A stretch of 64,000 bases of DNA from Bacteroidia bacterium (GTDB taxonomy: Bacteria; Bacteroidota; Bacteroidia; J057), in assembly GCA_033391075.1 (NCBI GenBank), contig JAWPMV010000001.1, positions 496,001 to 560,000 of the forward strand, written 5' to 3'. Below the pieces are notes generated by a model. That model was not told the origin of the DNA. It was given only the letters and a program-made list of their open reading frames with translations, and ran no database searches. A program made the position numbers and the translations under genes. Shown here piece by piece: positions 1-64,000 of this stretch (position 1 is the first letter of the stretch; the number at the start of each line of letters is the position of its first letter).

Positions 1-210
1 TCCATTTGTTTTCTTGACTTCCCATTCCCCATAATCAAACAATATCAAGGCAGAAGCATTAGGCTCTGCTTCATACTTTGTTAAGTTGCGCTCTTTCTCT
101 GATAATTCTCCCCAAATAAAAGGAGAACCTTTAGGACTTTGAGAAAAGCCTTTTAAAGAAAAGAGCATGAGAATTGAGGAAACAAGAAAATAGTGTTTGA
201 AGGTGTGCAT
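1..210 (-). CDS. DUF3857/transglutaminase-type exported protein, 5' fragment
   Basis: The reverse strand reads open from an ATG at 210 to the window edge, giving the first 70 residues of a longer protein. Residues 1-24 form a typical signal peptide ending in GFSQ. The following segment, with WGELSEKE and then KYEAEPNASALILFDYGEW, matches the start of the Bacteroidota exported proteins that carry DUF3857 followed by a transglutaminase-like domain; the pattern of an acidic residue, Ala and then a hydrophobic strand ending in D-x-G is typical. Function in that family is not established. The rest of the gene lies outside the window, so the assignment rests on about 45 mature residues. Confidence 0.7.
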   Translation of the reverse strand, partial: MHTFKHYFLVSSILMLFSLKGFSQSPKGSPFIWGELSEKERNLTKYEAEPNASALILFDYGEWEVKKTNG

Positions 211-364
211 GCTGTGTTAATGAAGGAGAACTGAAATGCTTGAGCTTTCAGTCTCGTTGGTGTGTCAATTAGATAAGTAAATGCAATGAGTGTTTAATTC
301 TAATAGAAAGGACGCAAAAATATTTTTAAAGTCTAAATACTTTTTTGAAAGCTAATTTATACCA

Positions 365-394
365 TTTGCGAAATTTCTTCGTATCTTATATATG
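365..394 (+). promoter_or_regulatory. Candidate Bacteroidota promoter
   Basis: TTTG at 365-368, an 18-base spacer, then TATATATG at 387-394, one mismatch from the TAnnTTTG -7 element. A start near position 400 would make the first hairpin (397-429) begin almost at the 5' end of the transcript. Confidence 0.35.
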
Positions 395-396
395 TA

Positions 397-490
397 GGGC
401 CGTCAGAATCATCCCCTGATTCGCGGTCCAACCCCAAACCAAACCCATGAAGAACCTTGCCGCCTTTGCTGGCAAGGTTTTCTCTTTTCT
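397..490 (+). ncRNA. Candidate small structured RNA or attenuator leader
   Basis: Two hairpins in tandem follow the promoter candidate. The first pairs GGGCCG (397-402) and GAATCA (406-411) with TGATTC (417-422) and CGGTCC (424-429) around the loop TCCCC. The second pairs AACCTTGCC (453-461) with GGCAAGGTT (471-479) and is followed by TTCTCTTTTCTC, the layout of an intrinsic terminator. The only gene to the left is on the other strand, so this terminator has no upstream plus-strand coding gene to end. It either finishes a free ~90-nt RNA or attenuates the GAF gene at 590. A 31-codon ATG frame (447-542) overlaps the second hairpin, but no supporting signal was seen. I cannot match it to a named RNA family. 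Confidence 0.4.
453..490 (+). terminator. Intrinsic terminator-like hairpin
   Basis: Perfect 9-bp stem (453-461 with 471-479), 9-base loop, then a pyrimidine/T-rich tail. The reverse complement lacks a T tract, so it acts on plus-strand transcripts. Confidence 0.55.
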
Positions 491-589
491 CAATCCCCTC
501 TTTCTATTTGATCAACCTAACGAAGGATTTTTCGTATTTTAGGTAGTACACACACACAGCACAGCCCACCTTATATTAAACAGGTATTA

Positions 590-2962
590 ATGGCAGTTAC
601 CCCAAAAACAATAGAGAAGGAAATTGTTCCTGTAGATGATTCGCTACATGCACAATTCGAATCTCAATATAAAATGGAATTTCCTTATGGCTCAGTGCTT
701 AGTTTTAATAAGCTGATTGAGCATTGGAAAAAGCTGGTTGATTCAGATAACCTCAACGAAGTCATTCTGGCGAAAGAGGTGATGAGTCGACTGGAAAAGA
801 CATCGGATCTTATTGGAGATATTGACGATCCCACTTTACTTGAAAAACATAAAGATGTAGTGGATTTGATGATCTCTGGTTTATTCCCCTCACTTAGACA
901 TGAGGACTATATGGGCATCGTAGCATATCCTTTTGGGTATAGCTATGTGCATAAATCAAAGGCGGTGGAAAAGGTGATGCAGATGAAATTTGCACAGGCC
1001 AGTTTTGGTGAGAGTATGGAAGAGATGCACCGGCAAAAAATTATCAATGCCGGGATTTGCATTCTCAACGAACACTATGGGCAGAGCATCGAGAATGATA
1101 TGGTGATGACCTTTAGCATTACCGATGAGGAGACAGGTCTGGTAACCTATTACAAAGGAAAAGTTGATACCACCTATACAAAAGTCCGCGCAAAAGGTCC
1201 CCTCAAAAAATTGAGCGATTCCTTGATCCGGAAATTGACCAATAATGTGGAGGATGTTGATTTATGGTTGAATGCGCTTCCTCCGGACAACTTTGAGTTT
1301 GTAGGAGTGGTTCAGGTGAAAATGACAGACATCAGTGAAGAGCAGGCCTTCAATAATTTGAAACTTAGCTTGCTGCAACAAAATGCAGTGGTAGATCCTG
1401 AAAAACTCAAACTCATCGAACTTCAGATGAGAAATTACTTGAAATCGCCTCTGCTGAAGTTGGGAATTGCTGGTAAAGGAGTCGGACCGGGGGATACCTT
1501 TGGGATCAAAAGCGGTCTTTGGAATAGCCTACTTCCCATGAGGGAGGAATATTTTGAAACTGCCAGCGAGAAGGCGCTCTACAAAAGAGTCATGGGAGAA
1601 GGGCAAGTCGCAGTGATCGATGATTTAACAAAGATTCCCAATCCCGCTTTGTATGTTCAGGATTTGATCAAAATAGGGATCAGAGGATTGGTCATTGCTC
1701 CTATGCTCGATGAAAGTGGAAATCCAGTAGGTGTTCTCGAACTTGGGAGCCCTACGACTTGTGGATTTCATGCGATCAAAACAGCCCGTGTAAAAGAGAT
1801 TTTACCGGTCTTCACGGTTGCCCTTCAGCGAGCCATCGAGGAGAAAGGTAATCAGGTAGATGTATTGATCAAACAGAAATACACTTCTATTCACCCTAGT
1901 GTAGAGTGGCGATTTGTTCAGGCTGCGAATGAGTTAATCAATCGCAGGTTGTTGAACCCGGATCACGATACGCCGGAGCCCATCAGCTTCAAAGATGTAT
2001 ATCCGCTCTACGGGCAATCAGATATTGTAGGCTCTTCAGGAAAAAGAAACAAAGCCATCCAGGAGGACTTGATAGAAAATCTTGAGCTGCTCCAGAAAAC
2101 GCTTGGGCCCATCGACATGTGTAAAGGCTTTCCTTTGATCGGTGTTTATCAGTATCGCACGCAAAAATTTATTGACAGCCTGAAAAAGAATGTCAATTCA
2201 GGGGATGAGGTTCGGGTGACGGAATTTTTGACGGAAGAAATACAACCCTTGTTGGATAATCTCTCAAAGCAAAGTCCTGAGTTTACCAAGATATGCGAGG
2301 AATATAAAGAGCATTTGGATCCGGAAATGCGGGTAGTATACACCCATCGGCGGGCGTACGAAAATAGCGTTACGTTCATCAACCAAACCCTCTCAAGGCT
2401 GATCAATAATTATCAAGAAGAGGCACAGCGTATCCTGCCCCACTACTTTGAAATGTACAAGACCGATGGGGTAGAGTACAACCTTTACATGGGAGATTCT
2501 CTCTTGTATGAGCAGGAATTTGATGAGAAATACATAGAGAATATTCGCCTCTGGCAATTGATGACGATGATTGCGGTTACCCGTAAGGTGGAGGAAATTC
2601 AGGATCAATTAGAGCTTCCCTTACGAACCGCAGAACTGATTCTGGCATTCTCCAATAAAATCGCCATCCGATTCAAAACGGAGGAAAAACAATTTGATGT
2701 TGACGGAGCTTATAATGTACGATACGAAGTGATTAAAAAACGGATCGACAAGTCCAAGATTAAAGGTACCAATGAGCGCTTGACACAGGCAGGGAAAATT
2801 GCCATTGTATTCACCCAGGAGAAAGAAAGACTCGAATACCTTCAGTTCTTTGAGTACTTGAAAGCTCAGGGAATGATCGAAGACGAGGTTGAGGATCTCC
2901 TGATTGACGAATTGCAAGGAGTTTCAGGTTTGAGAGCCTTGCGTGTGAAAGTGATTGTATAA
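590..2962 (+). CDS. Large GAF-domain protein of unknown role
   Basis: A 790-residue soluble protein with no signal peptide or membrane segment. Residues about 255-420 resemble a GAF domain: a stretch around GIAGKGVGPGDTFGI, then VAVIDDLTKIPNP and GLVIAPMLDESGNPVGVLELGS, which fit the strand-helix-strand core of GAF sensors. The N-terminal ~250 and C-terminal ~350 residues are mostly helical and I do not recognise a domain in them. There is no kinase, cyclase or DNA-binding module, so the GAF would signal through the unknown flanks or a partner. The next plus-strand gene encodes a vWA protein; the two may act together, but a repeat element and a separate promoter lie between them. The ATG at 590 has no clear ribosome-binding site. 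Confidence 0.8.
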   Translation: MAVTPKTIEKEIVPVDDSLHAQFESQYKMEFPYGSVLSFNKLIEHWKKLVDSDNLNEVILAKEVMSRLEKTSDLIGDIDDPTLLEKHKDVVDLMISGLFPSLRHEDYMGIVAYPFGYSYVHKSKAVEKVMQMKFAQASFGESMEEMHRQKIINAGICILNEHYGQSIENDMVMTFSITDEETGLVTYYKGKVDTTYTKVRAKGPLKKLSDSLIRKLTNNVEDVDLWLNALPPDNFEFVGVVQVKMTDISEEQAFNNLKLSLLQQNAVVDPEKLKLIELQMRNYLKSPLLKLGIAGKGVGPGDTFGIKSGLWNSLLPMREEYFETASEKALYKRVMGEGQVAVIDDLTKIPNPALYVQDLIKIGIRGLVIAPMLDESGNPVGVLELGSPTTCGFHAIKTARVKEILPVFTVALQRAIEEKGNQVDVLIKQKYTSIHPSVEWRFVQAANELINRRLLNPDHDTPEPISFKDVYPLYGQSDIVGSSGKRNKAIQEDLIENLELLQKTLGPIDMCKGFPLIGVYQYRTQKFIDSLKKNVNSGDEVRVTEFLTEEIQPLLDNLSKQSPEFTKICEEYKEHLDPEMRVVYTHRRAYENSVTFINQTLSRLINNYQEEAQRILPHYFEMYKTDGVEYNLYMGDSLLYEQEFDEKYIENIRLWQLMTMIAVTRKVEEIQDQLELPLRTAELILAFSNKIAIRFKTEEKQFDVDGAYNVRYEVIKKRIDKSKIKGTNERLTQAGKIAIVFTQEKERLEYLQFFEYLKAQGMIEDEVEDLLIDELQGVSGLRALRVKVIV

Positions 2963-2977
2963 GAGAAACCAAACGCA

Positions 2978-3081
2978 TGTCATTGCGATCCCGATCCTCG
3001 GGAGAAGCAATCTCCTTGAGCTAAATAAATTTTTGTAGGTCAAGGGGATTGCTTCGTCCTTAATAAGAACTCGCAATGACA
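2978..3081. repeat. Palindromic miniature repeat, copy 1
   Basis: A ~104-bp element bounded by perfect 11-bp inverted ends, TGTCATTGCGA (2978-2988) and TCGCAATGACA (3071-3081). Inside is a second pair of arms, GAAGCAATCTCCTTGA (3004-3019) and TCAAGGGGATTGCTTC (3040-3055), so the whole unit folds as a long hairpin. It contains no ORF. A diverged copy lies at 14991-15080. Such CATTGCGA/GAAGCAAT palindromes resemble widespread dispersed intergenic palindromic repeats in bacteria. Confidence 0.8.
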
Positions 3082-3105
3082 GTTTGTTTGAAGTTTATTA
3101 ATAAA

Positions 3106-3138
3106 TTTGGCTAAGCAGCAAGCAAAAGCCTAACTTAG
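3106..3138 (+). promoter_or_regulatory. Candidate promoter for the vWA gene
   Basis: TTTG at 3106-3109, a 21-base spacer, then TAACTTAG at 3131-3138 (one mismatch from TAnnTTTG). It lies just outside the palindromic repeat and only 4 bases before the ATG at 3143, so the transcript would be leaderless or nearly so. Confidence 0.4.
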
Positions 3139-3142
3139 ATAT

Positions 3143-4243
3143 ATGCTAGGATTTAGATTTGGAAAATTTATTCCATCTGAGGAGAACAGCGATCCCTTTG
3201 AGCGATTGTTGAAGATCTTTATGGAATTGCTGACCCATACTTCCGGAGATGTGGCTGAGGCCCTCAACTGGATGAACCAATTGGATCGGCAATACGGCCT
3301 TACCGACAATGAGTACGGCATGGGGGATTTTATCGAGGACCTCAAGCGCAATGGATATATAGAAGAAGATGAGCCCGGTGGCGGGACCTTTAATATAACT
3401 GCCAAATCTGAGCAAACCATCCGTCAAAGATCTCTTGAGGAGATTTTTGGAAAACTGAAACGCTCCGGCAGAGGAAATCATCGTACGCCTCAGGTAGGCT
3501 TTGGAGATGAACCCCTGAGTGAACTCAAGCAATTCGAGTTTGGAGATTCAGTAGAAAACATCGCTTTCACCGAATCCTTCCGAAATGCCCAAATTAACCA
3601 CGGCATAGATGACTTCATGATGACGGAAGACGATCTGGCAGTGCGGGAAAAAGAACACAAAACCAATGTGGCGACTGTACTCATGATCGATATTTCGCAT
3701 TCGATGATTCTTTATGGAGAAGATCGGATTACACCAGCGAAGAAAGTGGCTATGGCCCTTTCAGAGCTTATCATGCGAAAATACCCCAAAGACACCCTGG
3801 ACATCATCGTATTCGGAAATGATGCCTGGACGATTAGTGTAAAAGATCTGCCCTACCTAAAAGTAGGACCTTATCACACCAATACAGTCGCAGGACTTGA
3901 GTTGGCCATGGATATCCTCAGAAGAAGGAAGACCAGCAATAAGCAGATCTTCATGATTACGGATGGAAAACCGACCTGTATTCGGGAAGGGGCACGTTAT
4001 TATAAAAATAGCTTTGGGCTGGATCGCAAGATTCTGAACAAAACCCTCAATCTGGCTGCACAGGCAAGAAGATTGAAAATTCCCATCACTACTTTTATGA
4101 TCGCCAAAGATTCCTGGTTAGTAGAATTCGTACAGGAGTTCACCAAAGTAAACAATGGGAGAGCTTTCTATACGAGTTTGGAAGGATTGGGTGAATACAT
4201 CTTTGAAGACTTTGAGAAGAACCGTCGCAAGAAAATGCGATAG
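3143..4243 (+). CDS. von Willebrand factor A (MIDAS) domain protein
   Basis: A 366-residue cytoplasmic protein. Residues ~175-360 form a vWA domain with an intact metal-ion-dependent adhesion site: D183-x-S185-x-S187 in MIDISHSM, a Thr near residue 248 and D274 in ITDGKPT. Residues 1-170 are an acidic helical region without a recognised domain. Proteins of this layout often work with a MoxR or magnesium-chelatase-type AAA+ ATPase, where the vWA protein couples the motor to a client, but no such ATPase is in this window. Its upstream neighbour is the GAF protein at 590. A terminator follows at 4263. The product ends in a basic RRKKMR tail. Confidence 0.85.
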   Translation: MLGFRFGKFIPSEENSDPFERLLKIFMELLTHTSGDVAEALNWMNQLDRQYGLTDNEYGMGDFIEDLKRNGYIEEDEPGGGTFNITAKSEQTIRQRSLEEIFGKLKRSGRGNHRTPQVGFGDEPLSELKQFEFGDSVENIAFTESFRNAQINHGIDDFMMTEDDLAVREKEHKTNVATVLMIDISHSMILYGEDRITPAKKVAMALSELIMRKYPKDTLDIIVFGNDAWTISVKDLPYLKVGPYHTNTVAGLELAMDILRRRKTSNKQIFMITDGKPTCIREGARYYKNSFGLDRKILNKTLNLAAQARRLKIPITTFMIAKDSWLVEFVQEFTKVNNGRAFYTSLEGLGEYIFEDFEKNRRKKMR

Positions 4244-4262
4244 TTCGATTACTGAAATATTG

Positions 4263-4296
4263 AGAGGGTCAGCTAAGTGTCTGACCCTCTTGCATT
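4263..4296 (+). terminator. Intrinsic terminator after the vWA gene
   Basis: AGAGGGTCAG (4263-4272) pairs perfectly with CTGACCCTCT (4281-4290), followed by TTGCATTTT. It closes the vWA transcript 20 bases after its stop codon. Confidence 0.75.
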
Positions 4297-4356
4297 TTCG
4301 GTCATTGTAAGAATAGCTTTTTTCCTATAACTTGGAAGCCGATCAATGTTTTCATT

Positions 4357-4923
4357 ATGGCAAATTCCTTCGATCTTCAGTGTCCCAGTTGCGGAGGCTC
4401 AAATTCTCCTAATACCAAAAGCTGCCAGTACTGCAATAACTACCTGCCCAATCTGACTGACTGGGAAAGGAGAGAGACTCCTTCAAGTGATGATGATAAG
4501 ACGAGGGATTATAAATACTTTCACTCGCTCTCTAAGCTATATTATGGATCGCTAATCTTCGGGCTTATCCTGATGTTGGGAACCTATGTCTTCTTTTTCA
4601 ATTCTCTATCGGAAGACGAATTGGTGGCCTGGTCTCCGGTTTGGTTTCTGTTGACCATATTTGGTGCAGGGGGATTTTATGGAGAAAAGGCCATCCATAC
4701 CATTTTGGATGGAGAGGCCAAAGACTTTAGTGATGGTTTGATTAAGGCTTCTGAATCCATCGGCATCATTCCCAGAATCTTCATTTTCCTTATCTTTTTG
4801 CTACCGGGCCTATTTGGCGTTTATAAATTCCTTTCTTCCCCTGTTCTGATTAGCCTTACAGTTACAGTATTCTGGGCGGCTGCGCTCTATATCTTTTTAT
4901 TTGGGATTTTTCCGGGATTATGA
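4357..4923 (+). CDS. Zinc-ribbon membrane protein, function unknown
   Basis: 188 residues. The N-terminus has a zinc ribbon with C9-x2-C12 and C23-x2-C26, followed by a hydrophilic linker and four predicted membrane segments (about residues 58-78, 92-110, 130-155 and 160-185). This zinc-ribbon plus small membrane domain layout is common in bacterial proteins of unknown function; the ribbon would face the cytoplasm. A promoter candidate ATTG-N20-TAACTTGG lies at 4304-4335, just before the start. The next gene follows 42 bases later on the same strand and may be cotranscribed. No family can be named. Confidence 0.7.
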   Translation: MANSFDLQCPSCGGSNSPNTKSCQYCNNYLPNLTDWERRETPSSDDDKTRDYKYFHSLSKLYYGSLIFGLILMLGTYVFFFNSLSEDELVAWSPVWFLLTIFGAGGFYGEKAIHTILDGEAKDFSDGLIKASESIGIIPRIFIFLIFLLPGLFGVYKFLSSPVLISLTVTVFWAAALYIFLFGIFPGL

Positions 4924-4965
4924 GACAAAGAAATTCTGTGTATGCTGTAACTCAACACAATTCTT

Positions 4966-5514
4966 ATGATCATGCTAAATGAAGTATTTACAACCGATAA
5001 AATCATTGTAGCATTGATAGGGATCGTTGCAGGAATCGCGAGTGCTACCGTTTCTTATCTCTGGCAGGTTCGATTTGAAAAAAAGAAAAAGCTTTTGGAG
5101 ATCGAGACAGAGCGAAAACATCTTTTTAAGAAAGAAATTGCCGAAGCTGTTCAGATCATGATGGCTATGATTCAGGAAATATCCTGGGTTGCCTGGGAAG
5201 TAGGCAAAGGGCATTTGACAATCGATCTTGAGTACCTGGAAAAGTACAATACCAAGGCAAAAGAAAACCTCCATAATATCAGCAAGCATTTGGCATACAT
5301 TGCCGCGACAGATTTGGCGATATATAAGAGCTTGCGGGAAATTTCCCAAAAGGTGTATGATCAGGATGTCAAACTGGCTAACCGATTGATTGACTTTTTG
5401 GAAGGCAAAGTCGAAAAAGAATCCTTTCAGGAAATCAAAGATGAGGTGCTAGGTCTGGAAAAAGAACTCCCCCAAAGTTTTGCAGCGCAATTGACCAAAA
5501 TTGATGAGGCCTAG
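4966..5514 (+). CDS. Membrane-anchored helical protein, function unknown
   Basis: 182 residues: one N-terminal membrane helix (about residues 13-33), a run of basic residues (EKKKK) that places the remainder in the cytoplasm, then an amphipathic helical region with coiled-coil character. No catalytic motif is visible. The start could equally be the second ATG two codons later (4972). It sits between the zinc-ribbon protein and the PadR operator and is probably the last gene of that short transcript. The ORF has normal codon structure and overlaps no other gene, so I take it as real. Confidence 0.6.
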   Translation: MIMLNEVFTTDKIIVALIGIVAGIASATVSYLWQVRFEKKKKLLEIETERKHLFKKEIAEAVQIMMAMIQEISWVAWEVGKGHLTIDLEYLEKYNTKAKENLHNISKHLAYIAATDLAIYKSLREISQKVYDQDVKLANRLIDFLEGKVEKESFQEIKDEVLGLEKELPQSFAAQLTKIDEA

Positions 5515-5613
5515 GAGTAGCAGGAGGAAAGAATTTAACCTATCTATAAGCGTATCAATTAAATAAGAACTCGAGGCAAGCAAGCCTTTGTGAGGAGAGA
5601 ATAAGTATAATAA

Positions 5614-5644
5614 TTTGCATTTAGTACGTTTCGTATTATATTTA
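5614..5644 (+). promoter_or_regulatory. Promoter of the PadR operon
   Basis: TTTG (5614-5617), a 19-base spacer, then TATATTTA (5637-5644), one mismatch from TAnnTTTG. The spacer and -7 element lie within the palindromic operator, so repressor binding would occlude RNA polymerase. Confidence 0.6.
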
Positions 5645-5659
5645 TAGTACGAAACGTAC
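5624..5659. promoter_or_regulatory. Double palindromic PadR operator
   Basis: GTACGTTTCGTA (5624-5635) and its exact reverse complement TACGAAACGTAC (5648-5659) flank a 12-base spacer. Each half is itself a dyad of the form TACG-N3-CGTA, so this is two operator sites whose centres are about 23 bp apart, roughly two helical turns. The right site ends 3 bases before the ATG of padR. This is the expected arrangement for autorepression by a dimeric winged-helix regulator. Confidence 0.75.
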
Positions 5660-5662
5660 CAA

Positions 5663-6217
5663 ATGGAAAATACTGCACATAAATCAACCTTGCTGGACTT
5701 TGCCATCCTGGGACTCATACAGGAGGAAGCCTTATCTGGCTATCGGATTCGAAAAACTTTTGAAACGACAGCTCTGGGCGTGTACAGTAGCAGTCCGGGT
5801 AGTATTTATCCAGCCTTGAAACGTATGGAGAAAAATGGCTTGCTGGAGAATGTTGTGGTCGAAGGCAGTAAGAAGCAGGCCTACCACATCAGTCCCAAAG
5901 GCATTGAGGTCTTAAAAGCCTGGTTGAAAGAGGAGATTACGCAAGAGGATGTAGCAAAAAGGCGGGAGATACTTTTGCTAAAATTCGCTTTTATGGAAAT
6001 GCAATTGAGCAGGGCTGAAACTCAGGCTTTTCTCCTCTCCTTTCAGAGACAGCTGGAAATTTACATAGAAGAACTGCGTGTGTACCATAAAAACGAAAAG
6101 GCAGAAATGCCTTTATTCGGAAGCCTGGCTTTTCAGCATGGGATTGAAAGCTGTCGGGCCACGATTGATTGGTGTAAAAGTTCGCTGGAGGTCTTAAAAA
6201 ATGAAAGCGGCATATGA
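5663..6217 (+). CDS. PadR-family transcriptional regulator
   Basis: 184 residues. Residues ~12-90 form the PadR winged helix: LLDFAILGLIQEEALSGY, a recognition-helix region around SSPGSIYPALKRMEKNGLL, and the wing YHISPKGIEVLKAWL. Residues ~95-175 match the C-terminal helical dimerisation domain of the Vir/PadR group. PadR proteins are ligand-responsive repressors, usually of adjacent transport or detoxification genes and of themselves. The palindromic operator directly upstream supports autoregulation, and the 4-base overlap (ATGA) with the next gene shows that the membrane protein is the co-regulated target. The start is set by the operator and the first in-frame ATG. Confidence 0.93.
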   Translation: MENTAHKSTLLDFAILGLIQEEALSGYRIRKTFETTALGVYSSSPGSIYPALKRMEKNGLLENVVVEGSKKQAYHISPKGIEVLKAWLKEEITQEDVAKRREILLLKFAFMEMQLSRAETQAFLLSFQRQLEIYIEELRVYHKNEKAEMPLFGSLAFQHGIESCRATIDWCKSSLEVLKNESGI

Positions 6218-7014
6218 AAACATCTATTCCCATTAAAATACCTGGAGCTATCCTGGCACTCAGCCTCCTTTTTTATCTGGCCAATCTTCTATTAGGGATC
6301 CCTTTTCCTGAGGGGAGTTTTGTCTGGGGCTTGCTTTCCAATCTGCTGATCGTAGGCTTCTTTTATTTTCTGATGAAAAAGACTACGCTTAGCGGCTATA
6401 AGCTGATGGGCTTTCTCTTCTGCATCTACTTTATCATCGGACATTTCAACATCCTCATTGAAGCCTATATTTTCAATGTTACCGATCAAAGCCAAACGCT
6501 AAAAGAAATACTGAGAGGCTTTATTGTAGCAGGGCTTTTTGCTCTCATTTTGTTAAAGCTATTTGGACAGGGGAAAGAAGATGTAGACAATCCTTTGAAA
6601 AAACGATCTGTCATTTCCTGGAGTTGGCGAATCCTCCTTGCCGATTTTCTCTATATGTTTTGTTATGGGACAGCCGGTTTTATCCTGGTTACCATTTATC
6701 CGCAGCTACTTGATTTTTATGAGGGAAAAATTCCGCCTTTTCCTTTGGTACTCAAAACCCAATTATTCCTGCGAGGGCTGGTCTTTGCCGGTATTGCGGT
6801 TTTGATGGATCGCTATACCTTGGCAACTCGTTTACACAAAGGCCTCTTGATAGGGGCTTGCTTTTCGATACTCGGAGGTTTGGCACCTCTGATTGCCCCC
6901 AATGAGCTCATGCCAGCTTATGTACGCTTTGGACATGCCTTTGAGGTTGGGATCTCGAATTTTCTGTATGGCTTTGTATTGACTTACTTGATAGGCCGAA
7001 AACAAGCAGGCTAA
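6214..7014 (+). CDS. Polytopic membrane protein coupled to PadR
   Basis: 266 residues with about seven or eight hydrophobic segments spread over the whole length (for example 11-30, 38-56, 65-88, 103-122, 138-160, 180-198, 210-230, 240-262). No transporter signature, conserved charged motif or enzyme domain is recognised. The start codon overlaps the padR stop by 4 bases, so the gene is translationally coupled and under the TACGNNNCGTA operator. From context it may be an integral membrane protein that responds to whatever ligand the PadR repressor senses, but that is inference only. Confidence 0.75.
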   Translation: MKTSIPIKIPGAILALSLLFYLANLLLGIPFPEGSFVWGLLSNLLIVGFFYFLMKKTTLSGYKLMGFLFCIYFIIGHFNILIEAYIFNVTDQSQTLKEILRGFIVAGLFALILLKLFGQGKEDVDNPLKKRSVISWSWRILLADFLYMFCYGTAGFILVTIYPQLLDFYEGKIPPFPLVLKTQLFLRGLVFAGIAVLMDRYTLATRLHKGLLIGACFSILGGLAPLIAPNELMPAYVRFGHAFEVGISNFLYGFVLTYLIGRKQAG

Positions 7015-7038
7015 GAATAGAATCTCAAGCACATTGAA

Positions 7039-7542
7039 CTATTGATTTTGGGATGCTTTTCGGGCTTTTCTTTTAAGAACTCTCATATTATCGTATTTAA
7101 TGGGTGTCCTTAAAAACTTAAATTTTGTCTTTTGATAGAAATGCCCAATAAAATATTCGTCATCTTCTCCTTTATATACAGTGGCTTTCCATTTTCCTTT
7201 TATAGGAATGCTTCGGCCTAAATCATTCTCAATCTCTATCTTCTTAGAATTTACTTTGTCTGATATATTTGCTATCCTATCCCCCAGAAATACACCTTTC
7301 GCAGGGGAAAAAATTGTATCTCGACTTGCCATGTATACAATTTTTTCATCATATACCCCGAAGTAAAAATGATAACCATTAAATAAGGTGTCATACAACT
7401 TTAGCTTTCCATCTGTGTCGATCCATGAACCGCTACTTACTTGATTTGGATTTTTAAATTTTGCCCCTAACCTATAGGGGATTTGCTTATTCGGTGAGCA
7501 GCTTGAAATAAGGCAAATCAAGGCTATGGAAACTCCAACCAA
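7039..7542 (-). CDS. Putative lipoprotein, function unknown
   Basis: About 167 residues. The N-terminus has a hydrophobic segment ending in LISSC, a lipobox, so the mature protein should be a lipid-anchored periplasmic or outer-membrane protein. The rest is strand-rich and shows no known motif. The start is unclear: the first usable codon in frame is a TTG at 7542, and there is no in-frame ATG between it and the end of the upstream peptidase gene. Readable codons continue upstream (including YKHSH), so a non-ATG start further upstream is possible. The gene follows the M28 peptidase gene on the same strand. Confidence 0.6.
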   Translation of the reverse strand: MVGVSIALICLISSCSPNKQIPYRLGAKFKNPNQVSSGSWIDTDGKLKLYDTLFNGYHFYFGVYDEKIVYMASRDTIFSPAKGVFLGDRIANISDKVNSKKIEIENDLGRSIPIKGKWKATVYKGEDDEYFIGHFYQKTKFKFLRTPIKYDNMRVLKRKARKASQNQ

Positions 7543-7601
7543 GATATGGCTGTGTTTATAATTTGGAGAATTAGAAAATTCCTGAAAGATATTTTTTAAA
7601 T

Positions 7602-8852
7602 TTAAAATTGCACCTCTTCCTCTACAATCTCTTCTCCTCTTTTTACTTTGACCATCATTTTGGAACCGGGCTCAATCTTTCCGAGGGCATCCATATAGGC
7701 ATAGACGTCCTTGATTTCAAATTCACCCATCTGCAAAACGATGTCTCCGTCTTTGAGACCGGCTTTGGCCGCGGTGCGTCCCATGATCACTGCATCGATG
7801 CGCATGCCTGTTCCATCAAAAACATAATCCGGCATGACACCTAGCGTAACTTTAAAGCTTCTGCTCTGCTTTTGCTCGTCTTTGGTTTTGGTGAAAGCGA
7901 GTTTGCCCTTCTTATCCAGCTTTTCAACCAATGCATAGATATAATCCGAAACATCAAGCAGGCCCTCATAATTGATCAGGGGGCTATCATCATCTGGCTT
8001 ATGGTATTCCTGATGTTGTCCGGTAAAGAAATGTAGGACAGGCAAATCTTTCAGGTAGAAAGAAGTATGATCAGAAGGACCAATGCCCGATTCTGTCATG
8101 GAAGTTTTGAGTGCGGGCTTTTTGATTTTGGGTAAAACCTCTTTCCAGAGAGGAGAAGTGCCCACCCCATTCACCGAAATCACTCTTTCCTCCTTTAACC
8201 TACCTACCATATCCATATTGAGCATGTAGTTCATTTTACTGGCATCGAAAAAGGCAGAATTGGTGAAAGCCTTTGAACCAAACAATCCAAACTCTTCTCC
8301 GGAAAAGGCCAGGAAGAGGTAATTGTTATTGGTAAGTTTTGAGTTTTTCAGTTTTTCGGCCAGGTAGAGTAAAGAAGCCACTCCACTGGCATTATCATCT
8401 GCGCCATTGTGTATGGCATCTCCTCCAGTAAATCGAGAACCAAAACCTCCCATGCCGAGGTGATCATAATGCGCTCCGATAATCACAGTAGTCTCTGCTC
8501 CATTGTGCAGATATGCCACAACATTGGTTCCTCCTTTGGAACTTCCTTCGCCCGCAGCAGCATGAGGATTGTTGCTATGCTTGAAGTCAAATTTGTGGAA
8601 GTAATTTTCCAGTTCTTCCTTTTTCTTATTGATCACCTTTCCATAAGAAGAAAGTCCCATTTCCATAAAGCGACTGGCGATATATTCTGCAGCCATTCTT
8701 TCGCCTTCCGTACCGGTTTCTCTTCCTTGTAAATCATCAGAAGCCAGATATACGACATCTACTCTGATATCTCTCAAAAGATCCGAACGTTCCTGGCTAA
8801 AGGCGAGGAAGGGTAGGAGGCAGGCAAAAAGGAAAAATGTGATTCTTTTCAT
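7602..8852 (-). CDS. M28-family zinc aminopeptidase with C-terminal PDZ domain
   Basis: 416 residues with a signal peptide (1-20, ending AFSQ). The peptidase domain (about 25-315) keeps the co-catalytic zinc set of family M28: H128 in GAHYDH, bridging D152 in GADDNASG, catalytic E186 and zinc-binding E187 in SGEEFG, D214 in NMDMVG and H284 in EYHKPDDD. Residues ~325-416 form a PDZ domain (AGLKDGDIVLQMGEFEIKD). Such enzymes remove N-terminal amino acids from peptides in the periplasm or outside the cell; the PDZ may gate substrates. A TAATTTTG -7 element lies 18 bases upstream of the ATG. Length and domain order are normal for Bacteroidota. Confidence 0.93.
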   Translation of the reverse strand: MKRITFFLFACLLPFLAFSQERSDLLRDIRVDVVYLASDDLQGRETGTEGERMAAEYIASRFMEMGLSSYGKVINKKKEELENYFHKFDFKHSNNPHAAAGEGSSKGGTNVVAYLHNGAETTVIIGAHYDHLGMGGFGSRFTGGDAIHNGADDNASGVASLLYLAEKLKNSKLTNNNYLFLAFSGEEFGLFGSKAFTNSAFFDASKMNYMLNMDMVGRLKEERVISVNGVGTSPLWKEVLPKIKKPALKTSMTESGIGPSDHTSFYLKDLPVLHFFTGQHQEYHKPDDDSPLINYEGLLDVSDYIYALVEKLDKKGKLAFTKTKDEQKQSRSFKVTLGVMPDYVFDGTGMRIDAVIMGRTAAKAGLKDGDIVLQMGEFEIKDVYAYMDALGKIEPGSKMMVKVKRGEEIVEEEVQF

Positions 8853-8869
8853 AGGTAAAATTTATGCAG

Positions 8870-8900
8870 CAAAATTAGCCAATACTTTCTGAAAAGTATT
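8870..8900 (-). promoter_or_regulatory. Promoter of the M28 peptidase gene with embedded dyad
   Basis: On the minus strand TAATTTTG (8877-8870) matches TAnnTTTG exactly. Just upstream, AATACTTT and AAAGTATT form a dyad at 8881-8900, filling the spacer between the -7 and -33 positions, where an operator would act. No regulator can be assigned. Confidence 0.45.
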
Positions 8901-8939
8901 AGTGATAAAAGTCAGACCAAAGAAAAATGTTTGACCTTG

Positions 8940-9884
8940 TCAGGGGGTAATAGTTTCCAGGCTGCTATCCAGGAGGAATTTTCGGGCATCTTCGGCGGTT
9001 TCATAAGGAATCTCCTCCATCGGAACATGACCGGCATTTTCATAGATCATCACATCAGCAGCCGGGATATCTTCCAGAAAACTATCTACCATAGTAACTG
9101 GAATCCAGGCATCCGTTTTTCCCCACATGATCAAAACGGGAATCTGAAGGAAATTTTCTTTCCATTCGGCCGGCTTGTATTCCTGGTTCATACGAGCAAC
9201 CAGTGCGTCTCTATTTCCCGGAGCTAGTGAAAGCTCATAATAGCGCATAAGCAGTTCTTCGGTAATCTTGTTGTCATCGTGATAAACTTCTTTGATGCTA
9301 TTCTCATAGAGGAAGAGAGGGGTAATGCTGCTGATCAGGTTTTTTACGATAGGCGTTCTGCCCAGTTTAAAGGCAAAGGGCAATCCTTTATTGCTTTTAA
9401 ACCCTCCCGGGTCGACGAGAATGAGTTTTTTTGTCCTATGAGGATATTTCTCGGCAAACTTACGGGCGATCCCTCCTCCCAGAGAGTTTCCCGCAATATA
9501 ACAGCTGTCTACGCCTCGGCTATCCAGAAACGCTGCGACAAGCTCTGCATAAGTATCCAGACTGTAATCGTGACTTGGATGGGGACCTGTCAGTCCAAAA
9601 GCTGGTAAATCCATGCGAAGGATGCGAAGGCTATCCTTCATTTCTTCTGTCCAAACATCCCAGGTGTGCAAAGAGGAAGCGGTTCCATGGATCAAAACCA
9701 AAGCCATTCCTTCGCCTTCATCCCTAAAATGAACGTTCATTCCCTTGAGTTCTATAAACTCTGATTCGTCATTGGTATACTTCTCTTTCAAGTTCTCCAG
9801 CGGGATGTCAGGAGTATTTAGCGCAAATAGTAAAACGCCAAAGGCAACAATTATAAAAATGATGATGTAAAATAAATATCGCAT
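8940..9884 (-). CDS. Membrane-anchored alpha/beta hydrolase
   Basis: 314 residues. An N-terminal hydrophobic helix (3-22) acts as membrane anchor or uncleaved signal, followed by an alpha/beta-hydrolase fold. The oxyanion region is HGTASS (66-71), the nucleophile elbow GNSLGG places Ser134, the acid is probably D258 in WGKTDAW and the base H286 in NAGHVP. This is a complete Ser-Asp-His triad of the esterase/lipase/haloperoxidase type. The substrate cannot be told from sequence. The gene lies upstream of the M28 peptidase gene in the same direction, with a separate promoter region between them. Confidence 0.9.
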   Translation of the reverse strand: MRYLFYIIIFIIVAFGVLLFALNTPDIPLENLKEKYTNDESEFIELKGMNVHFRDEGEGMALVLIHGTASSLHTWDVWTEEMKDSLRILRMDLPAFGLTGPHPSHDYSLDTYAELVAAFLDSRGVDSCYIAGNSLGGGIARKFAEKYPHRTKKLILVDPGGFKSNKGLPFAFKLGRTPIVKNLISSITPLFLYENSIKEVYHDDNKITEELLMRYYELSLAPGNRDALVARMNQEYKPAEWKENFLQIPVLIMWGKTDAWIPVTMVDSFLEDIPAADVMIYENAGHVPMEEIPYETAEDARKFLLDSSLETITP

Positions 9885-10195
9885 GCGTTAGGGTTAGGAG
9901 CCTGAACTTTGTTTTAGCAATAAGGATCTAAACGGTTGCAGGCAGCGTTTGAACAAACAAATACAGTGAAAGATTGGGGTTTTGATAAAAAGTAACACGC
10001 CTGAAATTACGCAAAATAGCTGTTTTTTAGGCAATTACAGTTAAAAATCAATTTTAGGCCATTCATGAGACGAATCGAACTATTTAACAAAAATGATGTT
10101 CCGCTCAGCAGAATAATCTAAGCTTTTAGAATATTTTGATTCAACTTGAGATCACCAAACACCGACGAAACCCAGATAATTGAAACACAAACACG
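9885..10195. other. Intergenic region between divergent genes, nothing specific seen
   Basis: AT-rich spacer between the minus-strand hydrolase gene and the plus-strand T9SS cargo gene. It must carry both promoters, but I find no good TTTG-N19/21-TAnnTTTG match, no strong hairpin and no credible small ORF. Confidence 0.5.
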
Positions 10196-11443
10196 ATGGA
10201 AAAAACACTTGCCTTTATTCTGGTTATACTGCTCTATACCTGTTCTTTTGGACAGGACACTTTTTACACCAGCGGACAAGGAAAAGGAGAATGGAATGAT
10301 CCGGACTCCTGGATGTTGGACGAAACGGGATCTACTGCAGGAAGAATTCCTACTGCAGAGGCAAACATCATCATCAGACACAGTATTACTCACATTCTCA
10401 CTGCCTCCTATACCCATAGTGGAAACATAGAAGTGAGAAAAGGATCTACTTTTGAGATCATGGGCGAGGGAGATTATACGTTTACAGGTGATCTCTTCGA
10501 ATTGAAAGGAAGTCTCATCGCCGGGATCGATCTCTACCACAAATCACATAATGACGATTTCAGCCACTTTGTTATTCGCAATACAGGTCTGGTATATGCA
10601 CTTGGAGAATTGCATGTAGCTTCAGGTTCTGAAATCCTAAGCGAACAAAATACCTGTGGAGCCTTTTATATCACGGATGCGCTTCATATCCACGGCGAAA
10701 ATACCCGTATGTTGGGACAAGCCAGCATTATTAGTGGGGGCTTGCGTGCCTGGAAAATGGATGGCGCGGAAATAACTTCAGAAACAGAAAAATTAGAATA
10801 TGTTTCCCTCACTTTGGGGAATAATATCAAAATATTTAGCTCCGAATATGATTGCGAGTTCGGCAATACCGTAGTAAGCGGAAAAGGCGGTCATGTTCCT
10901 GATGTAGACCTCAATGACTTCAAAGCTATACAAAGAGGAGCTTCTGTTCAGATTGCATGGTTAACTTCTTCTCTGGCTATTCTACCAGAATTGAGTTTAG
11001 AGCGTGCCTGGGAAGGAGAAGATTTCAGCGAATTGAGAAAAGTAAGTTCTGCAGAGATAAATGAAACCGCAGGATATTATAATGTATCAGACGCAGAAAA
11101 ACTGGAATCCAAACGCCGATATAGACTGAGCTATACCAATGAACTTGGGGAACAAATTGTCCTGGGGGTAATTGAAGCTGGAGCGGGTCCGCATGTAGAA
11201 GCTTATCCCAATCCTTATACAGGAGAATTATTGACCATACAAGCCCAGGGATTTGAGGCGGATCAGGAGCTTTATATTAAGATTCTGGACCTACAGGGAA
11301 GAGAACTTTGGAAGGGCTTTTCCAGCAGTAATTCTGAAGGGCATTTGAACTATAAAGCTCAGCCTCAATTAGATCCGGGAACCTATCTCATATCTGTCGA
11401 ATCTGGCGAGCTTCGACAAAGCCAAAGATTGTTAGTGTTTTAG
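10196..11443 (+). CDS. Secreted protein with T9SS type A sorting domain
   Basis: 415 residues. A signal peptide (1-19, ending SFGQ) is followed by GKGEWNDPDSWMLDE, a motif found at the start of many Bacteroidota surface proteins that carry a right-handed beta-helix or G8-like region; residues ~25-240 are rich in short strands consistent with this. The last ~80 residues are a type IX secretion C-terminal domain: AYPNPYTGELLTI, then YIKILDLQGRELW, LDPGTYLISVES and a terminal QRLLVF. The protein is therefore exported by Sec, moved across the outer membrane by the Por system and attached or released at the surface. No catalytic residues are evident. Confidence 0.88.
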   Translation: MEKTLAFILVILLYTCSFGQDTFYTSGQGKGEWNDPDSWMLDETGSTAGRIPTAEANIIIRHSITHILTASYTHSGNIEVRKGSTFEIMGEGDYTFTGDLFELKGSLIAGIDLYHKSHNDDFSHFVIRNTGLVYALGELHVASGSEILSEQNTCGAFYITDALHIHGENTRMLGQASIISGGLRAWKMDGAEITSETEKLEYVSLTLGNNIKIFSSEYDCEFGNTVVSGKGGHVPDVDLNDFKAIQRGASVQIAWLTSSLAILPELSLERAWEGEDFSELRKVSSAEINETAGYYNVSDAEKLESKRRYRLSYTNELGEQIVLGVIEAGAGPHVEAYPNPYTGELLTIQAQGFEADQELYIKILDLQGRELWKGFSSSNSEGHLNYKAQPQLDPGTYLISVESGELRQSQRLLVF

Positions 11444-11500
11444 TTTGTGGAATATTCAGAAATAACGATTAGACCTTAAATTAAACGGGTATAATTTTTT

Positions 11501-11560
11501 AAGCCTGAGAGCATTTTTGGCAAAGAGATTGCCTAGAAGATGCTTTCAGGCTTCTTCTTT
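11501..11560 (+). terminator. Terminator after the T9SS cargo gene
   Basis: AAGCCTGAGAGCAT (11501-11514) pairs with ATGCTTTCAGGCTT (11540-11553), one mismatch, with a small inner stem GGCAA/TTGCC, followed by CTTCTTCTTT. Confidence 0.65.
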
Positions 11561-11887
11561 GAGCTCATTGAAAATACCGTAGTCGGAAAAATGTTTGATT
11601 TTGTAGTTCAGCTAACTTATGTCAGCTTTCCGAACTTTTATGATTCTGGAATAATTGCCTGTGACTTTATATTTGAGGAGTCAGTCTAGAAGGCAGTTGG
11701 AGGAGGTGTGAAATGAGAGTTTTTTGCCAAATTGTTAAAAAAAGAGGAGGTTTTGTTTAACTAGTTTAATAAAACCAACTATTTATTAACAATTTTTTAA
11801 CATAAAACGTTGTAAAGTAAGTCCGGGAGTTCTAACTTGCGGCCGTTTTGTAAATAACAAGGCGACAAAGATAATTGTTTTAATCAT
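11561..11887 (+). other. Long AT-rich leader region before nuoM
   Basis: The 11444-11887 gap holds the terminator above and then about 330 bases without a credible ORF. An exact TAnnTTTG (TATATTTG) sits at 11668-11675 but without a good -33 TTTG; if used, nuoM would have a leader of about 200 bases. The last 150 bases are very AT-rich with runs of A and T. I see no riboswitch-like structure. Confidence 0.4.
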
Positions 11888-13525
11888 ATGACCAAAGATT
11901 GGATGACATTATTGCTAAATGCGACTTTATTCGCTCCCCTGGTGGGTATTCCGCTAATATTGCTATTCCATCGTAAGTGGGCAAAGTACCTGGCATTCGG
12001 GTTTTCATTGCTCCCTTTTATCGTCGGAATTGTACTACATAGTGTTTATCGTTTCTCCCCTGATCCTTCTGCTCTATACAGTAAGGATTTTGTTTTTTTT
12101 AGTGAGAGCCTGTGGTTTACGCTGGACAACATTGACATCAAGTTTATGCTGGGTGTGGATGGGATTTCAGCCTACCTCATACTCCTTACTGCATTGATCT
12201 TCCCGACCCTGGTGGTTTACTCCTGGGGCAAGGCTGACAAGCAGGAAAAGTTGTATTATCTCATGCTCCTGGTCCTGGAAACCGGAATCATCGGATTCTT
12301 CTTGTCTCTGGACCTATTGTTACTCTACATTTTCTTCGAAATGGTACTGATCCCAACCTGTTTCTTTATAGGAATATGGGGCGGGGCACAGCGGGAAGCT
12401 GCTTCTATCAAGTTCTTCCTCTACACCCTGGTAGGATCACTGGTAATGCTTATTGGTATTATCTATCTGGGACTGAATGTCTCTGACGGTTACCTGACGA
12501 CTGATTACTTTGTAATCCGTGATGCTTTGGCTTCCGGAACCAATCCTGCTTTCTCTATGGAAGCACAGCGTTGGTTGTTCGCTGCTTTTGCTATCGGCTT
12601 TGCAATCAAAGTTCCTTTGTTCCCTTTCCACACATGGCAGCCATTTACTTATTCAGAGTCCTCTACAACAGGTTCTGTGATTTTGGCAGCACTCTTGTCA
12701 AAAATGGGAGCGTACGGATTTATCAGATTCTGTCTGCCTTTCTTTCCGGAAGTATCTCTGGAGTTTGCACCCTTCATTATGACACTGGCTGTAATCAGCA
12801 TCGTGTATGGTGGATATCTGGCTATCGTTCAAACCAATATTAAAAAGCTTATTGCTTATGCTTCTTTCTCTCACCTGGGATTCATTATCCTCGGTATCTT
12901 CTCCTTTACTCAGGAGGCGATGAGCGGAGCTGTAATCAGCATGGTAGGACACGGTATTGCTACAGCAGGTTTGTTCTTGCTGACAGGAATGCTTTACGAG
13001 CGCCACAAAACCAAAGACATCCGTGGATTCCAGGGACTGGCCAAAATCGCTCCTAAGTTTACAGTACTCTTTATGATCACTGTAATGACAGCTTTAGGAC
13101 TTCCCGGTCTGAGTGGATTCGTAGGAGAATTTATGATCCTGATTGGAGCGTATAGCTCTACCGAGGTTTCCAGCGTATTTGCTATCCTCGCAGCTTTGGG
13201 TATCGTAGCCGCTTCTATCTACCTCCTCAACACCTTCCGTGTGATGATGTTTGGTGAGACCAATGAAGAATTGAAGAACAAAATCTTCGATCTCAATCGT
13301 CGCGAAGTAGCTGTAGTGCTTCCATTAGTTACGCTGATGATCGTTATGGGACTGTATGCATCTCCTTTCCTCAACCAGATCAACAAAGGATCTGACAGAG
13401 TATTGAAGATTGTTGAGTCTCGTGTCGAAGGAAAGTCTTTCACTGACAACACCATCGATAAAGAAGACGAAAAAGTAAAAATCCTGAAAGAAGAAGACAT
13501 GGATGTTTTCCAGTCTACCAAGTAA
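11888..13525 (+). CDS. nuoM: NADH-quinone oxidoreductase subunit M (NuoM)
   Basis: 545 residues, about 14 membrane helices, one of the three antiporter-like proton-pumping subunits of complex I. The conserved TM5 glutamate is E151 in FFEMVLIP and the TM7 lysine is K241 in AIKVPLFPFHTW. The next loop reads QPFTYSESST in place of the commoner LPDAHTEAPT. The protein ends with a charged ~45-residue cytoplasmic tail. The gene stands alone: no other nuo gene is next to it and it has its own long leader and strong terminator. nuoH is also alone about 24 kb away. Complex I genes normally form one operon, so in this genome they appear scattered. Confidence 0.95.
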   Translation: MTKDWMTLLLNATLFAPLVGIPLILLFHRKWAKYLAFGFSLLPFIVGIVLHSVYRFSPDPSALYSKDFVFFSESLWFTLDNIDIKFMLGVDGISAYLILLTALIFPTLVVYSWGKADKQEKLYYLMLLVLETGIIGFFLSLDLLLLYIFFEMVLIPTCFFIGIWGGAQREAASIKFFLYTLVGSLVMLIGIIYLGLNVSDGYLTTDYFVIRDALASGTNPAFSMEAQRWLFAAFAIGFAIKVPLFPFHTWQPFTYSESSTTGSVILAALLSKMGAYGFIRFCLPFFPEVSLEFAPFIMTLAVISIVYGGYLAIVQTNIKKLIAYASFSHLGFIILGIFSFTQEAMSGAVISMVGHGIATAGLFLLTGMLYERHKTKDIRGFQGLAKIAPKFTVLFMITVMTALGLPGLSGFVGEFMILIGAYSSTEVSSVFAILAALGIVAASIYLLNTFRVMMFGETNEELKNKIFDLNRREVAVVLPLVTLMIVMGLYASPFLNQINKGSDRVLKIVESRVEGKSFTDNTIDKEDEKVKILKEEDMDVFQSTK

Positions 13526-13542
13526 GGATCGAAAAATATAGT

Positions 13543-13578
13543 AAAAAGGGGGCGCATATTATATGCGCCCCCTTTTTT
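13543..13578 (+). terminator. Strong terminator after nuoM
   Basis: Near-perfect inverted repeat with stem GGGGGCGCATAT/ATATGCGCCCCC, preceded by A5 and followed by T6. It should stop transcripts efficiently and could also act from the other strand because of the flanking A tract. Confidence 0.9.
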
Positions 13579-13857
13579 GTTATTCCTCCCGTTGATTTGA
13601 TAATTTCCGCATTTGTAAGGTTTTTTTGTAAAAGTATTTTAAATCATAGAAGATTTTTGGTCCAACATGCGTTAGAAATTCAAGAGAAACTAATATCTTT
13701 AATTTGATACATGAAAGATCAAATAAATCTAAAAACTTCGCCTATGGTAAAATGTAATACTTAGAGGGCTTTACCTTTGATTAATCAGCGGTTTGAGCCC
13801 AATTTGCTCATAATTCCCTCAGCTCATACACACTTAATTTAACCTGGATCACCATCT
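13579..13857. other. AT-rich intergenic region
   Basis: About 280 bases between the nuoM terminator and the next plus-strand gene. It must hold that gene's promoter, but no confident -7/-33 pair, repeat or ORF is seen. Confidence 0.4.
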
Positions 13858-14979
13858 ATGCGGACGTTGAGAGTTTCGTTAGTACTTGCATTACTTTGTA
13901 ATCTTTTTATCTGCTCTTTTGCTCAAGCACCCAGTAAGAAAAACGCAACCCTCGAACAAATAATACAAAAGTTCATATTTCCCTATGGCCTGAGTTCTGA
14001 TAACCAGTTCAAGCTGGCTGCCTATGCAGAACTTAAAGGACAGTTCTCCAATATGGATCAATCCCTGACCCTCAATTTTGGAGATTTGGGCTATTTCTCA
14101 TTCTTCAGCAAAAATTGCCTCTTTCGTTCGGGAAAGGGCGTCTATCACCTCAATAAATATGATACGGGTTCTCCTTCTATAGAACTCATCAATCAAAAAC
14201 TCAACGAGATGTTTGAGCATATTATCTTATTGGGGAATGGAAACGCAGAGCCTGAACATATTGAGTTTGTCGATAAACATTTGGCCAAAAAGAATATCGA
14301 ACCCTTTGACAAGATTTTTATTCGTCACATCCTCCTTAAGTACGGAGAATATGATCCCCTCATGGGACAGGTAAATTTCAATACCGAAACCCTACCGGAT
14401 AAAATCTTTGCCAGAGATAAGGATGCCAAAAATCAAAGCTGGCTCAAAAAATACATCAGTCCTTTGAAGATAAGACTGGATGAAAAGATCCTTCGCGGAT
14501 ATTATATCAATTCCGGAGGTACCGTATTTGTTGAGAATGTCGATAGAAAAGTTTTTTATGCTACCGGCGAGCAATATGATGACAATGTCACAGCTTTCAA
14601 GGTATTTATCCAAAAACTCTTTGTTCAAAGCGCCCAATACATCGTGCAGAATGAAGCAGATCGACTCAAAAGAATGAGTGAAAAGAAGGATGGCATAGTA
14701 ACTGAGATGGTCAGCTATGACTCTTCTATAGATAAATCTAAAAAATACGTACCCAGAGGAGGTCGCAGGATCACCAAAGCGCGTGCGGTAAAACCTTTAT
14801 ACGACCACAACTCCTGGGTACCTATGATGATGGGTATGTTGGCCAAACAAAAGATAGATATCACAGATGAGGATGTGCTTTCTTACTTTATTGAAAGGAA
14901 TGATTTCTACCTCATTTATGAAAGATTGAGTATAGAGGACCAAAGGAAAGTGGATAATTTCGTACTCAAGCGGCAGTAA
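13858..14979 (+). CDS. Exported protein of unknown function
   Basis: 373 residues with a signal peptide (1-23, ending SFAQA). The mature protein is mixed helical and strand, mildly basic, with no lipobox, no membrane helix, no sorting domain and no repeat, so it is probably soluble in the periplasm. I do not recognise any domain. Residues ~290-305 include a basic patch (PRGGRRITKARAVK). It is a single-gene unit, followed immediately by a diverged palindromic repeat and a long gene-free stretch. Confidence 0.65.
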   Translation: MRTLRVSLVLALLCNLFICSFAQAPSKKNATLEQIIQKFIFPYGLSSDNQFKLAAYAELKGQFSNMDQSLTLNFGDLGYFSFFSKNCLFRSGKGVYHLNKYDTGSPSIELINQKLNEMFEHIILLGNGNAEPEHIEFVDKHLAKKNIEPFDKIFIRHILLKYGEYDPLMGQVNFNTETLPDKIFARDKDAKNQSWLKKYISPLKIRLDEKILRGYYINSGGTVFVENVDRKVFYATGEQYDDNVTAFKVFIQKLFVQSAQYIVQNEADRLKRMSEKKDGIVTEMVSYDSSIDKSKKYVPRGGRRITKARAVKPLYDHNSWVPMMMGMLAKQKIDITDEDVLSYFIERNDFYLIYERLSIEDQRKVDNFVLKRQ

Positions 14980-14990
14980 GCAAACCTTGT

Positions 14991-15080
14991 GGCATTGCGC
15001 GGGAATCAAAGCAATCCCCTTGATCTGGAAAAAGTATTTTGATTCAAGGAGACTGCTTTGCCCCAAATCTCGCCTTGCAT
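14991..15080. repeat. Palindromic miniature repeat, copy 2 (diverged)
   Basis: Inner arms AAAGCAATCCCCTTGAT (15008-15024) and ATTCAAGGAGACTGCTTT (15042-15059) match the inner arms of the copy at 2978-3081 and keep its spacing. The left end keeps GCATTGCG (14992-14999), while the right outer arm has decayed. It lies just after the stop codon of the gene at 13858, where it could also act as a transcript-stabilising or terminating hairpin. Confidence 0.7.
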
Positions 15081-15659
15081 TGATGCATGGGATAGAGATT
15101 CTTGTGTAGATACCCAACTAAACAAAACAGCTTCAAAATATAAATCAGAGCATAGGAGGCACTTCTTCCCTCTCCATTTCCTCTTCCTTATTTCTCTTTT
15201 CTCTTAAAAAAACACCTCCCGATACATTTGATGAGATTTCCGCTTTTGACCTTACATGCCATTTGGAGGACATGATTAAGCCTGAATTCTCTGTTTATTG
15301 TCAATCAAACAGGAGTCTTTTTCCAAAAATGCCTGCCTGATAAGTAAAGAGAGCCGAATAATCTGTTTTACTAAGTCCTCCCTCCTCAAATATTTCCCTG
15401 AATTTTGATAAAAACCTTACACAAATAATCAAATTAAATACGACCAATCGGACTTTTATTTTAACGGTTCGAGCACTGTCTATAAGATGATTTGAATCAG
15501 GCTTATATTTTAGTGTCAAACTTCTACAAGAGTTCTTTAACTCTGGGGTACACAACGATTAGGTGGGTAAGCAACGCCCTATGCTTCCCAAGCAAAATAG
15601 CCGATCCACTTTAAGCCGAAACTGTACCCGATTATCGCTTACGTTAAATTATTTGGTAC
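15081..15659. other. Gene-free stretch
   Basis: About 580 bases with no convincing gene. An 84-codon minus-strand frame (15301-15555) has no family resemblance or start signal and is not called. A weak stem CTGTTTATTG/CAATCAAACAG at 15291-15312 followed by GAGTCTTTTT could be a terminator. The last ~100 bases form the leader of the coiled-coil gene at 15660; no clear promoter is seen. Confidence 0.4.
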
Positions 15660-16205
15660 ATGTCTTATTCCGAACTCAACAGCCATACTCCGACAGAAGA
15701 GGTTAAGAGAGACCCCGCGCTCAAAGCTTTAAATGCCCAATTACCTGCCATTCGTCAAGCCTTCGAATTGATGAAGCAATCTCAGGAAATCGCTGAGAAA
15801 GTTAAGATGTCAATGGAAGCACTGGTCCCTGCACTTGAAGTGCAGCTGTACGGTTTGAATTCTGAAATTGAACAACACGTACACAATCAGGAAGAGACGG
15901 AAAATGCTTATGCTTCGGTAGTCCGAAAACTGGAAGATCAGCTTCGAGTTGAACGACTTCAGTATGAAGAAAGAGAAAATGCACTCCGCAAAAATTGCCA
16001 GGATGAAATCTCTCAGATGAGAACAACCCTGGGCCATATGAATGAAGAATTGAGTAAAGCAATTGAGCTTACCAATATCTATCAGAAGCTGTATCATGAT
16101 CTGAGAGATCAGCAAAAGTTACAGCAACTTCATACGAAGGTAAATGGCAATGGTAGTCATAGATCAAGCATGAATATGTTTCATGTCTATGATCTGGATA
16201 AATAA
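15660..16205 (+). CDS. Small coiled-coil protein, function unknown
   Basis: 181 residues, no signal peptide and no membrane segment. Residues ~20-160 are almost entirely helical with heptad-like spacing and high Glu, Gln and Leu (for example VRKLEDQLRVERLQYEEREN), so a coiled-coil dimer is likely. The C-terminal ~25 residues are polar and Ser/Asn-rich. It converges on the thioredoxin-like/LysM gene with only 15 bases between stop codons and no terminator visible. No family can be assigned. Confidence 0.6.
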   Translation: MSYSELNSHTPTEEVKRDPALKALNAQLPAIRQAFELMKQSQEIAEKVKMSMEALVPALEVQLYGLNSEIEQHVHNQEETENAYASVVRKLEDQLRVERLQYEERENALRKNCQDEISQMRTTLGHMNEELSKAIELTNIYQKLYHDLRDQQKLQQLHTKVNGNGSHRSSMNMFHVYDLDK

Positions 16206-16220
16206 CAGCCAAGATATATC

Positions 16221-16934
16221 TTATCTTCTTTTGATCTTCAAGACCTGACCGACATTGATCCTGTCTGAACGAAGGTTATTCAGATCTTTGATCTCCTTGA
16301 CAGGCACATCGTATTGCTTGTAAATCCTGTAAAGAGTTTCACCTCTGCGAACGGTATGCGTGATCCAATCACTATCGTCGTCGGGGAGAAACTCTTCTCC
16401 ATTATCTCGCCCGCCATTGCTTGCAATATTTTCATCCTTATAGTAAGGGACATTAGGGAGATCTTCACTGAGGGCATCCACCAGGGCATTTAGGTCCCCG
16501 ATTTTTACCCGGCGGATTTGTCCGGTTTGTTCTACCACAAAGAGGGCGGGTAATCTATTGTGCTGAAAAGCCAATTTTAGAAAATCATAATCATCCTGAT
16601 CAGAAATCAGAATATGCTCTCCCGGAGGATTGTATCGATTCAATACGCCTTCCCAACTCTGCCTGCGCGTATCAGTAGAGATCATAATAAATCTCACCGG
16701 CTTATTTCTGTATCTACGGCTGGACTCGATGATCGATGGGATCAAATAGAGAGATTCTTTATTATAACTAGCCCAAAAACTCACCACCCATACTTCATCC
16801 TGAGGGTTGCGGGTAAAATTCCTGCAGTCATTCAGAAAATCTGAATAATTCATAGTGGTGTCCACCTGAGCCTGGGCAGGAAGTAGGCAGCAGAGCAGGA
16901 GAATTGTTAAAGAAAGCAATTTTGATGTTTTCAT
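16221..16934 (-). CDS. Exported thioredoxin-fold protein lacking CXXC, fused to LysM
   Basis: 237 residues with a signal peptide (1-22, ending AQAQ). Residues ~30-155 look like a thioredoxin/TlpA-type fold: VWVVSFWASYNKES occupies the place of the usual FWATWCxxC, and the cis-proline loop is kept at RLPALFVV (P129). Both redox cysteines are missing, so it cannot act as a dithiol oxidoreductase. After an acidic linker, residues ~192-237 are a LysM domain (HTVRRGETLYRIYKQYDV, ending VGQVLKIKRR), which binds peptidoglycan. The expected place of action is the periplasm at the cell wall. Its start lies 4 bases after the stop of the upstream gene (16939-17517), so the two are almost certainly one operon. 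Confidence 0.85.
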   Translation of the reverse strand: MKTSKLLSLTILLLCCLLPAQAQVDTTMNYSDFLNDCRNFTRNPQDEVWVVSFWASYNKESLYLIPSIIESSRRYRNKPVRFIMISTDTRRQSWEGVLNRYNPPGEHILISDQDDYDFLKLAFQHNRLPALFVVEQTGQIRRVKIGDLNALVDALSEDLPNVPYYKDENIASNGGRDNGEEFLPDDDSDWITHTVRRGETLYRIYKQYDVPVKEIKDLNNLRSDRINVGQVLKIKRR

Positions 16935-16938
16935 TCCG

Positions 16939-17517
16939 TCAACCTAATAATTTGTGCAATAGAGAGTAAATGGCCTTATACAATTGATTGGGTTTTAAGG
17001 TCCTCCAGTTTAACGCATCTGTTTTGTCACTCCAGTACAAGTACTGTGAGATCCCATAGGCCCTCATCTCTTCCTTTAATTCCTTTCGCAACCTCAGCGC
17101 AAAGATCCAACCATCCTCCAGTTCATCTTCTACTGCTCGATAGTAATCATCTTCCTCAAGATAAATATGAAAAACATTTTCGCAAATCAGAATGAATTTA
17201 TTTATTCCATTATCTATCAGGTAACTCAGGCAATTTTCAGATAAAAGTCTGTAATCATTGTCGAAAAGATCATTCCATTCACCAAATAACTCAATGATTG
17301 CGTATCCTTCCTGGTAATTTGCAAATAGTATTTTAACCAACAAACTTTCAGAGCCAATATCATCCCATAGAGGATGTGCAGGAATACTATTTACAGACCG
17401 GTCAAAGTAAAAAAGGTTGTGTTCAATCCCATGAAAAGGGGAATTTGGGTCTTTTTCATGACTATAAGCTTCCAACCAACCATAAAATGGCTCAATATCA
17501 TGCAATTCGCTTGGCAT
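16939..17517 (-). CDS. Cytoplasmic protein of unknown function, operon with LysM protein
   Basis: 192 residues, acidic, no signal peptide or membrane helix. The sequence alternates strands and helices (YAIIELFGEWNDLF, NKFILICENVFHIYLEEDDYY), a pattern of a small alpha/beta domain, but there is no nucleotide-binding or catalytic motif that I recognise. It is the first gene of a two-gene minus-strand transcript with the thioredoxin-like/LysM gene, separated by only 4 bases. A role related to that protein is possible but not shown by the sequence. Confidence 0.65.
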   Translation of the reverse strand: MPSELHDIEPFYGWLEAYSHEKDPNSPFHGIEHNLFYFDRSVNSIPAHPLWDDIGSESLLVKILFANYQEGYAIIELFGEWNDLFDNDYRLLSENCLSYLIDNGINKFILICENVFHIYLEEDDYYRAVEDELEDGWIFALRLRKELKEEMRAYGISQYLYWSDKTDALNWRTLKPNQLYKAIYSLLHKLLG

Positions 17518-17666
17518 GTATGAAATATATTCTTTATTTAATACGTAAATTTACAAAGCTTACTGTAGAGCAGCAGCAAATGTTTCGTTTTTACCCACGT
17601 TCAAAGACATTTGTGAAACCCTCTGCTTGATAATCTCGTTATTATCACTGGCTTTAATGAGCATCT

Positions 17667-18560
17667 ATGTTAGTACGTCATTCCCTAACTCTCACAATGT
17701 TAGCTGTGTGGGCTGTATTCCTACCTGCACAGACTTCCCCCAAAATCGACACCCTGGTGACCGATGAAGGAGCAACCAATATGTTGCTCAACATCAAAAT
17801 CCCCTCAGGTGAGATGTATCTTACCAGTTCAGGCATTTGTGGAAAGTCTCTTTCCAAATTGGCCTCCAACTCAGATGATGCAGAACATAAATACGACCAT
17901 AATGTCGAAATGAATGGGACAGTCAGTCGATTTATTAATGTCGAGTATCCCAAGAACAAAGCCGCAATCAATAGCAATTCTACTGCGACCCTCAGGCTCG
18001 CAAATCCCGTTACCGAAAATTTTCGAAGTGAATACAAGCAGGACCCCAGTCTGGATACAGAATTGAAACTGGATTTGGGATCAGGGGGAGCATGGTTAGA
18101 CCTTTCTGCTATGAGTGTAAAGAAGGTTCAGATCAATTCTGCCTTCTCCGATGTGGTACTTTCCTATAATAGACCTAATTTTGTACGGATGGACGAAATG
18201 GACATCCATGTTGCCAGGGCTAAGATCGTATTGAAAAACCTTGAACAAGCCCGTGCAAAAAAGGTTCATATCAGAAATGAGATGGGAGAAACCAAAATCA
18301 TCATAGGAGACAAAGGTAGACCCGGGTCAAAAATCCATGTAAAATCAGGTGTAGGAGACTGCATGATTGTTATTGATAAAGACCAGCCTACCAAGATCGT
18401 CCTTTCAGGCGGGATGTTTTCAAAGATAGAAGTAGATGATTCCTTCAAAGAACATGGCGAAGGAACTTATGTAAATGCTGCCTATCATTACAACCCTGCC
18501 AAGTGCACGACAGTCTTTTGTGAAGTAGACCTTGGAAACATCTCTCTGATGGCCAAGTAA
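17667..18560 (+). CDS. Exported strand-rich protein upstream of an ABC exporter
   Basis: 297 residues with an N-terminal signal-like segment (about 1-21, ending LPAQ). The mature part consists largely of short strands with regular Ser, Asp and Lys turns (VKKVQINSAFSDVVLSYN, KKVHIRNEMGETKIIIGDKG), resembling the beta-helical DUF4097-type exported proteins, though I cannot confirm this. No catalytic motif. The ABC transporter ATPase gene starts 25 bases after its stop on the same strand, so the three genes 17667-20876 probably form one operon. A divergent minus-strand gene starts at 17517. Confidence 0.65.
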   Translation: MLVRHSLTLTMLAVWAVFLPAQTSPKIDTLVTDEGATNMLLNIKIPSGEMYLTSSGICGKSLSKLASNSDDAEHKYDHNVEMNGTVSRFINVEYPKNKAAINSNSTATLRLANPVTENFRSEYKQDPSLDTELKLDLGSGGAWLDLSAMSVKKVQINSAFSDVVLSYNRPNFVRMDEMDIHVARAKIVLKNLEQARAKKVHIRNEMGETKIIIGDKGRPGSKIHVKSGVGDCMIVIDKDQPTKIVLSGGMFSKIEVDDSFKEHGEGTYVNAAYHYNPAKCTTVFCEVDLGNISLMAK

Positions 18561-18585
18561 AACTTTCAGGACGTACACACAGAAC

Positions 18586-19521
18586 ATGAACGAAAATTTT
18601 TTACGAATTGACAATGTAAGCAAAGCCTATGATGACTACCTCGCGGTAAACCAGGTTTCGCTGAATATCCCTAAAGGGAAAATTTATGGCCTCCTCGGCC
18701 CAAATGGAGCAGGAAAAACTTCCACCATTAGAATGATCACCCGCATCACTGTACCTGATAGCGGGACTATTTATTTTAATGGAGAAGAACTTGCCGAAAA
18801 GCATAGCCGGGATACCGGATATATGCCCGAAGAAAGAGGCCTCTACAAAAAAATGAAAGTCCTGGAGCAGATTACCTATTTGCTCAGCTTGAAAGGACTC
18901 CCTACCTCAGAAGCCAAAGCAGCAGGCATCGATTGGCTGGAAAGACTCGGCCTTACGGATTGGAGCAACAATAAAGTTACCGACCTGTCCAAAGGTATGC
19001 AGCAAAAGGTGCAGTTCATCTCAACCATTGCGCACAAGCCTCGCCTCCTGATCTTGGATGAACCCTTCTCCGGACTCGACCCGGTCAATACCAAATTGAT
19101 CGAAAAAGAGATTTTCCGCCTCAAAGATGAAGGAACAACTATCATTTTCTCTACCCACCGCATGGAACAGGTGGAAGAACTCTGTGATTATATCGCTTTG
19201 ATGAGTCAGGGGAAATTGATGTTGGAAAATGAGATTACACAGGTAAGAAAGGATTTTCAAAAGCAGGTATATCATATCAGCTTTCTGGGAGATAAACAGC
19301 ATTTGATGGCTGTACCCGGTCTTGAAATCCTTGAGATTACCGACAAACAGGCAAAAGTTGAACTTTCAGGTGGAGAAGGAGATCGCAATGATCTGCTGAG
19401 ACGTCTGGCTGATTCTCCTTTGGAGATTCTGAGCTTTGCCCTGCATTTGCCCCGCCTCAATGAAATCTTCATTGAATTAGTGGGTGGCAACAAAAGTCTC
19501 AACCGCAAGGAGACTGTATAA
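18586..19521 (+). CDS. ABC transporter ATP-binding protein (NatA-like)
   Basis: 311 residues. Walker A GPNGAGKT (38-45), signature LSKGMQQ (134-140), Walker B LLILDEP (154-160) and switch His191 in STHRMEQ. The Q-loop position reads GYMPEERGLYKKM, in which Glu replaces the usual Gln, as seen in the NatA/YhaQ subgroup. The C-terminal ~90 residues match the DUF4162-type extension of that subgroup. It would power the permease encoded by the next gene (50 bases downstream). NatA-type pairs export sodium, drugs or peptides; the substrate here is not evident. Confidence 0.93.
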   Translation: MNENFLRIDNVSKAYDDYLAVNQVSLNIPKGKIYGLLGPNGAGKTSTIRMITRITVPDSGTIYFNGEELAEKHSRDTGYMPEERGLYKKMKVLEQITYLLSLKGLPTSEAKAAGIDWLERLGLTDWSNNKVTDLSKGMQQKVQFISTIAHKPRLLILDEPFSGLDPVNTKLIEKEIFRLKDEGTTIIFSTHRMEQVEELCDYIALMSQGKLMLENEITQVRKDFQKQVYHISFLGDKQHLMAVPGLEILEITDKQAKVELSGGEGDRNDLLRRLADSPLEILSFALHLPRLNEIFIELVGGNKSLNRKETV

Positions 19522-19571
19522 GCTCCTTTTTCCAAAATTTCTCCATCTCCCCTAAATCAGAACATCACGAC

Positions 19572-20876
19572 ATGGACAAAATAGGCATCATATTTAAAAG
19601 AGAATATCTCAATATGGTCAGGAAGAAGAGCTTCTTGCTGGCTACCTTTTTAGTACCCCTGGGATTTGCCGCATTGATCGGTATTCAGGTGGCATCGGCG
19701 GTTTTTGTCGAAAAAGAAAATTATGATCTACTGATTGTAGAAGACGACACTTATGCGATTACAAGTCGCATAAATAAAGGTGAAAACTTCAAAGTAATTC
19801 CCATAAAACCGAAACGTGATTTCATCGCGCAGCGGGATAGTTTGCTTGAGCGGGTAAAGAAAAATGAGAACGAAGTTTACCTCTATTATCCAGCAACTTA
19901 TCTGGAAAAAGAAAATATTACAGCTACACTTCATAGCTCCAAAAAACTCAGTCAGCAAGTAAGACGTGAAGTTGAGCGCAAACTGGAGCGAGCGATCAAA
20001 GACTATAAGACTGAACTCGTTGGAATCAGCAAAGAGCAGTTGGATAAGACCGATTTTGAATTGGATCTCCAGACCAAAAGTGGTGAAACGGAAAATAGTA
20101 CCAGCGAAATCATGGCTTTGGCTGTCGGTGCAGGTACAGCCATCATCATTTATATGTTGATTGCGATTTATGGCGGAATTTTAATGCAGGGAGTAATAGA
20201 GGAGAAAGCCAACAGGATTGTTGAGGTCATTGTTTCCTCTGTAAGACCTTTTCAATTGCTAATGGGGAAAACCCTTGCACTGGCCTCCGTTGCGATCACT
20301 CAGCTCATCTTATGGGGCTTGTTATCTATGGTAGTCTATTTAATCATGATACCCTTTATCGCAAGTTCTGGAATTAATCCTTCCGATCTTCAACAGCCGG
20401 GTATGGAAATGTCTGCCAGCGAAGCGGAAAATATGCTGATCGAATTGAGAAGTGCCAATTGGAATGTCCTCTGGTTCTTTCCTATCTATTTCCTCGGAGG
20501 ATTTTTCCTCTATGGATCTTTGATGGCAGCTGCTGGTTCAGCCGTTGATAATATTCAGGATGCACAGCAATTTACCATCCCCATTACCCTTCCTTTGATG
20601 TTGCCTTTATTTTTCTATCCCAACATCATCCAGAATCCCAATGGAATGTTTGCATCCATTACCTCGCATATACCCTTTTTCTCACCCATGATTATGCCTA
20701 TGCGAATAGGCCTGGGCTCCGTCCCCTGGTGGGAAATCGCCTTGTCAATAGTTATCCTTATTCTATCCTTCCTGGCTTGTGTGTGGGTCTCTGCAAAGAT
20801 TTACCGCACGGGTATTCTCATGTATGGAAAGAAACCGAGCTTCAAGGAGATATTCAAGTGGTTGAGGTACAATTAG
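19572..20876 (+). CDS. ABC-2 type permease (NatB-like)
   Basis: 434 residues. One N-terminal membrane helix (about 20-42), a large extracytoplasmic domain (about 45-175), then five or six C-terminal membrane helices. The segment VIEEKANRIVEVIVSSVRP with LLMGK after the second helix is the hallmark of the NatB/YhaP branch of ABC-2 permeases. It pairs with the ATPase encoded immediately upstream to form a homodimeric exporter. The gene is followed by an octamer-repeat hairpin at 20898. The upstream exported protein (17667) may be a partner or substrate-linked protein. Confidence 0.9.
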   Translation: MDKIGIIFKREYLNMVRKKSFLLATFLVPLGFAALIGIQVASAVFVEKENYDLLIVEDDTYAITSRINKGENFKVIPIKPKRDFIAQRDSLLERVKKNENEVYLYYPATYLEKENITATLHSSKKLSQQVRREVERKLERAIKDYKTELVGISKEQLDKTDFELDLQTKSGETENSTSEIMALAVGAGTAIIIYMLIAIYGGILMQGVIEEKANRIVEVIVSSVRPFQLLMGKTLALASVAITQLILWGLLSMVVYLIMIPFIASSGINPSDLQQPGMEMSASEAENMLIELRSANWNVLWFFPIYFLGGFFLYGSLMAAAGSAVDNIQDAQQFTIPITLPLMLPLFFYPNIIQNPNGMFASITSHIPFFSPMIMPMRIGLGSVPWWEIALSIVILILSFLACVWVSAKIYRTGILMYGKKPSFKEIFKWLRYN

Positions 20877-20897
20877 CATAGCTAATTGCAAGTGTTG

Positions 20898-20969
20898 GCG
20901 TGTTAGTGTTTTAGGGTATTAGCGATAATTTTTTTAGAATAACGCTAAGCCTCTGATACTCTAACACGC
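20898..20969. repeat. Octamer-periodic inverted repeat, unit A
   Basis: Two 27-base arms (20898-20924 and 20943-20969) are complementary at 21 of 27 positions and flank an AT-rich loop. The left arm is built of 8-base units GTnTTAGn, the right of the complementary nCTAAnAC type. It starts 22 bases after the permease stop codon and could act as a terminator or stabiliser. Related units lie at 21047, 21781, 22464 and 47524. Confidence 0.7.
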
Positions 20970-21046
20970 TTCTGCATTTATACATCTATTCATGGAATCG
21001 CATAGCCTGTATGTACCCAAAACTTCCTTTCATCCCTGCAAAACCA

Positions 21047-21093
21047 GAACACGAGAACACCTGAACCCAAGAACCCTAATACTCTAACACGCC
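21047..21093. repeat. Tandem octamers GAACACnn
   Basis: Successive 8-base units GAACACGA, GAACACCT, GAACCCAA, GAACCCTA followed by ATACTCTAACACGCC. The 3' part (21074-21092) is complementary to 20898-20916 at 17 of 19 positions, a better match than the adjacent right arm of unit A, so alternative pairings exist. The rest of the 20877-21208 gap holds no ORF. Confidence 0.65.
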
Positions 21094-21156
21094 TTCACTT
21101 CCGCACGTTAAAACAATCCCCCTGCACGCTTATTCATTAGTGCTAAACAGGCCAGC

Positions 21157-21208
21157 AATCGTGGCGTATGTTTGATTAAACAACAGTCAAACATTTTAAG
21201 TCACGATT
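21157..21208 (+). promoter_or_regulatory. Inverted repeat abutting the lipoprotein start codon
   Basis: AATCGTG (21157-21163) and TGTTTGA (21169-21175) are mirrored by TCAAACA (21187-21193) and CACGATT (21202-21208); the last base of the repeat directly precedes the ATG at 21209. The left arm also contains an exact -7 element TATGTTTG (21167-21174) without a clear -33 box. If that promoter is used the repeat is an operator; if transcription starts further upstream it is an RNA hairpin that could block ribosome access. Confidence 0.5.
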
Positions 21209-21778
21209 ATGAGCAAGCCCCAACTTTTCAACCTGATCAAACTGTTTAGCCTCAGTATAGCAGCTTCCTTATTTCTATCTTCATGTGTAGTCGACCAGGG
21301 ACCAATAGGCCCTCCCGGACGAGATGGACGTGATGGAAATGCAGAAGTATTTAGCATCAATTATCTCGCAGAAGAATCCGATTGGTATGATGTAGGTTTT
21401 CCTGGTGATCCCGGATATTACATCGCCCTCGATCTGGATGTTCCTGAAATTGACCAGGACATTGTAGAAAATGGAGTTGTACTCGTTTACTATCGCGAGA
21501 CCCCAACCAACGCCTGGACAACCCTGCCTTATACCTTTATCTCTCACGATCCTGAGTACATCGAAAAACTCGATATGATCTATGCCCTCGAATTCGTAGG
21601 AATTCAAAGCATGGCCTCAGACCGCAGCGCAGTTCCTTATACCGGTACCTTCCGCGTCATTGTAGCGCCCGGTATTGGCTTAGGCAAGAGTGCCAGTGGT
21701 AAAGTGGATCTTTCCTATGAATCAGTAGCCAAGCAACTCGGTATTACCGAAGACATGCAAAGCTTCCGGTCGATATAG
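21209..21778 (+). CDS. Lipoprotein with short collagen-like segment
   Basis: 189 residues. The signal peptide ends in LSSC with lipidated Cys26. Directly after it is a short collagen-like Gly-x-y stretch, GPIGPPGRDGRDGN (31-44), which acts as a spacer in a widespread group of Bacteroidota lipoproteins. The remaining ~140 residues are strand-rich with Trp and Tyr and no catalytic motif. Surface or periplasmic exposure on the outer membrane is expected; function is unknown. The start is fixed by the signal peptide. Octamer-repeat hairpins lie on both sides of the gene. Confidence 0.8.
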   Translation: MSKPQLFNLIKLFSLSIAASLFLSSCVVDQGPIGPPGRDGRDGNAEVFSINYLAEESDWYDVGFPGDPGYYIALDLDVPEIDQDIVENGVVLVYYRETPTNAWTTLPYTFISHDPEYIEKLDMIYALEFVGIQSMASDRSAVPYTGTFRVIVAPGIGLGKSASGKVDLSYESVAKQLGITEDMQSFRSI

Positions 21779-21780
21779 AA

Positions 21781-21864
21781 GAGTGTTAGCGTACTAGTGT
21801 GTTAGGGTTCAAGGGTGATAAATATCCTTCCCTAACACACTAGCACCCTAAAACACAAACACTC
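21781..21864. repeat. Octamer-periodic inverted repeat, unit B
   Basis: It begins 2 bases after the lipoprotein stop codon. The core arms CTAGTGTGTTAGGG (21794-21807) and CCCTAACACACTAG (21830-21843) are perfectly complementary over 14 bases, and outer 8-base units (GTGTTAGC, CTAAAACA, CAAACACT) extend the pairing imperfectly. It fills most of the gap to the next gene. Confidence 0.8.
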
Positions 21865-21900
21865 ATCATTTACCCCTACAACCTTCTAACAACTACAAAC

Positions 21901-22458
21901 ATGAAAAGCAAAGCCCTGTTAATTGTAATTATCAGCCTATTCTCATTTTTTACCAGCCAGGCCCAAAGAAATCTCGCTCCCGAATTTGACAGCCGACATA
22001 AAAACATCTATGCCGAACTTTTTGGGAGTAATATCATCGCAGGTGTAAACTTTGATATGCGCCTCAATAAAGGCCAGAACGACGGTATCGGATTTCGCGT
22101 AGGTGTGGGAGGTCTCAGTGTTTCAGGCGTAGACCAAAACACAGAACTTAGCGTAGGAGTCGTAACCTTTCCTTTGGAAATAAATACCGTAGTCGGCAAG
22201 CGTCGTAGCAGCCTGATCGCAGGTGCAGGACTCTTACCCATCTACGCCACTGTTTCTGGTCAGGGAGAACTCACCAATTACGAATATGTATCCGGTGATG
22301 GTTTTGGCCTGGCAGGAGGATTCCTTACCCTGGGATACCGACATCAACCCCTCAAAAATGGAATCATGTTTCAATTCAACTGGAACCCTATGATCCTCAG
22401 AGGAAGTGGATTCAATGCCGGATGGATCGGTCTGGGAGTGGGAGTGGGTTTCAAGTAA
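21901..22458 (+). CDS. Outer-membrane beta-barrel protein, function unknown
   Basis: 185 residues with a signal peptide (1-21, ending SQAQ). The mature protein alternates short amphipathic strands with Gly and Asn turns (GIGFRVGVGGLSV, IMFQFNWNPMI) and ends in GLGVGVGFK, an aromatic-containing terminal strand of the kind recognised by the BAM machinery. Its size fits an 8-strand barrel of the OmpA/OmpW size class. No functional residues can be named. It may be cotranscribed with the collagen-like lipoprotein gene if the hairpin between them does not terminate. Confidence 0.78.
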   Translation: MKSKALLIVIISLFSFFTSQAQRNLAPEFDSRHKNIYAELFGSNIIAGVNFDMRLNKGQNDGIGFRVGVGGLSVSGVDQNTELSVGVVTFPLEINTVVGKRRSSLIAGAGLLPIYATVSGQGELTNYEYVSGDGFGLAGGFLTLGYRHQPLKNGIMFQFNWNPMILRGSGFNAGWIGLGVGVGFK

Positions 22459-22463
22459 GAGAC

Positions 22464-22544
22464 GTGTTGGTGTGTTAGGGTGTTTGTGTATTAGAGATAA
22501 GAGCAATCAAACACTAACACCCTAATACTCACAACCGCTAACAC
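22464..22544. repeat. Octamer-periodic inverted repeat, unit C
   Basis: It begins 5 bases after the barrel gene stop. The left part is four 8-base units (GTGTTGGT, GTGTTAGG, GTGTTTGT, GTATTAGA); the right part contains CTAACACC, CTAATACT and CTAACAC in the opposite sense. Several registers of pairing are possible. Confidence 0.7.
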
Positions 22545-22580
22545 TTAAGTCATATAGTTCAGACCCAAATAAGCAGCGAT

Positions 22581-22606
22581 GCCAGTCCTCCGGGGCTGGC
22601 TTTTTG
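22581..22606 (+). terminator. Terminator before fdhD
   Basis: GCCAG (22581-22585) pairs with CTGGC (22596-22600), with additional G/C pairing inside, followed by TTTTTG. It separates the barrel-protein transcript from fdhD. Confidence 0.65.
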
Positions 22607-22652
22607 TGTAGGATGTCGGGGCTTTTAGCTATCTTGAAGTAAATCTTTAGGC

Positions 22653-23519
22653 ATGAGGCAAGAGATAGAGAAAATACAGGCGCCGGCACAGATCCAGAAG
22701 GTGTTGACGGTGGATGCTAAAGGCATAGAAGAGAGAAATGACCTCCTCGCTGTAGAATCTCCTTTGGAGATCCGATTGGGATACGGGAAGAAAGAAGCGC
22801 GTGCTCAAAAGAGCATCAGCATCACTATGCGAACCCCAGGACATGACCTGGAATTGAGCATGGGATTTTTATTTGGGGAAGGGATCATTCGGGCTAAAGA
22901 GGATATCCATACGATTCGACATTGTACAGATCAGGGGAAGGAAGAGAGCAAGGGAAATGTGGTTAGGGTGGAACTTGCAGAAAACTGCCAACCTGACTTG
23001 AAGAAGCTGGAGCGTCAGTTTTATACGACTTCCAGTTGCGGACTTTGTGGTAAAGCTTCCATTGAGGCGATACGAGATTTGCATTGCGAATTCATTCCCC
23101 TGAAAAAAAACTGGATAAAGTCGGATTTGATTCATAGTCTGGGGGAAAAAGTACAAGAAAAACAACAAATTTTTAGCCATACAGGAGGCCTGCATGCAGC
23201 AGCCTTTTTCAATGAAGCCGGAGAATTCTTACGCTTGCGAGAAGATGTCGGGAGGCACAATGCCCTGGACAAACTTATCGGAGCAGAATTCTATGAAGGA
23301 AAATTACCAGCAGAGGACAAAATTCTTTTTCTTAGTGGAAGGATCAGTTTTGAGCTGGTACAAAAAGCCCTGGCAGCGGGCATAGCTTTGATCGTAGCAG
23401 TAGGTGCTCCTTCAAGCCTGGCTGTCGAATTGGCGGAGGAAAGTGGGATCAGTCTGATCGGTTTCGCCCGTCAACATCGATTCAATATTTATACACATTC
23501 TCAAAGACTACATCTATAA
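22653..23519 (+). CDS. fdhD: Formate dehydrogenase accessory sulfurtransferase FdhD
   Basis: 288 residues, cytoplasmic. FdhD takes sulfur from a cysteine desulfurase and transfers it to the molybdenum bis-pyranopterin guanine dinucleotide cofactor before insertion into formate-dehydrogenase-type enzymes. The catalytic pair is C129-x2-C132 in SSCGLCGKAS; other family blocks are RTPGHDLELSMGFLFGEGII and FLRLREDVGRHNALDKLIG. The length is normal. The stop codon is immediately followed by the ATG of the molybdoenzyme gene, so both are one operon and the client is clear. Confidence 0.96.
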   Translation: MRQEIEKIQAPAQIQKVLTVDAKGIEERNDLLAVESPLEIRLGYGKKEARAQKSISITMRTPGHDLELSMGFLFGEGIIRAKEDIHTIRHCTDQGKEESKGNVVRVELAENCQPDLKKLERQFYTTSSCGLCGKASIEAIRDLHCEFIPLKKNWIKSDLIHSLGEKVQEKQQIFSHTGGLHAAAFFNEAGEFLRLREDVGRHNALDKLIGAEFYEGKLPAEDKILFLSGRISFELVQKALAAGIALIVAVGAPSSLAVELAEESGISLIGFARQHRFNIYTHSQRLHL

Positions 23520-25838
23520 ATGGCAATGGACCCAAAAGCCAATTCCTCAAAAAACAAAAAGACGATTGCCCAACCCCCCGAAAAACTGACGGGAATCAAG
23601 ATCAAAAATCCCAAAAAAGTAGCAGGTGGGAGAGGGGCAATCAATAGTACGGTAAAGCATGTAGTGGAAGAAATGGGCCTCGCAAGAGGAACCAATGCTT
23701 TGCTAAAAATGAATCAGTTTACCGGCTTCGATTGTCCGGGCTGTGCCTGGCCTGATCCGGATGACAAACGTTCGGTTTTGGGAGAGTACTGTGAGAATGG
23801 AGCCAAAGCCCTGGCAGAAGAAGCTACCTTGAAACGAGTGGATCCCATTTTCTTCGCGGAAAATTCCATCGAGGATTTAGGGAAATGGTCAGATTATGAA
23901 CTGGGGAAAAGTGGTCGCATCACCTATCCCATGTTTTTGGAGAAAGGAGCCACGCATTATCAACCCATCAATTGGTCCAAAGCTTTCCAACTGATTGGAG
24001 ATAAACTGAAATCTCTGGCTTCCCCTGATGAAGCTATTTTTTATACCTCCGGACGTACGAGTAATGAAGCGGCTTTCCTCTATCAACTCTTTGTCCGCAT
24101 GTACGGCACCAATAATCTACCCGATTGTTCTAATATGTGCCATGAGTCCAGCGGAGTAGCTTTGGGCGAGACTCTGGGAATCGGAAAAGGTTCGGTAACC
24201 CTGGAAGATATCCATGAAGCGGAAGTAATCATGGTCGTAGGGCAGAATCCCGGTACCAATCATCCGCGCATGATGACTGCCTTGCAGAAGTGTAAAAAGA
24301 ATGGAGGTAAGATCATTACGGTCAATCCCCTTCCAGAAACAGGCTTGATGCGTTTCAAGCATCCTCAGTCTCCGGGAGATTTGCTGGGGAGTGGAACTCA
24401 GCTCACGGATGTATTTCTCCAACTAAAAGTAAATGCTGATGTGGCATTGGCAAAAGCCATGATGCTCATGCTCTTCAAAAAAGAAGAGGAGCACTCCGGG
24501 GATGTGTTTGACTGGAACTTTATCATTGGGAAAAGTTCGGGTTTTGAAGACTTTAAGAAAGATCTGCATAAGCAGGATTTAGATAAACTGATCGCTGAGA
24601 CGGGGATAGAGAAAGCAAAGATTGAGGAAGCGGTCGAACTCCTGGCCCACAATAAAAAGATCATTATTTGCTGGGCAATGGGATTGACGCAGCATGAAAA
24701 TGGGGTCGAAAATATCCGCGAATACGTCAATATTCTTTTGCTGAAAGGAAGCATTGGCAAAAAAGGATCAGGTACTTGCCCGGTCCGTGGACATAGCAAT
24801 GTACAGGGAGATAGAACTATGGGAATTTGGGAAGCCCCGAAAGAGGCTTTTCTCGATAAACTCAAAGCCCACTTCAATTTCGAACCGCCTCGTCATCACG
24901 GTTATGCTGTGGTACCCGCAATCGAAGCCATGCATAAAGGCAAAGCCAAAGTATTCTTTGCTATGGGAGGGAATTTCATTTCCGCTAGCCCTGATACTGA
25001 ATACACGGCTGAGGCTTTGAAGAAATGCGAGCTTACGGTCCATGTTTCTACCAAACTCAACCGAAGCCACCTCATCCATGGAGAACAGGCCCTGATTCTT
25101 CCCTGTATTGCTCGTTCAGAGTTAGACAAGCAGGAAAAAGGCAAACAGTTTGTTACCATAGAGAATTCCATGGGCGTGGTACAGATGTCCAAAGGGAGTT
25201 TAGCTCCTGCTTCTGAATCTCTTTTGAGTGAACCTGCCATTGTTGCTGGTTTGGCGAAAGCTACCTTTAAGGAGGAAGGAAAATGGGACGAGTGGGTTGC
25301 TAATTATGACAATATCAGAGACCTGATTGAAGCCTGTATTCCAGGATTTGAGAAGTATAATAAACGCGTTCGCAAAAAAGGAGGATTTTACCTACCAAAT
25401 GGAGCGCGTGAAGGAAAATTCAACACTTCTGACGGCAAGGCCCAATTTTCCGTAAATAAAATCCCTGAGAATAAATTGCAGCAAGGAGAGTACATCATGT
25501 TTACCGTCAGGAGCCACGATCAATACAATACCACGATTTATGGCTTAGATGATCGTTATCGTGGCATTTATTCTGAACGGAGAGTGGTCTTGATGAATGT
25601 GGAAGATATGAACCATGCCCTTTTGTCAAAAGGGGAAGAGGTCGATCTCATCAATACGCATGGAGGAGTAAGGCGAGTGGCTGAGAAATTTCTGGTTGTA
25701 CCTTTTGACACGCCCCAAGGCTGCGTAGCTACCTATTTTCCGGAAGCCAATGTGCTGGTACCTATTGATAGCTATGCCCATCGGAGCAAAACACCTGCAT
25801 CTAAAAAGGTGATTATTCAGATTGAGAAGCGAAAGTAA
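23520..25838 (+). CDS. FdhF/YdeP-family molybdopterin oxidoreductase
   Basis: 772 residues, cytoplasmic, no twin-arginine signal. It matches the YdeP-like branch of the formate dehydrogenase alpha family: DCPGCAWPD near the N-terminus, NMCHESSGVALGETLGIG, the GQNPGTNHPRMM cofactor-binding block and a C-terminal molybdopterin dinucleotide domain (FTVRSHDQYNTTIYGLDDRY). Only C72, C75 and C91 are seen in the N-terminal region, not the canonical four-Cys iron-sulfur motif, which is usual for this branch. No selenocysteine codon is present. Activity on formate is not established for YdeP homologues. It starts directly after fdhD with zero spacing, supporting a sulfurated Mo cofactor. Confidence 0.92.
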   Translation: MAMDPKANSSKNKKTIAQPPEKLTGIKIKNPKKVAGGRGAINSTVKHVVEEMGLARGTNALLKMNQFTGFDCPGCAWPDPDDKRSVLGEYCENGAKALAEEATLKRVDPIFFAENSIEDLGKWSDYELGKSGRITYPMFLEKGATHYQPINWSKAFQLIGDKLKSLASPDEAIFYTSGRTSNEAAFLYQLFVRMYGTNNLPDCSNMCHESSGVALGETLGIGKGSVTLEDIHEAEVIMVVGQNPGTNHPRMMTALQKCKKNGGKIITVNPLPETGLMRFKHPQSPGDLLGSGTQLTDVFLQLKVNADVALAKAMMLMLFKKEEEHSGDVFDWNFIIGKSSGFEDFKKDLHKQDLDKLIAETGIEKAKIEEAVELLAHNKKIIICWAMGLTQHENGVENIREYVNILLLKGSIGKKGSGTCPVRGHSNVQGDRTMGIWEAPKEAFLDKLKAHFNFEPPRHHGYAVVPAIEAMHKGKAKVFFAMGGNFISASPDTEYTAEALKKCELTVHVSTKLNRSHLIHGEQALILPCIARSELDKQEKGKQFVTIENSMGVVQMSKGSLAPASESLLSEPAIVAGLAKATFKEEGKWDEWVANYDNIRDLIEACIPGFEKYNKRVRKKGGFYLPNGAREGKFNTSDGKAQFSVNKIPENKLQQGEYIMFTVRSHDQYNTTIYGLDDRYRGIYSERRVVLMNVEDMNHALLSKGEEVDLINTHGGVRRVAEKFLVVPFDTPQGCVATYFPEANVLVPIDSYAHRSKTPASKKVIIQIEKRK

Positions 25839-25950
25839 GAGCTTGTCTTTTCGTGGCGTATTGAAATACAGCATTCCTCAGCGCGATAAGCCCTCTTTCA
25901 TGTCAATTTCTAAATGAGCAGGCTTGACTCATGCCTCATAATCTTATTTC

Positions 25951-27063
25951 ATGAAAATCCTCCTCGCTCCCGATAAATTTAAAGGTTCTCTATCTGCCGA
26001 AGAGGTATGCAGGGCTTTGGAAAAAGGACTCAAAAAAGTCCGACCAGAAGTAGAAATTATCGCTCGTCCCTTAGCCGATGGGGGAGATGGTTCGCTGGAT
26101 ATTCTCAGGCATTATTTTGAATTGCAAAGCCATACTTGCCAAGTTCAGGATCCTTTAGGCCGAACAATTACAGCCGATTATACTATGGCAAAAGGGGTGG
26201 CTTATATTGAAATGTCCAAAGCTTCAGGTTTGGTATTGCTTAAACCGGAAGAAAGGACTGCAATGAAAACTTCTTCTTTCGGGACAGGACAGTTGATTTG
26301 GGATGCTCTGAAAAAAGGAGCCAAAGAAATCTATTTATTTATCGGTGGAAGTGCGACCAATGATGGAGGGACGGGTATTGCAAAAGCTTTGGGTTATCGT
26401 TTCTTGGATAAGGCAGGAGAAGAATTGGATGCACTAGGTGAAAATCTCATTCATATAGATCAGATAGAGGATAATCAGGTTTTAAGGGGATTGAAAGAGG
26501 TCTTGGTGAAAGTAATCTGCGACGTTAACAATCCCTTTTCTGGGCCTCAGGGTGCCGCTTATGTGTATGCGGCCCAAAAAGGTGCGAGTTTGGAAGAAAT
26601 CGATTTTCTGGATAGTGGACTGAAGCATTTAGCGGAAAAGCTGTCTGAACGAGGCTATGTGGATATCAATTCCATCCCTGGTGCTGGAGCTGCCGGAGGT
26701 GTGGGAGGAGGAGCGATTGCTTTTCTGGATGCAAAACTCATCTCTGGTATTGAGATGTTTTTGGAGATTAGCGATTTGGAGAAATGGGTGAAAGAAAGTG
26801 ATCTGATCATAACGGGTGAAGGCAAGATGGACGCGCAGACGGAGCATGGGAAAGTAGTGAGTGGAGTGAGTGAATTAGCGCAGCTTTATGGCAAAGCTAT
26901 CTTAGGCGTATGCGGAGTCGCAGATGAGGGAGTAGCTGAAAAATTAAAACTGAATCAAGTATATACCATCATAAGTCGCTCCCAGTCTATTGAGGAAGCG
27001 ATGAATAAGGCTGCCGAAAAATTGGAAGAGATTGGCGAACTGATCCTTAGTAGGTCTGAATAA
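25951..27063 (+). CDS. glxK: Glycerate kinase (GlxK/GarK family)
   Basis: 370 residues. The N-terminus MKILLAPDKFKGSLSAEEV with ARPLADGGDGSLDIL, then FIGGSATNDGGTGIAKALGY and GAGAAGGVGGGAIAFL, is diagnostic of the class that phosphorylates D-glycerate to 2-phosphoglycerate with ATP, feeding lower glycolysis. Its 3' end overlaps the convergent dehydrogenase gene by 17 bases. That dehydrogenase family can make D-glycerate from meso-tartrate, so the two products may act in succession. Upstream is the molybdoenzyme gene with 112 bases between them. Confidence 0.95.
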   Translation: MKILLAPDKFKGSLSAEEVCRALEKGLKKVRPEVEIIARPLADGGDGSLDILRHYFELQSHTCQVQDPLGRTITADYTMAKGVAYIEMSKASGLVLLKPEERTAMKTSSFGTGQLIWDALKKGAKEIYLFIGGSATNDGGTGIAKALGYRFLDKAGEELDALGENLIHIDQIEDNQVLRGLKEVLVKVICDVNNPFSGPQGAAYVYAAQKGASLEEIDFLDSGLKHLAEKLSERGYVDINSIPGAGAAGGVGGGAIAFLDAKLISGIEMFLEISDLEKWVKESDLIITGEGKMDAQTEHGKVVSGVSELAQLYGKAILGVCGVADEGVAEKLKLNQVYTIISRSQSIEEAMNKAAEKLEEIGELILSRSE

Positions 27064-28105
27064 TCCGAATGATTTCCTCTGCCACTTCATTTGTATGGGC
27101 TTTCCCGCCTAAATCCCTGGTTAGAACTTTGCCTTCAGCCGTCACTTGTTCGATGGCTTTCAAGACCTGAGCTGCTGCTTCCTTTTCCCCTAAATGATCC
27201 AACATCATCACGCCCGTCCAAATGCAGGCGATGGGATTGGCGATCTTCTTCCCGGCTATATCTGGTGCACTGCCGTGTACGGGCTCAAACATGGAAGGAA
27301 ATTCCCGCTCTGGATTGATATTGGCGCCCGGTGCTATCCCCATTCCTCCAACAACAGCCGGACCCAAATCAGAAAGAATGTCTCCAAAGAGATTGCTGGC
27401 TACCACTACATCAAGCCAATCCGGATGCTGGACAAAATGGGCACAAAGAATATCTATATGGTATTGACTCCTTTCCACTTCAGGAAAACTTTGCCCTATA
27501 TCTGCAAAGCGCTCATCCCAATAAGGCATCGTATGAATGATTCCATTGGATTTCGTTGCACTGGTCAGTCTTTTATTTCTGCTTTGGGCTAAATTGAAGG
27601 CAAATTTCATCACCCTGTCAACCCCTACCTTGGTAAAAATACTTTCCTGAATGACGATTTCTCTCTCTGTCCCTTCCTGAAACCTGCCTCCCATAGAGGA
27701 ATATTCGCCTTCATTATTTTCCCTTACAATATAAAAATCGATTTCCCCGGGGCTTTTAAGGGGAGATTCTACCCCTTTAAGGAGTTTTACCGGACGAAGA
27801 TTGATGTATTGTTGAAAGCCTCTCCGAATCGGAATCAATAAACCCCAAAGGGAAACATGGTCAGCTACCCCCGGATAACCCACCGCACCTAAGAATATAC
27901 TATCGCTATCTCTCAATCTGTCTAGGCCATCCTCAGGCATCATCTTGCCATGTTTGAGGAAATGCTCGCAGGAATAATCATAATGGGTGTAAGAAAATGC
28001 GAAACCAAACCTGGCAGCTATGGCATCTAATACCTGGGTCGATGCAGGGATTACTTCTTTGCCGATTCCGTCTCCAGGTACTACTGCGATTTTGTAGGTA
28101 TTCAT
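27047..28105 (-). CDS. Tartrate dehydrogenase/decarboxylase or D-malate dehydrogenase
   Basis: 352 residues from the ATG at 28105, where MNTYKIAVVPGDGIGKEV begins the Rossmann-like core; an upstream frame from 28159 adds 18 unlikely residues. It belongs to the isopropylmalate/isocitrate dehydrogenase superfamily: VRENNEGEYSSMGGR (catalytic Tyr), ATKSNGI (catalytic Lys), ASNLFGDILSD (metal-binding Asp residues) and VHGSAPDIAGKKIANP (NAD binding). The wording IVRENNEGEYSSMGG and the lack of a leucine operon favour the TtuC/DmlA branch, which acts on tartrate, D-malate and meso-tartrate (giving D-glycerate plus CO2). It converges on the glycerate kinase gene. Confidence 0.88.
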   Translation of the reverse strand: MNTYKIAVVPGDGIGKEVIPASTQVLDAIAARFGFAFSYTHYDYSCEHFLKHGKMMPEDGLDRLRDSDSIFLGAVGYPGVADHVSLWGLLIPIRRGFQQYINLRPVKLLKGVESPLKSPGEIDFYIVRENNEGEYSSMGGRFQEGTEREIVIQESIFTKVGVDRVMKFAFNLAQSRNKRLTSATKSNGIIHTMPYWDERFADIGQSFPEVERSQYHIDILCAHFVQHPDWLDVVVASNLFGDILSDLGPAVVGGMGIAPGANINPEREFPSMFEPVHGSAPDIAGKKIANPIACIWTGVMMLDHLGEKEAAAQVLKAIEQVTAEGKVLTRDLGGKAHTNEVAEEIIRIIQTY

Positions 28106-28248
28106 GTTTTGTATGTTAATCTTTCTGTATGCCTTTCCCTTTTTAGAAAAGTGGGGCAAAAATCGGAACGAGAAGAGCAGCCCAACTCACATTCCGTCCC
28201 CTTGGTTCTCCTTCTATCTCCATCTTGCAAATTTGATGGCAATTTATG

Positions 28249-29121
28249 TCAGCTAAAAAAATCAAGTATGGCTTTCAAAGTCTCCTCAGCTGCTTCTTCA
28301 GGCAGATAATGACCGCAAGGAATTCCAAAACCCTGAACGTCATCTGCCCATTTTTCCCATTCTGCTACGACATCATACTTTTGTCCAACAAAACCTTTTT
28401 CTCCCCAGAGACAAAGCATCGGACAGTCAATTTTATTTCCCTTGTCTAAATCTATCTGATCATGTTCCAGGTCTATGTTGGCTGAAGCTCGATAATCTTC
28501 ACAACTTGCATGGATAGTTTCAGGAGTCAGGCATCTCAGGTATTCATTGAGGGCTTCTTCGGTAAATGCTCCAGTATCTCTTCCCCATTGCCCAAATTTC
28601 TTTTTAAGAAACCAAACTGGATCAGCTCCTATCATCTTTTCAGGCAAATCATAGGGCTGGATCAGGAAAAACCAATGGTAATAAGCCTGGGCAAATTCCA
28701 TGTCGGTGGTTTTGTACATGCTATAGGTCGGAGCGATGTCCATCACAATTAGTTTCTCAACTTTGCCGGGATGATCCAAAACCAGTCGGTGGGAAACTCT
28801 GCTTCCTCTATCATGCGAGGCCAGCAGAAAAGAGGAAAATCCCAATCTTTCCATCAACTCTACCTGATCCGCGGCCATTTTTCGTTTGGAGTAAGGACTA
28901 TGCCTCTCGTCTGTTTCAGGTTTTCCACTATCTCCATAACCACGCAGATCACTGACGATGACGGTATATTTTTCTGCTAGCTTCGGAGCAATCTTATGCC
29001 ACATGACATGGGATTGGGGATAGCCATGCAAGAGGAGGAGTGGAGGTCCCGATCCTTTTTTTACAAAATGAATTGCTGTCTCCTGGAGTTGTATAGTTTC
29101 GGCTTGAAATCCTTCGAACAT
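28249..29121 (-). CDS. Fluoroacetate/haloacetate dehalogenase-family hydrolase
   Basis: 290 residues, cytoplasmic alpha/beta hydrolase. The nucleophile elbow is SHDRGSRVSHR, giving Asp104 (not Ser), Arg105 and Arg108; Asp128, His149-Trp150 in YYHWFF, Tyr210 and His271 in CGHYLP complete the set. In characterised fluoroacetate dehalogenases the Asp attacks the alpha carbon, the two Arg bind the carboxylate, His/Trp/Tyr hold the halide and the last His activates water; all are present here. Related epoxide hydrolases share the fold but not the paired Arg and His-Trp set. The product of fluoro- or chloroacetate would be glycolate. It lies in a run of minus-strand genes behind a LacI-type operator. 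Confidence 0.88.
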   Translation of the reverse strand: MFEGFQAETIQLQETAIHFVKKGSGPPLLLLHGYPQSHVMWHKIAPKLAEKYTVIVSDLRGYGDSGKPETDERHSPYSKRKMAADQVELMERLGFSSFLLASHDRGSRVSHRLVLDHPGKVEKLIVMDIAPTYSMYKTTDMEFAQAYYHWFFLIQPYDLPEKMIGADPVWFLKKKFGQWGRDTGAFTEEALNEYLRCLTPETIHASCEDYRASANIDLEHDQIDLDKGNKIDCPMLCLWGEKGFVGQKYDVVAEWEKWADDVQGFGIPCGHYLPEEAAEETLKAILDFFS

Positions 29122-29176
29122 TGATTTAGGATAAACCCTAAATTTCGAAGAATCTATGAGAGTTCAAAAGATTTGT

Positions 29177-29545
29177 TTAATACTGGCCGGTACGCAGCAT
29201 AACTAATGTACAGGCAAAATTTACTTCAACTCCCGCTTCCTCCAATTCCCTCGCAAATGCTACATTTTCTGCTCCGGGATTAAAGATTACCCTGCGAGGA
29301 TTCAGGCTTTTGATCCAGTCTTTGTATTCTTCCTGATTTCGTGCATTCAGGTATAGCGTAATCGTATCCACCTCCTCAGAAGAGATTTTACTTTTGTCTG
29401 TCAGGATTTCTACATCCCGTACAAAATCTTCTTTTTTTCCAAGTGCCAGGACTTTTTGCTCGATATCTCTCAGCATATGGATAGCCCTATTAGAATATCG
29501 ATAAGGATTGGCAGATGCACCGAGTACCAGCGTTTGTTCTTTCAT
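29177..29545 (-). CDS. CoA-binding Rossmann protein (YccU-like)
   Basis: 122 residues from the ATG at 29545; the longer frame from 29596 adds residues without family resemblance. MKEQTLVLGASANPYRYSNRAIHML is a CoA-binding domain start with the GAS-x-N-x-x-R-Y-S signature, and FNPGAENVAFARELEEAGVEV is the conserved second half. Single-domain proteins of this type bind CoA or acyl-CoA, but their role is not firmly known. It sits 55 bases upstream of the dehalogenase gene and 75 bases downstream of the monooxygenase gene, likely in one transcript. Confidence 0.85.
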   Translation of the reverse strand: MKEQTLVLGASANPYRYSNRAIHMLRDIEQKVLALGKKEDFVRDVEILTDKSKISSEEVDTITLYLNARNQEEYKDWIKSLNPRRVIFNPGAENVAFARELEEAGVEVNFACTLVMLRTGQY

Positions 29546-29620
29546 TGGGACGAAATTGCAAAAAAACGAAAAAAAAATTGGACGCTTGGGGGACAATTTT
29601 TCCCCAAAAGCGCATATTCC

Positions 29621-30784
29621 TTACTTCCTCAAGCCTGCTGCCAGGGGAGAGTCAGGTGTTCCCTTTGGTTTTCTGTTTTGAAGTTCAGGCATGGAAAATG
29701 TTTCAATTTGAGGGAGTACGTAGTTGGCAAAAAGCTTGCATTCGTCTGCATGGGGATAGCCTGAAAAAATAAAACCACGAATTCCCATATCCATATAGCG
29801 ATTGATTTTGGCCAATACCTGATCGGGATTCCCAACAATTGCTCCCCCGCAACCAGATCTCGCTCTTCCAATTCCAGTCCAAAGCTGATCTTCAACAAAG
29901 CCATCATCATCTGCGATTTCCCTCATGGCAGACTGACGGGAAACGCCATATGACTTTGCATCGAGGGCTCTTTCTCTGATTTCTTTGCCTCGCTCATCAT
30001 CTACATGACTCATCAGTTTTTTTGCTGCTGCTTTTGCCTCTGCTTCTGTTTCACGAACGATGACATGGATGCGCAAGCCAAAATCAACTTTACGCCCATA
30101 TCCTGCTGCCTTGCTACTCATATTTTGCATGAGTCCCATAAGTTTTTCTTCCGTTTCCGGCCACATCAGGTACATATCGCAGTGTTCAGCGCAGAGATCA
30201 ACTGCTGGAGGGGAATAGCCGCCAAAGTAGAGCAGGGGACCTCCATTTTGCTGATAGGTTTTAACAGGAGCCGTATTGTCAAGTTGGATATTGTAAAATT
30301 CGCCTTTGAAGTCGATATAATCCTGGGTCCAGCCTTGTTTGAGGATTTCGATTACTTCTCTTGATCGTTGATATCTGGCCTCAGAACTTAAATCTGTCCC
30401 GGGGAGGTTGGAGGAAATGATATTGATGGTCAATCTACCTTTGAGGATATGGTCCAAAGTTGCGATGGCCCTCCCTAGCATGGGGGGATGCACTTCTCCA
30501 CAGCGAATAGCTGTTAGGATATTTATTTGAGAAGTGAGGGGGGCAACTGCTGAGGCAAAGGTCAGGGTATCCTGGCCGACCTGATAGGAGGAAGGACAAA
30601 GGATATTTCTATATCCTAGTCGATCTGCTGTCAATAGAACGTTTGAGGTATTGGACCAATCACTTTTGTATCGCAGATCATGTTTTCCGAGAAATTCATC
30701 ATCGCCATTGCAGAGAGGGGCAAACCAGGCAACTTCGGCGCCTTTTACATTTTGTGAACGAATTTGAAAGGTAGTATTGTCCAT
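29621..30784 (-). CDS. LLM-class flavin-dependent monooxygenase (SsuD-like)
   Basis: 387 residues, a bacterial-luciferase-like TIM barrel using reduced FMN. Matches to the alkanesulfonate monooxygenase branch include [59 protein letters not shown] and [15 protein letters not shown]. Such enzymes cleave C-S bonds of sulfonates or oxidise other small substrates; the substrate here is not set by sequence. No FMN reductase or sulfonate ABC transporter is adjacent, which argues against a standard ssu operon. The gene lies between the aldo/keto reductase and CoA-binding genes. A perfect hairpin is in its leader (30815-30838). Confidence 0.88.
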
Positions 30785-30814
30785 TTTGTTTTTTTGATAG
30801 TCTTATGAGATTTT

Positions 30815-30838
30815 GCCAATTTTTACAGAAAAATTGGC
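30815..30838 (-). promoter_or_regulatory. Perfect hairpin in the monooxygenase leader
   Basis: GCCAATTTTT (30815-30824) and AAAAATTGGC (30829-30838) are perfectly complementary around a 4-base loop, 31 bases upstream of the ATG at 30784. There is no T tract after it on the minus strand, so it is more likely an operator or mRNA structure than a terminator. Confidence 0.5.
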
Positions 30839-30908
30839 GCAAAAACCGGCAAGATGTTAAACCAGCTGCACTTTCTGCCCCGATCACCAAATCTTGCGTG
30901 CCAGCGCC

Positions 30909-31805
30909 CTAAGGAACTTCTTCGCCTCGGGAAGCCTGAAGGAGTTCGTACCAATCTTCTCGACTAAGCTTGAGGTTAGCCGCTTTGGCTGCATGTTGTA
31001 TGCGTTCAATTTTACTACTGCCTACGATGGGCACAATGCCGGAAGGATGTCTGAATAACCAGGCCAGTAAGATTTGGTCTATGCTGGCTGCATATTTTTC
31101 TCCTAGTTGGGCGGCGGTTTTTCTGATTCTTTGTACGCGGGGGTCATCTGTAGCAGAAAAAATGCTTCCCCCACCGAAGGGAGACCAGGCTGTAGGGGCT
31201 ATGTTATGTTTGATACATTGATCCAGACTCCCATCAACCAGGGCATTGAGGTGGAGCAAGGATACCTCAATCTGGTTGGTTGCGAGGGGTGTGTAGGAAT
31301 GTAAAAGGTCGAATTGTGAAGGGGTAAAGTTGGAGACCCCAAAGGCTTTAATTTTTCCCGCTTTCTTTAAGTCTTCTACTGCCTCGGCTATTTCCGCCGG
31401 ATCCATGAGGTAATCAGGACGATGGATGAGGTATAAATCCAGGCAATCTACTCCTAGTTCCCTGAGGGAGTTTTCAGCAGAAGTAATGATATGTGCCTTA
31501 CTGGAATCATAGGATTTGATCTTATGGGAGGGACGATTGTCAGATAGCATTTTGATCCCGCATTTGGTCGTCAGACGAATTTTTGATTTAAGATCCGGAC
31601 GTCTTTTGACCACTCTTCCAAAACGCGCTTCTTCTGTGTAATGCCCATAGATATCCGCATGATCAAAATCCTGTAAGCCTAAATCCAAACACTGATCGAT
31701 ATATTTTTCCAAATCATCAGTTGACATATTGACTCCCCACACGCCTAGCCGCATTACGCCGACAATGATGGGAGAAAATTCTATCTGTGTATCTGTTTTT
31801 TGCAT
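30909..31805 (-). CDS. Aldo/keto reductase
   Basis: 298 residues, an NAD(P)H-dependent TIM-barrel oxidoreductase. The catalytic tetrad is D48 and Y53 in DHADIYGHY, K81 in TTKCGI and H128 in LIHRPD; the C-terminal SSKIERIQHAAKAANLKL segment binds the cofactor phosphate region. It most resembles the YdhF-type group. It is the first gene of the minus-strand run, and its promoter region contains the LacI-type operator at 31860-31879, so it is probably controlled by the LacI protein encoded at 33554. A TATCTTTA -7-like element (about 31849-31842) lies between operator and start. Confidence 0.92.
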   Translation of the reverse strand: MQKTDTQIEFSPIIVGVMRLGVWGVNMSTDDLEKYIDQCLDLGLQDFDHADIYGHYTEEARFGRVVKRRPDLKSKIRLTTKCGIKMLSDNRPSHKIKSYDSSKAHIITSAENSLRELGVDCLDLYLIHRPDYLMDPAEIAEAVEDLKKAGKIKAFGVSNFTPSQFDLLHSYTPLATNQIEVSLLHLNALVDGSLDQCIKHNIAPTAWSPFGGGSIFSATDDPRVQRIRKTAAQLGEKYAASIDQILLAWLFRHPSGIVPIVGSSKIERIQHAAKAANLKLSREDWYELLQASRGEEVP

Positions 31806-31859
31806 AAAGAGGAGGGTAGATAGCGATTATTTGAGGCAATAAAGATAAGAAAATACTGA

Positions 31860-31879
31860 AAATGTAAACGTTTACATTT
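31860..31879. promoter_or_regulatory. LacI-family operator
   Basis: A perfect 20-bp palindrome, AAATGTAAACGTTTACATTT, with the central CG typical of LacI/GalR-family sites. It lies between the divergent aldo/keto reductase and symporter genes, where it overlaps the expected -33 region of the minus-strand promoter. The only LacI gene in the window is two genes away at 33554, in the same locus. Confidence 0.88.
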
Positions 31880-31996
31880 AAATTGTGGAAAGAAAATATG
31901 TAGAGATAAATCTGGGCTATTTAACTTGAAAAAGTTCAAAAAAGCCTTGAGCTAAGGATGGAGACAGAACAGGATCTATAACTAAATGGACTACTC

Positions 31997-33547
31997 ATGA
32001 TTGACTTGCTAATTGTCATTGTTTATTTCGGAGCGATATTTTATGCGGCTATTTCTGCCAGGGCAGGGGAGGAGGTTACGGTAGAACAGTATTTTCTCAG
32101 TTCCCGAAATCTACGCTGGCCTTCGATTGCCTTATCTTCGATTGCAACCAATATCAATGGCTATCAGTTTTTGGGTATGATGGGTTCTGCCTATCTCTAT
32201 GGGCTTGCGCAGGCAAGCCTGGAGATCAATGCAGTGCAGGGGATATTAATGGCGGCTTTCATTTTTGTGCCGCTCTTTCTTCGGGAGAAAGTGATTACAG
32301 TAACTCAGTACATAAAAAAACGGCTGGGAAGAACAGTTGCTCTGGCTTATTCCGCTGCGAACCTGCTCATCTTTTCTACCATTACATTAGGAGCTGCCCT
32401 TTTTTGGGGAGCATATGCTGCGGACCTGGTTTTTGCGGAATATTTATCCGTGATCAGCGAGGACAGGATTACGCGTATTTCTGTAATGATCCTAGGTCTG
32501 GGCATATTTTCAGCCGTTTATACCTATTTGGGAGGATTAGGGGCAGTGGTAAAAACAGATATCATTCAGTTTAGCATTCTCCTGACGGGAGGCTTTGTAG
32601 TACTTTTTGTGTCCATTTATCATTTAGGGGGATGGGGAGAGTTGTATAATAAAACCCCCGAACTCATGCATCTGTATTTACCCGCCGATCATGAAAAACT
32701 CCCCTGGATTCATATGTTCGGTCTTTTTCTTCTCAATATCAATTACTGGTGTGCAAATCAGACCATTATGCAGCGTTCATTGGCAGCAAAGAATCTAAGA
32801 GAAGCACAAATCGGTTTGATGGTTGGAGGTCTGATGAAATATGTAATGGCAGTCCTGATTGTTGTTCCGGGAATAGCCTTATATGGAATCCTGGGGCCTG
32901 AAGGATTGTCAGAACCTGACATGGCTTTCCCCTACCTCGTCAAAACTTATTTACCGATAGGAGTTAAAGGGCTGATCTTATGTGCGCTTTTTGCCTCCCT
33001 CATGAGTACGGTAGACTCGACCTTCAATTCTTTGGCGACCCTTTGGTCCATCGATATTTACAAAGAATATATTCGAAAAGACGCGAATGACGCACAAATC
33101 GTGAAGGCGGGAAAGCAGACCATCCTCGTCACCCTTATCACAGGCATTACGATGGGTTTGGTTTTGCTGTATGTAAAATTCGAGAATCCTGAAGCAGCTT
33201 TCACTCATACCCTCAATGAGCTCAGATATTATATCAATTGTGGAATTGTTGTCCTGATTTGTACGGCTGCCTTTCTGGCATTTCCCAATCATAAAGTTAC
33301 CCTTGCGGCCTTTTTCTCTACGATTCCTTTACACATCATCCTGATCAATGTCTACCCAGATATGAATTATTTCGTCAGAGCTATGTGGGTGATCCTGATT
33401 GCCTTTGCGATATCTGTTGCAGGTGCTTTGTTCAATGGAGGGTTCCGAGATTGGAAAGAATTGATTCAATACGATTCTCCTGAAATAGCCAAAGTTGGGC
33501 TGGGCTTATTGCTTTCATTGGTGTCTTTACACATTATTTTCGCCTAA
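31997..33547 (+). CDS. Sodium:solute symporter (SSS family)
   Basis: 516 residues with about 13 membrane helices. Family features include the N-terminal SSRNLRWPSIALSSIATNINGYQFLG segment (SLF5-type symporter core), TYLGGLGAVVKTDIIQF in helix 5/6 and ASLMSTVDSTFNSLATL, where the Ser/Thr/Asp cluster contributes to the Na+ site. SSS transporters import sugars, polyols, amino acids or small organic acids with sodium; the substrate is unknown. The lacI gene follows after 6 bases and the operator lies upstream, so the transporter is probably induced by its own substrate or a derived metabolite. Confidence 0.93.
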   Translation: MIDLLIVIVYFGAIFYAAISARAGEEVTVEQYFLSSRNLRWPSIALSSIATNINGYQFLGMMGSAYLYGLAQASLEINAVQGILMAAFIFVPLFLREKVITVTQYIKKRLGRTVALAYSAANLLIFSTITLGAALFWGAYAADLVFAEYLSVISEDRITRISVMILGLGIFSAVYTYLGGLGAVVKTDIIQFSILLTGGFVVLFVSIYHLGGWGELYNKTPELMHLYLPADHEKLPWIHMFGLFLLNINYWCANQTIMQRSLAAKNLREAQIGLMVGGLMKYVMAVLIVVPGIALYGILGPEGLSEPDMAFPYLVKTYLPIGVKGLILCALFASLMSTVDSTFNSLATLWSIDIYKEYIRKDANDAQIVKAGKQTILVTLITGITMGLVLLYVKFENPEAAFTHTLNELRYYINCGIVVLICTAAFLAFPNHKVTLAAFFSTIPLHIILINVYPDMNYFVRAMWVILIAFAISVAGALFNGGFRDWKELIQYDSPEIAKVGLGLLLSLVSLHIIFA

Positions 33548-33553
33548 ATCATT

Positions 33554-34567
33554 GTGGCTAATCTCAAAGACATAGCAAAAGCATGCGGCCTATCTGTAGC
33601 TACCGTATCGAGGGTATTTAATGAACCTCAGAAGGTAAGCCCCAAGACCAGAGCCCTGGTTTTGGAAACGGCTGAAAAACTCAATTTTAGCCTGAATCAA
33701 GTAGCCTCAGCCCTGAGGAGTGGAAAAAGCAAGAGTATTGGCGTACTGCTTCCTTTTATCAATAATCATGTTTTCGCTTCTGCAATTAAGGCTATGGAGG
33801 AAGTCTTTCGTGCGGCAGCTTATAGTCTCATCATTTCTCAGTCTCATGAGTCCTTAGAAAAGGAGGAAGAGGCCCTTGAGAATTTCAGAAGATTGCAATT
33901 GGATGGTGTATTGCTTTCCATTTCCAAAGAACGAGAACGAATGGGGAAATGGGATACACTGAAAAACTTCCCCGCTCCCTTATTGCTTTTTGATCGAAAC
34001 ATTGCCAATGATGAAATTCCAAGTGTTCATATTGATAATATTCTGGCTGCCTATACGGCGACTATGCACCTAATTGAACAAGGATGTACTTCTTTGTTGC
34101 ATTTGGGGGGCAATGAATCTCTGACGATTTTTCAGGAAAGATTAGAGGGCTTCGAAAAAGCAGTCCAGTCAGAAAAAAATGTCAAAGGATCATTGATCAG
34201 AGACTTTGATCCCAGAAGTGAAGAAAGCAATAGGGTTTTCAGGAAATTGCTAGGTCGAAATTCCGGCATAGATGCTATTCTTGCCCATGGAGATATTGCT
34301 GCTTTACATGCGATTCAGCTTTTACAGGAACTGGGGAAAAAAATTCCGGAAGATGTGGCAGTAGTCGGTTTTGGGAACAGTCGGTTTTGCTCTTATATCA
34401 GTCCGGGCCTGAGTTCAGTCGATCAGGCAAATGAGGCGCTTGGAAAATTGGCAGCTCAGAAACTGCTGGCCCAGTTAGAGGGGAGGACAGAACGAATGGA
34501 TTCTCATGTTCTGACTGCCGAATTGGTCGTGAGGGGGTCGTCTTTGCGGGAATCCTACCGCCACTAG
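33554..34567 (+). CDS. LacI-family transcriptional regulator
   Basis: 337 residues starting with GTG at 33554. Residues 1-50 are the helix-turn-helix and hinge helix (LKDIAKACGLSVATVSRVFN, then LNFSLNQVASALRSGKSK), followed by a periplasmic-binding-protein-like effector domain (SIGVLLPFINNHVFA to the C-terminus). The recognition helix SVATVSRVFN and hinge are canonical, matching the TGTAAACGTTTACA-type site at 31860. It is cotranscribed with the symporter (6-base gap), giving feedback control. The GTG start is supported because there is no in-frame ATG that retains the HTH. Confidence 0.95.
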   Translation: MANLKDIAKACGLSVATVSRVFNEPQKVSPKTRALVLETAEKLNFSLNQVASALRSGKSKSIGVLLPFINNHVFASAIKAMEEVFRAAAYSLIISQSHESLEKEEEALENFRRLQLDGVLLSISKERERMGKWDTLKNFPAPLLLFDRNIANDEIPSVHIDNILAAYTATMHLIEQGCTSLLHLGGNESLTIFQERLEGFEKAVQSEKNVKGSLIRDFDPRSEESNRVFRKLLGRNSGIDAILAHGDIAALHAIQLLQELGKKIPEDVAVVGFGNSRFCSYISPGLSSVDQANEALGKLAAQKLLAQLEGRTERMDSHVLTAELVVRGSSLRESYRH

Positions 34568-34798
34568 CCTCGTTTCTCTCAAGAAGGAAACGGTGGGCAT
34601 CTGGCATTCTATCACTCCTTGCTTTGCGGTTTTAGCCAGACCTTAGGTCATGTATTATTTGTTTCAATCAAAAGAGAAGATCCCTCGGCGCGCAGGAGCC
34701 TTAGCACATCCAATCCTCGTGATGACACGGTAGTTTATGGCTTTGTGGGCACTCCATTGTTCCGCAGGTCAAGAGAGTGTGGGCCTGAGGCGGAGGGT
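34568..34798. other. Intergenic remnant region
   Basis: No gene is supported between lacI and the clpC terminator. The segment CCTCGTGATGACA (about 34713-34725) loosely resembles the outer arm of the palindromic repeats at 2978 and 14991, so this may hold a decayed copy, but no inner arms are recognisable. Confidence 0.3.
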
Positions 34799-34829
34799 AC
34801 AAAAAAAAGCCAGTAGCTATGCTACCGGC
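34799..34829 (-). terminator. Terminator of clpC
   Basis: On the minus strand GCCGGTAGC (34829-34821) pairs with GCTACTGGC (34817-34809) around a 3-base loop, followed by a run of T (34808-34799). It lies about 30 bases after the clpC stop codon. Confidence 0.85.
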
Positions 34830-34857
34830 CTTTCTCATCGAGATTAAATCTCTGTAT

Positions 34858-37404
34858 CTATTCTTCTGATTCCTCAGAAGCTTTTTCTTCGGCAGCTTTC
34901 TTGCTGCTTGATTTCTTCTTCTTGGTATTCACCAGGATTTTATCATCCTTTTCATTGTAGTCAACGAAGAGGGTATCTCCTTCATTGGTACGACCTTCAA
35001 GGATCTCATCAGCGATAGGATCTTCCAGATACTTCTGGAGAGCACGCTGTAGGGGACGAGCACCAAACTGCTTATCAAAGCCTTTGTGGGCGATGAATTT
35101 CTTGGCTTCGTCGCTGAGTGAAATCTTGTATCCTCTCTCCTCGATGCGACGGAATACACGGGTCAACTGCAGGTCGATGATCTGCATGATGTGATCCATC
35201 TCAAGCGAACGGAATACGATGATATCATCCAGGCGGTTGATGAATTCGAGTCGGAACTTCTTGGCGATAGCCTTGGCGAAGTTTCCTTCGATTTCCTCAT
35301 ACGTTTGCTTCTGCTTGCGGCTGGCAGTGATACTCACTCTTCCACTCGCATCATAGGCATTCTCTTTGGAACCTTCATTGGTGGTCATGATGATGACAGT
35401 GTTTTTGAAGTCGATTTTACGACCCAAACCATCAGTCAAGATACCATCATCCAATACCTGGAGAAGGATGTTCTGAATATCAGGGTGAGCTTTTTCCATC
35501 TCGTCCAGCAATACTACGGAGTAAGGCTTACGACGAACACGCTCAGTCAATTGACCCCCTTCTTCATATCCCACGTATCCGGGAGGCGCTCCGATCAAGC
35601 GAGAAACAGTAAATTTCTCCATGTATTCACTCATATCCAGACGGATGAGTGCTTCCTCAGAGTCGAACATAGCGCGAGCCAGAGCTTTTGCCAATTCTGT
35701 TTTACCAACACCCGTCTGTCCAGCAAAGATGAAGGAACCGATCGGCTTATTAGGATCTTTCAATCCCAGACGAGAGCGGCGAATCGCTTTGGTAAGCTTT
35801 TCGATTGCTTCGTCCTGACCAATGATCACATTTTTGAGATCTGGCTCCATGAGCTTGAGTTTTTCCAACTCTCCGGCTGCTACTTTAGTAACAGGTACAC
35901 CGGTCATCATGGAAACTACAGAAGCTACATCTTCCTCAGCTACGGTATATCTTTTATTTTTCGTCTCTTCTTCCCATTCGATTTTTGCATGCTCCAATTC
36001 TTCGAGCAGGCGTTTCTCCTGATCTCTCAATTGAGCAGCTTCTTCGTATCGCTGGCTTTTGACGACTTTATTTTTGGTTTCTTTCACCTCCTCAATTCTT
36101 GCTTCCAAATCCAGGATGCTTTGAGGTACGTGAATATTGGTGATGTGAACGCGGCTACCTGCTTCATCCAAAACGTCAATCGCTTTGTCTGGGAAGAAAC
36201 GGTCAGATATATATCTGTCGCTCAACTTCACACAAGCCTGAATAGCTTCTTCTGTATAGTTCACATTGTGGTGATCTTCATACTTGGACTTGATGTTGTC
36301 CAGAATGATGAGGGTTTCGTCTACAGAAGTAGGTTCAACGATCACCTTTTGGAAACGACGCTCCAAGGCACCATCTTTTTCAATGTGCTGGCGATACTCA
36401 TCCAGCGTAGTTGCTCCGATACATTGAATCTCTCCCCTTGCAAGTGCAGGTTTGAAGATATTGGAAGCATCCAGAGAGCCAGAAGCACCACCTGCTCCCA
36501 CTATGGTATGCAACTCATCAATGAAAAGAATGACATCCGGAGATTTTTCCAGCTCAGCCATAACGGCTTTCATTCTTTCTTCAAACTGGCCTCTATATTT
36601 GGTACCTGCAACGAGGGAGGCAATATCCAGGGTAACTACGCGCTTGTTATAAAGTACGCGACTTACTTTGCGTTGGATGATCCTCAGTGCGAGTCCTTCA
36701 GCTATAGCTGTTTTACCTACACCGGGCTCACCGATCAGCACGGGATTATTTTTCTTACGGCGACTCAGAATCTGAGCAACACGTTCTATTTCTTTTTCAC
36801 GACCTACAATAGGGTCGAGTTTGTTGTCTTCTGCTGCTTTGGTCAGGTCTCTGCCAAAGTTGTCAAGAACAGGGGTTTTTGATTTGCTTGTTTTACGAGG
36901 CCGATCTCCGGGTGTACTCATTTCAGACGATTCAGGTGGTTCAGATGAAATTGACATATGCGGACTTTGTCCTTCTTCCTTTTGCTCCAATTCGCCCCTA
37001 ACGATATCGTAGGAAACTCCAAATCGGGAAAGGATTTGTGCGGCAACATTATTTTCTTCCCGCAAAATTGATAATAAAAGATGCTCGGTACCGATTAGGG
37101 CACTCTTGAGCAATTTCGCTTCGAGTCGCGTAATTTTAAGAACTTTCTCCGCTTGTCTGGTTAAAGGTAGATTCTTTAAGTCGATAGCAGTGATGGTTCC
37201 TTTTACGGCATTTTCGATCGAGCGTTTAAGTTGGGATAGGTCTACACCCAGACTCACCAATATTTTGATAGCGAGTCCTTCTCCTTCACGGACCAGGCCT
37301 AATAGAAGATGTTCGGGTCCGATATAATCGTGCCCAAGACGTATAGCCTCCTCCCTGCTATAGGATATTACATCCTTTACTCTATCTGAGAAATTTGATT
37401 CCAT
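34858..37404 (-). CDS. clpC: ATP-dependent Clp protease ATPase subunit ClpC
   Basis: 848 residues. Two Clp N-repeats (about 4-140), a first AAA+ module with Walker A GEPGVGKT (225-232), a UVR-type coiled middle region (around [20 protein letters not shown]), a second AAA+ module with GQTGVGKT (near 565) and a D2-small domain. ClpC unfolds proteins and feeds them to ClpP, acting in protein quality control and regulated proteolysis. The C-terminus is a Lys/Ser then Glu-rich tail ([12 protein letters not shown]). A purine-rich AAAGGAG lies about 12 bases before the ATG, an unusually good Shine-Dalgarno for this phylum. A dyad is upstream at 37471. clpP is not in the window. Confidence 0.97.
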
Positions 37405-37470
37405 AAATAATTTAAGCTCCTTTCAGAAGTCTCATTCCGAATAATAACAAAGCTGTATTCGTGCCAAGAT

Positions 37471-37489
37471 CAGATTGTCTGTCAATCTG
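37471..37489. promoter_or_regulatory. Dyad upstream of clpC
   Basis: CAGATTG (37471-37477) and CAATCTG (37483-37489) form a 7-bp dyad with a 5-base spacer, 67 bases upstream of the clpC start and 53 bases after the nuoH stop. It may be a stress-regulator site or a weak nuoH terminator. It is not a CIRCE element. Confidence 0.35.
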
Positions 37490-37541
37490 TCAGCAGGGTA
37501 CTAACATAAACGCAAGGGACAATGTTCAGGTTGCACCTGAA

Positions 37542-38615
37542 TCAACTTGCGAAGTACTTCACATAAATTGCCGATCCAGCGGCGATAAACATGAGGTTAA
37601 TCAGTGCAAGGGGAAGGAATTTTTTCCAACCGATATCCATGAGCTGATTGTATTTAAAGCGAGGGAGTGTCCATCTTACCCATACAAAGACAAATACGAA
37701 GAAGACGGTTTTTGAAGCAAACCATAATGAGCCCCAACCTAACTGGTAAATCGGATCCCATTCGGCTACACCGAGCAGACCTTCAAATGGTCCAAGGTAA
37801 CCTCCTACAAATAGGGTGGTGATCAGCATGGAAGCAACGATCACGTGTAGGTACTCTGCTACAAAGAACAGAGCAAATTTCATCGAACTGTATTCTGTAT
37901 GGAAACCACCGACCAATTCTTGTTCTGCTTCAACCAGATCAAAAGGTGCACGGTTGGCTTCTGCGAATGCACATACTACGAAAAGTAAAAAACCGAGAGG
38001 ATTTCTAAAGATGTTCCAAATCCCTCTTTGAGCTTCTACTATTGCTCCTGGTTTCAGGAATTCAGTGCCATCATAGCTAACGTTTGTCAGGATGATTACA
38101 CTCACTACTGAAAGTCCCATGGCCAGTTCATAGCTAACCATCTGGGCTGATGCTCTCAATCCTCCTAATAAGGCGTATTTACTATTTGAGGCCCATCCAG
38201 CTAGTGTAACTCCATATACGGCAATCGAAGCAATAGCGAGAATATAGAGAATCCCAATATTTACATCTGCAATTACCAGGAAGCCATTGGTTCCTTCGGT
38301 GAATTCTGTTTGCCCATAAGCAAAAGGAATTACTGCCATCGTGATCAGGGCAATTACTACTGAGATCACAGGTGCCAGGAAGTGAATCAATTTGTCTGCA
38401 CTGTCAGGAACAATGTCCTCTTTGAGAAGGAGCTTGATCACATCGGCAAGTGGCTGGAGGAGTCCTAGTGGACCTACTCGATTAGGGCCTACCCTTTGCT
38501 GAATCCAGGAAGCTACCTTTCGTTCCAGATAAACAGTGTAGGCGGCGGCCGTCAATAAAATAAAGAGGGCCAGGCCTATTAACATTAGTGAGTAAATAAC
38601 AAACGAGGAGTCCAT
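37542..38615 (-). CDS. nuoH: NADH-quinone oxidoreductase subunit H (NuoH)
   Basis: 357 residues with about eight membrane helices. NuoH forms the quinone-access chamber at the junction of the membrane and peripheral arms of complex I. Conserved blocks are ERKVASWIQQRVGPNRVGP, LLQPLADVIKLLLKE and RAPFDLVEAEQELVGGF, the acidic loop that lines the quinone cavity. The length is normal. As with nuoM at 11888, no other complex I gene is adjacent: a methyltransferase gene lies upstream and clpC downstream. Complex I genes are therefore split in this genome. Confidence 0.96.
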   Translation of the reverse strand: MDSSFVIYSLMLIGLALFILLTAAAYTVYLERKVASWIQQRVGPNRVGPLGLLQPLADVIKLLLKEDIVPDSADKLIHFLAPVISVVIALITMAVIPFAYGQTEFTEGTNGFLVIADVNIGILYILAIASIAVYGVTLAGWASNSKYALLGGLRASAQMVSYELAMGLSVVSVIILTNVSYDGTEFLKPGAIVEAQRGIWNIFRNPLGFLLFVVCAFAEANRAPFDLVEAEQELVGGFHTEYSSMKFALFFVAEYLHVIVASMLITTLFVGGYLGPFEGLLGVAEWDPIYQLGWGSLWFASKTVFFVFVFVWVRWTLPRFKYNQLMDIGWKKFLPLALINLMFIAAGSAIYVKYFAS

Positions 38616-38669
38616 TCAGCTAAGATATATTATCTTGCTAAAATAAGGAAGTCTTTGAGAGCGTCAAAT

Positions 38670-39470
38670 TTAATTTTGTTTACTTATCATGTACCAGACC
38701 GCTGTGGTAACAAAATTTCGCAGAAATGGGATCTTTTCCAGTAATTTTGCCTGTTTGCGCGGTTTCAATCCAAATTTATAGCGGTAGATCGGATTGAAAA
38801 GATAGAAACGGGATTGCTCTATCCTAAACTCAGTTTTTCGAATGATTCGTTCAAACCGTTCAATAGATATTCCGGTTGATTTGATATCCATGAGTTCATC
38901 GAAAACTACTTGGGGTTCTCCAAAGAGTTTCAATACTCCTTTATATAAAGGACGGGGGAGCAAATGGTACCAGGGAAGAAATCCCAGAATCTTACTTTTA
39001 CAAATTTGCTGATGACCTCCAAAGGGCATATACCAGGGAGGGAAACCAAAAAATATCTGGCCATTCTCTGTAAGGAATTGTCGGAGGTAAGGGATGAATT
39101 TTTCCTGCTCGGGAATATGCTCTATGGTATCCTTAAGCAAAATGAGGTCAAAGCTGTTTTGGTACTTTTCTCTAAAGCTGTCATCATAGACATTTTGAGC
39201 AATAAAGTCAGCTTTCCCTGCCAGGATTTCCGATTCCATAAATTGCTTTGCCCGTTTGACTCGACTTTCACTCAAATCCACCCCTAGACAAAAAGCTCCT
39301 TTCTCACAAAATGGCCGGAGTACGCCCCCTTCTCCACAACCGATTTCCATCACTCGCATTCCGTCTGAGATCTTCAGGCTTTCCTCTACAAAAGGAAGCA
39401 CATAGGTACGTGCATTTTCTACCTGTTGATCGAAACGTGCCTGGAGATTGGAATGCTGAACGAGTGCCAT
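38670..39470 (-). CDS. Class I SAM-dependent methyltransferase
   Basis: 266 residues. Motif I VMEIGCGEGGVLRPF binds S-adenosylmethionine, followed by LGVDLSESRVKRAKQF (acidic loop), FDLILLKDTIEHIPEQEKF (motif for UbiE/COQ5-like and Methyltransf_11 proteins) and a C-terminal ~110-residue cap with aromatic residues and a hydrophobic stretch near the end (NFVTTAVWYMIS). Bacteroidota enzymes of this layout often act on lipids or glycans, but the substrate cannot be told. It lies 54 bases upstream of nuoH, with a terminator on its other side. Confidence 0.85.
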   Translation of the reverse strand: MALVQHSNLQARFDQQVENARTYVLPFVEESLKISDGMRVMEIGCGEGGVLRPFCEKGAFCLGVDLSESRVKRAKQFMESEILAGKADFIAQNVYDDSFREKYQNSFDLILLKDTIEHIPEQEKFIPYLRQFLTENGQIFFGFPPWYMPFGGHQQICKSKILGFLPWYHLLPRPLYKGVLKLFGEPQVVFDELMDIKSTGISIERFERIIRKTEFRIEQSRFYLFNPIYRYKFGLKPRKQAKLLEKIPFLRNFVTTAVWYMISKQN

Positions 39471-39527
39471 AAATGTCTAGCTATTTTCAGATGGGCGGCA
39501 ATTTACAAAAATAAGTTGCTCTAAAAG

Positions 39528-39570
39528 TTCAGGCCCGACAATTTTTATATTGTCGGGCCTGAGTTTTCTT
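39528..39570. terminator. Terminator between methyltransferase and EF-hand genes
   Basis: TCAGGCCCGACAAT (39529-39542) pairs with ATTGTCGGGCCTGA (39549-39562) around a short T/A loop. On the minus strand it follows the EF-hand gene by about 20 bases and is followed by AACTTTTAG; on the plus strand it is followed by GTTTTCTTT. Confidence 0.8.
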
Positions 39571-39582
39571 TACTCAAGAAAA

Positions 39583-40290
39583 TTATCTTTGGACTCTGAT
39601 TCCTTCCGGAATAAAGGAGATCTCATAAAATTTGTCCAGCAAGGCATTGTTGCGGATGAATTTCTTGTGATTAGCTCTCCAGCCTACCAATTGTGGAAGC
39701 TCCTGCGTATAAGCTCTGTTTTGATAGAGTCTTTTTGCGCGATTAGGATTGGCAGCCATCCAGCGGAGGTTTTTGTGCAATGCCAGCATCACGACAGGAT
39801 TTTTCTGCATCCAAAAACCATCTTTCAATAGTTTCTCTACCATTTCTTCTTCTTCATACATCCATACGAGGTTTTCAAATAGTTGAACTACCAGTTGAGG
39901 ATTTCTTTTTAGAAAGGCCAGATCAGCTCTGGGAAGAATGGGATATTGTTGCATGAGGCCGCGCAATTGACGACGCTCTGTATTGTATCTAAAGAGGTAT
40001 TCAGATTTCCTTCTGCTAAACATTTCGCTGAAGCTCAATAGACCGTCCTGATTGGCATCACTCAATTGATAGTATCTATCATTGAGGAAATACACGAATT
40101 CAGAGCCAAATGTTTTCATCTCTTTTTTATCCAGCAAAGCATCATCATTCTTGTCGGCAAGAATGAAGCGTTGCTCAAGAAACCAGTTGTCGATCTTTTC
40201 ATTGATCTGCCGTTCCTGTGCGAAAGATATGTTAAGGGTGAAAACCGTTGCCAGCAAGGAGAGTAAGCAGTTGCAAATTTGTTTTTTCAT
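39583..40290 (-). CDS. Exported EF-hand protein, function unknown
   Basis: 235 residues with a signal peptide (1-25, ending SFAQ). Two EF-hand calcium loops lie side by side: D46-KNDDALLDKK-E57 and D78-ANQDGLLSFS-E89, both with acidic residues at the coordinating positions 1, 3, 5 and 12. Residues ~95-235 are helical and basic with repeated Trp/Asn/Arg motifs (NLRWMAANPNRAKRLYQN) and no known domain. The protein would bind calcium in the periplasm or outside the cell. It is a single-gene unit with its own terminator. Confidence 0.82.
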   Translation of the reverse strand: MKKQICNCLLSLLATVFTLNISFAQERQINEKIDNWFLEQRFILADKNDDALLDKKEMKTFGSEFVYFLNDRYYQLSDANQDGLLSFSEMFSRRKSEYLFRYNTERRQLRGLMQQYPILPRADLAFLKRNPQLVVQLFENLVWMYEEEEMVEKLLKDGFWMQKNPVVMLALHKNLRWMAANPNRAKRLYQNRAYTQELPQLVGWRANHKKFIRNNALLDKFYEISFIPEGIRVQR

Positions 40291-40702
40291 TTACTACAGA
40301 TTGCTATAAAGGCGAAATTGACAATTCCTGTTTAAAGAATAAATCCAGTTGTATACAATTTCTTGCATAGTTTAGGAGACATATAAGGAACGGGGGGGAA
40401 ACAGGATTTGCATCTTTGCGCTTTTGTTTATCTAATGAGCAGAAAACTTAGTATTTGTACTTTATTTCATCTTACTAACGCTGAAATTAGTCGAATATGT
40501 AGATTGGAGGGCTTAATATTTTCCCAACGGTGAATAATCATGTTTTAATAGATGGAAAGAAGTCCTAAATGCCCAGAAATTTGGGGTGAAATGGAAAGCT
40601 GCATGCTTGGAAGGGCTTTTTTGATGAAAGGAAAAAGAGAAATAAATCCAGAATTGGAATAAACTATTTCTCTAACACTTTGATTATTAGGATTATCCGC
40701 AA

Positions 40703-40733
40703 TTTATCCCCTATCCGAATACTTGTATGTTTG
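40703..40733 (+). promoter_or_regulatory. Promoter of the T9SS cargo gene at 40846
   Basis: TTTA (40703-40706), a 19-base spacer, then an exact TAnnTTTG match, TATGTTTG (40726-40733). This predicts a leader of roughly 105 bases that contains the hairpin below. Confidence 0.5.
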
Positions 40734-40802
40734 TACGACTATTTAGTTTCCTTTCCTGAAGGAAAATATGCTATTTGTTTTCATCAAACAGCCCACCACC
40801 CA

Positions 40803-40841
40803 AATTACAGTTTCATAAATCGTAAAAGATAAACTGTAATT
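40803..40841 (+). promoter_or_regulatory. Leader hairpin abutting the start codon
   Basis: AATTACAGTTT (40803-40813) and AAACTGTAATT (40831-40841) are perfectly complementary over 11 bases with a 17-base loop; the right arm ends 4 bases before the ATG. In the mRNA it would occupy the ribosome landing region. Confidence 0.55.
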
Positions 40842-40845
40842 ATAT

Positions 40846-41607
40846 ATGATTAAATTCTTTTCCCTTTCTTACAGGGAAGCCAAGTCAAGCAAAGGAATTG
40901 GTATTGTTTTGCCTGTACTTTTGCTGACTCTATTTAGCTTTTCTTTTCAAACCACAGTTCTTGCTCAAAATGTACCCGTTTACGCCTATTACCAACCAGC
41001 AGAATTCGGAGATGGCGATGAAATCTCCATTCATGTAAAGTTAGGCAGTACCAACAATCAGGTCTTTTTCGCCCAGGCCCTTCAATTCAAAATCTCCTAC
41101 GATCTTTTTGAAATCAGTCCTGAATCCGAAATGGTGCAGGAAGCAGGATTTCTATCCTGGTTTGGGGGAGATGGGTATTATAGTGGAACCCAGTATGTAG
41201 ATCATGCCAATAAGCAGATCGTCGTGAATATGTTCAGGACGAATGGTCAGCCGATGTCTGGATTTGGCTATACAACGCGATTGAGTGGGATCATCGTAGA
41301 AATGGAAGAGATCATGGGCAAAACCAATCTCCAGCCGGGCGCTATTGAAGTAGCGATTATGGAGGATGTGAAAACTCGCCTGGGCATCAATTGGTCATTT
41401 TCAAGTGAAAACGATCAGATTTTATTGAGAAACTCTGGTGAGTCAGTGATCGAGGAGGTGAAAGTTTTCAATCTTGCCGGTCAGCTGGTTGCTGGAGGAC
41501 AGGGCTCATTTGAACAAATTTCAACTTCATCTTTGAGTCCTCAGGCTTATGTCCTGCATGTCAGAACTAATCAGGGAAGTTTCTCTGAGAAGATTCTGCT
41601 CAAATAA
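40846..41607 (+). CDS. Secreted protein with cohesin-like region and T9SS sorting domain
   Basis: 253 residues. A long signal peptide (about 1-41, ending VLAQ) with a charged N-region is followed by residues ~43-185 that resemble the cohesin/carbohydrate-binding-like beta sandwich (ISIHVKLGSTNNQVFFAQALQFKISYD, a pattern of ductile strands found in dockerin partners), though I would not claim dockerin binding. Residues ~190-253 are a T9SS C-terminal domain (VKVFNLAGQLVAGG, LSPQAYVLHVRT, ending FSEKILLK). The protein should be exported through the Por system. The leader hairpin suggests translational control. Confidence 0.78.
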   Translation: MIKFFSLSYREAKSSKGIGIVLPVLLLTLFSFSFQTTVLAQNVPVYAYYQPAEFGDGDEISIHVKLGSTNNQVFFAQALQFKISYDLFEISPESEMVQEAGFLSWFGGDGYYSGTQYVDHANKQIVVNMFRTNGQPMSGFGYTTRLSGIIVEMEEIMGKTNLQPGAIEVAIMEDVKTRLGINWSFSSENDQILLRNSGESVIEEVKVFNLAGQLVAGGQGSFEQISTSSLSPQAYVLHVRTNQGSFSEKILLK

Positions 41608-41629
41608 ACAAATAGATAGTCTTTATTAT

Positions 41630-41663
41630 AAAAGTGGCACACAGAATTTTGTGTGCCACTTTA
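41630..41663. terminator. Bidirectional terminator
   Basis: AAAGTGGCACACA (41631-41643) pairs with TGTGTGCCACTTT (41650-41662), with A and T tracts on both sides. It lies between the convergent T9SS cargo and acyl-CoA ligase genes and can serve both. Confidence 0.85.
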
Positions 41664-41676
41664 TTTTATGTTCTTC

Positions 41677-43224
41677 TTATAATTTTCTCAATTCCTTTTT
41701 AAGGATCTTACCGGTTGCAGACATCGGTAAGGCGTCGATAAATTCGATCACTCTTGGATATTTGTATGCAGCGATATTGGCTTTGGTAAAAGCCATGAGT
41801 TCCTCTTCAGAAATAGAGGCTCCTTCCTTTAATACTACATAGGCCTTGATTTCTTCCCCCATTTCATCATGCGGAATGCCGATCACGGCACATAGAGACA
41901 CCGCCTCATTCTTCATCATTACCTCTTCAACTTCTCTTGGATATACATTCAAGCCTCCCCGGATGATCATATCTTTGGTACGATCCACGATGTAGTAGAA
42001 TCCGTCCTCGTCTTTAATAGCTACATCTCCTGAGTGCAACCATCCACCAGCCAGCGTTTTTGCATTGGCTTCGGGCTTTTTATAATAGCCTTTCATGACA
42101 TTGTGCCCCCGGTAAAGCAGCTCTCCTTTTTCGCCTAATGGCACCTCCTTTCCATCATCATCTACCAACTTTACTTCAACCCCCCAAACCGGAGTACCTA
42201 TAGACCCTGGTTTACGGCCAATATTGAGATGGTTAAAAGTTACCACGGGTGAACCTTCAGACATGCCGTAGCCTTCTATGATGGGCACATCCATACGCGC
42301 TTCGAAGTCTTCCAGGACCTGTACGGGCAGAGAGGCTCCCCCAGAAGCACAAATCCGGAGCTTCTCGGAGATTTTCTTATAGTCGAACTTAGGTTCAGTA
42401 TAATTGAGAAGTCCCCAATACATAGTCGGCACACCTGCAAAAATGGAAATTTCATGTTTTTGCATCAGGCCAAAGACTGCCTCAGCATCAAACCGTGGCA
42501 GGAGTACCATACTGGCACCTTTATATATACCTGCATTCATCAATACCGTCATCGCAAAAATGTGAAAGAGCGGCAAGACGATCAGGACATTGTCATCATT
42601 GTGAATATCTACCAGATCAGCTGATAGAATGCCATTGAGCATGAGGTTGGAGTGAGTAAGCTCAGCCCCTTTGGGTCTGCCAGTGGTACCGGAAGTATAG
42701 ATAATTACAGCGGTATCTTCAGCACTGGTTTCTACGGTTTCAAAAGTTGGAGGCTGATTGGCCATGAGCATACCCATGGTTTGAGTGCCTTCTATGGGAG
42801 AAGGATCAGTGGGTTTGGGGGTGATCATGAAAAAATGCTCGCATTGAGGAGCTTCCTGAAAACCTGCATATCCCATTTCTCCCATGGGCAAATCTGCTGT
42901 ACCTACAAAACAGAAATATGCTTTTGCATCACTATCACTCAGGTGATAAGCTATTTCATCCTTTTTAAGCAATACACTTAGGGGAACTACTGCGGCGCCA
43001 GCCTTTAGTATACCAAAGTAAATGATCGGAAAATAGGGCAAGTTAAAACAGCTTAGGGCAACTTTATCACCCTTTTTGATGCCTTTCGCTTTTAACCCAT
43101 TGGCTACCTGATTCGCTGCTCCATTTATTTGAGCATAGTTCATCGTGGTATCCATAAAGGTGAAGGCATCTTTAGAAGCATAGCGACTCGCACTATCTTC
43201 AAGAATCACAGAGAGATTTAGCAT
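41677..43224 (-). CDS. Long-chain fatty-acid-CoA ligase family protein
   Basis: 515 residues, an adenylate-forming enzyme. The ATP-binding loop is YTSGTTGRPKG, followed by GYGMSEGSPVV, HSGDVAIKDEDGFYYIVDRT (A8 region), MIIRGGLNVYPREVEEV and the catalytic lysine in ATGKILKKELR at the C-terminus. The overall pattern matches FadD/4-coumarate-type CoA ligases, which activate carboxylic acids as acyl-AMP and then acyl-CoA. Chain-length preference is not visible. No beta-oxidation genes are adjacent. The gene is a single-gene unit that diverges from the barrel gene at 43374. Confidence 0.93.
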   Translation of the reverse strand: MLNLSVILEDSASRYASKDAFTFMDTTMNYAQINGAANQVANGLKAKGIKKGDKVALSCFNLPYFPIIYFGILKAGAAVVPLSVLLKKDEIAYHLSDSDAKAYFCFVGTADLPMGEMGYAGFQEAPQCEHFFMITPKPTDPSPIEGTQTMGMLMANQPPTFETVETSAEDTAVIIYTSGTTGRPKGAELTHSNLMLNGILSADLVDIHNDDNVLIVLPLFHIFAMTVLMNAGIYKGASMVLLPRFDAEAVFGLMQKHEISIFAGVPTMYWGLLNYTEPKFDYKKISEKLRICASGGASLPVQVLEDFEARMDVPIIEGYGMSEGSPVVTFNHLNIGRKPGSIGTPVWGVEVKLVDDDGKEVPLGEKGELLYRGHNVMKGYYKKPEANAKTLAGGWLHSGDVAIKDEDGFYYIVDRTKDMIIRGGLNVYPREVEEVMMKNEAVSLCAVIGIPHDEMGEEIKAYVVLKEGASISEEELMAFTKANIAAYKYPRVIEFIDALPMSATGKILKKELRKL

Positions 43225-43249
43225 AATTATTCGCTTTTGTCAGTAGTCT

Positions 43250-43282
43250 TTTGATTTGCTCTAAAATAAACATCTGTCTTTG
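43250..43282 (+). promoter_or_regulatory. Promoter of the gene at 43374
   Basis: TTTG (43250-43253), a 21-base spacer, then TGTCTTTG (43275-43282), one mismatch from TAnnTTTG. It lies downstream of the first in-frame ATG (43251), which argues that translation starts at 43374. Confidence 0.45.
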
Positions 43283-43373
43283 CATTTCAAGATTTTCTGA
43301 AAACATATTCAAAATTTATGTCATGGGACATTTTGGAGATTATTTCCGTTCTTTGAATAAGCAATTCATATCC

Positions 43374-44681
43374 ATGCAAAACAGATATACTCTATTAATC
43401 CTACTTTTCTGCATTTTGTTTTCGGGGAATGCAGCTTCACTTTATGCTCATGCAGCATTTAAGCCCGGATATTATGTCAAAACTGCCCAGGACACCGTTT
43501 GGGGCCTTGTAAAAGTTAGCTCCCGGGAAGAGTTTGAGAAAACATGCTCATTTAAAGGCAGTCTTTCTGATGCTGTTCAGGTTCTCAGTCCGGAAGATAT
43601 CAGTGCATATGGCATCACGGGTACAAAAATCTTCAGAAGTCAAAAGGTCAATGACTCGACCGATTATCGCGTCTTTATGGAGTTATTGCAGAATGGACGG
43701 GTGAACCTCTATCGCTATACGGATCGTTTCTTCCTTGAATACGATCAAAATCAAAAATTTGAAGAACTCAAATCAACGGAGCTTACCTATAATAGGGGCT
43801 ATCGAGTGTATAAAGAAACCAAGCACGAATATGCCGATGTCCTGAAGGAAGCTATGGCAGACTGTCCCAATGTCGCCTATCCTATTTCCAGTGGCAGGAG
43901 GCGCTTGTTGATTCGAGAGAGAGATTTGATGAAAGTGGTAGAAGACTATCACAATTGTTTTAGAGAAAGGGCCAAACGACCCGATCCCCGTGAAAGCTCA
44001 GAATTGAGGGTGGGTTTTATGGTAGGTTTCAATGTAAGCCGTATTAATTTTTCTCCCAGATCTCCCTTCAATTCGGTCAATGAGTTTGATGATAATAGTA
44101 TTTACTCTCTCGTAAATACTGATTATGAGTCTTCTATGGCTCCGGCTTTTGGATTTAGCCTGGACCTGGAGTTCCCAAGGAATAGATCCGGGATCGGATT
44201 TCGGGGAGAATTCATGTACTATCCTACACGCTTCAATGGTAATAATGAGTTTTTTATTCCTTTCAATACCCAAAGCAATATTCGCGATGAACTGGAAATA
44301 CGCCTGCATAGAATCTCTTTTCCATTAGGGCTGAAAAAGCGACTGGGAAATGAAAGCAGTCCTTTTTATATGATAGTGGGTATTTCGCCACTATTTAATG
44401 TCGGTCGAAATTTTGTAATCTTTCGGGAAACAGAGCCGCTCAACAATCCCAGTGGATTTAATACCACAAACAACATATGGAGTACCAATGACTTTGAGTT
44501 GACTATGTGGGGAAAATTTGGTTTTACTTTATGGGGAGGACAGGGCAATGAAAAAATGAATTTTGAGCTCCGTCTGGAACATGCCAGCCGCAACGATAAT
44601 CTTTTCGGAGGTTTTGCCTCCGTGAGTCGAAATCGATATCAGACTCAGAGCCTCTCGGCCATGTTCAATTATCTTTTCTGA
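43374..44681 (+). CDS. Outer-membrane beta-barrel protein with N-terminal domain
   Basis: 435 residues from the ATG at 43374, which opens a clear signal peptide (MQNRYTLLILLFCILFSGNA); the frame upstream to 43251 lacks signal-peptide features and lies across the promoter. Residues ~25-215 form a mostly soluble N-terminal domain starting FKPGYYVKTAQDTVWGLVKV, common in Bacteroidota proteins of unknown function. Residues ~220-435 are amphipathic strands with aromatic ends (GFMVGFNVSRINF, RLEHASRNDNLF), ending in a terminal strand LSAMFNYLF with the C-terminal Phe favoured by the BAM complex. The stop codon directly abuts that of the convergent gene. Confidence 0.75.
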   Translation: MQNRYTLLILLFCILFSGNAASLYAHAAFKPGYYVKTAQDTVWGLVKVSSREEFEKTCSFKGSLSDAVQVLSPEDISAYGITGTKIFRSQKVNDSTDYRVFMELLQNGRVNLYRYTDRFFLEYDQNQKFEELKSTELTYNRGYRVYKETKHEYADVLKEAMADCPNVAYPISSGRRRLLIRERDLMKVVEDYHNCFRERAKRPDPRESSELRVGFMVGFNVSRINFSPRSPFNSVNEFDDNSIYSLVNTDYESSMAPAFGFSLDLEFPRNRSGIGFRGEFMYYPTRFNGNNEFFIPFNTQSNIRDELEIRLHRISFPLGLKKRLGNESSPFYMIVGISPLFNVGRNFVIFRETEPLNNPSGFNTTNNIWSTNDFELTMWGKFGFTLWGGQGNEKMNFELRLEHASRNDNLFGGFASVSRNRYQTQSLSAMFNYLF

Positions 44682-46949
44682 TTAAAGATTCAGCCAATAG
44701 GTCAATTTTGCGACGATCCCACGATTTCTTACACTAAACTGACTGAATGGGTCGGTCAGGTAGTTGTCGGTATACACCAGAAAGAAATCTGAGACAGGTG
44801 CAAATCTCCACTGAAATCTGGCATTGATGTTCAGGTTGTCGATCTGATTGTTGTATTGGATGAAAGTGGTCAGGAAGAGGTTTTTGGAGAATGTCAGATC
44901 AATTCTGGGGCCGACCAACCAAAGATCTTTTGCCACAAAAGGAGCTGCCAGGTCAATATGGTTATAGGAAAATGCCAGAGCTACAGAACCATAGGGCTGA
45001 AAACGAACCCCCATTTGTCCATCCAGACCTGCCCTGAAGCCATTAAAAAATTGTCCCACGGTCGGCTGGATCTGGTAATTGAAAACCTTTCGCTGATCGG
45101 AGGTATAGCTGGCAGATATGGCAAAGTAATCATAAGTGTTACCTGCCGGAAGGAAAATTCCATCTTCCTGAAGCCGTGTCGGATCAAAATCATTGAATAG
45201 GAAAACCCGGTCGTAAGAAAGTTCTACCGCTCCTCGGGCTGTATTTTTAAAATTCAATTCCCAACTCACTTCTGAACCGCGATCTGCCAGGGTCCAGGGC
45301 GCAAGCAAGGTATCTCCGTCATTGCCTACTTTGATGATCTCCCGATAATCCACATTGATGCTATGATTGCTCAATGGGCCTGTAGCTGGATAGAAGAACA
45401 ATTCAAATTCCGGGCTCCAGAGGAAATAGTCTCTACGAGGAACAAAGCCTACCTCTGCTTCATATCCTTCTCCCACATAGCTAAATGCTGCCTCCAATCG
45501 ATAATCTCTTCTCAGGTACTCAACCTGAGTGAAGTGCATAAATTTATCTTTCTTATCACCCGGAGTAAAGGCCTGATGCTGGGCTACTTTTCCACTCCAT
45601 CGATTATTGGCAGATCCTATTCTGTATTCTAAACCGGCAACGCGATTGTAATTATTGAAACTGCCTCCTGCTTCGGAAGGATTAACCGCATCTTTATTGA
45701 CAAAAATAAAGGAGAGGTTAGATCGGTTAAAGACCTGTTGTTGTAAAGCAGCTACCGTATAGTTAAATCCCGGCAAACCACTGGCTTCCTGGCTGGCGGT
45801 CTGCATATTGAGAACTCCAATTCTGAGTTTATCATTTACTGCACCGCTTAAACGGGCTCCATAAAGAATTGGGTTCTGAAAATTCTGTCCGGTAGCAGTG
45901 TCGATCCCAACTCCAATTCTTCGGGAGAAGAATGGATTTACTCTCCGGTTGCCAAAGCTGCTGAAGAGGTCCGCATTCTCCAGAAAAAACTGTCGTCTCT
46001 CGGGAAAAAATATCTCAAAACGATCGAGATTGGTAACCTGTTGATCGACCTCCACTTGTGAAAAGTCCGGATTGATTGTCAGGTCAAGATTGAGGGCAGA
46101 GGTTACACCTATCTTTGCATCTCCTCCAAAATTACCGGTAAAATCAGCACCATCCTGCTCTATATCTGTAAAATCCCGGGAAGCTCCTCCAATCAGGTAG
46201 GGAATCAAGCTGATGTTGGGTCCTGATTTCTTCAGGGGTTGATCCCATTTCATCTTGCCCATAAAGCCCAGGTCCATAATGATCTGGTTTCTGGGGATAC
46301 GTGTCCAGGTTGAAATTTCCCCGTCATGCGTGTCAAATCGGTAGCTATTGAAACGCCACTCATCAGAGCCTTCTTTGAAACGCAGGGTTTTGAAAGGAAT
46401 GGCCATTTCAGCTACCCAGTAGCCTTCATGAATTTTAGATTCACCAAACCATTTGTTGTCCCAGGATTCGAGAAAATCCCCAAATTGTCTACCTCCATTT
46501 GAAATGATGGCTTCTCTTCTTACTCCATATGGATTTATCCCAAAAAGGAAGGCATTGGTTCTGTCGCTATAGGTATCAAAAAGTACGCTGATATTATCAG
46601 TCCCAAAGAAGTCAAAATCTCTTTTCAGGGAGTTGATGATATGATTATCTGCTTTCGCATAGCACTTGATTCCTACATAGAGGTTTTCCTCATCATAGAC
46701 CATATAGATCTCTGTAGGTGCCTGTGCGCCGGAAGTATCAGCTGGAAATTGTTGGAAAAAATTGCGGGCAGGAACTCCTTGTCTCCAGGAGGCTTCATTG
46801 AGATTCCCATCCAGTACAATTTCGTCCTGGGCTTCTACTACTTTTATCTCAGGCTGGATCAGATTTAACCTGGATTGTGGGGATTGGGCAGAAAGAAAAT
46901 ATAGCCCCAGTAATAGGATCGATAGCGTTAGAAGAGCCTTCTTTTTCAT
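44682..46949 (-). CDS. DUF5916 protein with CBM9-like N-terminal domain
   Basis: 755 residues with a signal peptide (1-21). Residues ~33-220 match the carbohydrate-binding-9-like sandwich (EIVLDGNLNEASWRQGVPA, YDEENLYVGIKCYAK). Residues ~235-755 match DUF5916: FFPERRQFFLENADLF, GARLSGAVNDKLRIGVLNMQT and a series of barrel strands to the end. This two-domain layout is common in Bacteroidota; a role in surface sugar or peptide handling has been suggested but not shown. An exact TATCTTTG lies 9 bases before the ATG, so the transcript is nearly leaderless. Its stop codon abuts that of the convergent barrel gene with zero spacing and no terminator. Confidence 0.9.
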   Translation of the reverse strand: MKKKALLTLSILLLGLYFLSAQSPQSRLNLIQPEIKVVEAQDEIVLDGNLNEASWRQGVPARNFFQQFPADTSGAQAPTEIYMVYDEENLYVGIKCYAKADNHIINSLKRDFDFFGTDNISVLFDTYSDRTNAFLFGINPYGVRREAIISNGGRQFGDFLESWDNKWFGESKIHEGYWVAEMAIPFKTLRFKEGSDEWRFNSYRFDTHDGEISTWTRIPRNQIIMDLGFMGKMKWDQPLKKSGPNISLIPYLIGGASRDFTDIEQDGADFTGNFGGDAKIGVTSALNLDLTINPDFSQVEVDQQVTNLDRFEIFFPERRQFFLENADLFSSFGNRRVNPFFSRRIGVGIDTATGQNFQNPILYGARLSGAVNDKLRIGVLNMQTASQEASGLPGFNYTVAALQQQVFNRSNLSFIFVNKDAVNPSEAGGSFNNYNRVAGLEYRIGSANNRWSGKVAQHQAFTPGDKKDKFMHFTQVEYLRRDYRLEAAFSYVGEGYEAEVGFVPRRDYFLWSPEFELFFYPATGPLSNHSINVDYREIIKVGNDGDTLLAPWTLADRGSEVSWELNFKNTARGAVELSYDRVFLFNDFDPTRLQEDGIFLPAGNTYDYFAISASYTSDQRKVFNYQIQPTVGQFFNGFRAGLDGQMGVRFQPYGSVALAFSYNHIDLAAPFVAKDLWLVGPRIDLTFSKNLFLTTFIQYNNQIDNLNINARFQWRFAPVSDFFLVYTDNYLTDPFSQFSVRNRGIVAKLTYWLNL

Positions 46950-46957
46950 AATGTGTG

Positions 46958-46965
46958 CAAAGATA
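46958..46965 (-). promoter_or_regulatory. -7 element of the DUF5916 gene
   Basis: On the minus strand TATCTTTG (46965-46958) matches TAnnTTTG exactly, with TTTT at the -33 position 19 bases upstream. The ATG is at 46949, so transcription would begin only a few bases before the start codon. Confidence 0.5.
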
Positions 46966-47111
46966 ATATTGAACTGATAGAGCGAAAAGTTGTTTGCCCG
47001 ACAGAAAGTATCGGCTGTCGATTAGATAATGCCTTTGTCGATTAGCGTTTCTTACTTTCTTGCTGGGTGGAAAATTCTATTATCTTGTATTTAGCCTTTA
47101 ACCCAAAGACT

Positions 47112-47507
47112 ATGTATAAAACCTTAACCTTCTCTCTCGTATTCTTCCTGTTTTTTTCTTCAGCTATGATAGGCCAGGAAGAAAAAAGCGATCCGGACCT
47201 CGCCACATTTGAACTCTCTGACATGCTGAAGAAGCTGGATGAAAGTGGTAGACCCTGGACGCCCGTTATGCAAGGGCAAAATGTGCTCACGGGAGTCTAT
47301 CGCCTCAAAGCCGGTACTGAAGACAAACAAAGCCCGCATGCTACGGATGAAGTCTATTATGCCGTATCCGGCAAAGCAAAATTTCGAGTAGGTGAAGAAG
47401 TGGTGGAGGTAAAAGCGGGAAGTATCCTATTTGTCAAAGCAGAGGCGAGCCATCAATTCTTTGATATCGAAGAGGATTTGGTGTTAGTGGTTTTCTTTGA
47501 TAAATAA
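47112..47507 (+). CDS. Small exported cupin-domain protein
   Basis: 131 residues from the ATG at 47112; the frame upstream to 47067 adds 15 residues in front of the signal peptide. Signal peptide 1-20 (ending AMIGQ). Residues ~45-131 are a single cupin barrel: SPHATDEVYYAVSGKAKFRV contains the first motif with His and Glu, and KAGSILFVKAEASHQFF the second motif with His. These residues can bind a metal. The substrate is unknown. An octamer-repeat hairpin directly follows the gene. Confidence 0.85.
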   Translation: MYKTLTFSLVFFLFFSSAMIGQEEKSDPDLATFELSDMLKKLDESGRPWTPVMQGQNVLTGVYRLKAGTEDKQSPHATDEVYYAVSGKAKFRVGEEVVEVKAGSILFVKAEASHQFFDIEEDLVLVVFFDK

Positions 47508-47523
47508 AACAAAATGTGCGCTC

Positions 47524-47579
47524 GTGTTCTGGTTACTTTCTAAGAAAGTAAACCCGAACACCAGAACACATGAACACTG
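47524..47579. repeat. Hairpin with tandem GAACACnn octamers
   Basis: Outer arms GTGTTCTGG (47524-47532) and CCAGAACAC (47561-47569) and inner arms TTACTTTC (47533-47540) and GAAAGTAA (47544-47551) are each perfectly complementary. The right side carries a 9-base insertion and three tandem 8-base units ending in GAACAC (47554-47577), the same unit seen at 21047. It lies between the convergent cupin and TonB-receptor genes and probably terminates both. Confidence 0.75.
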
Positions 47580-47581
47580 CG

Positions 47582-50071
47582 TTAAAACCCTTCTTCAAAA
47601 TCTCCTCCCTCATTGCCTCCGCTACGTCCGCGGCGACGATCTTTTTTCTGATTGAGGCGGTAGGAGAAGGTGAAATACATCTGACGACGCGCTCTCCACT
47701 GTCCTTCATTGTAGATATAAAAGTTATCCCCGAAGGATTCGGATTTGTAGCGCATGGTATTGAAGAGGTCGCTCATGCGGAAGCTGATGGTAGCTTTTTT
47801 CTCCAGAATATCCTTATTGATACCAAAATCAGTGAAGAGGATGGCTTTCCTTTGCCCCTGAGCGGTATTTTGAGGTCCGCGGTAGTTCACCATGAACTGG
47901 ATATTGAGATCTCTTTTCAAAGAGAAGCGGGTATTGAATCTGCTACTGTAGGAAAAGAAGGTATTGTTTGCATCAAATCCCAAATTGCCTCCATTAAGGG
48001 TTGCATAGAAAGCATTGGCATTCCAGGTGATGTCCACCCATTTAGCGGGACGATAGGTCCAGGAAACTTCTGCTCCCCAATCATCACGACTATTCAGGTT
48101 TTGTGGACGAGAGATATTTACTCCATCATCAGTGAGGGTATTGATTCGGCTGATAACTCCTTCTGAATGTCTATAGTAAAGGCTGCTGCTCAGGGTGCTT
48201 TTTTTCCAATACTTGATGTTTCCAATCTCAAAGGCATCTGCAAATTCCGGATCCAGATCGGGATTTCCACTTCTCACACTAAGGGGATTGCTGAAGGTGA
48301 AAAATGGATTGAGGTAGCGGAAACGAGGTCTTCTCAATCTCCGGCTGTAGCTGATCTGAATATTGTTGCCTTCTGCCAATTCATAGCTCAGGAAGGCAGA
48401 GGGAAAGAAGTTGCCATAATTCTTTTCATTCTTCTCATTGGTATCTCTGAGTAGGGTGCCAATGTCAGTATATTCATACCGCATACCTCCCTGATAACTG
48501 AATTTGCCCAACTTATCTCCTATGGTTGCATAGACGGCATGGATGGCCTCGTCGTAGACAAAGTCATTGCTGAGATTTTCTAGCAGTTCCCAACTTTGGC
48601 TCTCATTGTCAAATTCCTCTACCTGGTAGTCATTTTCTATCTTACGAATGCTGCCTCTATAGCCGAGTTCTATTTTTCCCTCCTTTTTGAAAGGCTGGGT
48701 ATAGTCAATTCGTAATGAACCATCTTTTTGAGCTTCCTCATTACCGATTAGCTGCTCAAGGATGGTTTGAGGAATGATTTCACCCAATGGATCATAGTCC
48801 TCCTGGATAGCATCCATGTTTTCAGCTTCTACCTCATCTTCATAGACAAAATCGATGGTCAGTTTTTGGCCCTCTCTTGCAAATTTTTGTTCGAAAGTAA
48901 GGTTGTAGTCAATGCTCGTGTCGTCCTCAGCTTCTTCATTTAGCCTTAAAGTAGACCCGATAAGAGAGGAAGTATTATCAAAGCGTGTATAATCTATATT
49001 GCTGCTATTAAAGCCGTCCCCCTTTCTCAAAACTACCGAACCGGTCAAGGTAGCATTGGGATTCAGGTTGTAATCCATCCCGAATCTCAGGTTACCCGAA
49101 TAGCCTCCACGGAAACTCTTCTGATTCTGATTTAACTGGCTGGATAATTCACCGAAATCATCATAAAGGATTCTTCTCTCCAGAGAGGTTCGTGGGGTGT
49201 TTCTGTATCTTCCACCCAGACTTCCAAAGAAATTTACTTTTTCTCTTCGGTGGTTGAGGTTGATAGAAAGGTTGTGGGCATCCGGAATTCCATATGTTCC
49301 ATTAAAGGAACCATTCCAGCCGTTTCTACGATCTTTCTTTAAAATAATATTCAGGATACCCGATGAACCTTCTGCTTGATACCGTGCTGATGGATTGGTA
49401 ATGATTTCTACTTTTTCTATCATGTCTGCGCTCAACTGCTTTAGCGCATCAGGGCCAGCTAAACTGGAGGGTTTGCCATTTACCAGAATTCGTACTCCTT
49501 CATTTCCTCTAAGACTCACATTTCCATCTATATCAACTGAGACGGAAGGAATATTATCCAGGAGATCAGATGCAGAGCCTCCCAGGTTTGCCAGGTCTTT
49601 TCCAACATTGAAAATCTTTTTATCCAGGGCAAACTCCATATTGCTCTTTTCCACTACGATATCTATTTCATCGAGGGTAGTGGTTTTTACCGCTAGTTGG
49701 ATGATGGGGATTTTTTGGAACGGTCTATCTTCACTCAGAATGATATTGGGGATGTAAACCGTTTCAAATCCAATAAAACTGGCTTTGAGGATGTATTCTC
49801 CCGGACCTGCAGTCAGTTCGAAACTGCCTTTAGCATTAGTTACGGTTCCACTTACTTGGCTGGAGTCTTTGGATTGTAACAACAGAAGAGTAACATATTC
49901 CATTTGCTGAGTTGTTTCAGCATGGATGACTTTCCCTACAATTTTGAGACTCGGAGATTTGGGAGCTCCACTTCTTCCCCCTCTTTGGGCAAAGAGAGAT
50001 TGAGAAAAAAGTAGGCTTCCCAACAAAAGGATGCTTAAAGAGTGTCTTAGGGGCAGCTTGATAAATCTCAT
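47582..50071 (-). CDS. TonB-dependent-receptor-like outer-membrane protein
   Basis: 829 residues with a signal peptide (1-28). Residues ~42-125 form a carboxypeptidase-regulatory-like domain (KIVGKVIHAETTQQMEYV, GSFELTAGPGEYILKASFIGF), residues ~150-235 a plug-like domain (LLDNIPSVSVDIDGNVSLRG, EKVEIITNPSARYQAEGSSG) and the rest a large barrel of the outer-membrane beta-barrel family. Most homologues have unknown substrates, and no SusD partner is adjacent, so it is not a SusC. Basic Gly/Arg-rich segments occur both after the signal peptide (QRGGRSGAPK) and as a C-terminal tail (RRRGRSGGNEGG) after the last strand, which is odd for a barrel. Confidence 0.9.
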   Translation of the reverse strand: MRFIKLPLRHSLSILLLGSLLFSQSLFAQRGGRSGAPKSPSLKIVGKVIHAETTQQMEYVTLLLLQSKDSSQVSGTVTNAKGSFELTAGPGEYILKASFIGFETVYIPNIILSEDRPFQKIPIIQLAVKTTTLDEIDIVVEKSNMEFALDKKIFNVGKDLANLGGSASDLLDNIPSVSVDIDGNVSLRGNEGVRILVNGKPSSLAGPDALKQLSADMIEKVEIITNPSARYQAEGSSGILNIILKKDRRNGWNGSFNGTYGIPDAHNLSINLNHRREKVNFFGSLGGRYRNTPRTSLERRILYDDFGELSSQLNQNQKSFRGGYSGNLRFGMDYNLNPNATLTGSVVLRKGDGFNSSNIDYTRFDNTSSLIGSTLRLNEEAEDDTSIDYNLTFEQKFAREGQKLTIDFVYEDEVEAENMDAIQEDYDPLGEIIPQTILEQLIGNEEAQKDGSLRIDYTQPFKKEGKIELGYRGSIRKIENDYQVEEFDNESQSWELLENLSNDFVYDEAIHAVYATIGDKLGKFSYQGGMRYEYTDIGTLLRDTNEKNEKNYGNFFPSAFLSYELAEGNNIQISYSRRLRRPRFRYLNPFFTFSNPLSVRSGNPDLDPEFADAFEIGNIKYWKKSTLSSSLYYRHSEGVISRINTLTDDGVNISRPQNLNSRDDWGAEVSWTYRPAKWVDITWNANAFYATLNGGNLGFDANNTFFSYSSRFNTRFSLKRDLNIQFMVNYRGPQNTAQGQRKAILFTDFGINKDILEKKATISFRMSDLFNTMRYKSESFGDNFYIYNEGQWRARRQMYFTFSYRLNQKKDRRRGRSGGNEGGDFEEGF

Positions 50072-50112
50072 AAGGGTGAGATGATGACGTGTGTTATTTA
50101 TTCTTTCTATCT

Positions 50113-50128
50113 AAGGCAAGATTGCCTT
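50113..50128. promoter_or_regulatory. Short dyad upstream of the TonB-receptor-like gene
   Basis: AAGGCAA and TTGCCTT (50113-50119 and 50122-50128) with a 2-base centre, followed on the plus strand by GTTTTCTTA, 42 bases upstream of the ATG at 50071. It could be an operator or a weak terminator of the upstream minus-strand kinase gene. Confidence 0.35.
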
Positions 50129-50252
50129 GTTTTCTTATAGAAATTAGACCGCAAATACCGTCATTTCATTCCACTAATTAAGTTGAATCATCTAGAGAAT
50201 CCTGCATTTGGAAGATAATAAATAAGAGGTGGTTATTTCATGGCTTTCCTTC

Positions 50253-53200
50253 TTATTCCTCAATATCTTTTTTCTCGTGTAAATCTTTAGGTATGCTAAA
50301 GAAAAATTTACTGCCTTTGCCTTGCGTAGATTCCACCCAGATTTTGCCTTGATGCTGTTCAACAATCTTTTTCACCATGGCCAGACCTATACCAGTACCT
50401 TCATAATCGGTATCTCCATGCAATCGTTGGAAGAGCATGAAAATCTTGGATTTGTATTTATCGTTTATACCGATTCCATTATCCTTGACCATAAAGATCC
50501 AGGCTTTCTCCTCCTCTGTTACAGAGATCATAATGCGAGGAGCCTTATCTGGCTTTGAGAATTTCAGGGCATTGGTAATGAGGTTTTGCAGGAGCCTTCT
50601 GAATTTGGGGCTGTCTGCTATAATTACTTCTGGTATGTTTTTAAGTTGGAAACGCGCTTTCTTTTCCTGAATAGTTGAGGAAAGTTCATTGATAACCTCT
50701 CTGATAAGTGGTTTTACCACCAGAGGTCTTGGGTCGAGCTTTTTGGTATTTACCCGAGAATATTCAAGTAGATCATTGATGAGGCGTTCCATGTTTTTGG
50801 AGGCGCCTATGACAAAATTCAGAAGTTCTGTTTCCTGGGGCTTGAGTTTGGCTCTCACCCGCTTTTCAAATAGCTGACTAAAGCTAATAATTGTCCGCAG
50901 AGGTGCTTTCAAATCATGAGAAGCCAGGTAGGCGAAGTTCTCAAGACTCATATTGGATTCGATGTATTTTTCCAATTCCTCATTCTTTTGATTGAGGTCA
51001 ATGATCTGGCGATTGATCAATTGTCTCTGCTTATTCTTTTCGGTTACATTCAGGCCGAGCATAATTGCACCAATAATTTTATTGTGCTTGTCTCGTACGG
51101 GCGTACCGGATATTTCGTAGTGTACTTCTCCAAATTGAGAGTCCAATAAATCAAAGCCACTATAGCTATTGCCAGAGAGGACATCTTGTATGACGCCTGC
51201 GTACTTTCTCGAAAATTCCCGGGGAAGGGTACGTTGGAGATAATCCATGATCTCTTCCTTATAAGCAATAGAGCCTATGTCGGCCATATTGTAAAATTCT
51301 TTGTTAAAGATTATGGGTTTCATATTGGCATCGATAACAAAGATGGGATCGGGGATAGAACTAATGATGGCATTGAGGGTAGCTTCCCGTTGGATTCGTT
51401 CCCGCTCAGCTACTTTCAAATCTGTAATATCTGTTGCGACTCCCAGCATACCCGTTATCTCCCAATTTTCATTGTAGATGGGTTTCTTGATGGTCTGGAA
51501 ATACCGTCTTTCTCCTTTAGCATTTACAAGAAGCTCCTCTTTTCTGTCTATGGTTTTTCCTTCCTTTAGCACAGAAATATCGTCCTCATAGCTTTGTCGG
51601 TTTTCCTCTGTATAAAAGATATGTTCATCATATTTCCCGATGAGCTCCTCCGAACTTCGTCCCATGTTTTGGGCCATTGCCCGATTTGCGAGGGTAAACT
51701 TTCCTTCTTCATCCTTGGCAAAAATATAGTGAGGATTCAGATCGGTGATTTGCCTGAGGAAATCATTGCTTTTCCACAAAGCCTGTTTAAAGTCCAGGGT
51801 ACCTTTGTTTATATAAATAACCACCAGGAATATGGCACAAATGGAGATAAAGCCGACCAACAATGAATAACCAAAGACATCCTCCGTAAGGGGATTGGGT
51901 TGAACTTTGGACAAGAGAGAATAAACCCCATAGGTGAGCGGAAAGAGAACATAATTTAGCAATCGTTGTCTGCTATTCTCTGCCTGATAATAAGCATTTA
52001 GAAATACAGCTACAATGGATGCAAATGCAGTATCAATGGGCCCCAGATAAAGAGGAAGAAGCGCAATTGAAAAATAAAAACAAACCGATAACCAATACAT
52101 CGGAAATTCTATTCCCTTTGAATGAGAGAAACGAATAAATATAATTAAGCATAAAAGCGTACCGTGGATGATAGCGGGTAATGGTCCTGACCAAATATAC
52201 TGGTGGATAATGATGGGAGGATAGAAAATGAATATCAGGGTAAACAACTGTTTCTTATACATATTTACCTGATCCCTTTCCAGCTTCGAGAAACTCAAAA
52301 TTCGATCTGTTTCTTTATCTCTAACCCTTTTATATAAGACGATCAATACCAAAAGAAGAATAAGGGAGAAGGTCATCATCCCAAATCCAAGGACTTTATT
52401 TCTGGAGAAGAAATCCTGAACCTCATTGACTTTGGCTAAGGAAGCTCTGTTTTCCTCTTTCTGTTTTTTTAGTTCCTCCCTGAGTTTTTCAATCAGATCG
52501 TTTCGAATTTCTCTTTTTGTTTCAAATTCTGATTTTCTTAGAGAGTGTAATTTCTGGTATTTATAAGCTTGTTTATAATCTTCTTTCGCATAATATATCT
52601 CTGCCAATTGCTGTAAAGCCTCAAGTTCTTCTTCAAAAATATGGGCATTTTTGGCTAGTTCCCGTATCTGAAAACCGAGCTGAACGGCCTGATCAAATTT
52701 GTTCTCGTCCTTCAGGGTAAGCATTTTGGTCAGATAAGCAGATGCCAGGATCATCTGATTCTTGGATTCCTCAGCCAGTTTTATCGCCTGGGAAGAAGCT
52801 TGTAAAGACTTTTTATTGTCTTTTTGGGCAAAATAGATCTGCGCCAGACCATTATATGCAGAGGCTCCAATATATGGGAAGAGTTGTTTTTTGGTGGATA
52901 AAATGACCGATTTCCTCAGATAATGAATAGCCGAATCATAGGCCATCTCTTCTTTATATACTACTCCTAGATCGGTATAAGCGAAAGCTTTGATTCGACT
53001 GATATTATTCTTTTCAGCAAGCTTCAATGCCTTGATAAGATATGGTTTGGCATCCTTGAAGTCTTTATTTCTTATGTAAACACTGGAAATATTTCCCAAG
53101 CCCAGGGTGGCTATCAAGGGGTTCTGCAAACTATCCCCCAGCCTAATTACCTTCTCATAATTGAGAATAGCATGATAACTATCGCCCATCGATTCGAAGG

Positions 53201-53615
53201 CATTTCCCATTCCATTGAGGGCGAAGGCATAGGTGGTATCCTTTAAGGCTTCTCCTGCCGCCAATGATCGATCAAAGGCTTCAATGGCAGCCTGATGCTT
53301 TCCTTTCAAAAACTTACCGGTCCCATTCATAAAGGACAAGTAAGCAATAGAGGAAGCCTCATCGATCCTCCTCGCAACCAGTAATCCCTGATTGGAGTAG
53401 TCGATCATCTTGTTCGCATCTTTATAGCGGACAAGCTGTACAAGGTCCAGATAAACTTTGAGTCTTTCTGAATCGGAATCTGTGTTTTTCAGTTGAATGA
53501 GAAGGTGGTTTTCCAGCTCTTTATTCAAACTGTCCGGACCCTGGGCGTTTAAAAAAATTGAATTACAAAGGAGCAGAAGGTAAAGGCATAGCTTACGCTT
53601 AACAGATGAGGGCAT
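50253..53615 (-). CDS. TPR-membrane-PAS sensor histidine kinase
   Basis: 1120 residues. A signal peptide (1-24) is followed by tetratricopeptide repeats in the periplasm (about 30-360), a coiled stretch, a membrane helix (about 408-428), further membrane segments (about 450-620) resembling a 7TM-type sensor, two PAS domains (about 625-755 and 760-870) and a histidine kinase core: phospho-acceptor His900 in ASHDLKAPLRT, N-box NLITNALKFSK, G1 VKDNGIGI and G2 GTGIGLAMVK. There is no receiver or output domain and no response-regulator gene nearby, so it is an orphan kinase with an unknown partner. The TPR region suggests sensing by protein-protein contact. Confidence 0.93.
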   Translation of the reverse strand: MPSSVKRKLCLYLLLLCNSIFLNAQGPDSLNKELENHLLIQLKNTDSDSERLKVYLDLVQLVRYKDANKMIDYSNQGLLVARRIDEASSIAYLSFMNGTGKFLKGKHQAAIEAFDRSLAAGEALKDTTYAFALNGMGNAFESMGDSYHAILNYEKVIRLGDSLQNPLIATLGLGNISSVYIRNKDFKDAKPYLIKALKLAEKNNISRIKAFAYTDLGVVYKEEMAYDSAIHYLRKSVILSTKKQLFPYIGASAYNGLAQIYFAQKDNKKSLQASSQAIKLAEESKNQMILASAYLTKMLTLKDENKFDQAVQLGFQIRELAKNAHIFEEELEALQQLAEIYYAKEDYKQAYKYQKLHSLRKSEFETKREIRNDLIEKLREELKKQKEENRASLAKVNEVQDFFSRNKVLGFGMMTFSLILLLVLIVLYKRVRDKETDRILSFSKLERDQVNMYKKQLFTLIFIFYPPIIIHQYIWSGPLPAIIHGTLLCLIIFIRFSHSKGIEFPMYWLSVCFYFSIALLPLYLGPIDTAFASIVAVFLNAYYQAENSRQRLLNYVLFPLTYGVYSLLSKVQPNPLTEDVFGYSLLVGFISICAIFLVVIYINKGTLDFKQALWKSNDFLRQITDLNPHYIFAKDEEGKFTLANRAMAQNMGRSSEELIGKYDEHIFYTEENRQSYEDDISVLKEGKTIDRKEELLVNAKGERRYFQTIKKPIYNENWEITGMLGVATDITDLKVAERERIQREATLNAIISSIPDPIFVIDANMKPIIFNKEFYNMADIGSIAYKEEIMDYLQRTLPREFSRKYAGVIQDVLSGNSYSGFDLLDSQFGEVHYEISGTPVRDKHNKIIGAIMLGLNVTEKNKQRQLINRQIIDLNQKNEELEKYIESNMSLENFAYLASHDLKAPLRTIISFSQLFEKRVRAKLKPQETELLNFVIGASKNMERLINDLLEYSRVNTKKLDPRPLVVKPLIREVINELSSTIQEKKARFQLKNIPEVIIADSPKFRRLLQNLITNALKFSKPDKAPRIMISVTEEEKAWIFMVKDNGIGINDKYKSKIFMLFQRLHGDTDYEGTGIGLAMVKKIVEQHQGKIWVESTQGKGSKFFFSIPKDLHEKKDIEE

Positions 53616-53820
53616 ACTTATTCATTCTGACAATAATGAGGGTAAGTACAAGAATGAAATTGGACTTAGTTTAGCATGGTAAAAGGTAAGAACGACTTGT
53701 GTTTTCTGAAAGATATTTGGGTTGAAAGGTAAAAATATCGTTATGTTGTCAAAAAAATTAAGGATTAAAATCTTTTTAAAAAAATATTTTCTGCAGGAAA
53801 TAATAAATTTCGGACAGGAA

Positions 53821-55518
53821 TCAAAATTTTACCTGCCTCCCGACCAGTCCCATTCGGATTCCTACATAAGCAGAAATTGATCTTCTGGGCAAAGGCTGAT
53901 CTTCTAAAACTTCCCTTCTATACCTTAGCGATCCTTCCAGATAATTGTCAGACTGCCCCAATTGATAACTGATCTGGCCATAGGCCATCGTAACTGCGAG
54001 CTGATTTCCCTGTCCAACCTCATTTCCAAATTCAGCAGGCCAATTGATAAAGGGACGATTTACCTCTCCTCCATAATTGAAATCATCTGTGGAAGGGTCC
54101 AATCCTTTTTGCAAATAGGAATAAACAAATTGAAGGCTCCATTTGGGATATGGGCGGTATCTGAAAATGAGGTGATAGTCATAAAGATTGGCTCCGGCAG
54201 CATGTCCGAGATGCTGCGCAAAGTGGGCATAATTCGAACTGCTATTAAAGTGCTGATAGGTGAAGGGCCTCATGCGATTGTATTCTGCTTGAAAATCAAG
54301 GCCTTTAATCCCCGCCACATCTATGTATTTCAGGCCCAATTGATAGCCCCATTTATTTCCAATAAATCCACTCCCTTCATCCCTTCGCCCAAAATTGAAA
54401 TCATCCAGCAATAATTGACTATAGAATTGAAAACGCCGGAGGAAATTGTATTTCAGGTGCATACCCAGAAAGGAATTATCCGGGCTTCCCAGGCTTTGTT
54501 CCGCTGATCTATAAAATATAAGTGGGTTCAGATAGCTCAATTCAAATCCGCGTCTTCCATTTGCCAGCCAGGGATTGTAAATAATGGATTCAAAAAGACC
54601 TATGCTGAAGCGTGAATTGGGATGGTATTGGAGCGTATGGTAAACCCCGTACTTTTTGGGGTAAATGCCTTCGGTATCATTTCTGTTACGGATAAAATCA
54701 GTCATTTGGGTAAAATGATTGATATACTCCAGTTTCCAGATTTTTGTATGCAAAGTCAGGAAGAAATAATCCGCTGCATAATCCGATAATTGTAAGCTTT
54801 GGTAACCATCACCCCAGAAGGCGCGGTCTTTTCCCAATTTTACGCGGATAGCAGAAATAGGGCGAAAGGTGATGTAGCCTCTTGAACTCAAATAATCCAG
54901 GCCATTTTCATTTCCAAATCTTTTCACCAAAGCCTCTCCATATAAGACCTGGCTTTCCTGATAGCGATCAAAAATGAATTGCGGCATACGGGCAATGTTG
55001 TCAAAAACTTCGGTATAAAAGCCGATTTTGCCCATTATTGAACCTCTGATCGAGAGCCCTCGTGAATTATAATAAATGGGAAGGTTCTCAAATTCCCCAT
55101 TTGTATAGTTGTGATTATCGACACCTCCCTGAACAAAGAGGGAAGGATTGATGAAGAGCTGGAGGTCTTTGCCCGAATAGCTGTAAAGATCTCTCCCATT
55201 TTTATAAAAAGTGTTCCAAATGCCTTTGTTCTTTCGCTGAGAGATGGGTCTATCATCAGCAAGTACCCTCATTTGCTGCAACCATTGCACTTCCAGTTTG
55301 CTCCAGCCTTCAAACTTCACCCTATCCAAATAGGCAGTTATCATATCCCTTCCATAGGGTTTGTGGAAACTGGAAAGACTGGTATCTGCCAGGCCTTTTA
55401 TATCCAGGCGATCCAGGTAAGGATAGAGCTCGTGGTTGAGTAAAATGTCTGTGTCTTGTGCAGGTCCTTTTATGCCTGCGAAAGCCAGTAGCAGGAGTAC
55501 TGCCAGAATTCTCTTCAT
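53821..55518 (-). CDS. Wzi-like capsule-assembly outer-membrane protein
   Basis: 565 residues from the ATG at 55518, which begins the signal peptide MKRILAVLLLLAFAGIKG; the longer frame from 55575 adds an N-extension that runs into the divergent promoter. The mature protein is an 18-strand-like barrel pattern: RVKLGKDRAFWGDGYQSLQL is the family hallmark also found in Wzi proteins, which anchor capsular polysaccharide to the outer membrane, and FSIGLFESIIYNPWLANGRR follows. The family is common in Bacteroidota, where function is less certain. A glycosyltransferase-rfaD operon is transcribed divergently, which supports a role with surface glycans. Confidence 0.82.
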   Translation of the reverse strand: MKRILAVLLLLAFAGIKGPAQDTDILLNHELYPYLDRLDIKGLADTSLSSFHKPYGRDMITAYLDRVKFEGWSKLEVQWLQQMRVLADDRPISQRKNKGIWNTFYKNGRDLYSYSGKDLQLFINPSLFVQGGVDNHNYTNGEFENLPIYYNSRGLSIRGSIMGKIGFYTEVFDNIARMPQFIFDRYQESQVLYGEALVKRFGNENGLDYLSSRGYITFRPISAIRVKLGKDRAFWGDGYQSLQLSDYAADYFFLTLHTKIWKLEYINHFTQMTDFIRNRNDTEGIYPKKYGVYHTLQYHPNSRFSIGLFESIIYNPWLANGRRGFELSYLNPLIFYRSAEQSLGSPDNSFLGMHLKYNFLRRFQFYSQLLLDDFNFGRRDEGSGFIGNKWGYQLGLKYIDVAGIKGLDFQAEYNRMRPFTYQHFNSSSNYAHFAQHLGHAAGANLYDYHLIFRYRPYPKWSLQFVYSYLQKGLDPSTDDFNYGGEVNRPFINWPAEFGNEVGQGNQLAVTMAYGQISYQLGQSDNYLEGSLRYRREVLEDQPLPRRSISAYVGIRMGLVGRQVKF

Positions 55519-55560
55519 AGCGGAATAACGGGAAAAATTATGTATAGGCAAAGGCTTTTG

Positions 55561-55568
55561 TATCTTTG
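55561..55568 (+). promoter_or_regulatory. -7 element of the glycosyltransferase operon
   Basis: TATCTTTG (55561-55568), an exact TAnnTTTG match, preceded by TTTTG but without a well-spaced -33 box. The ATG is at 55583, giving a leader of at most about 8 bases. Confidence 0.5.
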
Positions 55569-55582
55569 CCGCCAATCAGGCT

Positions 55583-56677
55583 ATGAGAAAGAAGCGAATC
55601 ATTATTTCCGTAATTAATGACCTGGTAGGCGACCAGCGGATCATTCGTATTGCCTCTGCTCTTCAAGCCCATGATTTCGAAGTGGAGGTAGTAGGACGAA
55701 AGCTGCCGGATTCTCTGGAAGTTGGGAAACTGCCTTACAAGACACATCGAATGCGTCTATTCTTTCAGAAGGGAAAATTCTTTTACCTGGAGTACAATAT
55801 TCGCCTCTTTTTCCTATTGCTATTTCGGAAAGTAGACATCCTCAATTCAAATGACCTCGATACCCTTCTGGCCAATTTTCTCATTTCCCGACTGAGGGGA
55901 AAGAAGCTGGTCTATGATAGCCACGAATATTTTACGGAAGTACCCGAATTGATCCATCGGCCGACTACCCGCAAAGCATGGCTTAGGCTAGAGCAATGGA
56001 TTTTTCCCAAATTACAGAATGTCTATACCGTGAATGCCTCTATCGCAGGCATGTATAAGGAAAAATATGGAGTCAAGGTGGATGTCGTAAGAAATCTGCC
56101 TACCCATAAAGAAGTCGGGGAAAAAGGCGATAAACGCATCCTTATTTATCAGGGAGCACTCAATGTTGCACGAGGCATCGAACTGATGATCGATAGCATG
56201 GAGTATCTTCCGGAATACGAGCTTTGGATCGTGGGAAAAGGAGATATCGAAGAAGAGTTGAAAGCGAGGGCTAAAGCATTGGATAAAGGCGGGAAGGTTA
56301 AATTTAAAGGCTTTGTCCGGCCAGATGAACTGGGAACACTCACCCGACAAGCCGGTCTGGGCTTGAGTCTGGAGGAAGATCGGGGCCTTAGTTATCGTTA
56401 CTCCTCACCCAATAAGATCTATGACTACCTTCAGGCATCCTTGCCAGTACTCGTTTCTGATTTGCCGGAAATGGCAGCTTTGGTGCGAAACTATGGAGTA
56501 GGGGAAGTTTTGGAGAAAGAAGAAAGGAAAGTAAAAAAGCTAGCAGAACGGATTAGAGGGATATGCGAAGGAGATACCTATGACAGCTATCGGGAAAAGA
56601 GCATAGCAGCCGCCCGGGAATTGAACTGGGAGAAAGAACAAATTCATTTGATCAACCATTACAAAAAAGAGATATGA
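55583..56677 (+). CDS. Glycosyltransferase family 4 protein
   Basis: 364 residues with the GT-B layout. The N-terminal half includes SVINDLVGDQRIIRIASAL and LVYDSHEYFTEVPEL, the latter typical of Bacteroidota GT4 enzymes; the C-terminal half includes LIYQGALNVARGIELMIDSM, LWIVGKGDIEEEL and the donor-binding region LSLEEDRGLSYRYSSPNKIYD with the conserved Glu-Glu pair. It would add a sugar from a nucleotide donor to a lipopolysaccharide, capsule or lipid acceptor at the inner face of the membrane. The start of rfaD overlaps its stop by 4 bases, so the two are coupled. Confidence 0.9.
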   Translation: MRKKRIIISVINDLVGDQRIIRIASALQAHDFEVEVVGRKLPDSLEVGKLPYKTHRMRLFFQKGKFFYLEYNIRLFFLLLFRKVDILNSNDLDTLLANFLISRLRGKKLVYDSHEYFTEVPELIHRPTTRKAWLRLEQWIFPKLQNVYTVNASIAGMYKEKYGVKVDVVRNLPTHKEVGEKGDKRILIYQGALNVARGIELMIDSMEYLPEYELWIVGKGDIEEELKARAKALDKGGKVKFKGFVRPDELGTLTRQAGLGLSLEEDRGLSYRYSSPNKIYDYLQASLPVLVSDLPEMAALVRNYGVGEVLEKEERKVKKLAERIRGICEGDTYDSYREKSIAAARELNWEKEQIHLINHYKKEI

Positions 56678-57639
56678 TCCTCGTAACAGGTGCCGCCGGA
56701 TTTATTGGGAGCTATGTTGCCTCAGGCCTATATAAAGCAGGATATCGCGAGCTGATATTGTCGGATGACTTTAGCAGAGAGGCTCAGAAAGCCAATTATG
56801 CTTCTCTATCGGATCAGCTATTTATAGACAGAAAGGATTTGATTGGGAAATTGGATGAGCTGGGGAATAAAATCAGCTATGTGATTCATCTGGGGGCAAG
56901 AACAGATACGGCAGAACAGGATTGGGGTATTTTTCAGGAATTGAACCTTAGCTTCTCAAAAGCAATTTGGGATTTCTGCGTAAAAAATGATATTCCTCTT
57001 ATCTATGCTTCTAGTGCTGCGACCTATGGAGATGGAAGTTTGGGTTTTTCTGATCAGCTTGATCTCATTCCCCAACTAAAACCCCTCAATCCCTATGGCC
57101 AAAGTAAACAGGATTTTGATCTTTGGGCCTTGAATCAGGAGGAGAAGCCCCCACGTTGGGCCGGACTGAAATTTTTCAATGTCTATGGTCCCAATGAATA
57201 CCACAAAGGCAGAATGGCAAGCGTGATCCTGCATGCCCACAAGCAAATCCTTGAGACCGGAAAACTCAGGTTGTTTCGTTCCCATAAAGAAGGATATGCT
57301 GATGGGGAACAAAAACGGGACTTTATCTATGTGAAGGATATACTCGATGTGATTCTCTTCTTGATGAAGCAAGAGCAGCTTGCTGATATATTTAATCTGG
57401 GATGTGGTCAAGCCCGAACCTTCAATGACCTGGCTTCCGCAATTTTTCGCGCCATGGAAAAAGAAAGACTTCTGGAATATTTTGACACGCCTATAGATAT
57501 CCGGGATTCTTATCAATATTTTACCCAGGCCGATATGAGCAAACTGAAAAAAGCTGGATATGATAAAGCCTTCACCAGGCTAGAAGAGGGCGTTTTTGAT
57601 TATGTCAGGTACTTTTTGACGGAAAAAAACTACTTCTGA
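56674..57639 (+). CDS. rfaD: ADP-L-glycero-D-manno-heptose 6-epimerase (RfaD/HldD)
   Basis: 321 residues, a short-chain dehydrogenase fold. The nucleotide-binding motif is GAAGFIGSYV, the catalytic motif NPYGQSKQDFD (Tyr and Lys), and FFNVYGPNEYHKGRMASVIL with DGEQKRDFIYVKDI is diagnostic of the heptose epimerase. It converts ADP-D-glycero-D-manno-heptose to the L-glycero form used in lipopolysaccharide inner core or other heptose-containing glycans. It overlaps the upstream glycosyltransferase gene by 4 bases (ATGA), suggesting a heptose-linked substrate for that enzyme. Other heptose synthesis genes (hldE, gmhA, gmhB) are not in the window. Confidence 0.94.
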   Translation: MILVTGAAGFIGSYVASGLYKAGYRELILSDDFSREAQKANYASLSDQLFIDRKDLIGKLDELGNKISYVIHLGARTDTAEQDWGIFQELNLSFSKAIWDFCVKNDIPLIYASSAATYGDGSLGFSDQLDLIPQLKPLNPYGQSKQDFDLWALNQEEKPPRWAGLKFFNVYGPNEYHKGRMASVILHAHKQILETGKLRLFRSHKEGYADGEQKRDFIYVKDILDVILFLMKQEQLADIFNLGCGQARTFNDLASAIFRAMEKERLLEYFDTPIDIRDSYQYFTQADMSKLKKAGYDKAFTRLEEGVFDYVRYFLTEKNYF

Positions 57640-57714
57640 TCGATGATAATTTCCTATTGGTATATTTCATGGGACAAACCGCGTGAATAATCCAACCGTC
57701 TGTACAACAAATCT

Positions 57715-57745
57715 TTTGAATATTGCGTTGATATAAGTAACTTGG
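57715..57745 (+). promoter_or_regulatory. Promoter of the gene at 57774
   Basis: TTTG (57715-57718), exactly 19 bases of spacer, then TAACTTGG (57738-57745), one mismatch from TAnnTTTG. The same TAACTTGG occurs before the gene at 4357. Confidence 0.5.
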
Positions 57746-57773
57746 ATACCCTAAAATTACCTATATTATAAGT

Positions 57774-58412
57774 ATGGATTTTCTCAAGCTGCTTCTAAAT
57801 TTCAGCCTCATGCTGTCGCTTTTGGTAGCTCCATGCTTCGTTCTTATGGCATTCTGGTACCGGAAAAGATTATCCGATACGATTATGCTCTGGAGAAAAC
57901 CTGAGATGGTAATCATTACTATCGTCTTTTCGGTTGCCTCTCTTATCCTGTTTCTGGTAGGCATCTCAAGTGTCTTTACCTATTTCGATCTCAACCTTTT
58001 CGACAATGTGCATAATAGTACACCGGAAAGTAAAGAGAAGTTTAAACAGCTAAGTTTGATCTGCGGTTTGCTGTTACTGGCACTGCTGGCAACATACGTT
58101 TCCATACGTATGCTCCTGGTCCGCGTGGTCACACAGAAAGGCATCGTGAAGAATGATCGTTTTTTCCGGATCCCCGATTTCAGGAATATTGTCCCCTGGG
58201 AGAATATCTCTGATTATTATCTGGTTTCTGACTACCCGAATGTGATCTTTACGCTCATCATTCAGGAAAATGCGATGAAATATTCACGCATCTCTATTCC
58301 CGTGCCTGTTTATGTGCGGGAGGAGTTCGAGGAGTTGCTGGAAGGGAAGATGAATGACAACAAAGATCTGGAAGAAGCGGATATCAGTCCTCATCGCTTT
58401 TCTGAAAATTAA
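57774..58412 (+). CDS. Small membrane protein, function unknown
   Basis: 212 residues with three membrane segments (about 8-28, 46-68 and 94-114) followed by a ~95-residue cytoplasmic domain whose strands (VTQKGIVKNDRFFRIPDFRNI, WENISDYYLVSDYPNVIFTLII) resemble a bacterial PH-like domain, although identity is not certain. The C-terminus is acidic. A good promoter candidate lies just upstream. The large histidine kinase gene follows after 71 bases with its own -7 element. Confidence 0.65.
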   Translation: MDFLKLLLNFSLMLSLLVAPCFVLMAFWYRKRLSDTIMLWRKPEMVIITIVFSVASLILFLVGISSVFTYFDLNLFDNVHNSTPESKEKFKQLSLICGLLLLALLATYVSIRMLLVRVVTQKGIVKNDRFFRIPDFRNIVPWENISDYYLVSDYPNVIFTLIIQENAMKYSRISIPVPVYVREEFEELLEGKMNDNKDLEEADISPHRFSEN

Positions 58413-58470
58413 ACCCCTGCGTCTCCTACATCTAGGTCTGTGCTTCAGTTAGATTCTGGAGCAGAATTAG

Positions 58471-58478
58471 TATATTTG
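58471..58478 (+). promoter_or_regulatory. -7 element of the large histidine kinase gene
   Basis: TATATTTG, an exact TAnnTTTG match, only 5 bases before the ATG at 58484. No convincing TTTG is at the -33 position. If active, it makes a leaderless transcript. Confidence 0.4.
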
Positions 58479-58483
58479 AGGGA

Positions 58484-61400
58484 ATGCATGAATCACCTTT
58501 TAAAAAAGGATTATTCTGGCTAATCCTAGGCTTGCTCTTTTTACTGTTCGGTACAGCACTCTATCTGTACGATCAGGACCACACAGATTATAAGATCCTT
58601 TCTGAAGTTGAAACCCAGCTTCAGCGGGACTTTAATTCCTGTCTGGCCTACTTCTCTGGTGATTCTATTGAAGGAAGAGATAGTAAAGAATTTTGTCCCT
58701 CCTGTGAGCTCATTTATGATGAAACAGGAAAACTTTATTCCTGGAGCAATTACAAAATGCTCCCCGCCCAGAGTTTTATCAATCGCATCAAAGACTTTCC
58801 TAAAGATCCGATTCTGAATCTCGGATCACGCCGATATTTCCAAACACAAAGAAATCTGGGAGATAGTACAGAAGTACTCTTTTTCCCTTTACATATTCCC
58901 TATCGGGTTTTCAACTCTAATCTGGTTCCCTATTTCTTTCTAGGTAGTTACAAAAGCTATTTCTATGGAAATGGAAATGAGAAATACCTCAAAGATCTGA
59001 TCATCAATTTTGGGAATGAAGATTTGGGCGCAGACATCCGAATCCGAGATCCGGAAGGAAATATCATCTATACGCTGAGCAATGTGCCAACCATTGTCTT
59101 TCGTTCATTCATTCGGTATTCGGTCCTGGCGCTTATCATTCTCGGAGCCATATTTCTGGCCGTTTATCTGCGAATTTATGCCCTGAATCGAAATCATTAT
59201 CGATATTTTATCAATGTATCCCTTTTCGTAGGGATCATCCTGATTCGGGCACTGATGTTCTTCCTGGGCTTGCCGGGAGATTACTGGGACCTCGATCTCT
59301 TCTCACCGGATATCCTGGCATTTGATCCTTTCTTTGCACCCTCACTGGGGGAACTTACGATCAATATCTTCACGATATTTGCCCTGGCCTGGATTCTATA
59401 TGTGCATCTGTTTCGCCTCTCCAATCTCCTGTACCGAAAAATAGTACAGCGTCATGTACTGGCATGGGTGTGTATGCTCTGTACACTCTTCCTGAGTTCG
59501 TATATCCTGTATGAATACATCTCTCTCTTCTCGACCCTGAACACCAACTCACAGGTCGAGATTGACTTTACCAATCTGCTGCAAGCCAACATCTTTTCTT
59601 TCCTCATTCTATTGAATGTGGGGATTCTCTTGTTGTCAGGAGGCTTGATGATCATCGTTTTGCTAAAGTTAAATGTCTTTTATGGCAGGAGATATGGCTT
59701 CAATGTTTTTTACATAGCCATTCACCTGCTGGCGATCATAGTATTTAATCTATACCTCCACCAGAATACAGAATGGGGATGGGGAATAGCCCTGTCAGCT
59801 TCCTTGCTTATCATAGTCCTGGGGATTACGGTCATCCGGAAACCTTTCGACGAATTTCTTCACCAGGATGTACAAAACTACCTCCTGGTTACCCTTGCAT
59901 TTACAGTCCTGGTTTCGCACAACGTATTTCTTGGACAGAATGATAATCGCGATAATAAAGCCAGTCGCATTGCACAGGAATTCAATAGCCGAAGGGTATC
60001 AACCATTGCGACATTTTCTCAGCTAAAGAGTAATACCGAAGAAACGACGGAATGGATACTCTCCAATTGGAATAAACAATACTCTGATGTAAGTAGCTTT
60101 AAGAGCTGGTTCCTGAGTGAGTATTTGAGGAATAAATTCAAAGACTTCGAACAAAATCTTTACCTCTTTGACGAAAACGGGAGACAATTTGATCCTGAGA
60201 AAGGCAAAGAGCCGATTACCAATCCTTTTCTGGGAGTGCCTATCGAAGACCTGGGGGATAGCATAGCAGAAGACCTGTTTCAGATTCCGAACTCTGAAAA
60301 TCGATATATAGACATTTATGTAGGGAGATTGGAGATGCTGTTGGGGAAAGACTCTGCCAGTTTGCAGCCTGTTGTATTCTCCATTGAATTGATCCCAACC
60401 CAGCGAGAAACAGATGGTCTGTATCCTTCCCTTACCCTGGATGAGGAAGCCTATGAGGAAATCCAGATGATCAATTCCTATGATCATGCCATCTATCGGG
60501 ATGAGTATTTACATTATAAAAGAGGGCAATCTGCCTTTCCCGTCAATTTCAGTAAGAAAAGTTCTGAATTGGAAGAGCCTGAGCTAATTTCCTCAGGACA
60601 AATGGAATTGATAAAAGATGTAGGGCCAAACAAATTTGTCGTAATCCGATACAAGGACCTGGATCTTTTTGAGATGACCTCCATTTTCTCCTTTATCTTT
60701 TATTTTTACATCCTAGCAGCTTTATTGCTGATTTCTATACCTACAGTTGTTCTTAGGTCTTTGCATTCTCCTCAACTGAGGAAGAAGCCGCCTTTAAGAT
60801 CAAAAATCCGCTATGGACTTTTTGTGATCAGCTTGTTGCCCATGCTGATCATTATGTTGCTGCTTTCAAGCTTTATCCGGGATCGATACTACGATGATGC
60901 CAGAGAAGAGTTGAGACGAGAAGCAGAAAGAGTAGCCAATTCTCTAAAGGATGAATATACCATTCTGAATGAGGATCCATATCGGAGGATCACCTTGCTA
61001 AGGTCATTTAGTGATCAGGTGAAGGCTATGGGGGAGGTGAGTGAAAATGATATCACCGTTTACGATAATGATGGAAAGAGTGTAGCGACTACCCAGCCGC
61101 TTATCTTTAACTCCAACATCAATACGGACTTGATGAATGATGTGGCGCTTCGAAGGCTATCGGCGGGGAAAGAGTCAGATCTGGTAGTAGAAGAAGAAAT
61201 CGGTACGCTAAGTTACCTTTCCGCGTATTGGCCCATCCTGCAAAACAATGAGGTTCCGATTGGATACATCAATGTACCTTATCTAGCAAATCAGGCTCAA
61301 CTGGACGAACAGGTCTTTAGTTTCCTGGCATATCTTGCAAATATTTACCTCCTGGTATTCCTCCTGATCAATGTGGTATCTGTGATTGTCTCAAGTACGA

Positions 61401-62269
61401 TCACCAAGCCTCTGGCTATGGTACAACAGCGTTTGTCCAATACAAACCTGGGAGCAGAAAACGAATTGATTGACTGGGAATCAGACGATGAGATCGGTGA
61501 GATTGTGCGCGCTTACAATCAGATGGTATCTCAATTGGAGGAATCGGAAGAAAAGCTGACCCAATCAGAACGGGAATTGGCCTGGAGACAGATGGCGCGT
61601 CAGGTGGCACATGAGATTAAGAATCCCCTGACTCCGATGAAGCTGAATATTCAGCATTTGAATCGGGCCTTTGATGAAAGAGGGCCTCGCCTTCAAAAAA
61701 TGTTCCCCAAGGTCATGAAGACCTTGTTGGCTCAAATCGACTCATTGGTACGTATTGCAAATTCATTCTCAGAATTTGCCAAAATGCCCGAACCCGTAAA
61801 TTCCCGCATCCTCGTCAATGATGTATTGCATGAGGTAGTCGATCTATATACGCAATCCGAAGAAGCCATTTGGCTCATAGACATACCACAGGACGACTTT
61901 TGGTCCTTTGCCGACCGCGAACAGTTATCCCGCTGCTTCACTAATATTATCAAAAATGCCCTGCAGGCAGTAAACGAAAACGGGATTATCCACGTTTCCA
62001 TGAAGATCAATGGTGATCACGCCTTGATTGAGATTAAGGATAATGGAAAAGGAATGACCGAGGAAGTACAAAAACGCATCTTCGAACCCAGCTTCTCAAC
62101 CAAGTCCTCCGGGATGGGATTGGGACTGGCTATCGTGAAGCGTATCATTGAAAGTGCCAATGGTACCATCACCTTTGAAAGCGAAGAAAGCGTAGGAACT
62201 ACCTTCCGCATTATACTGCCTGAAGTTCGCATTGAAAACATGGTTACCATTACAGAAGGTGCTGCTTAG
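58484..62269 (+). CDS. Very large NtrY-like sensor histidine kinase
   Basis: 1261 residues. An N-terminal membrane helix (10-30), an extracytoplasmic region (about 31-205), a block of about seven membrane helices (about 206-470), a second extracytoplasmic domain (about 475-735), further helices, a third sensor domain between helices near 785 and 940, a HAMP domain (about 955-1015) and the kinase core: His1043 in ARQVAHEIKNPLTPMK, N-box NIIKNALQAV, G1 IKDNGKGM and G2 GMGLGLAIVK. The H-box HEIKNPLTPMKLNIQ is typical of NtrY. NtrY normally pairs with an NtrC/NtrX sigma-54 activator, but no regulator gene is adjacent here. The extra membrane block is more than the usual NtrY has. Confidence 0.93.
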   Translation: MHESPFKKGLFWLILGLLFLLFGTALYLYDQDHTDYKILSEVETQLQRDFNSCLAYFSGDSIEGRDSKEFCPSCELIYDETGKLYSWSNYKMLPAQSFINRIKDFPKDPILNLGSRRYFQTQRNLGDSTEVLFFPLHIPYRVFNSNLVPYFFLGSYKSYFYGNGNEKYLKDLIINFGNEDLGADIRIRDPEGNIIYTLSNVPTIVFRSFIRYSVLALIILGAIFLAVYLRIYALNRNHYRYFINVSLFVGIILIRALMFFLGLPGDYWDLDLFSPDILAFDPFFAPSLGELTINIFTIFALAWILYVHLFRLSNLLYRKIVQRHVLAWVCMLCTLFLSSYILYEYISLFSTLNTNSQVEIDFTNLLQANIFSFLILLNVGILLLSGGLMIIVLLKLNVFYGRRYGFNVFYIAIHLLAIIVFNLYLHQNTEWGWGIALSASLLIIVLGITVIRKPFDEFLHQDVQNYLLVTLAFTVLVSHNVFLGQNDNRDNKASRIAQEFNSRRVSTIATFSQLKSNTEETTEWILSNWNKQYSDVSSFKSWFLSEYLRNKFKDFEQNLYLFDENGRQFDPEKGKEPITNPFLGVPIEDLGDSIAEDLFQIPNSENRYIDIYVGRLEMLLGKDSASLQPVVFSIELIPTQRETDGLYPSLTLDEEAYEEIQMINSYDHAIYRDEYLHYKRGQSAFPVNFSKKSSELEEPELISSGQMELIKDVGPNKFVVIRYKDLDLFEMTSIFSFIFYFYILAALLLISIPTVVLRSLHSPQLRKKPPLRSKIRYGLFVISLLPMLIIMLLLSSFIRDRYYDDAREELRREAERVANSLKDEYTILNEDPYRRITLLRSFSDQVKAMGEVSENDITVYDNDGKSVATTQPLIFNSNINTDLMNDVALRRLSAGKESDLVVEEEIGTLSYLSAYWPILQNNEVPIGYINVPYLANQAQLDEQVFSFLAYLANIYLLVFLLINVVSVIVSSTITKPLAMVQQRLSNTNLGAENELIDWESDDEIGEIVRAYNQMVSQLEESEEKLTQSERELAWRQMARQVAHEIKNPLTPMKLNIQHLNRAFDERGPRLQKMFPKVMKTLLAQIDSLVRIANSFSEFAKMPEPVNSRILVNDVLHEVVDLYTQSEEAIWLIDIPQDDFWSFADREQLSRCFTNIIKNALQAVNENGIIHVSMKINGDHALIEIKDNGKGMTEEVQKRIFEPSFSTKSSGMGLGLAIVKRIIESANGTITFESEESVGTTFRIILPEVRIENMVTITEGAA

Positions 62270-62369
62270 AAATTAGGCGGGATTGTTTTTGAATTGCTGG
62301 CAAAAAGAAGGAAAATCCCTTACCCAATAATTCCGCTCAGAAGCACGTTGAATAGCAGAAGGATATCGC

Positions 62370-64000
62370 ATGGGTGGATTAAAAGAACTGACAACCCACA
62401 TGCTGGCTCATTCTAATAGATGCAAAAGTCTTTTCCTGAGCATCTTATTGATTCTTTGTGCCCAAAGTGGATTGCAAGCTCAAACTCAATGGCAGCGCGA
62501 TACCTTACAACTCACTCCCGGAGATACCACCTTTCTTAGCCAGAAATTTCTTGTCCCTTTCTCCCAATCTCTCCTTCGAATTTCCGGCGATACCCTTAGT
62601 ACAGAGACCTATCAAATCGAATATGCGGGTGGCTGGATCAGGCTGGCACTGGACCAGAATGCCGGAACTTATATCCTGGCCTATCGCTATTTTTCCAAAG
62701 GCCTAAGGCCTAGTATTTCATTCAGGAATATTCGCATCACCCAGGATACAAGTAAGGAAGATGAGATGGTGGATGCTTTTTTTGAAGAAGAGGTAGAAAG
62801 CAATAATATATTTTGGGAGACGGATCGCATTCGAAAGAGTGGAAGTCTTTCTCGAGGATTGACCGTAGGAAATAATCGAGGTCTCTCCGTCAATTCCGGC
62901 TTGCGTTTGCAATTGGAAGGAGACCTGGGAGATGGACTCAAAATCGTAGGAGCCATTACAGATGAAAATCTGCCTATACAACCCGATGGGACAACCCAGC
63001 AGATCTCGGATTTCGACAGGGTTTTTGTGAAGCTGATGAAAGATGGAGCTTCGGCCACTATCGGAGATTATGAGGTGGATAGGAGAAATACCCGTTTCGC
63101 CAATGTCTATAGAAATTCTTTGGGAATGCAATTGGCTTTTGAAGGAGAAAAGACCAAAGCCCGCATAAGTGGGGCAGTCGCAAAAGGCAAGTTCCACACC
63201 AATAGTTTTATGGGAATAGATGGGGTTTCAGGACCTTATCGTTTGACAGGCCAAAATGGAGAACGCTTCTTCATTGTCCTTGCGGGTAGTGAACGTGTAT
63301 ACCTCAATGGGAAGTTGATGAAGCGGGGAAGTAGCCTGGACTACATAATAAATTATAATACGGCTGAGGTAACCTTTATGCCGCGCCATGTGATTACCAA
63401 TATCACCAGGATCGTCATTGATTTTGAATACAATGACCAATACTATAATCGATCTCTGGTAGTAGCGGATGTAGAGCAAAAATTGGCGAAAGATCGAATA
63501 AACCTACGCTTTTCCTACAGCCGGGACGCAGATAATCCCAATGCTCCATTTAACAATACTCCGGCCTATGACAGGGCTCGCAGAACCCTGGCCCAGCTGG
63601 GAGATGCAGAAGGACAAGCCTTTACTAATGGAGTAGATTCGGTAGGCTTTGATACGGTGGGTATTCGATATGTTCGGCGGGATACGATGATCCGGGGAAT
63701 TAATTATGAACGATATATCCGAACCACCAATGCACAGGATACCGTATATCGCCTGAGTGGAAGTTTTGTAGGCCAGGGCAATGGTTTCTATATCCGTGAC
63801 AATCGCGTCGCAGGAGGAGCCAATGTGTATATCTGGCAGCCTCCGGATAGCCTGGGAAATCCTACAGGTGATTTTGACCTACTACGGACCTGGGTCTTGC
63901 CTCGAAGCTTGCAAGTATTTGATGTGGGCCTGGATGTGAAATTGACAGATAAACTGAAGCTTTATTCTGAAATGGCCATCAGCCAGGAAGACAAAAATAG
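62370..64000 (+). CDS. Large exported protein, 5' part, running off the window
   Basis: The frame is open from the ATG at 62370 to the window end, 543 codons without a stop. A second in-frame ATG at 62400 is closer to the hydrophobic core of the signal peptide (LFLSILLILCAQSG, ending LQAQ) and may be the true start. The mature part is strand-rich: SGLRLQLEGDLGDGLKIVGAITDENLP and FDRVFVKLMKDGASATIGDYEV recall the large Bacteroidota surface or outer-membrane proteins, some of which resemble parts of SprA, but I cannot name it. Codon structure and the signal peptide make it clearly a real gene. Confidence 0.75.
   Translation, partial: MGGLKELTTHMLAHSNRCKSLFLSILLILCAQSGLQAQTQWQRDTLQLTPGDTTFLSQKFLVPFSQSLLRISGDTLSTETYQIEYAGGWIRLALDQNAGTYILAYRYFSKGLRPSISFRNIRITQDTSKEDEMVDAFFEEEVESNNIFWETDRIRKSGSLSRGLTVGNNRGLSVNSGLRLQLEGDLGDGLKIVGAITDENLPIQPDGTTQQISDFDRVFVKLMKDGASATIGDYEVDRRNTRFANVYRNSLGMQLAFEGEKTKARISGAVAKGKFHTNSFMGIDGVSGPYRLTGQNGERFFIVLAGSERVYLNGKLMKRGSSLDYIINYNTAEVTFMPRHVITNITRIVIDFEYNDQYYNRSLVVADVEQKLAKDRINLRFSYSRDADNPNAPFNNTPAYDRARRTLAQLGDAEGQAFTNGVDSVGFDTVGIRYVRRDTMIRGINYERYIRTTNAQDTVYRLSGSFVGQGNGFYIRDNRVAGGANVYIWQPPDSLGNPTGDFDLLRTWVLPRSLQVFDVGLDVKLTDKLKLYSEMAISQEDKN

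Follow-up and report, generated by a model that had tools for sequence, protein, structure and literature searches.

The window, the whole 64-kb stretch analysed here (C1:496001-560000 of a 9.49-Mb Bacteroidota assembly, G000), carries three successive genes, each followed on its 3' side by a hairpin whose arms are built of 8-nt units. The hairpins span positions 20892-20970, 21780-21864 and 22464-22544 of the window (Table 1). An earlier note on this DNA had placed hairpins 3' of these genes and a perfect 14-bp core at 21794-21843; all three hairpins and the core are present, the latter formed by CTAGTGTGTTAGGG (21794-21807) and CCCTAACACACTAG (21830-21843). RNA folding of elements 1, 2 and 3 yielded energies of -35.9, -39.7 and -30.7 kcal/mol, at z-scores of -5.7, -8.1 and -4.1; for none of the three did any of 200 shuffles reach the same stability. 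The window contains two further features of the same class, an array at 21036-21114 and a hairpin at 47524-47577. An Rfam search returned no match to a curated family in the window and, over 7 loci, no match but a tRNA.

Table 1. Genes, octamer arms and terminator of the window (window positions), and hairpins between convergent genes (label and position).
Feature	Position	Strand	Remarks
Gene upstream of element 1, ABC-2 family transporter	19572..20876	+	Pfam PF12698
Element 1, 5' arm	20892..20924	-	GTGTTGGCGTGTTAGTGTTTTAGGGTATTAGCG; octamer type NGTGTTAG; 15 nt past the stop of the ABC permease gene
Element 1, 3' arm	20942..20970	+	ACGCTAAGCCTCTGATACTCTAACACGCT
Octamer array without partner	21036..21114	+	Switches dialect, from NNGAACAC (CAGAACACGAGAACACCTGAACCC) to CTAACACN (CCCTAATACTCTAACACGC)
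Gene upstream of element 2, 189 aa	21209..21778	+	No Pfam match at E 0.001
Element 2, 5' arm	21780..21820	-	Directly 3' of the stop of gene 21209-21778
Element 2, 3' arm	21830..21864	+	Holds the 3' half of the perfect 14-bp core
Gene upstream of element 3, 185 aa	21901..22458	+	No Pfam match at E 0.001
Element 3, 5' arm	22464..22496	-	5 nt past the stop of gene 21901-22458; linker GAGAC
Element 3, 3' arm	22511..22544	+	
Ordinary U-tract terminator	22581..22605	+	GCCAGTCCTCCGGGGCTGGCTTTTT; downstream of element 3; read from sequence; a terminator also flagged in this gap
Fourth hairpin (NNGAACAC dialect), 5' arm	47524..47534	-	GTGTTCTGGTT; read from sequence; under the scan threshold
Fourth hairpin, 3' arm	47550..47577	+	AAACCCGAACACCAGAACACATGAACAC; outer end 4 nt from the stop of a minus-strand ORF
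Convergent-pair hairpin	A 314342		
Convergent-pair hairpin	C 6893487		
Convergent-pair hairpin	L036 2311046		
Convergent-pair hairpin	L056 6059241		
Convergent-pair hairpin	L060 6508649		
Convergent-pair hairpin	L062 7187440		

Octamer grammar and arm pairing

The octamer hairpins are real and genome-wide in G000. A genome-wide search for octamer arrays, proposed in the earlier note, gave 460 matches to CTAAYACNCTAAYACNCTAAYAC at up to 3 mismatches, overlapping matches within one arm each being counted, vs 2 for the backwards pattern, and 44 exact matches to CTAACACNCTAANACNCTAA vs 0 in the reversed control. The sequence analysed comprised 2.46 Mb: four contiguous tiles (1.64 Mb, the first including the window) and 41 stretches of 20 kb picked for containing a match. 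A position-weighted octamer scan of the tiles found 58 arms at 25 bits or more, with 0 in reversed sequence, and 73 vs 7 at 20 bits. Joining a strong arm to an opposite neighbour at most 110 nt away defined 69 hairpins, 23 from the tiles and 46 from the stretches chosen for a match, and left 45 single arms. With genes called as longest ORFs, without a gene finder, none of the 69 hairpins was judged to lie inside an ORF, compared with 1/27 in a wider AACAC-core set and 12/45 single arms.

Each arm has about four octamers, which read NGTGTTAG in the 5' arm and CTAACACN in the 3' arm. G000 uses three dialects, CTAACACN among them; all share the core AACAC, with GTGTT in the opposite arm, and they differ in a 3-nt linker, NCT, NNG or TAY; the NNG dialect has 165 matches in the genome and 5 in the control, and mixed-dialect hairpins exist (B 1269534, D 7584530). 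Scanning the tiles for the AACAC core alone found 90 arms vs 3 reversed, with the GTGTT arm first in 27/27 pairs. AACAC pairs in the tiles are spaced by 8 nt in 114 cases and by 16 nt in 67, no other distance between 5 and 15 occurring more than 13 times. Unsupervised folding downstream of 703 stop codons of the tiles yielded 140 hairpins of at least 20 bp, a set in which a convergent-gene hairpin may count from both sides; period 8 marks the arms of 26 (significant), periods 6, 7 and 9 those of 4, 1 and 1, and the other periods from 4 to 12 none. Counted without folding, lag 8 appears at 12 places in the intergenic parts of the tiles, and no other lag between 4 and 15 at more than 3. Most gene-end hairpins of G000 are of other build, so the octamer hairpin is not the general way in which genes end in this genome.

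All 69 hairpins in the 2.46 Mb follow the order GTGTTAG-loop-CTAACAC. Genome-wide, the pattern GTGTTAG-N(1-30)-CTAACAC has 24 matches per strand and 1 in the control, and the opposite order, with CTAACAC first, has 0. Arm length peaks at four units (96/165 strong arms). As the earlier note had described, the period is constant and the bases vary: the 8-nt register is kept, positions 1, 3, 4, 6 and 7 of the octamer are 92-99% conserved among the 165 strong arms, a level inflated by a scan that favours the consensus, and positions 2, 5 and 8 are variable, a difference also present with an equal-weight scan. Stop codons in every frame (TAA/TAG in all frames, both strands) were rejected as the main reason for the word, since they need T at variable position 2, where its frequency is 0.66, and the NNGAACAC dialect has no such stops.

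The elements measured (n=44) span 70-216 nt. Among the loops of 64/69 hairpins compared, nearly all are unrelated, with two matches of 10-11 nt outside composites; this speaks against a MITE, at least one moving recently, in line with the earlier note. Larger composite repeats, which do share sequence, lie within 50 nt of 23/114 elements. The outer flanks of 122 arms are mostly CTT, TTC, GTT or GTC. CGTC stands at 9/122 arm ends (0.5 expected), enriched and not general, and a GTAG tag at 0/122. Homogeneous arrays are rare, at least four identical units in a row occurring in 6/165 arms; long examples are (CTAACACT)n at C1:4382404-4382483 and (CTAATACC)n at C1:7753257-7753359.

The two arms of a hairpin agree in dialect in 23/27 cases, against a permutation mean of 12.2, and 0/20,000 permutations reached this value. 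With all dialects pooled (23 pairs), own partners pair better than foreign ones, 3/10,000 permutations being as stable. Within the CTAACACN dialect, the 52 strong pairs have an own mean of -28.7 vs -30.4 kcal/mol permuted, with 9,981/10,000 permutations at least as stable; the corresponding counts are 9,694 for all 65 tested pairs and 6,517 for 13 new pairs. The tiles alone show no difference between own and foreign pairing for 14 CTAACACN pairs or 6 NNGAACAC pairs, and the longest perfect run does not differ either (9.43 own vs 9.31 permuted). Innermost units are identical in 0/41 pairs (2.75 expected, borderline), with other positions closer to chance, and A-to-G changes that would preserve pairing by wobble are rare (0.3-5.2%). 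An avoidance of perfect pairing, suggested by an early z of +3.5, became weaker with more elements and was absent in the 13 new pairs, and is not claimed.

Since own arms pair no better than foreign ones within a dialect, there is no sign of compensatory change there, nor of arm-to-arm gene conversion, at the variable bases; the stems result from the shared word and not from tuning of these bases. The selection for pairing that the earlier note had proposed is therefore seen at the level of the dialect and fails within it. Its other proposal, growth by slippage or gene conversion, suits the few arms with repeated identical units, but the gene-conversion part finds no trace between arms. A pure stem function would predict favoured pairing at the variable bases, which within a dialect is not favoured.

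Position at stop codons and terminators

The hairpins lie at most 10 nt from, or overlap, a facing stop codon in 41/69 cases, with 24.3 expected; a few of these 41 run into the end of the ORF as called. The expectation is high since short gaps are frequent, and the test was therefore limited to gaps with more than 40 nt of slack. There, 17/42 hairpins lie near the facing stop vs 3.3 expected (0/20,000 simulations), bearing out the preference for gene 3' ends that had been noted. The other 28/69 hairpins lie more than 10 nt from a facing stop, 9 of them facing none. The same test applied to start codons gave 3 observed vs 3.1 expected, and single arms have no clear preference for stops, lying near one in 4/29 cases (1.6 expected; 1,181/20,000 simulations). 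Between the stops of at least six convergent gene pairs (Table 1), 84-109 nt accommodate the hairpin plus 0-8 nt on each side.

U-tract terminators occur in 6/42 gaps that have an element at the stop, whereas gap-matched controls expect 14.2 (135/50,000 simulations as low), a deficit partly expected since the element uses up gap room. A U-tract hairpin is also present near composite modules and at element 3 of the window. The elements as a rule have no T run of their own, TTT following 9/122 arms, which agrees with the earlier statement that they are not ordinary terminators.

Related patterns in other genomes

The CTAACACNCTAANACNCTAA pattern is absent from all 39 relatives searched, 12 of them of the same family. 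In these 12 family members, CTAAYACNCTAAYACNCTAAYAC at up to 2 mismatches, CTAACACN and NNGAACAC arrays and the NNG dialect gave no matches; the NNG dialect is likewise without a match in Desulfonema magnum. G010, of the same family, has an octamer of its own, AATGANNN, found three times over at 209 places and at 0 in the control. This pattern is absent from G000, from G002 (of the genus of G010) and, among the ten further family members examined, from all but G007, which has 2 matches; none of the CTAACACN, NNGAACAC and AATGANNN patterns was found in G002. In 64 kb of G010, AATGA recurs at 8 nt in 21 cases and at 16 nt in 14, with at most 6 at other distances from 5 to 15, and in G000 it shows no 8-nt spacing preference.

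Tandem words between the genes of the same 64 kb have period 7 in 7 stretches vs period 8 in 2. One clear hairpin of the AATGANNN word lies directly after a stop codon, the link to stops in G010 resting on one or two cases. Among 8 long gene-end hairpins there, periods 4, 5, 6 and 8 occur once each, with no single period prevailing, and periodic gene-end hairpins number none among 12 in G003 (100 kb) or 2 in G006 (31 kb).

In G319, which belongs to a different class of the phylum, the AACAC octamer pattern gave 41 matches (control 0), with the minus-then-plus order at all four places where opposite arms lie at most 200 nt apart. In Desulfonema magnum (NZ_CP061800.1) a TAACAC unit of 7-8 nt matches 1,135 times (control 0), and strictly 8-nt AACAC spacing shows no enrichment (18 vs 15 in the control). 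The arms there follow the same inverted order in 6/6 pairs, and the outer end lies at most 9 nt from the facing stop in 5/6, at loci chosen by match; a stricter grouping gives 3/10 at most 12 nt from a stop (0.7 expected, 478/20,000 simulations). Across the phylum, 15/395 genomes have a match and 15 a control match; with control matches as frequent as real ones, single matches elsewhere mean nothing. The CTAACAC-type arrays of other genomes across phyla (71 stretches) are mostly plain tandem repeats that show no stop preference, 6/46 lying near stops vs 4.0 expected, a count that excludes 19 arrays located at edges, within an ORF or not flanked by two ORFs. The inverted order is found elsewhere in Desulfonema magnum and a few MAG loci.

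Interpretation and likeness to known systems

The reading to which we give an even chance is that the hairpins are REP-like extragenic palindromes of unusual build, most likely acting as 3'-UTR RNA that stabilises, ends or insulates transcripts; that they are transcribed, that they stabilise or terminate, and that selection is the cause is what we infer here. Tandem octamers, about four per arm, combine a fixed 5-nt core (GTGTT 5', AACAC 3') with a dialect-specific 3-nt linker, and the hairpin typically begins 0 to 8 nt past the stop codon, sometimes on both sides between convergent genes. Its long stem, interrupted at the variable bases, may cap the transcript against 3' exonucleases, may mark or cause the transcript end in place of a U-tract terminator, and may insulate convergent genes, and it would stand within reach of the terminating ribosome. 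Units would be gained and lost through occasional duplication, with selection preserving core, spacing and inverted order and not the exact pairing of variable bases.

Passive, microsatellite-like growth, in which slippage makes arrays, snap-back copying makes the inversion and purifying selection leaves them between genes, near stops since gaps are short, is fairly unlikely. The two long homogeneous arrays, the plain CTAACAC-type tandem arrays of many other genomes with their lack of stop preference, the dialects that differ between genomes and the commoner period 7 of intergenic words in G010 all accord with it; yet 159/165 arms lack four identical units in a row and still keep the 8-nt register, changes are concentrated at octamer positions 2, 5 and 8, arm length peaks at four units, and stop proximity exceeds that of uniform placement in the gap. 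Mobile or selfish palindromes of the REP or MITE class, mobilised by a tyrosine transposase or some other enzyme, are distinctly unlikely: the copies are many, extragenic and not found in relatives, some adjoin composite repeats with shared sequence, and CGTC is enriched at arm ends, but the simple elements' loops are not shared beyond the two short matches and the GTAG tag is absent. The sole Y1_Tnp gene found in the genome (C1:1090665-1090943) has no octamer element within 5 kb, the nearest lying at 1085024-1085147, and a tyrosine transposase link was rejected.

A DNA-level signal similar to BIMEs, in which a protein would recognise the octamer at 8-bp intervals at gene ends, for instance a nucleoid protein or one at a topoisomerase-recruiting site, is very unlikely. 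The conservation of positions 1, 3, 4, 6 and 7 and the rarity of wobble-keeping changes suit it, as does the placement of the hairpin between terminator-like hairpins near composite modules, where it might be little transcribed; however, the conservation is partly built into the scan, and the unrelated core AATGA of G010, in the same family, makes a conserved protein of single specificity unlikely. DNA uptake sequences of Neisseria have dialects, and their inverted pairs serve as terminators. An uptake sequence with species dialects would fit words that are not common to relatives and inverted pairs at gene ends, but it is extremely unlikely and was disfavoured, CTAACAC being not enriched outside arrays: 31 copies in 1.64 Mb (both strands) compare with 33.2 expected from sub-words, and the word ranks 139 of 140 letter permutations.

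A wider proposal goes beyond the 3'-UTR reading and is in our view unlikely: the family would have a system for writing or maintaining palindromes at gene ends by a fixed grammar of 8 nt, five bases constant and three free, the word being replaced between genera and even within one. It would call for either an undescribed factor that measures 8 nt of RNA or DNA at stops or an undescribed copying mechanism that extends arms in 8-nt steps. The word turnover cited for such a grammar is AACAC in G000, AATGA in G010 and none of the three patterns in G002. Against an 8-nt reading stand the commoner period 7 of G010 and the non-periodic gene-end hairpins of G003 and G006. G319 repeats the AACAC grammar in the same inverted order, as does Desulfonema magnum with a unit of 7-8 nt. 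Gene ends in Bacteroidota seem little mapped, and this class combines a strictly inverted order and an equally strict 8-nt spacing with a word that changes from genome to genome within one family. It raises the testable question of how repeated gene-end elements arise, switch word and perhaps replace terminators, and its strong hairpins without covariation within a dialect are a caution for inferring structure from repeats.

The likeness to REP and BIME sequences lies in many-copy, extragenic, palindromic elements downstream of genes or between convergent genes, part of them at most 15 nt from a stop codon; the difference lies in the arms, which are tandem octamers totalling about 34 nt. E. 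coli REPs less than 16 nt from the stop codon are reported to lower translation (PMC12306157). REPs fall into GTAG and CGTC superfamilies (PMC3733652); the elements of G000 lack the first tag and carry the second at few arm ends. A REP consensus extends over the whole 14-40 nt unit, whereas in the longer elements of G000 the octamer recurs and the loops do not, and no link to a REP-associated tyrosine transposase was found. Copies of a MITE would have both terminal inverted repeats and internal sequence in common, unlike the loops compared here. Rho-independent terminators also form hairpins at gene ends and between convergent genes, but the G000 element has four-octamer arms and as a rule no T run, and U-tract terminators are fewer where it is present.

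Cyanobacterial STRR sequences are comparable intergenic short tandem repeats. PMC4679880 describes TAACTGA heptamers as direct repeats between the genes of Beggiatoaceae, cyanobacteria and five Bacteroidetes; in one genome most of them stand immediately before a start codon, and no particular RNA structure is predicted for them. With these repeats the G000 elements have in common a short tandem intergenic unit of patchy distribution across phyla, and they differ in their degenerate octamers, inverted pairs and position at stop codons. A paper on Desulfonema ishimotonii infers gene transfer among filamentous gliding bacteria, and its main text does not contain the words 'heptamer' and 'intergenic' (PMC6390638). 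Among the open-licence titles and beginnings of abstracts listed, no description of the octamer element or of the Desulfonema magnum arrays was found. The Desulfonema magnum arrays differ from the G000 elements in a unit mostly of 7 nt with mixing of 7 and 8, in longer arrays and in longer loops. The octamer hairpins of G000, together with the repeats of another word at the same 8-nt spacing in G010, suggest an undescribed kind of gene-end element.

Architecture and base changes of a composite non-coding repeat

A composite non-coding repeat, roughly 350-450 bp long, is present in the Bacteroidota genome. It is composed of two modules facing outward, often with an octamer hairpin between them. 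Each module contains a GC-rich hairpin, GATTTTTG and a T-tract hairpin, with the GC-rich hairpin adopting one of two forms, GCAGAGCCCATCGGG..GGGGCGGC..GGCTTTGGGCTCTGC or GCTGCTGCATCGGG..GGCTTTGCAGCAGC. The 2.46 Mb of this genome that was read holds 64 module matches; the loci in the table are examples, and others exist.

Alignment of 26 modules to a structure drawn by eye, with helix 1 of the B modules badly aligned, revealed both-side changes in 62 cells versus 25.4 in shuffles, a value reached by none of 500 shuffles. Pair types in the same alignment were not in excess (17 versus 20.5). An Rfam search of seven loci returned a tRNA as the sole match.

Other periodic words

Some gene-end hairpins in the tiles of this genome carry arms of a ~6-nt unit of CAAGTT type, possibly one more dialect with a different period. 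In the intergenic DNA of G010, a genome of the same family, further degenerate words (GAATGAT, AACCCTG and AATTGAG types) recur in tandem with a 7-nt period, in seven stretches within 7.2 kb of intergenic sequence (L217-L220).

Arrays in other genomes

TAACAC arrays with a unit of 7-8 nt are massively amplified in Desulfonema magnum (1,135 pattern matches) and are inverted at gene ends; no published description was found among the papers listed. On three contigs of Candidatus Brocadia MAG_8, long arrays of (CTAACACA)n reach 165 nt and are almost homogeneous.

Positions of the repeats (L, stretches read, with local coordinates; C1, contig)
Feature	Genome	Location
Composite repeat		L034:9567-9964
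Composite repeat		L037:9893-10208
Composite repeat		L055:9865-10174
Composite repeat		L067:9633-10078
Composite repeat, partial module		window 30840-30907
~6-nt-unit gene-end hairpins	G000 (tiles)	C1:675230, C1:614450, C1:7591094
Period-7 tandem words (examples)	G010	L218 near 4205 and 5465
TAACAC arrays	Desulfonema magnum NZ_CP061800.1	L079, L121, L078, L070
(CTAACACA)n arrays	Candidatus Brocadia MAG_8	L074, L083, L131
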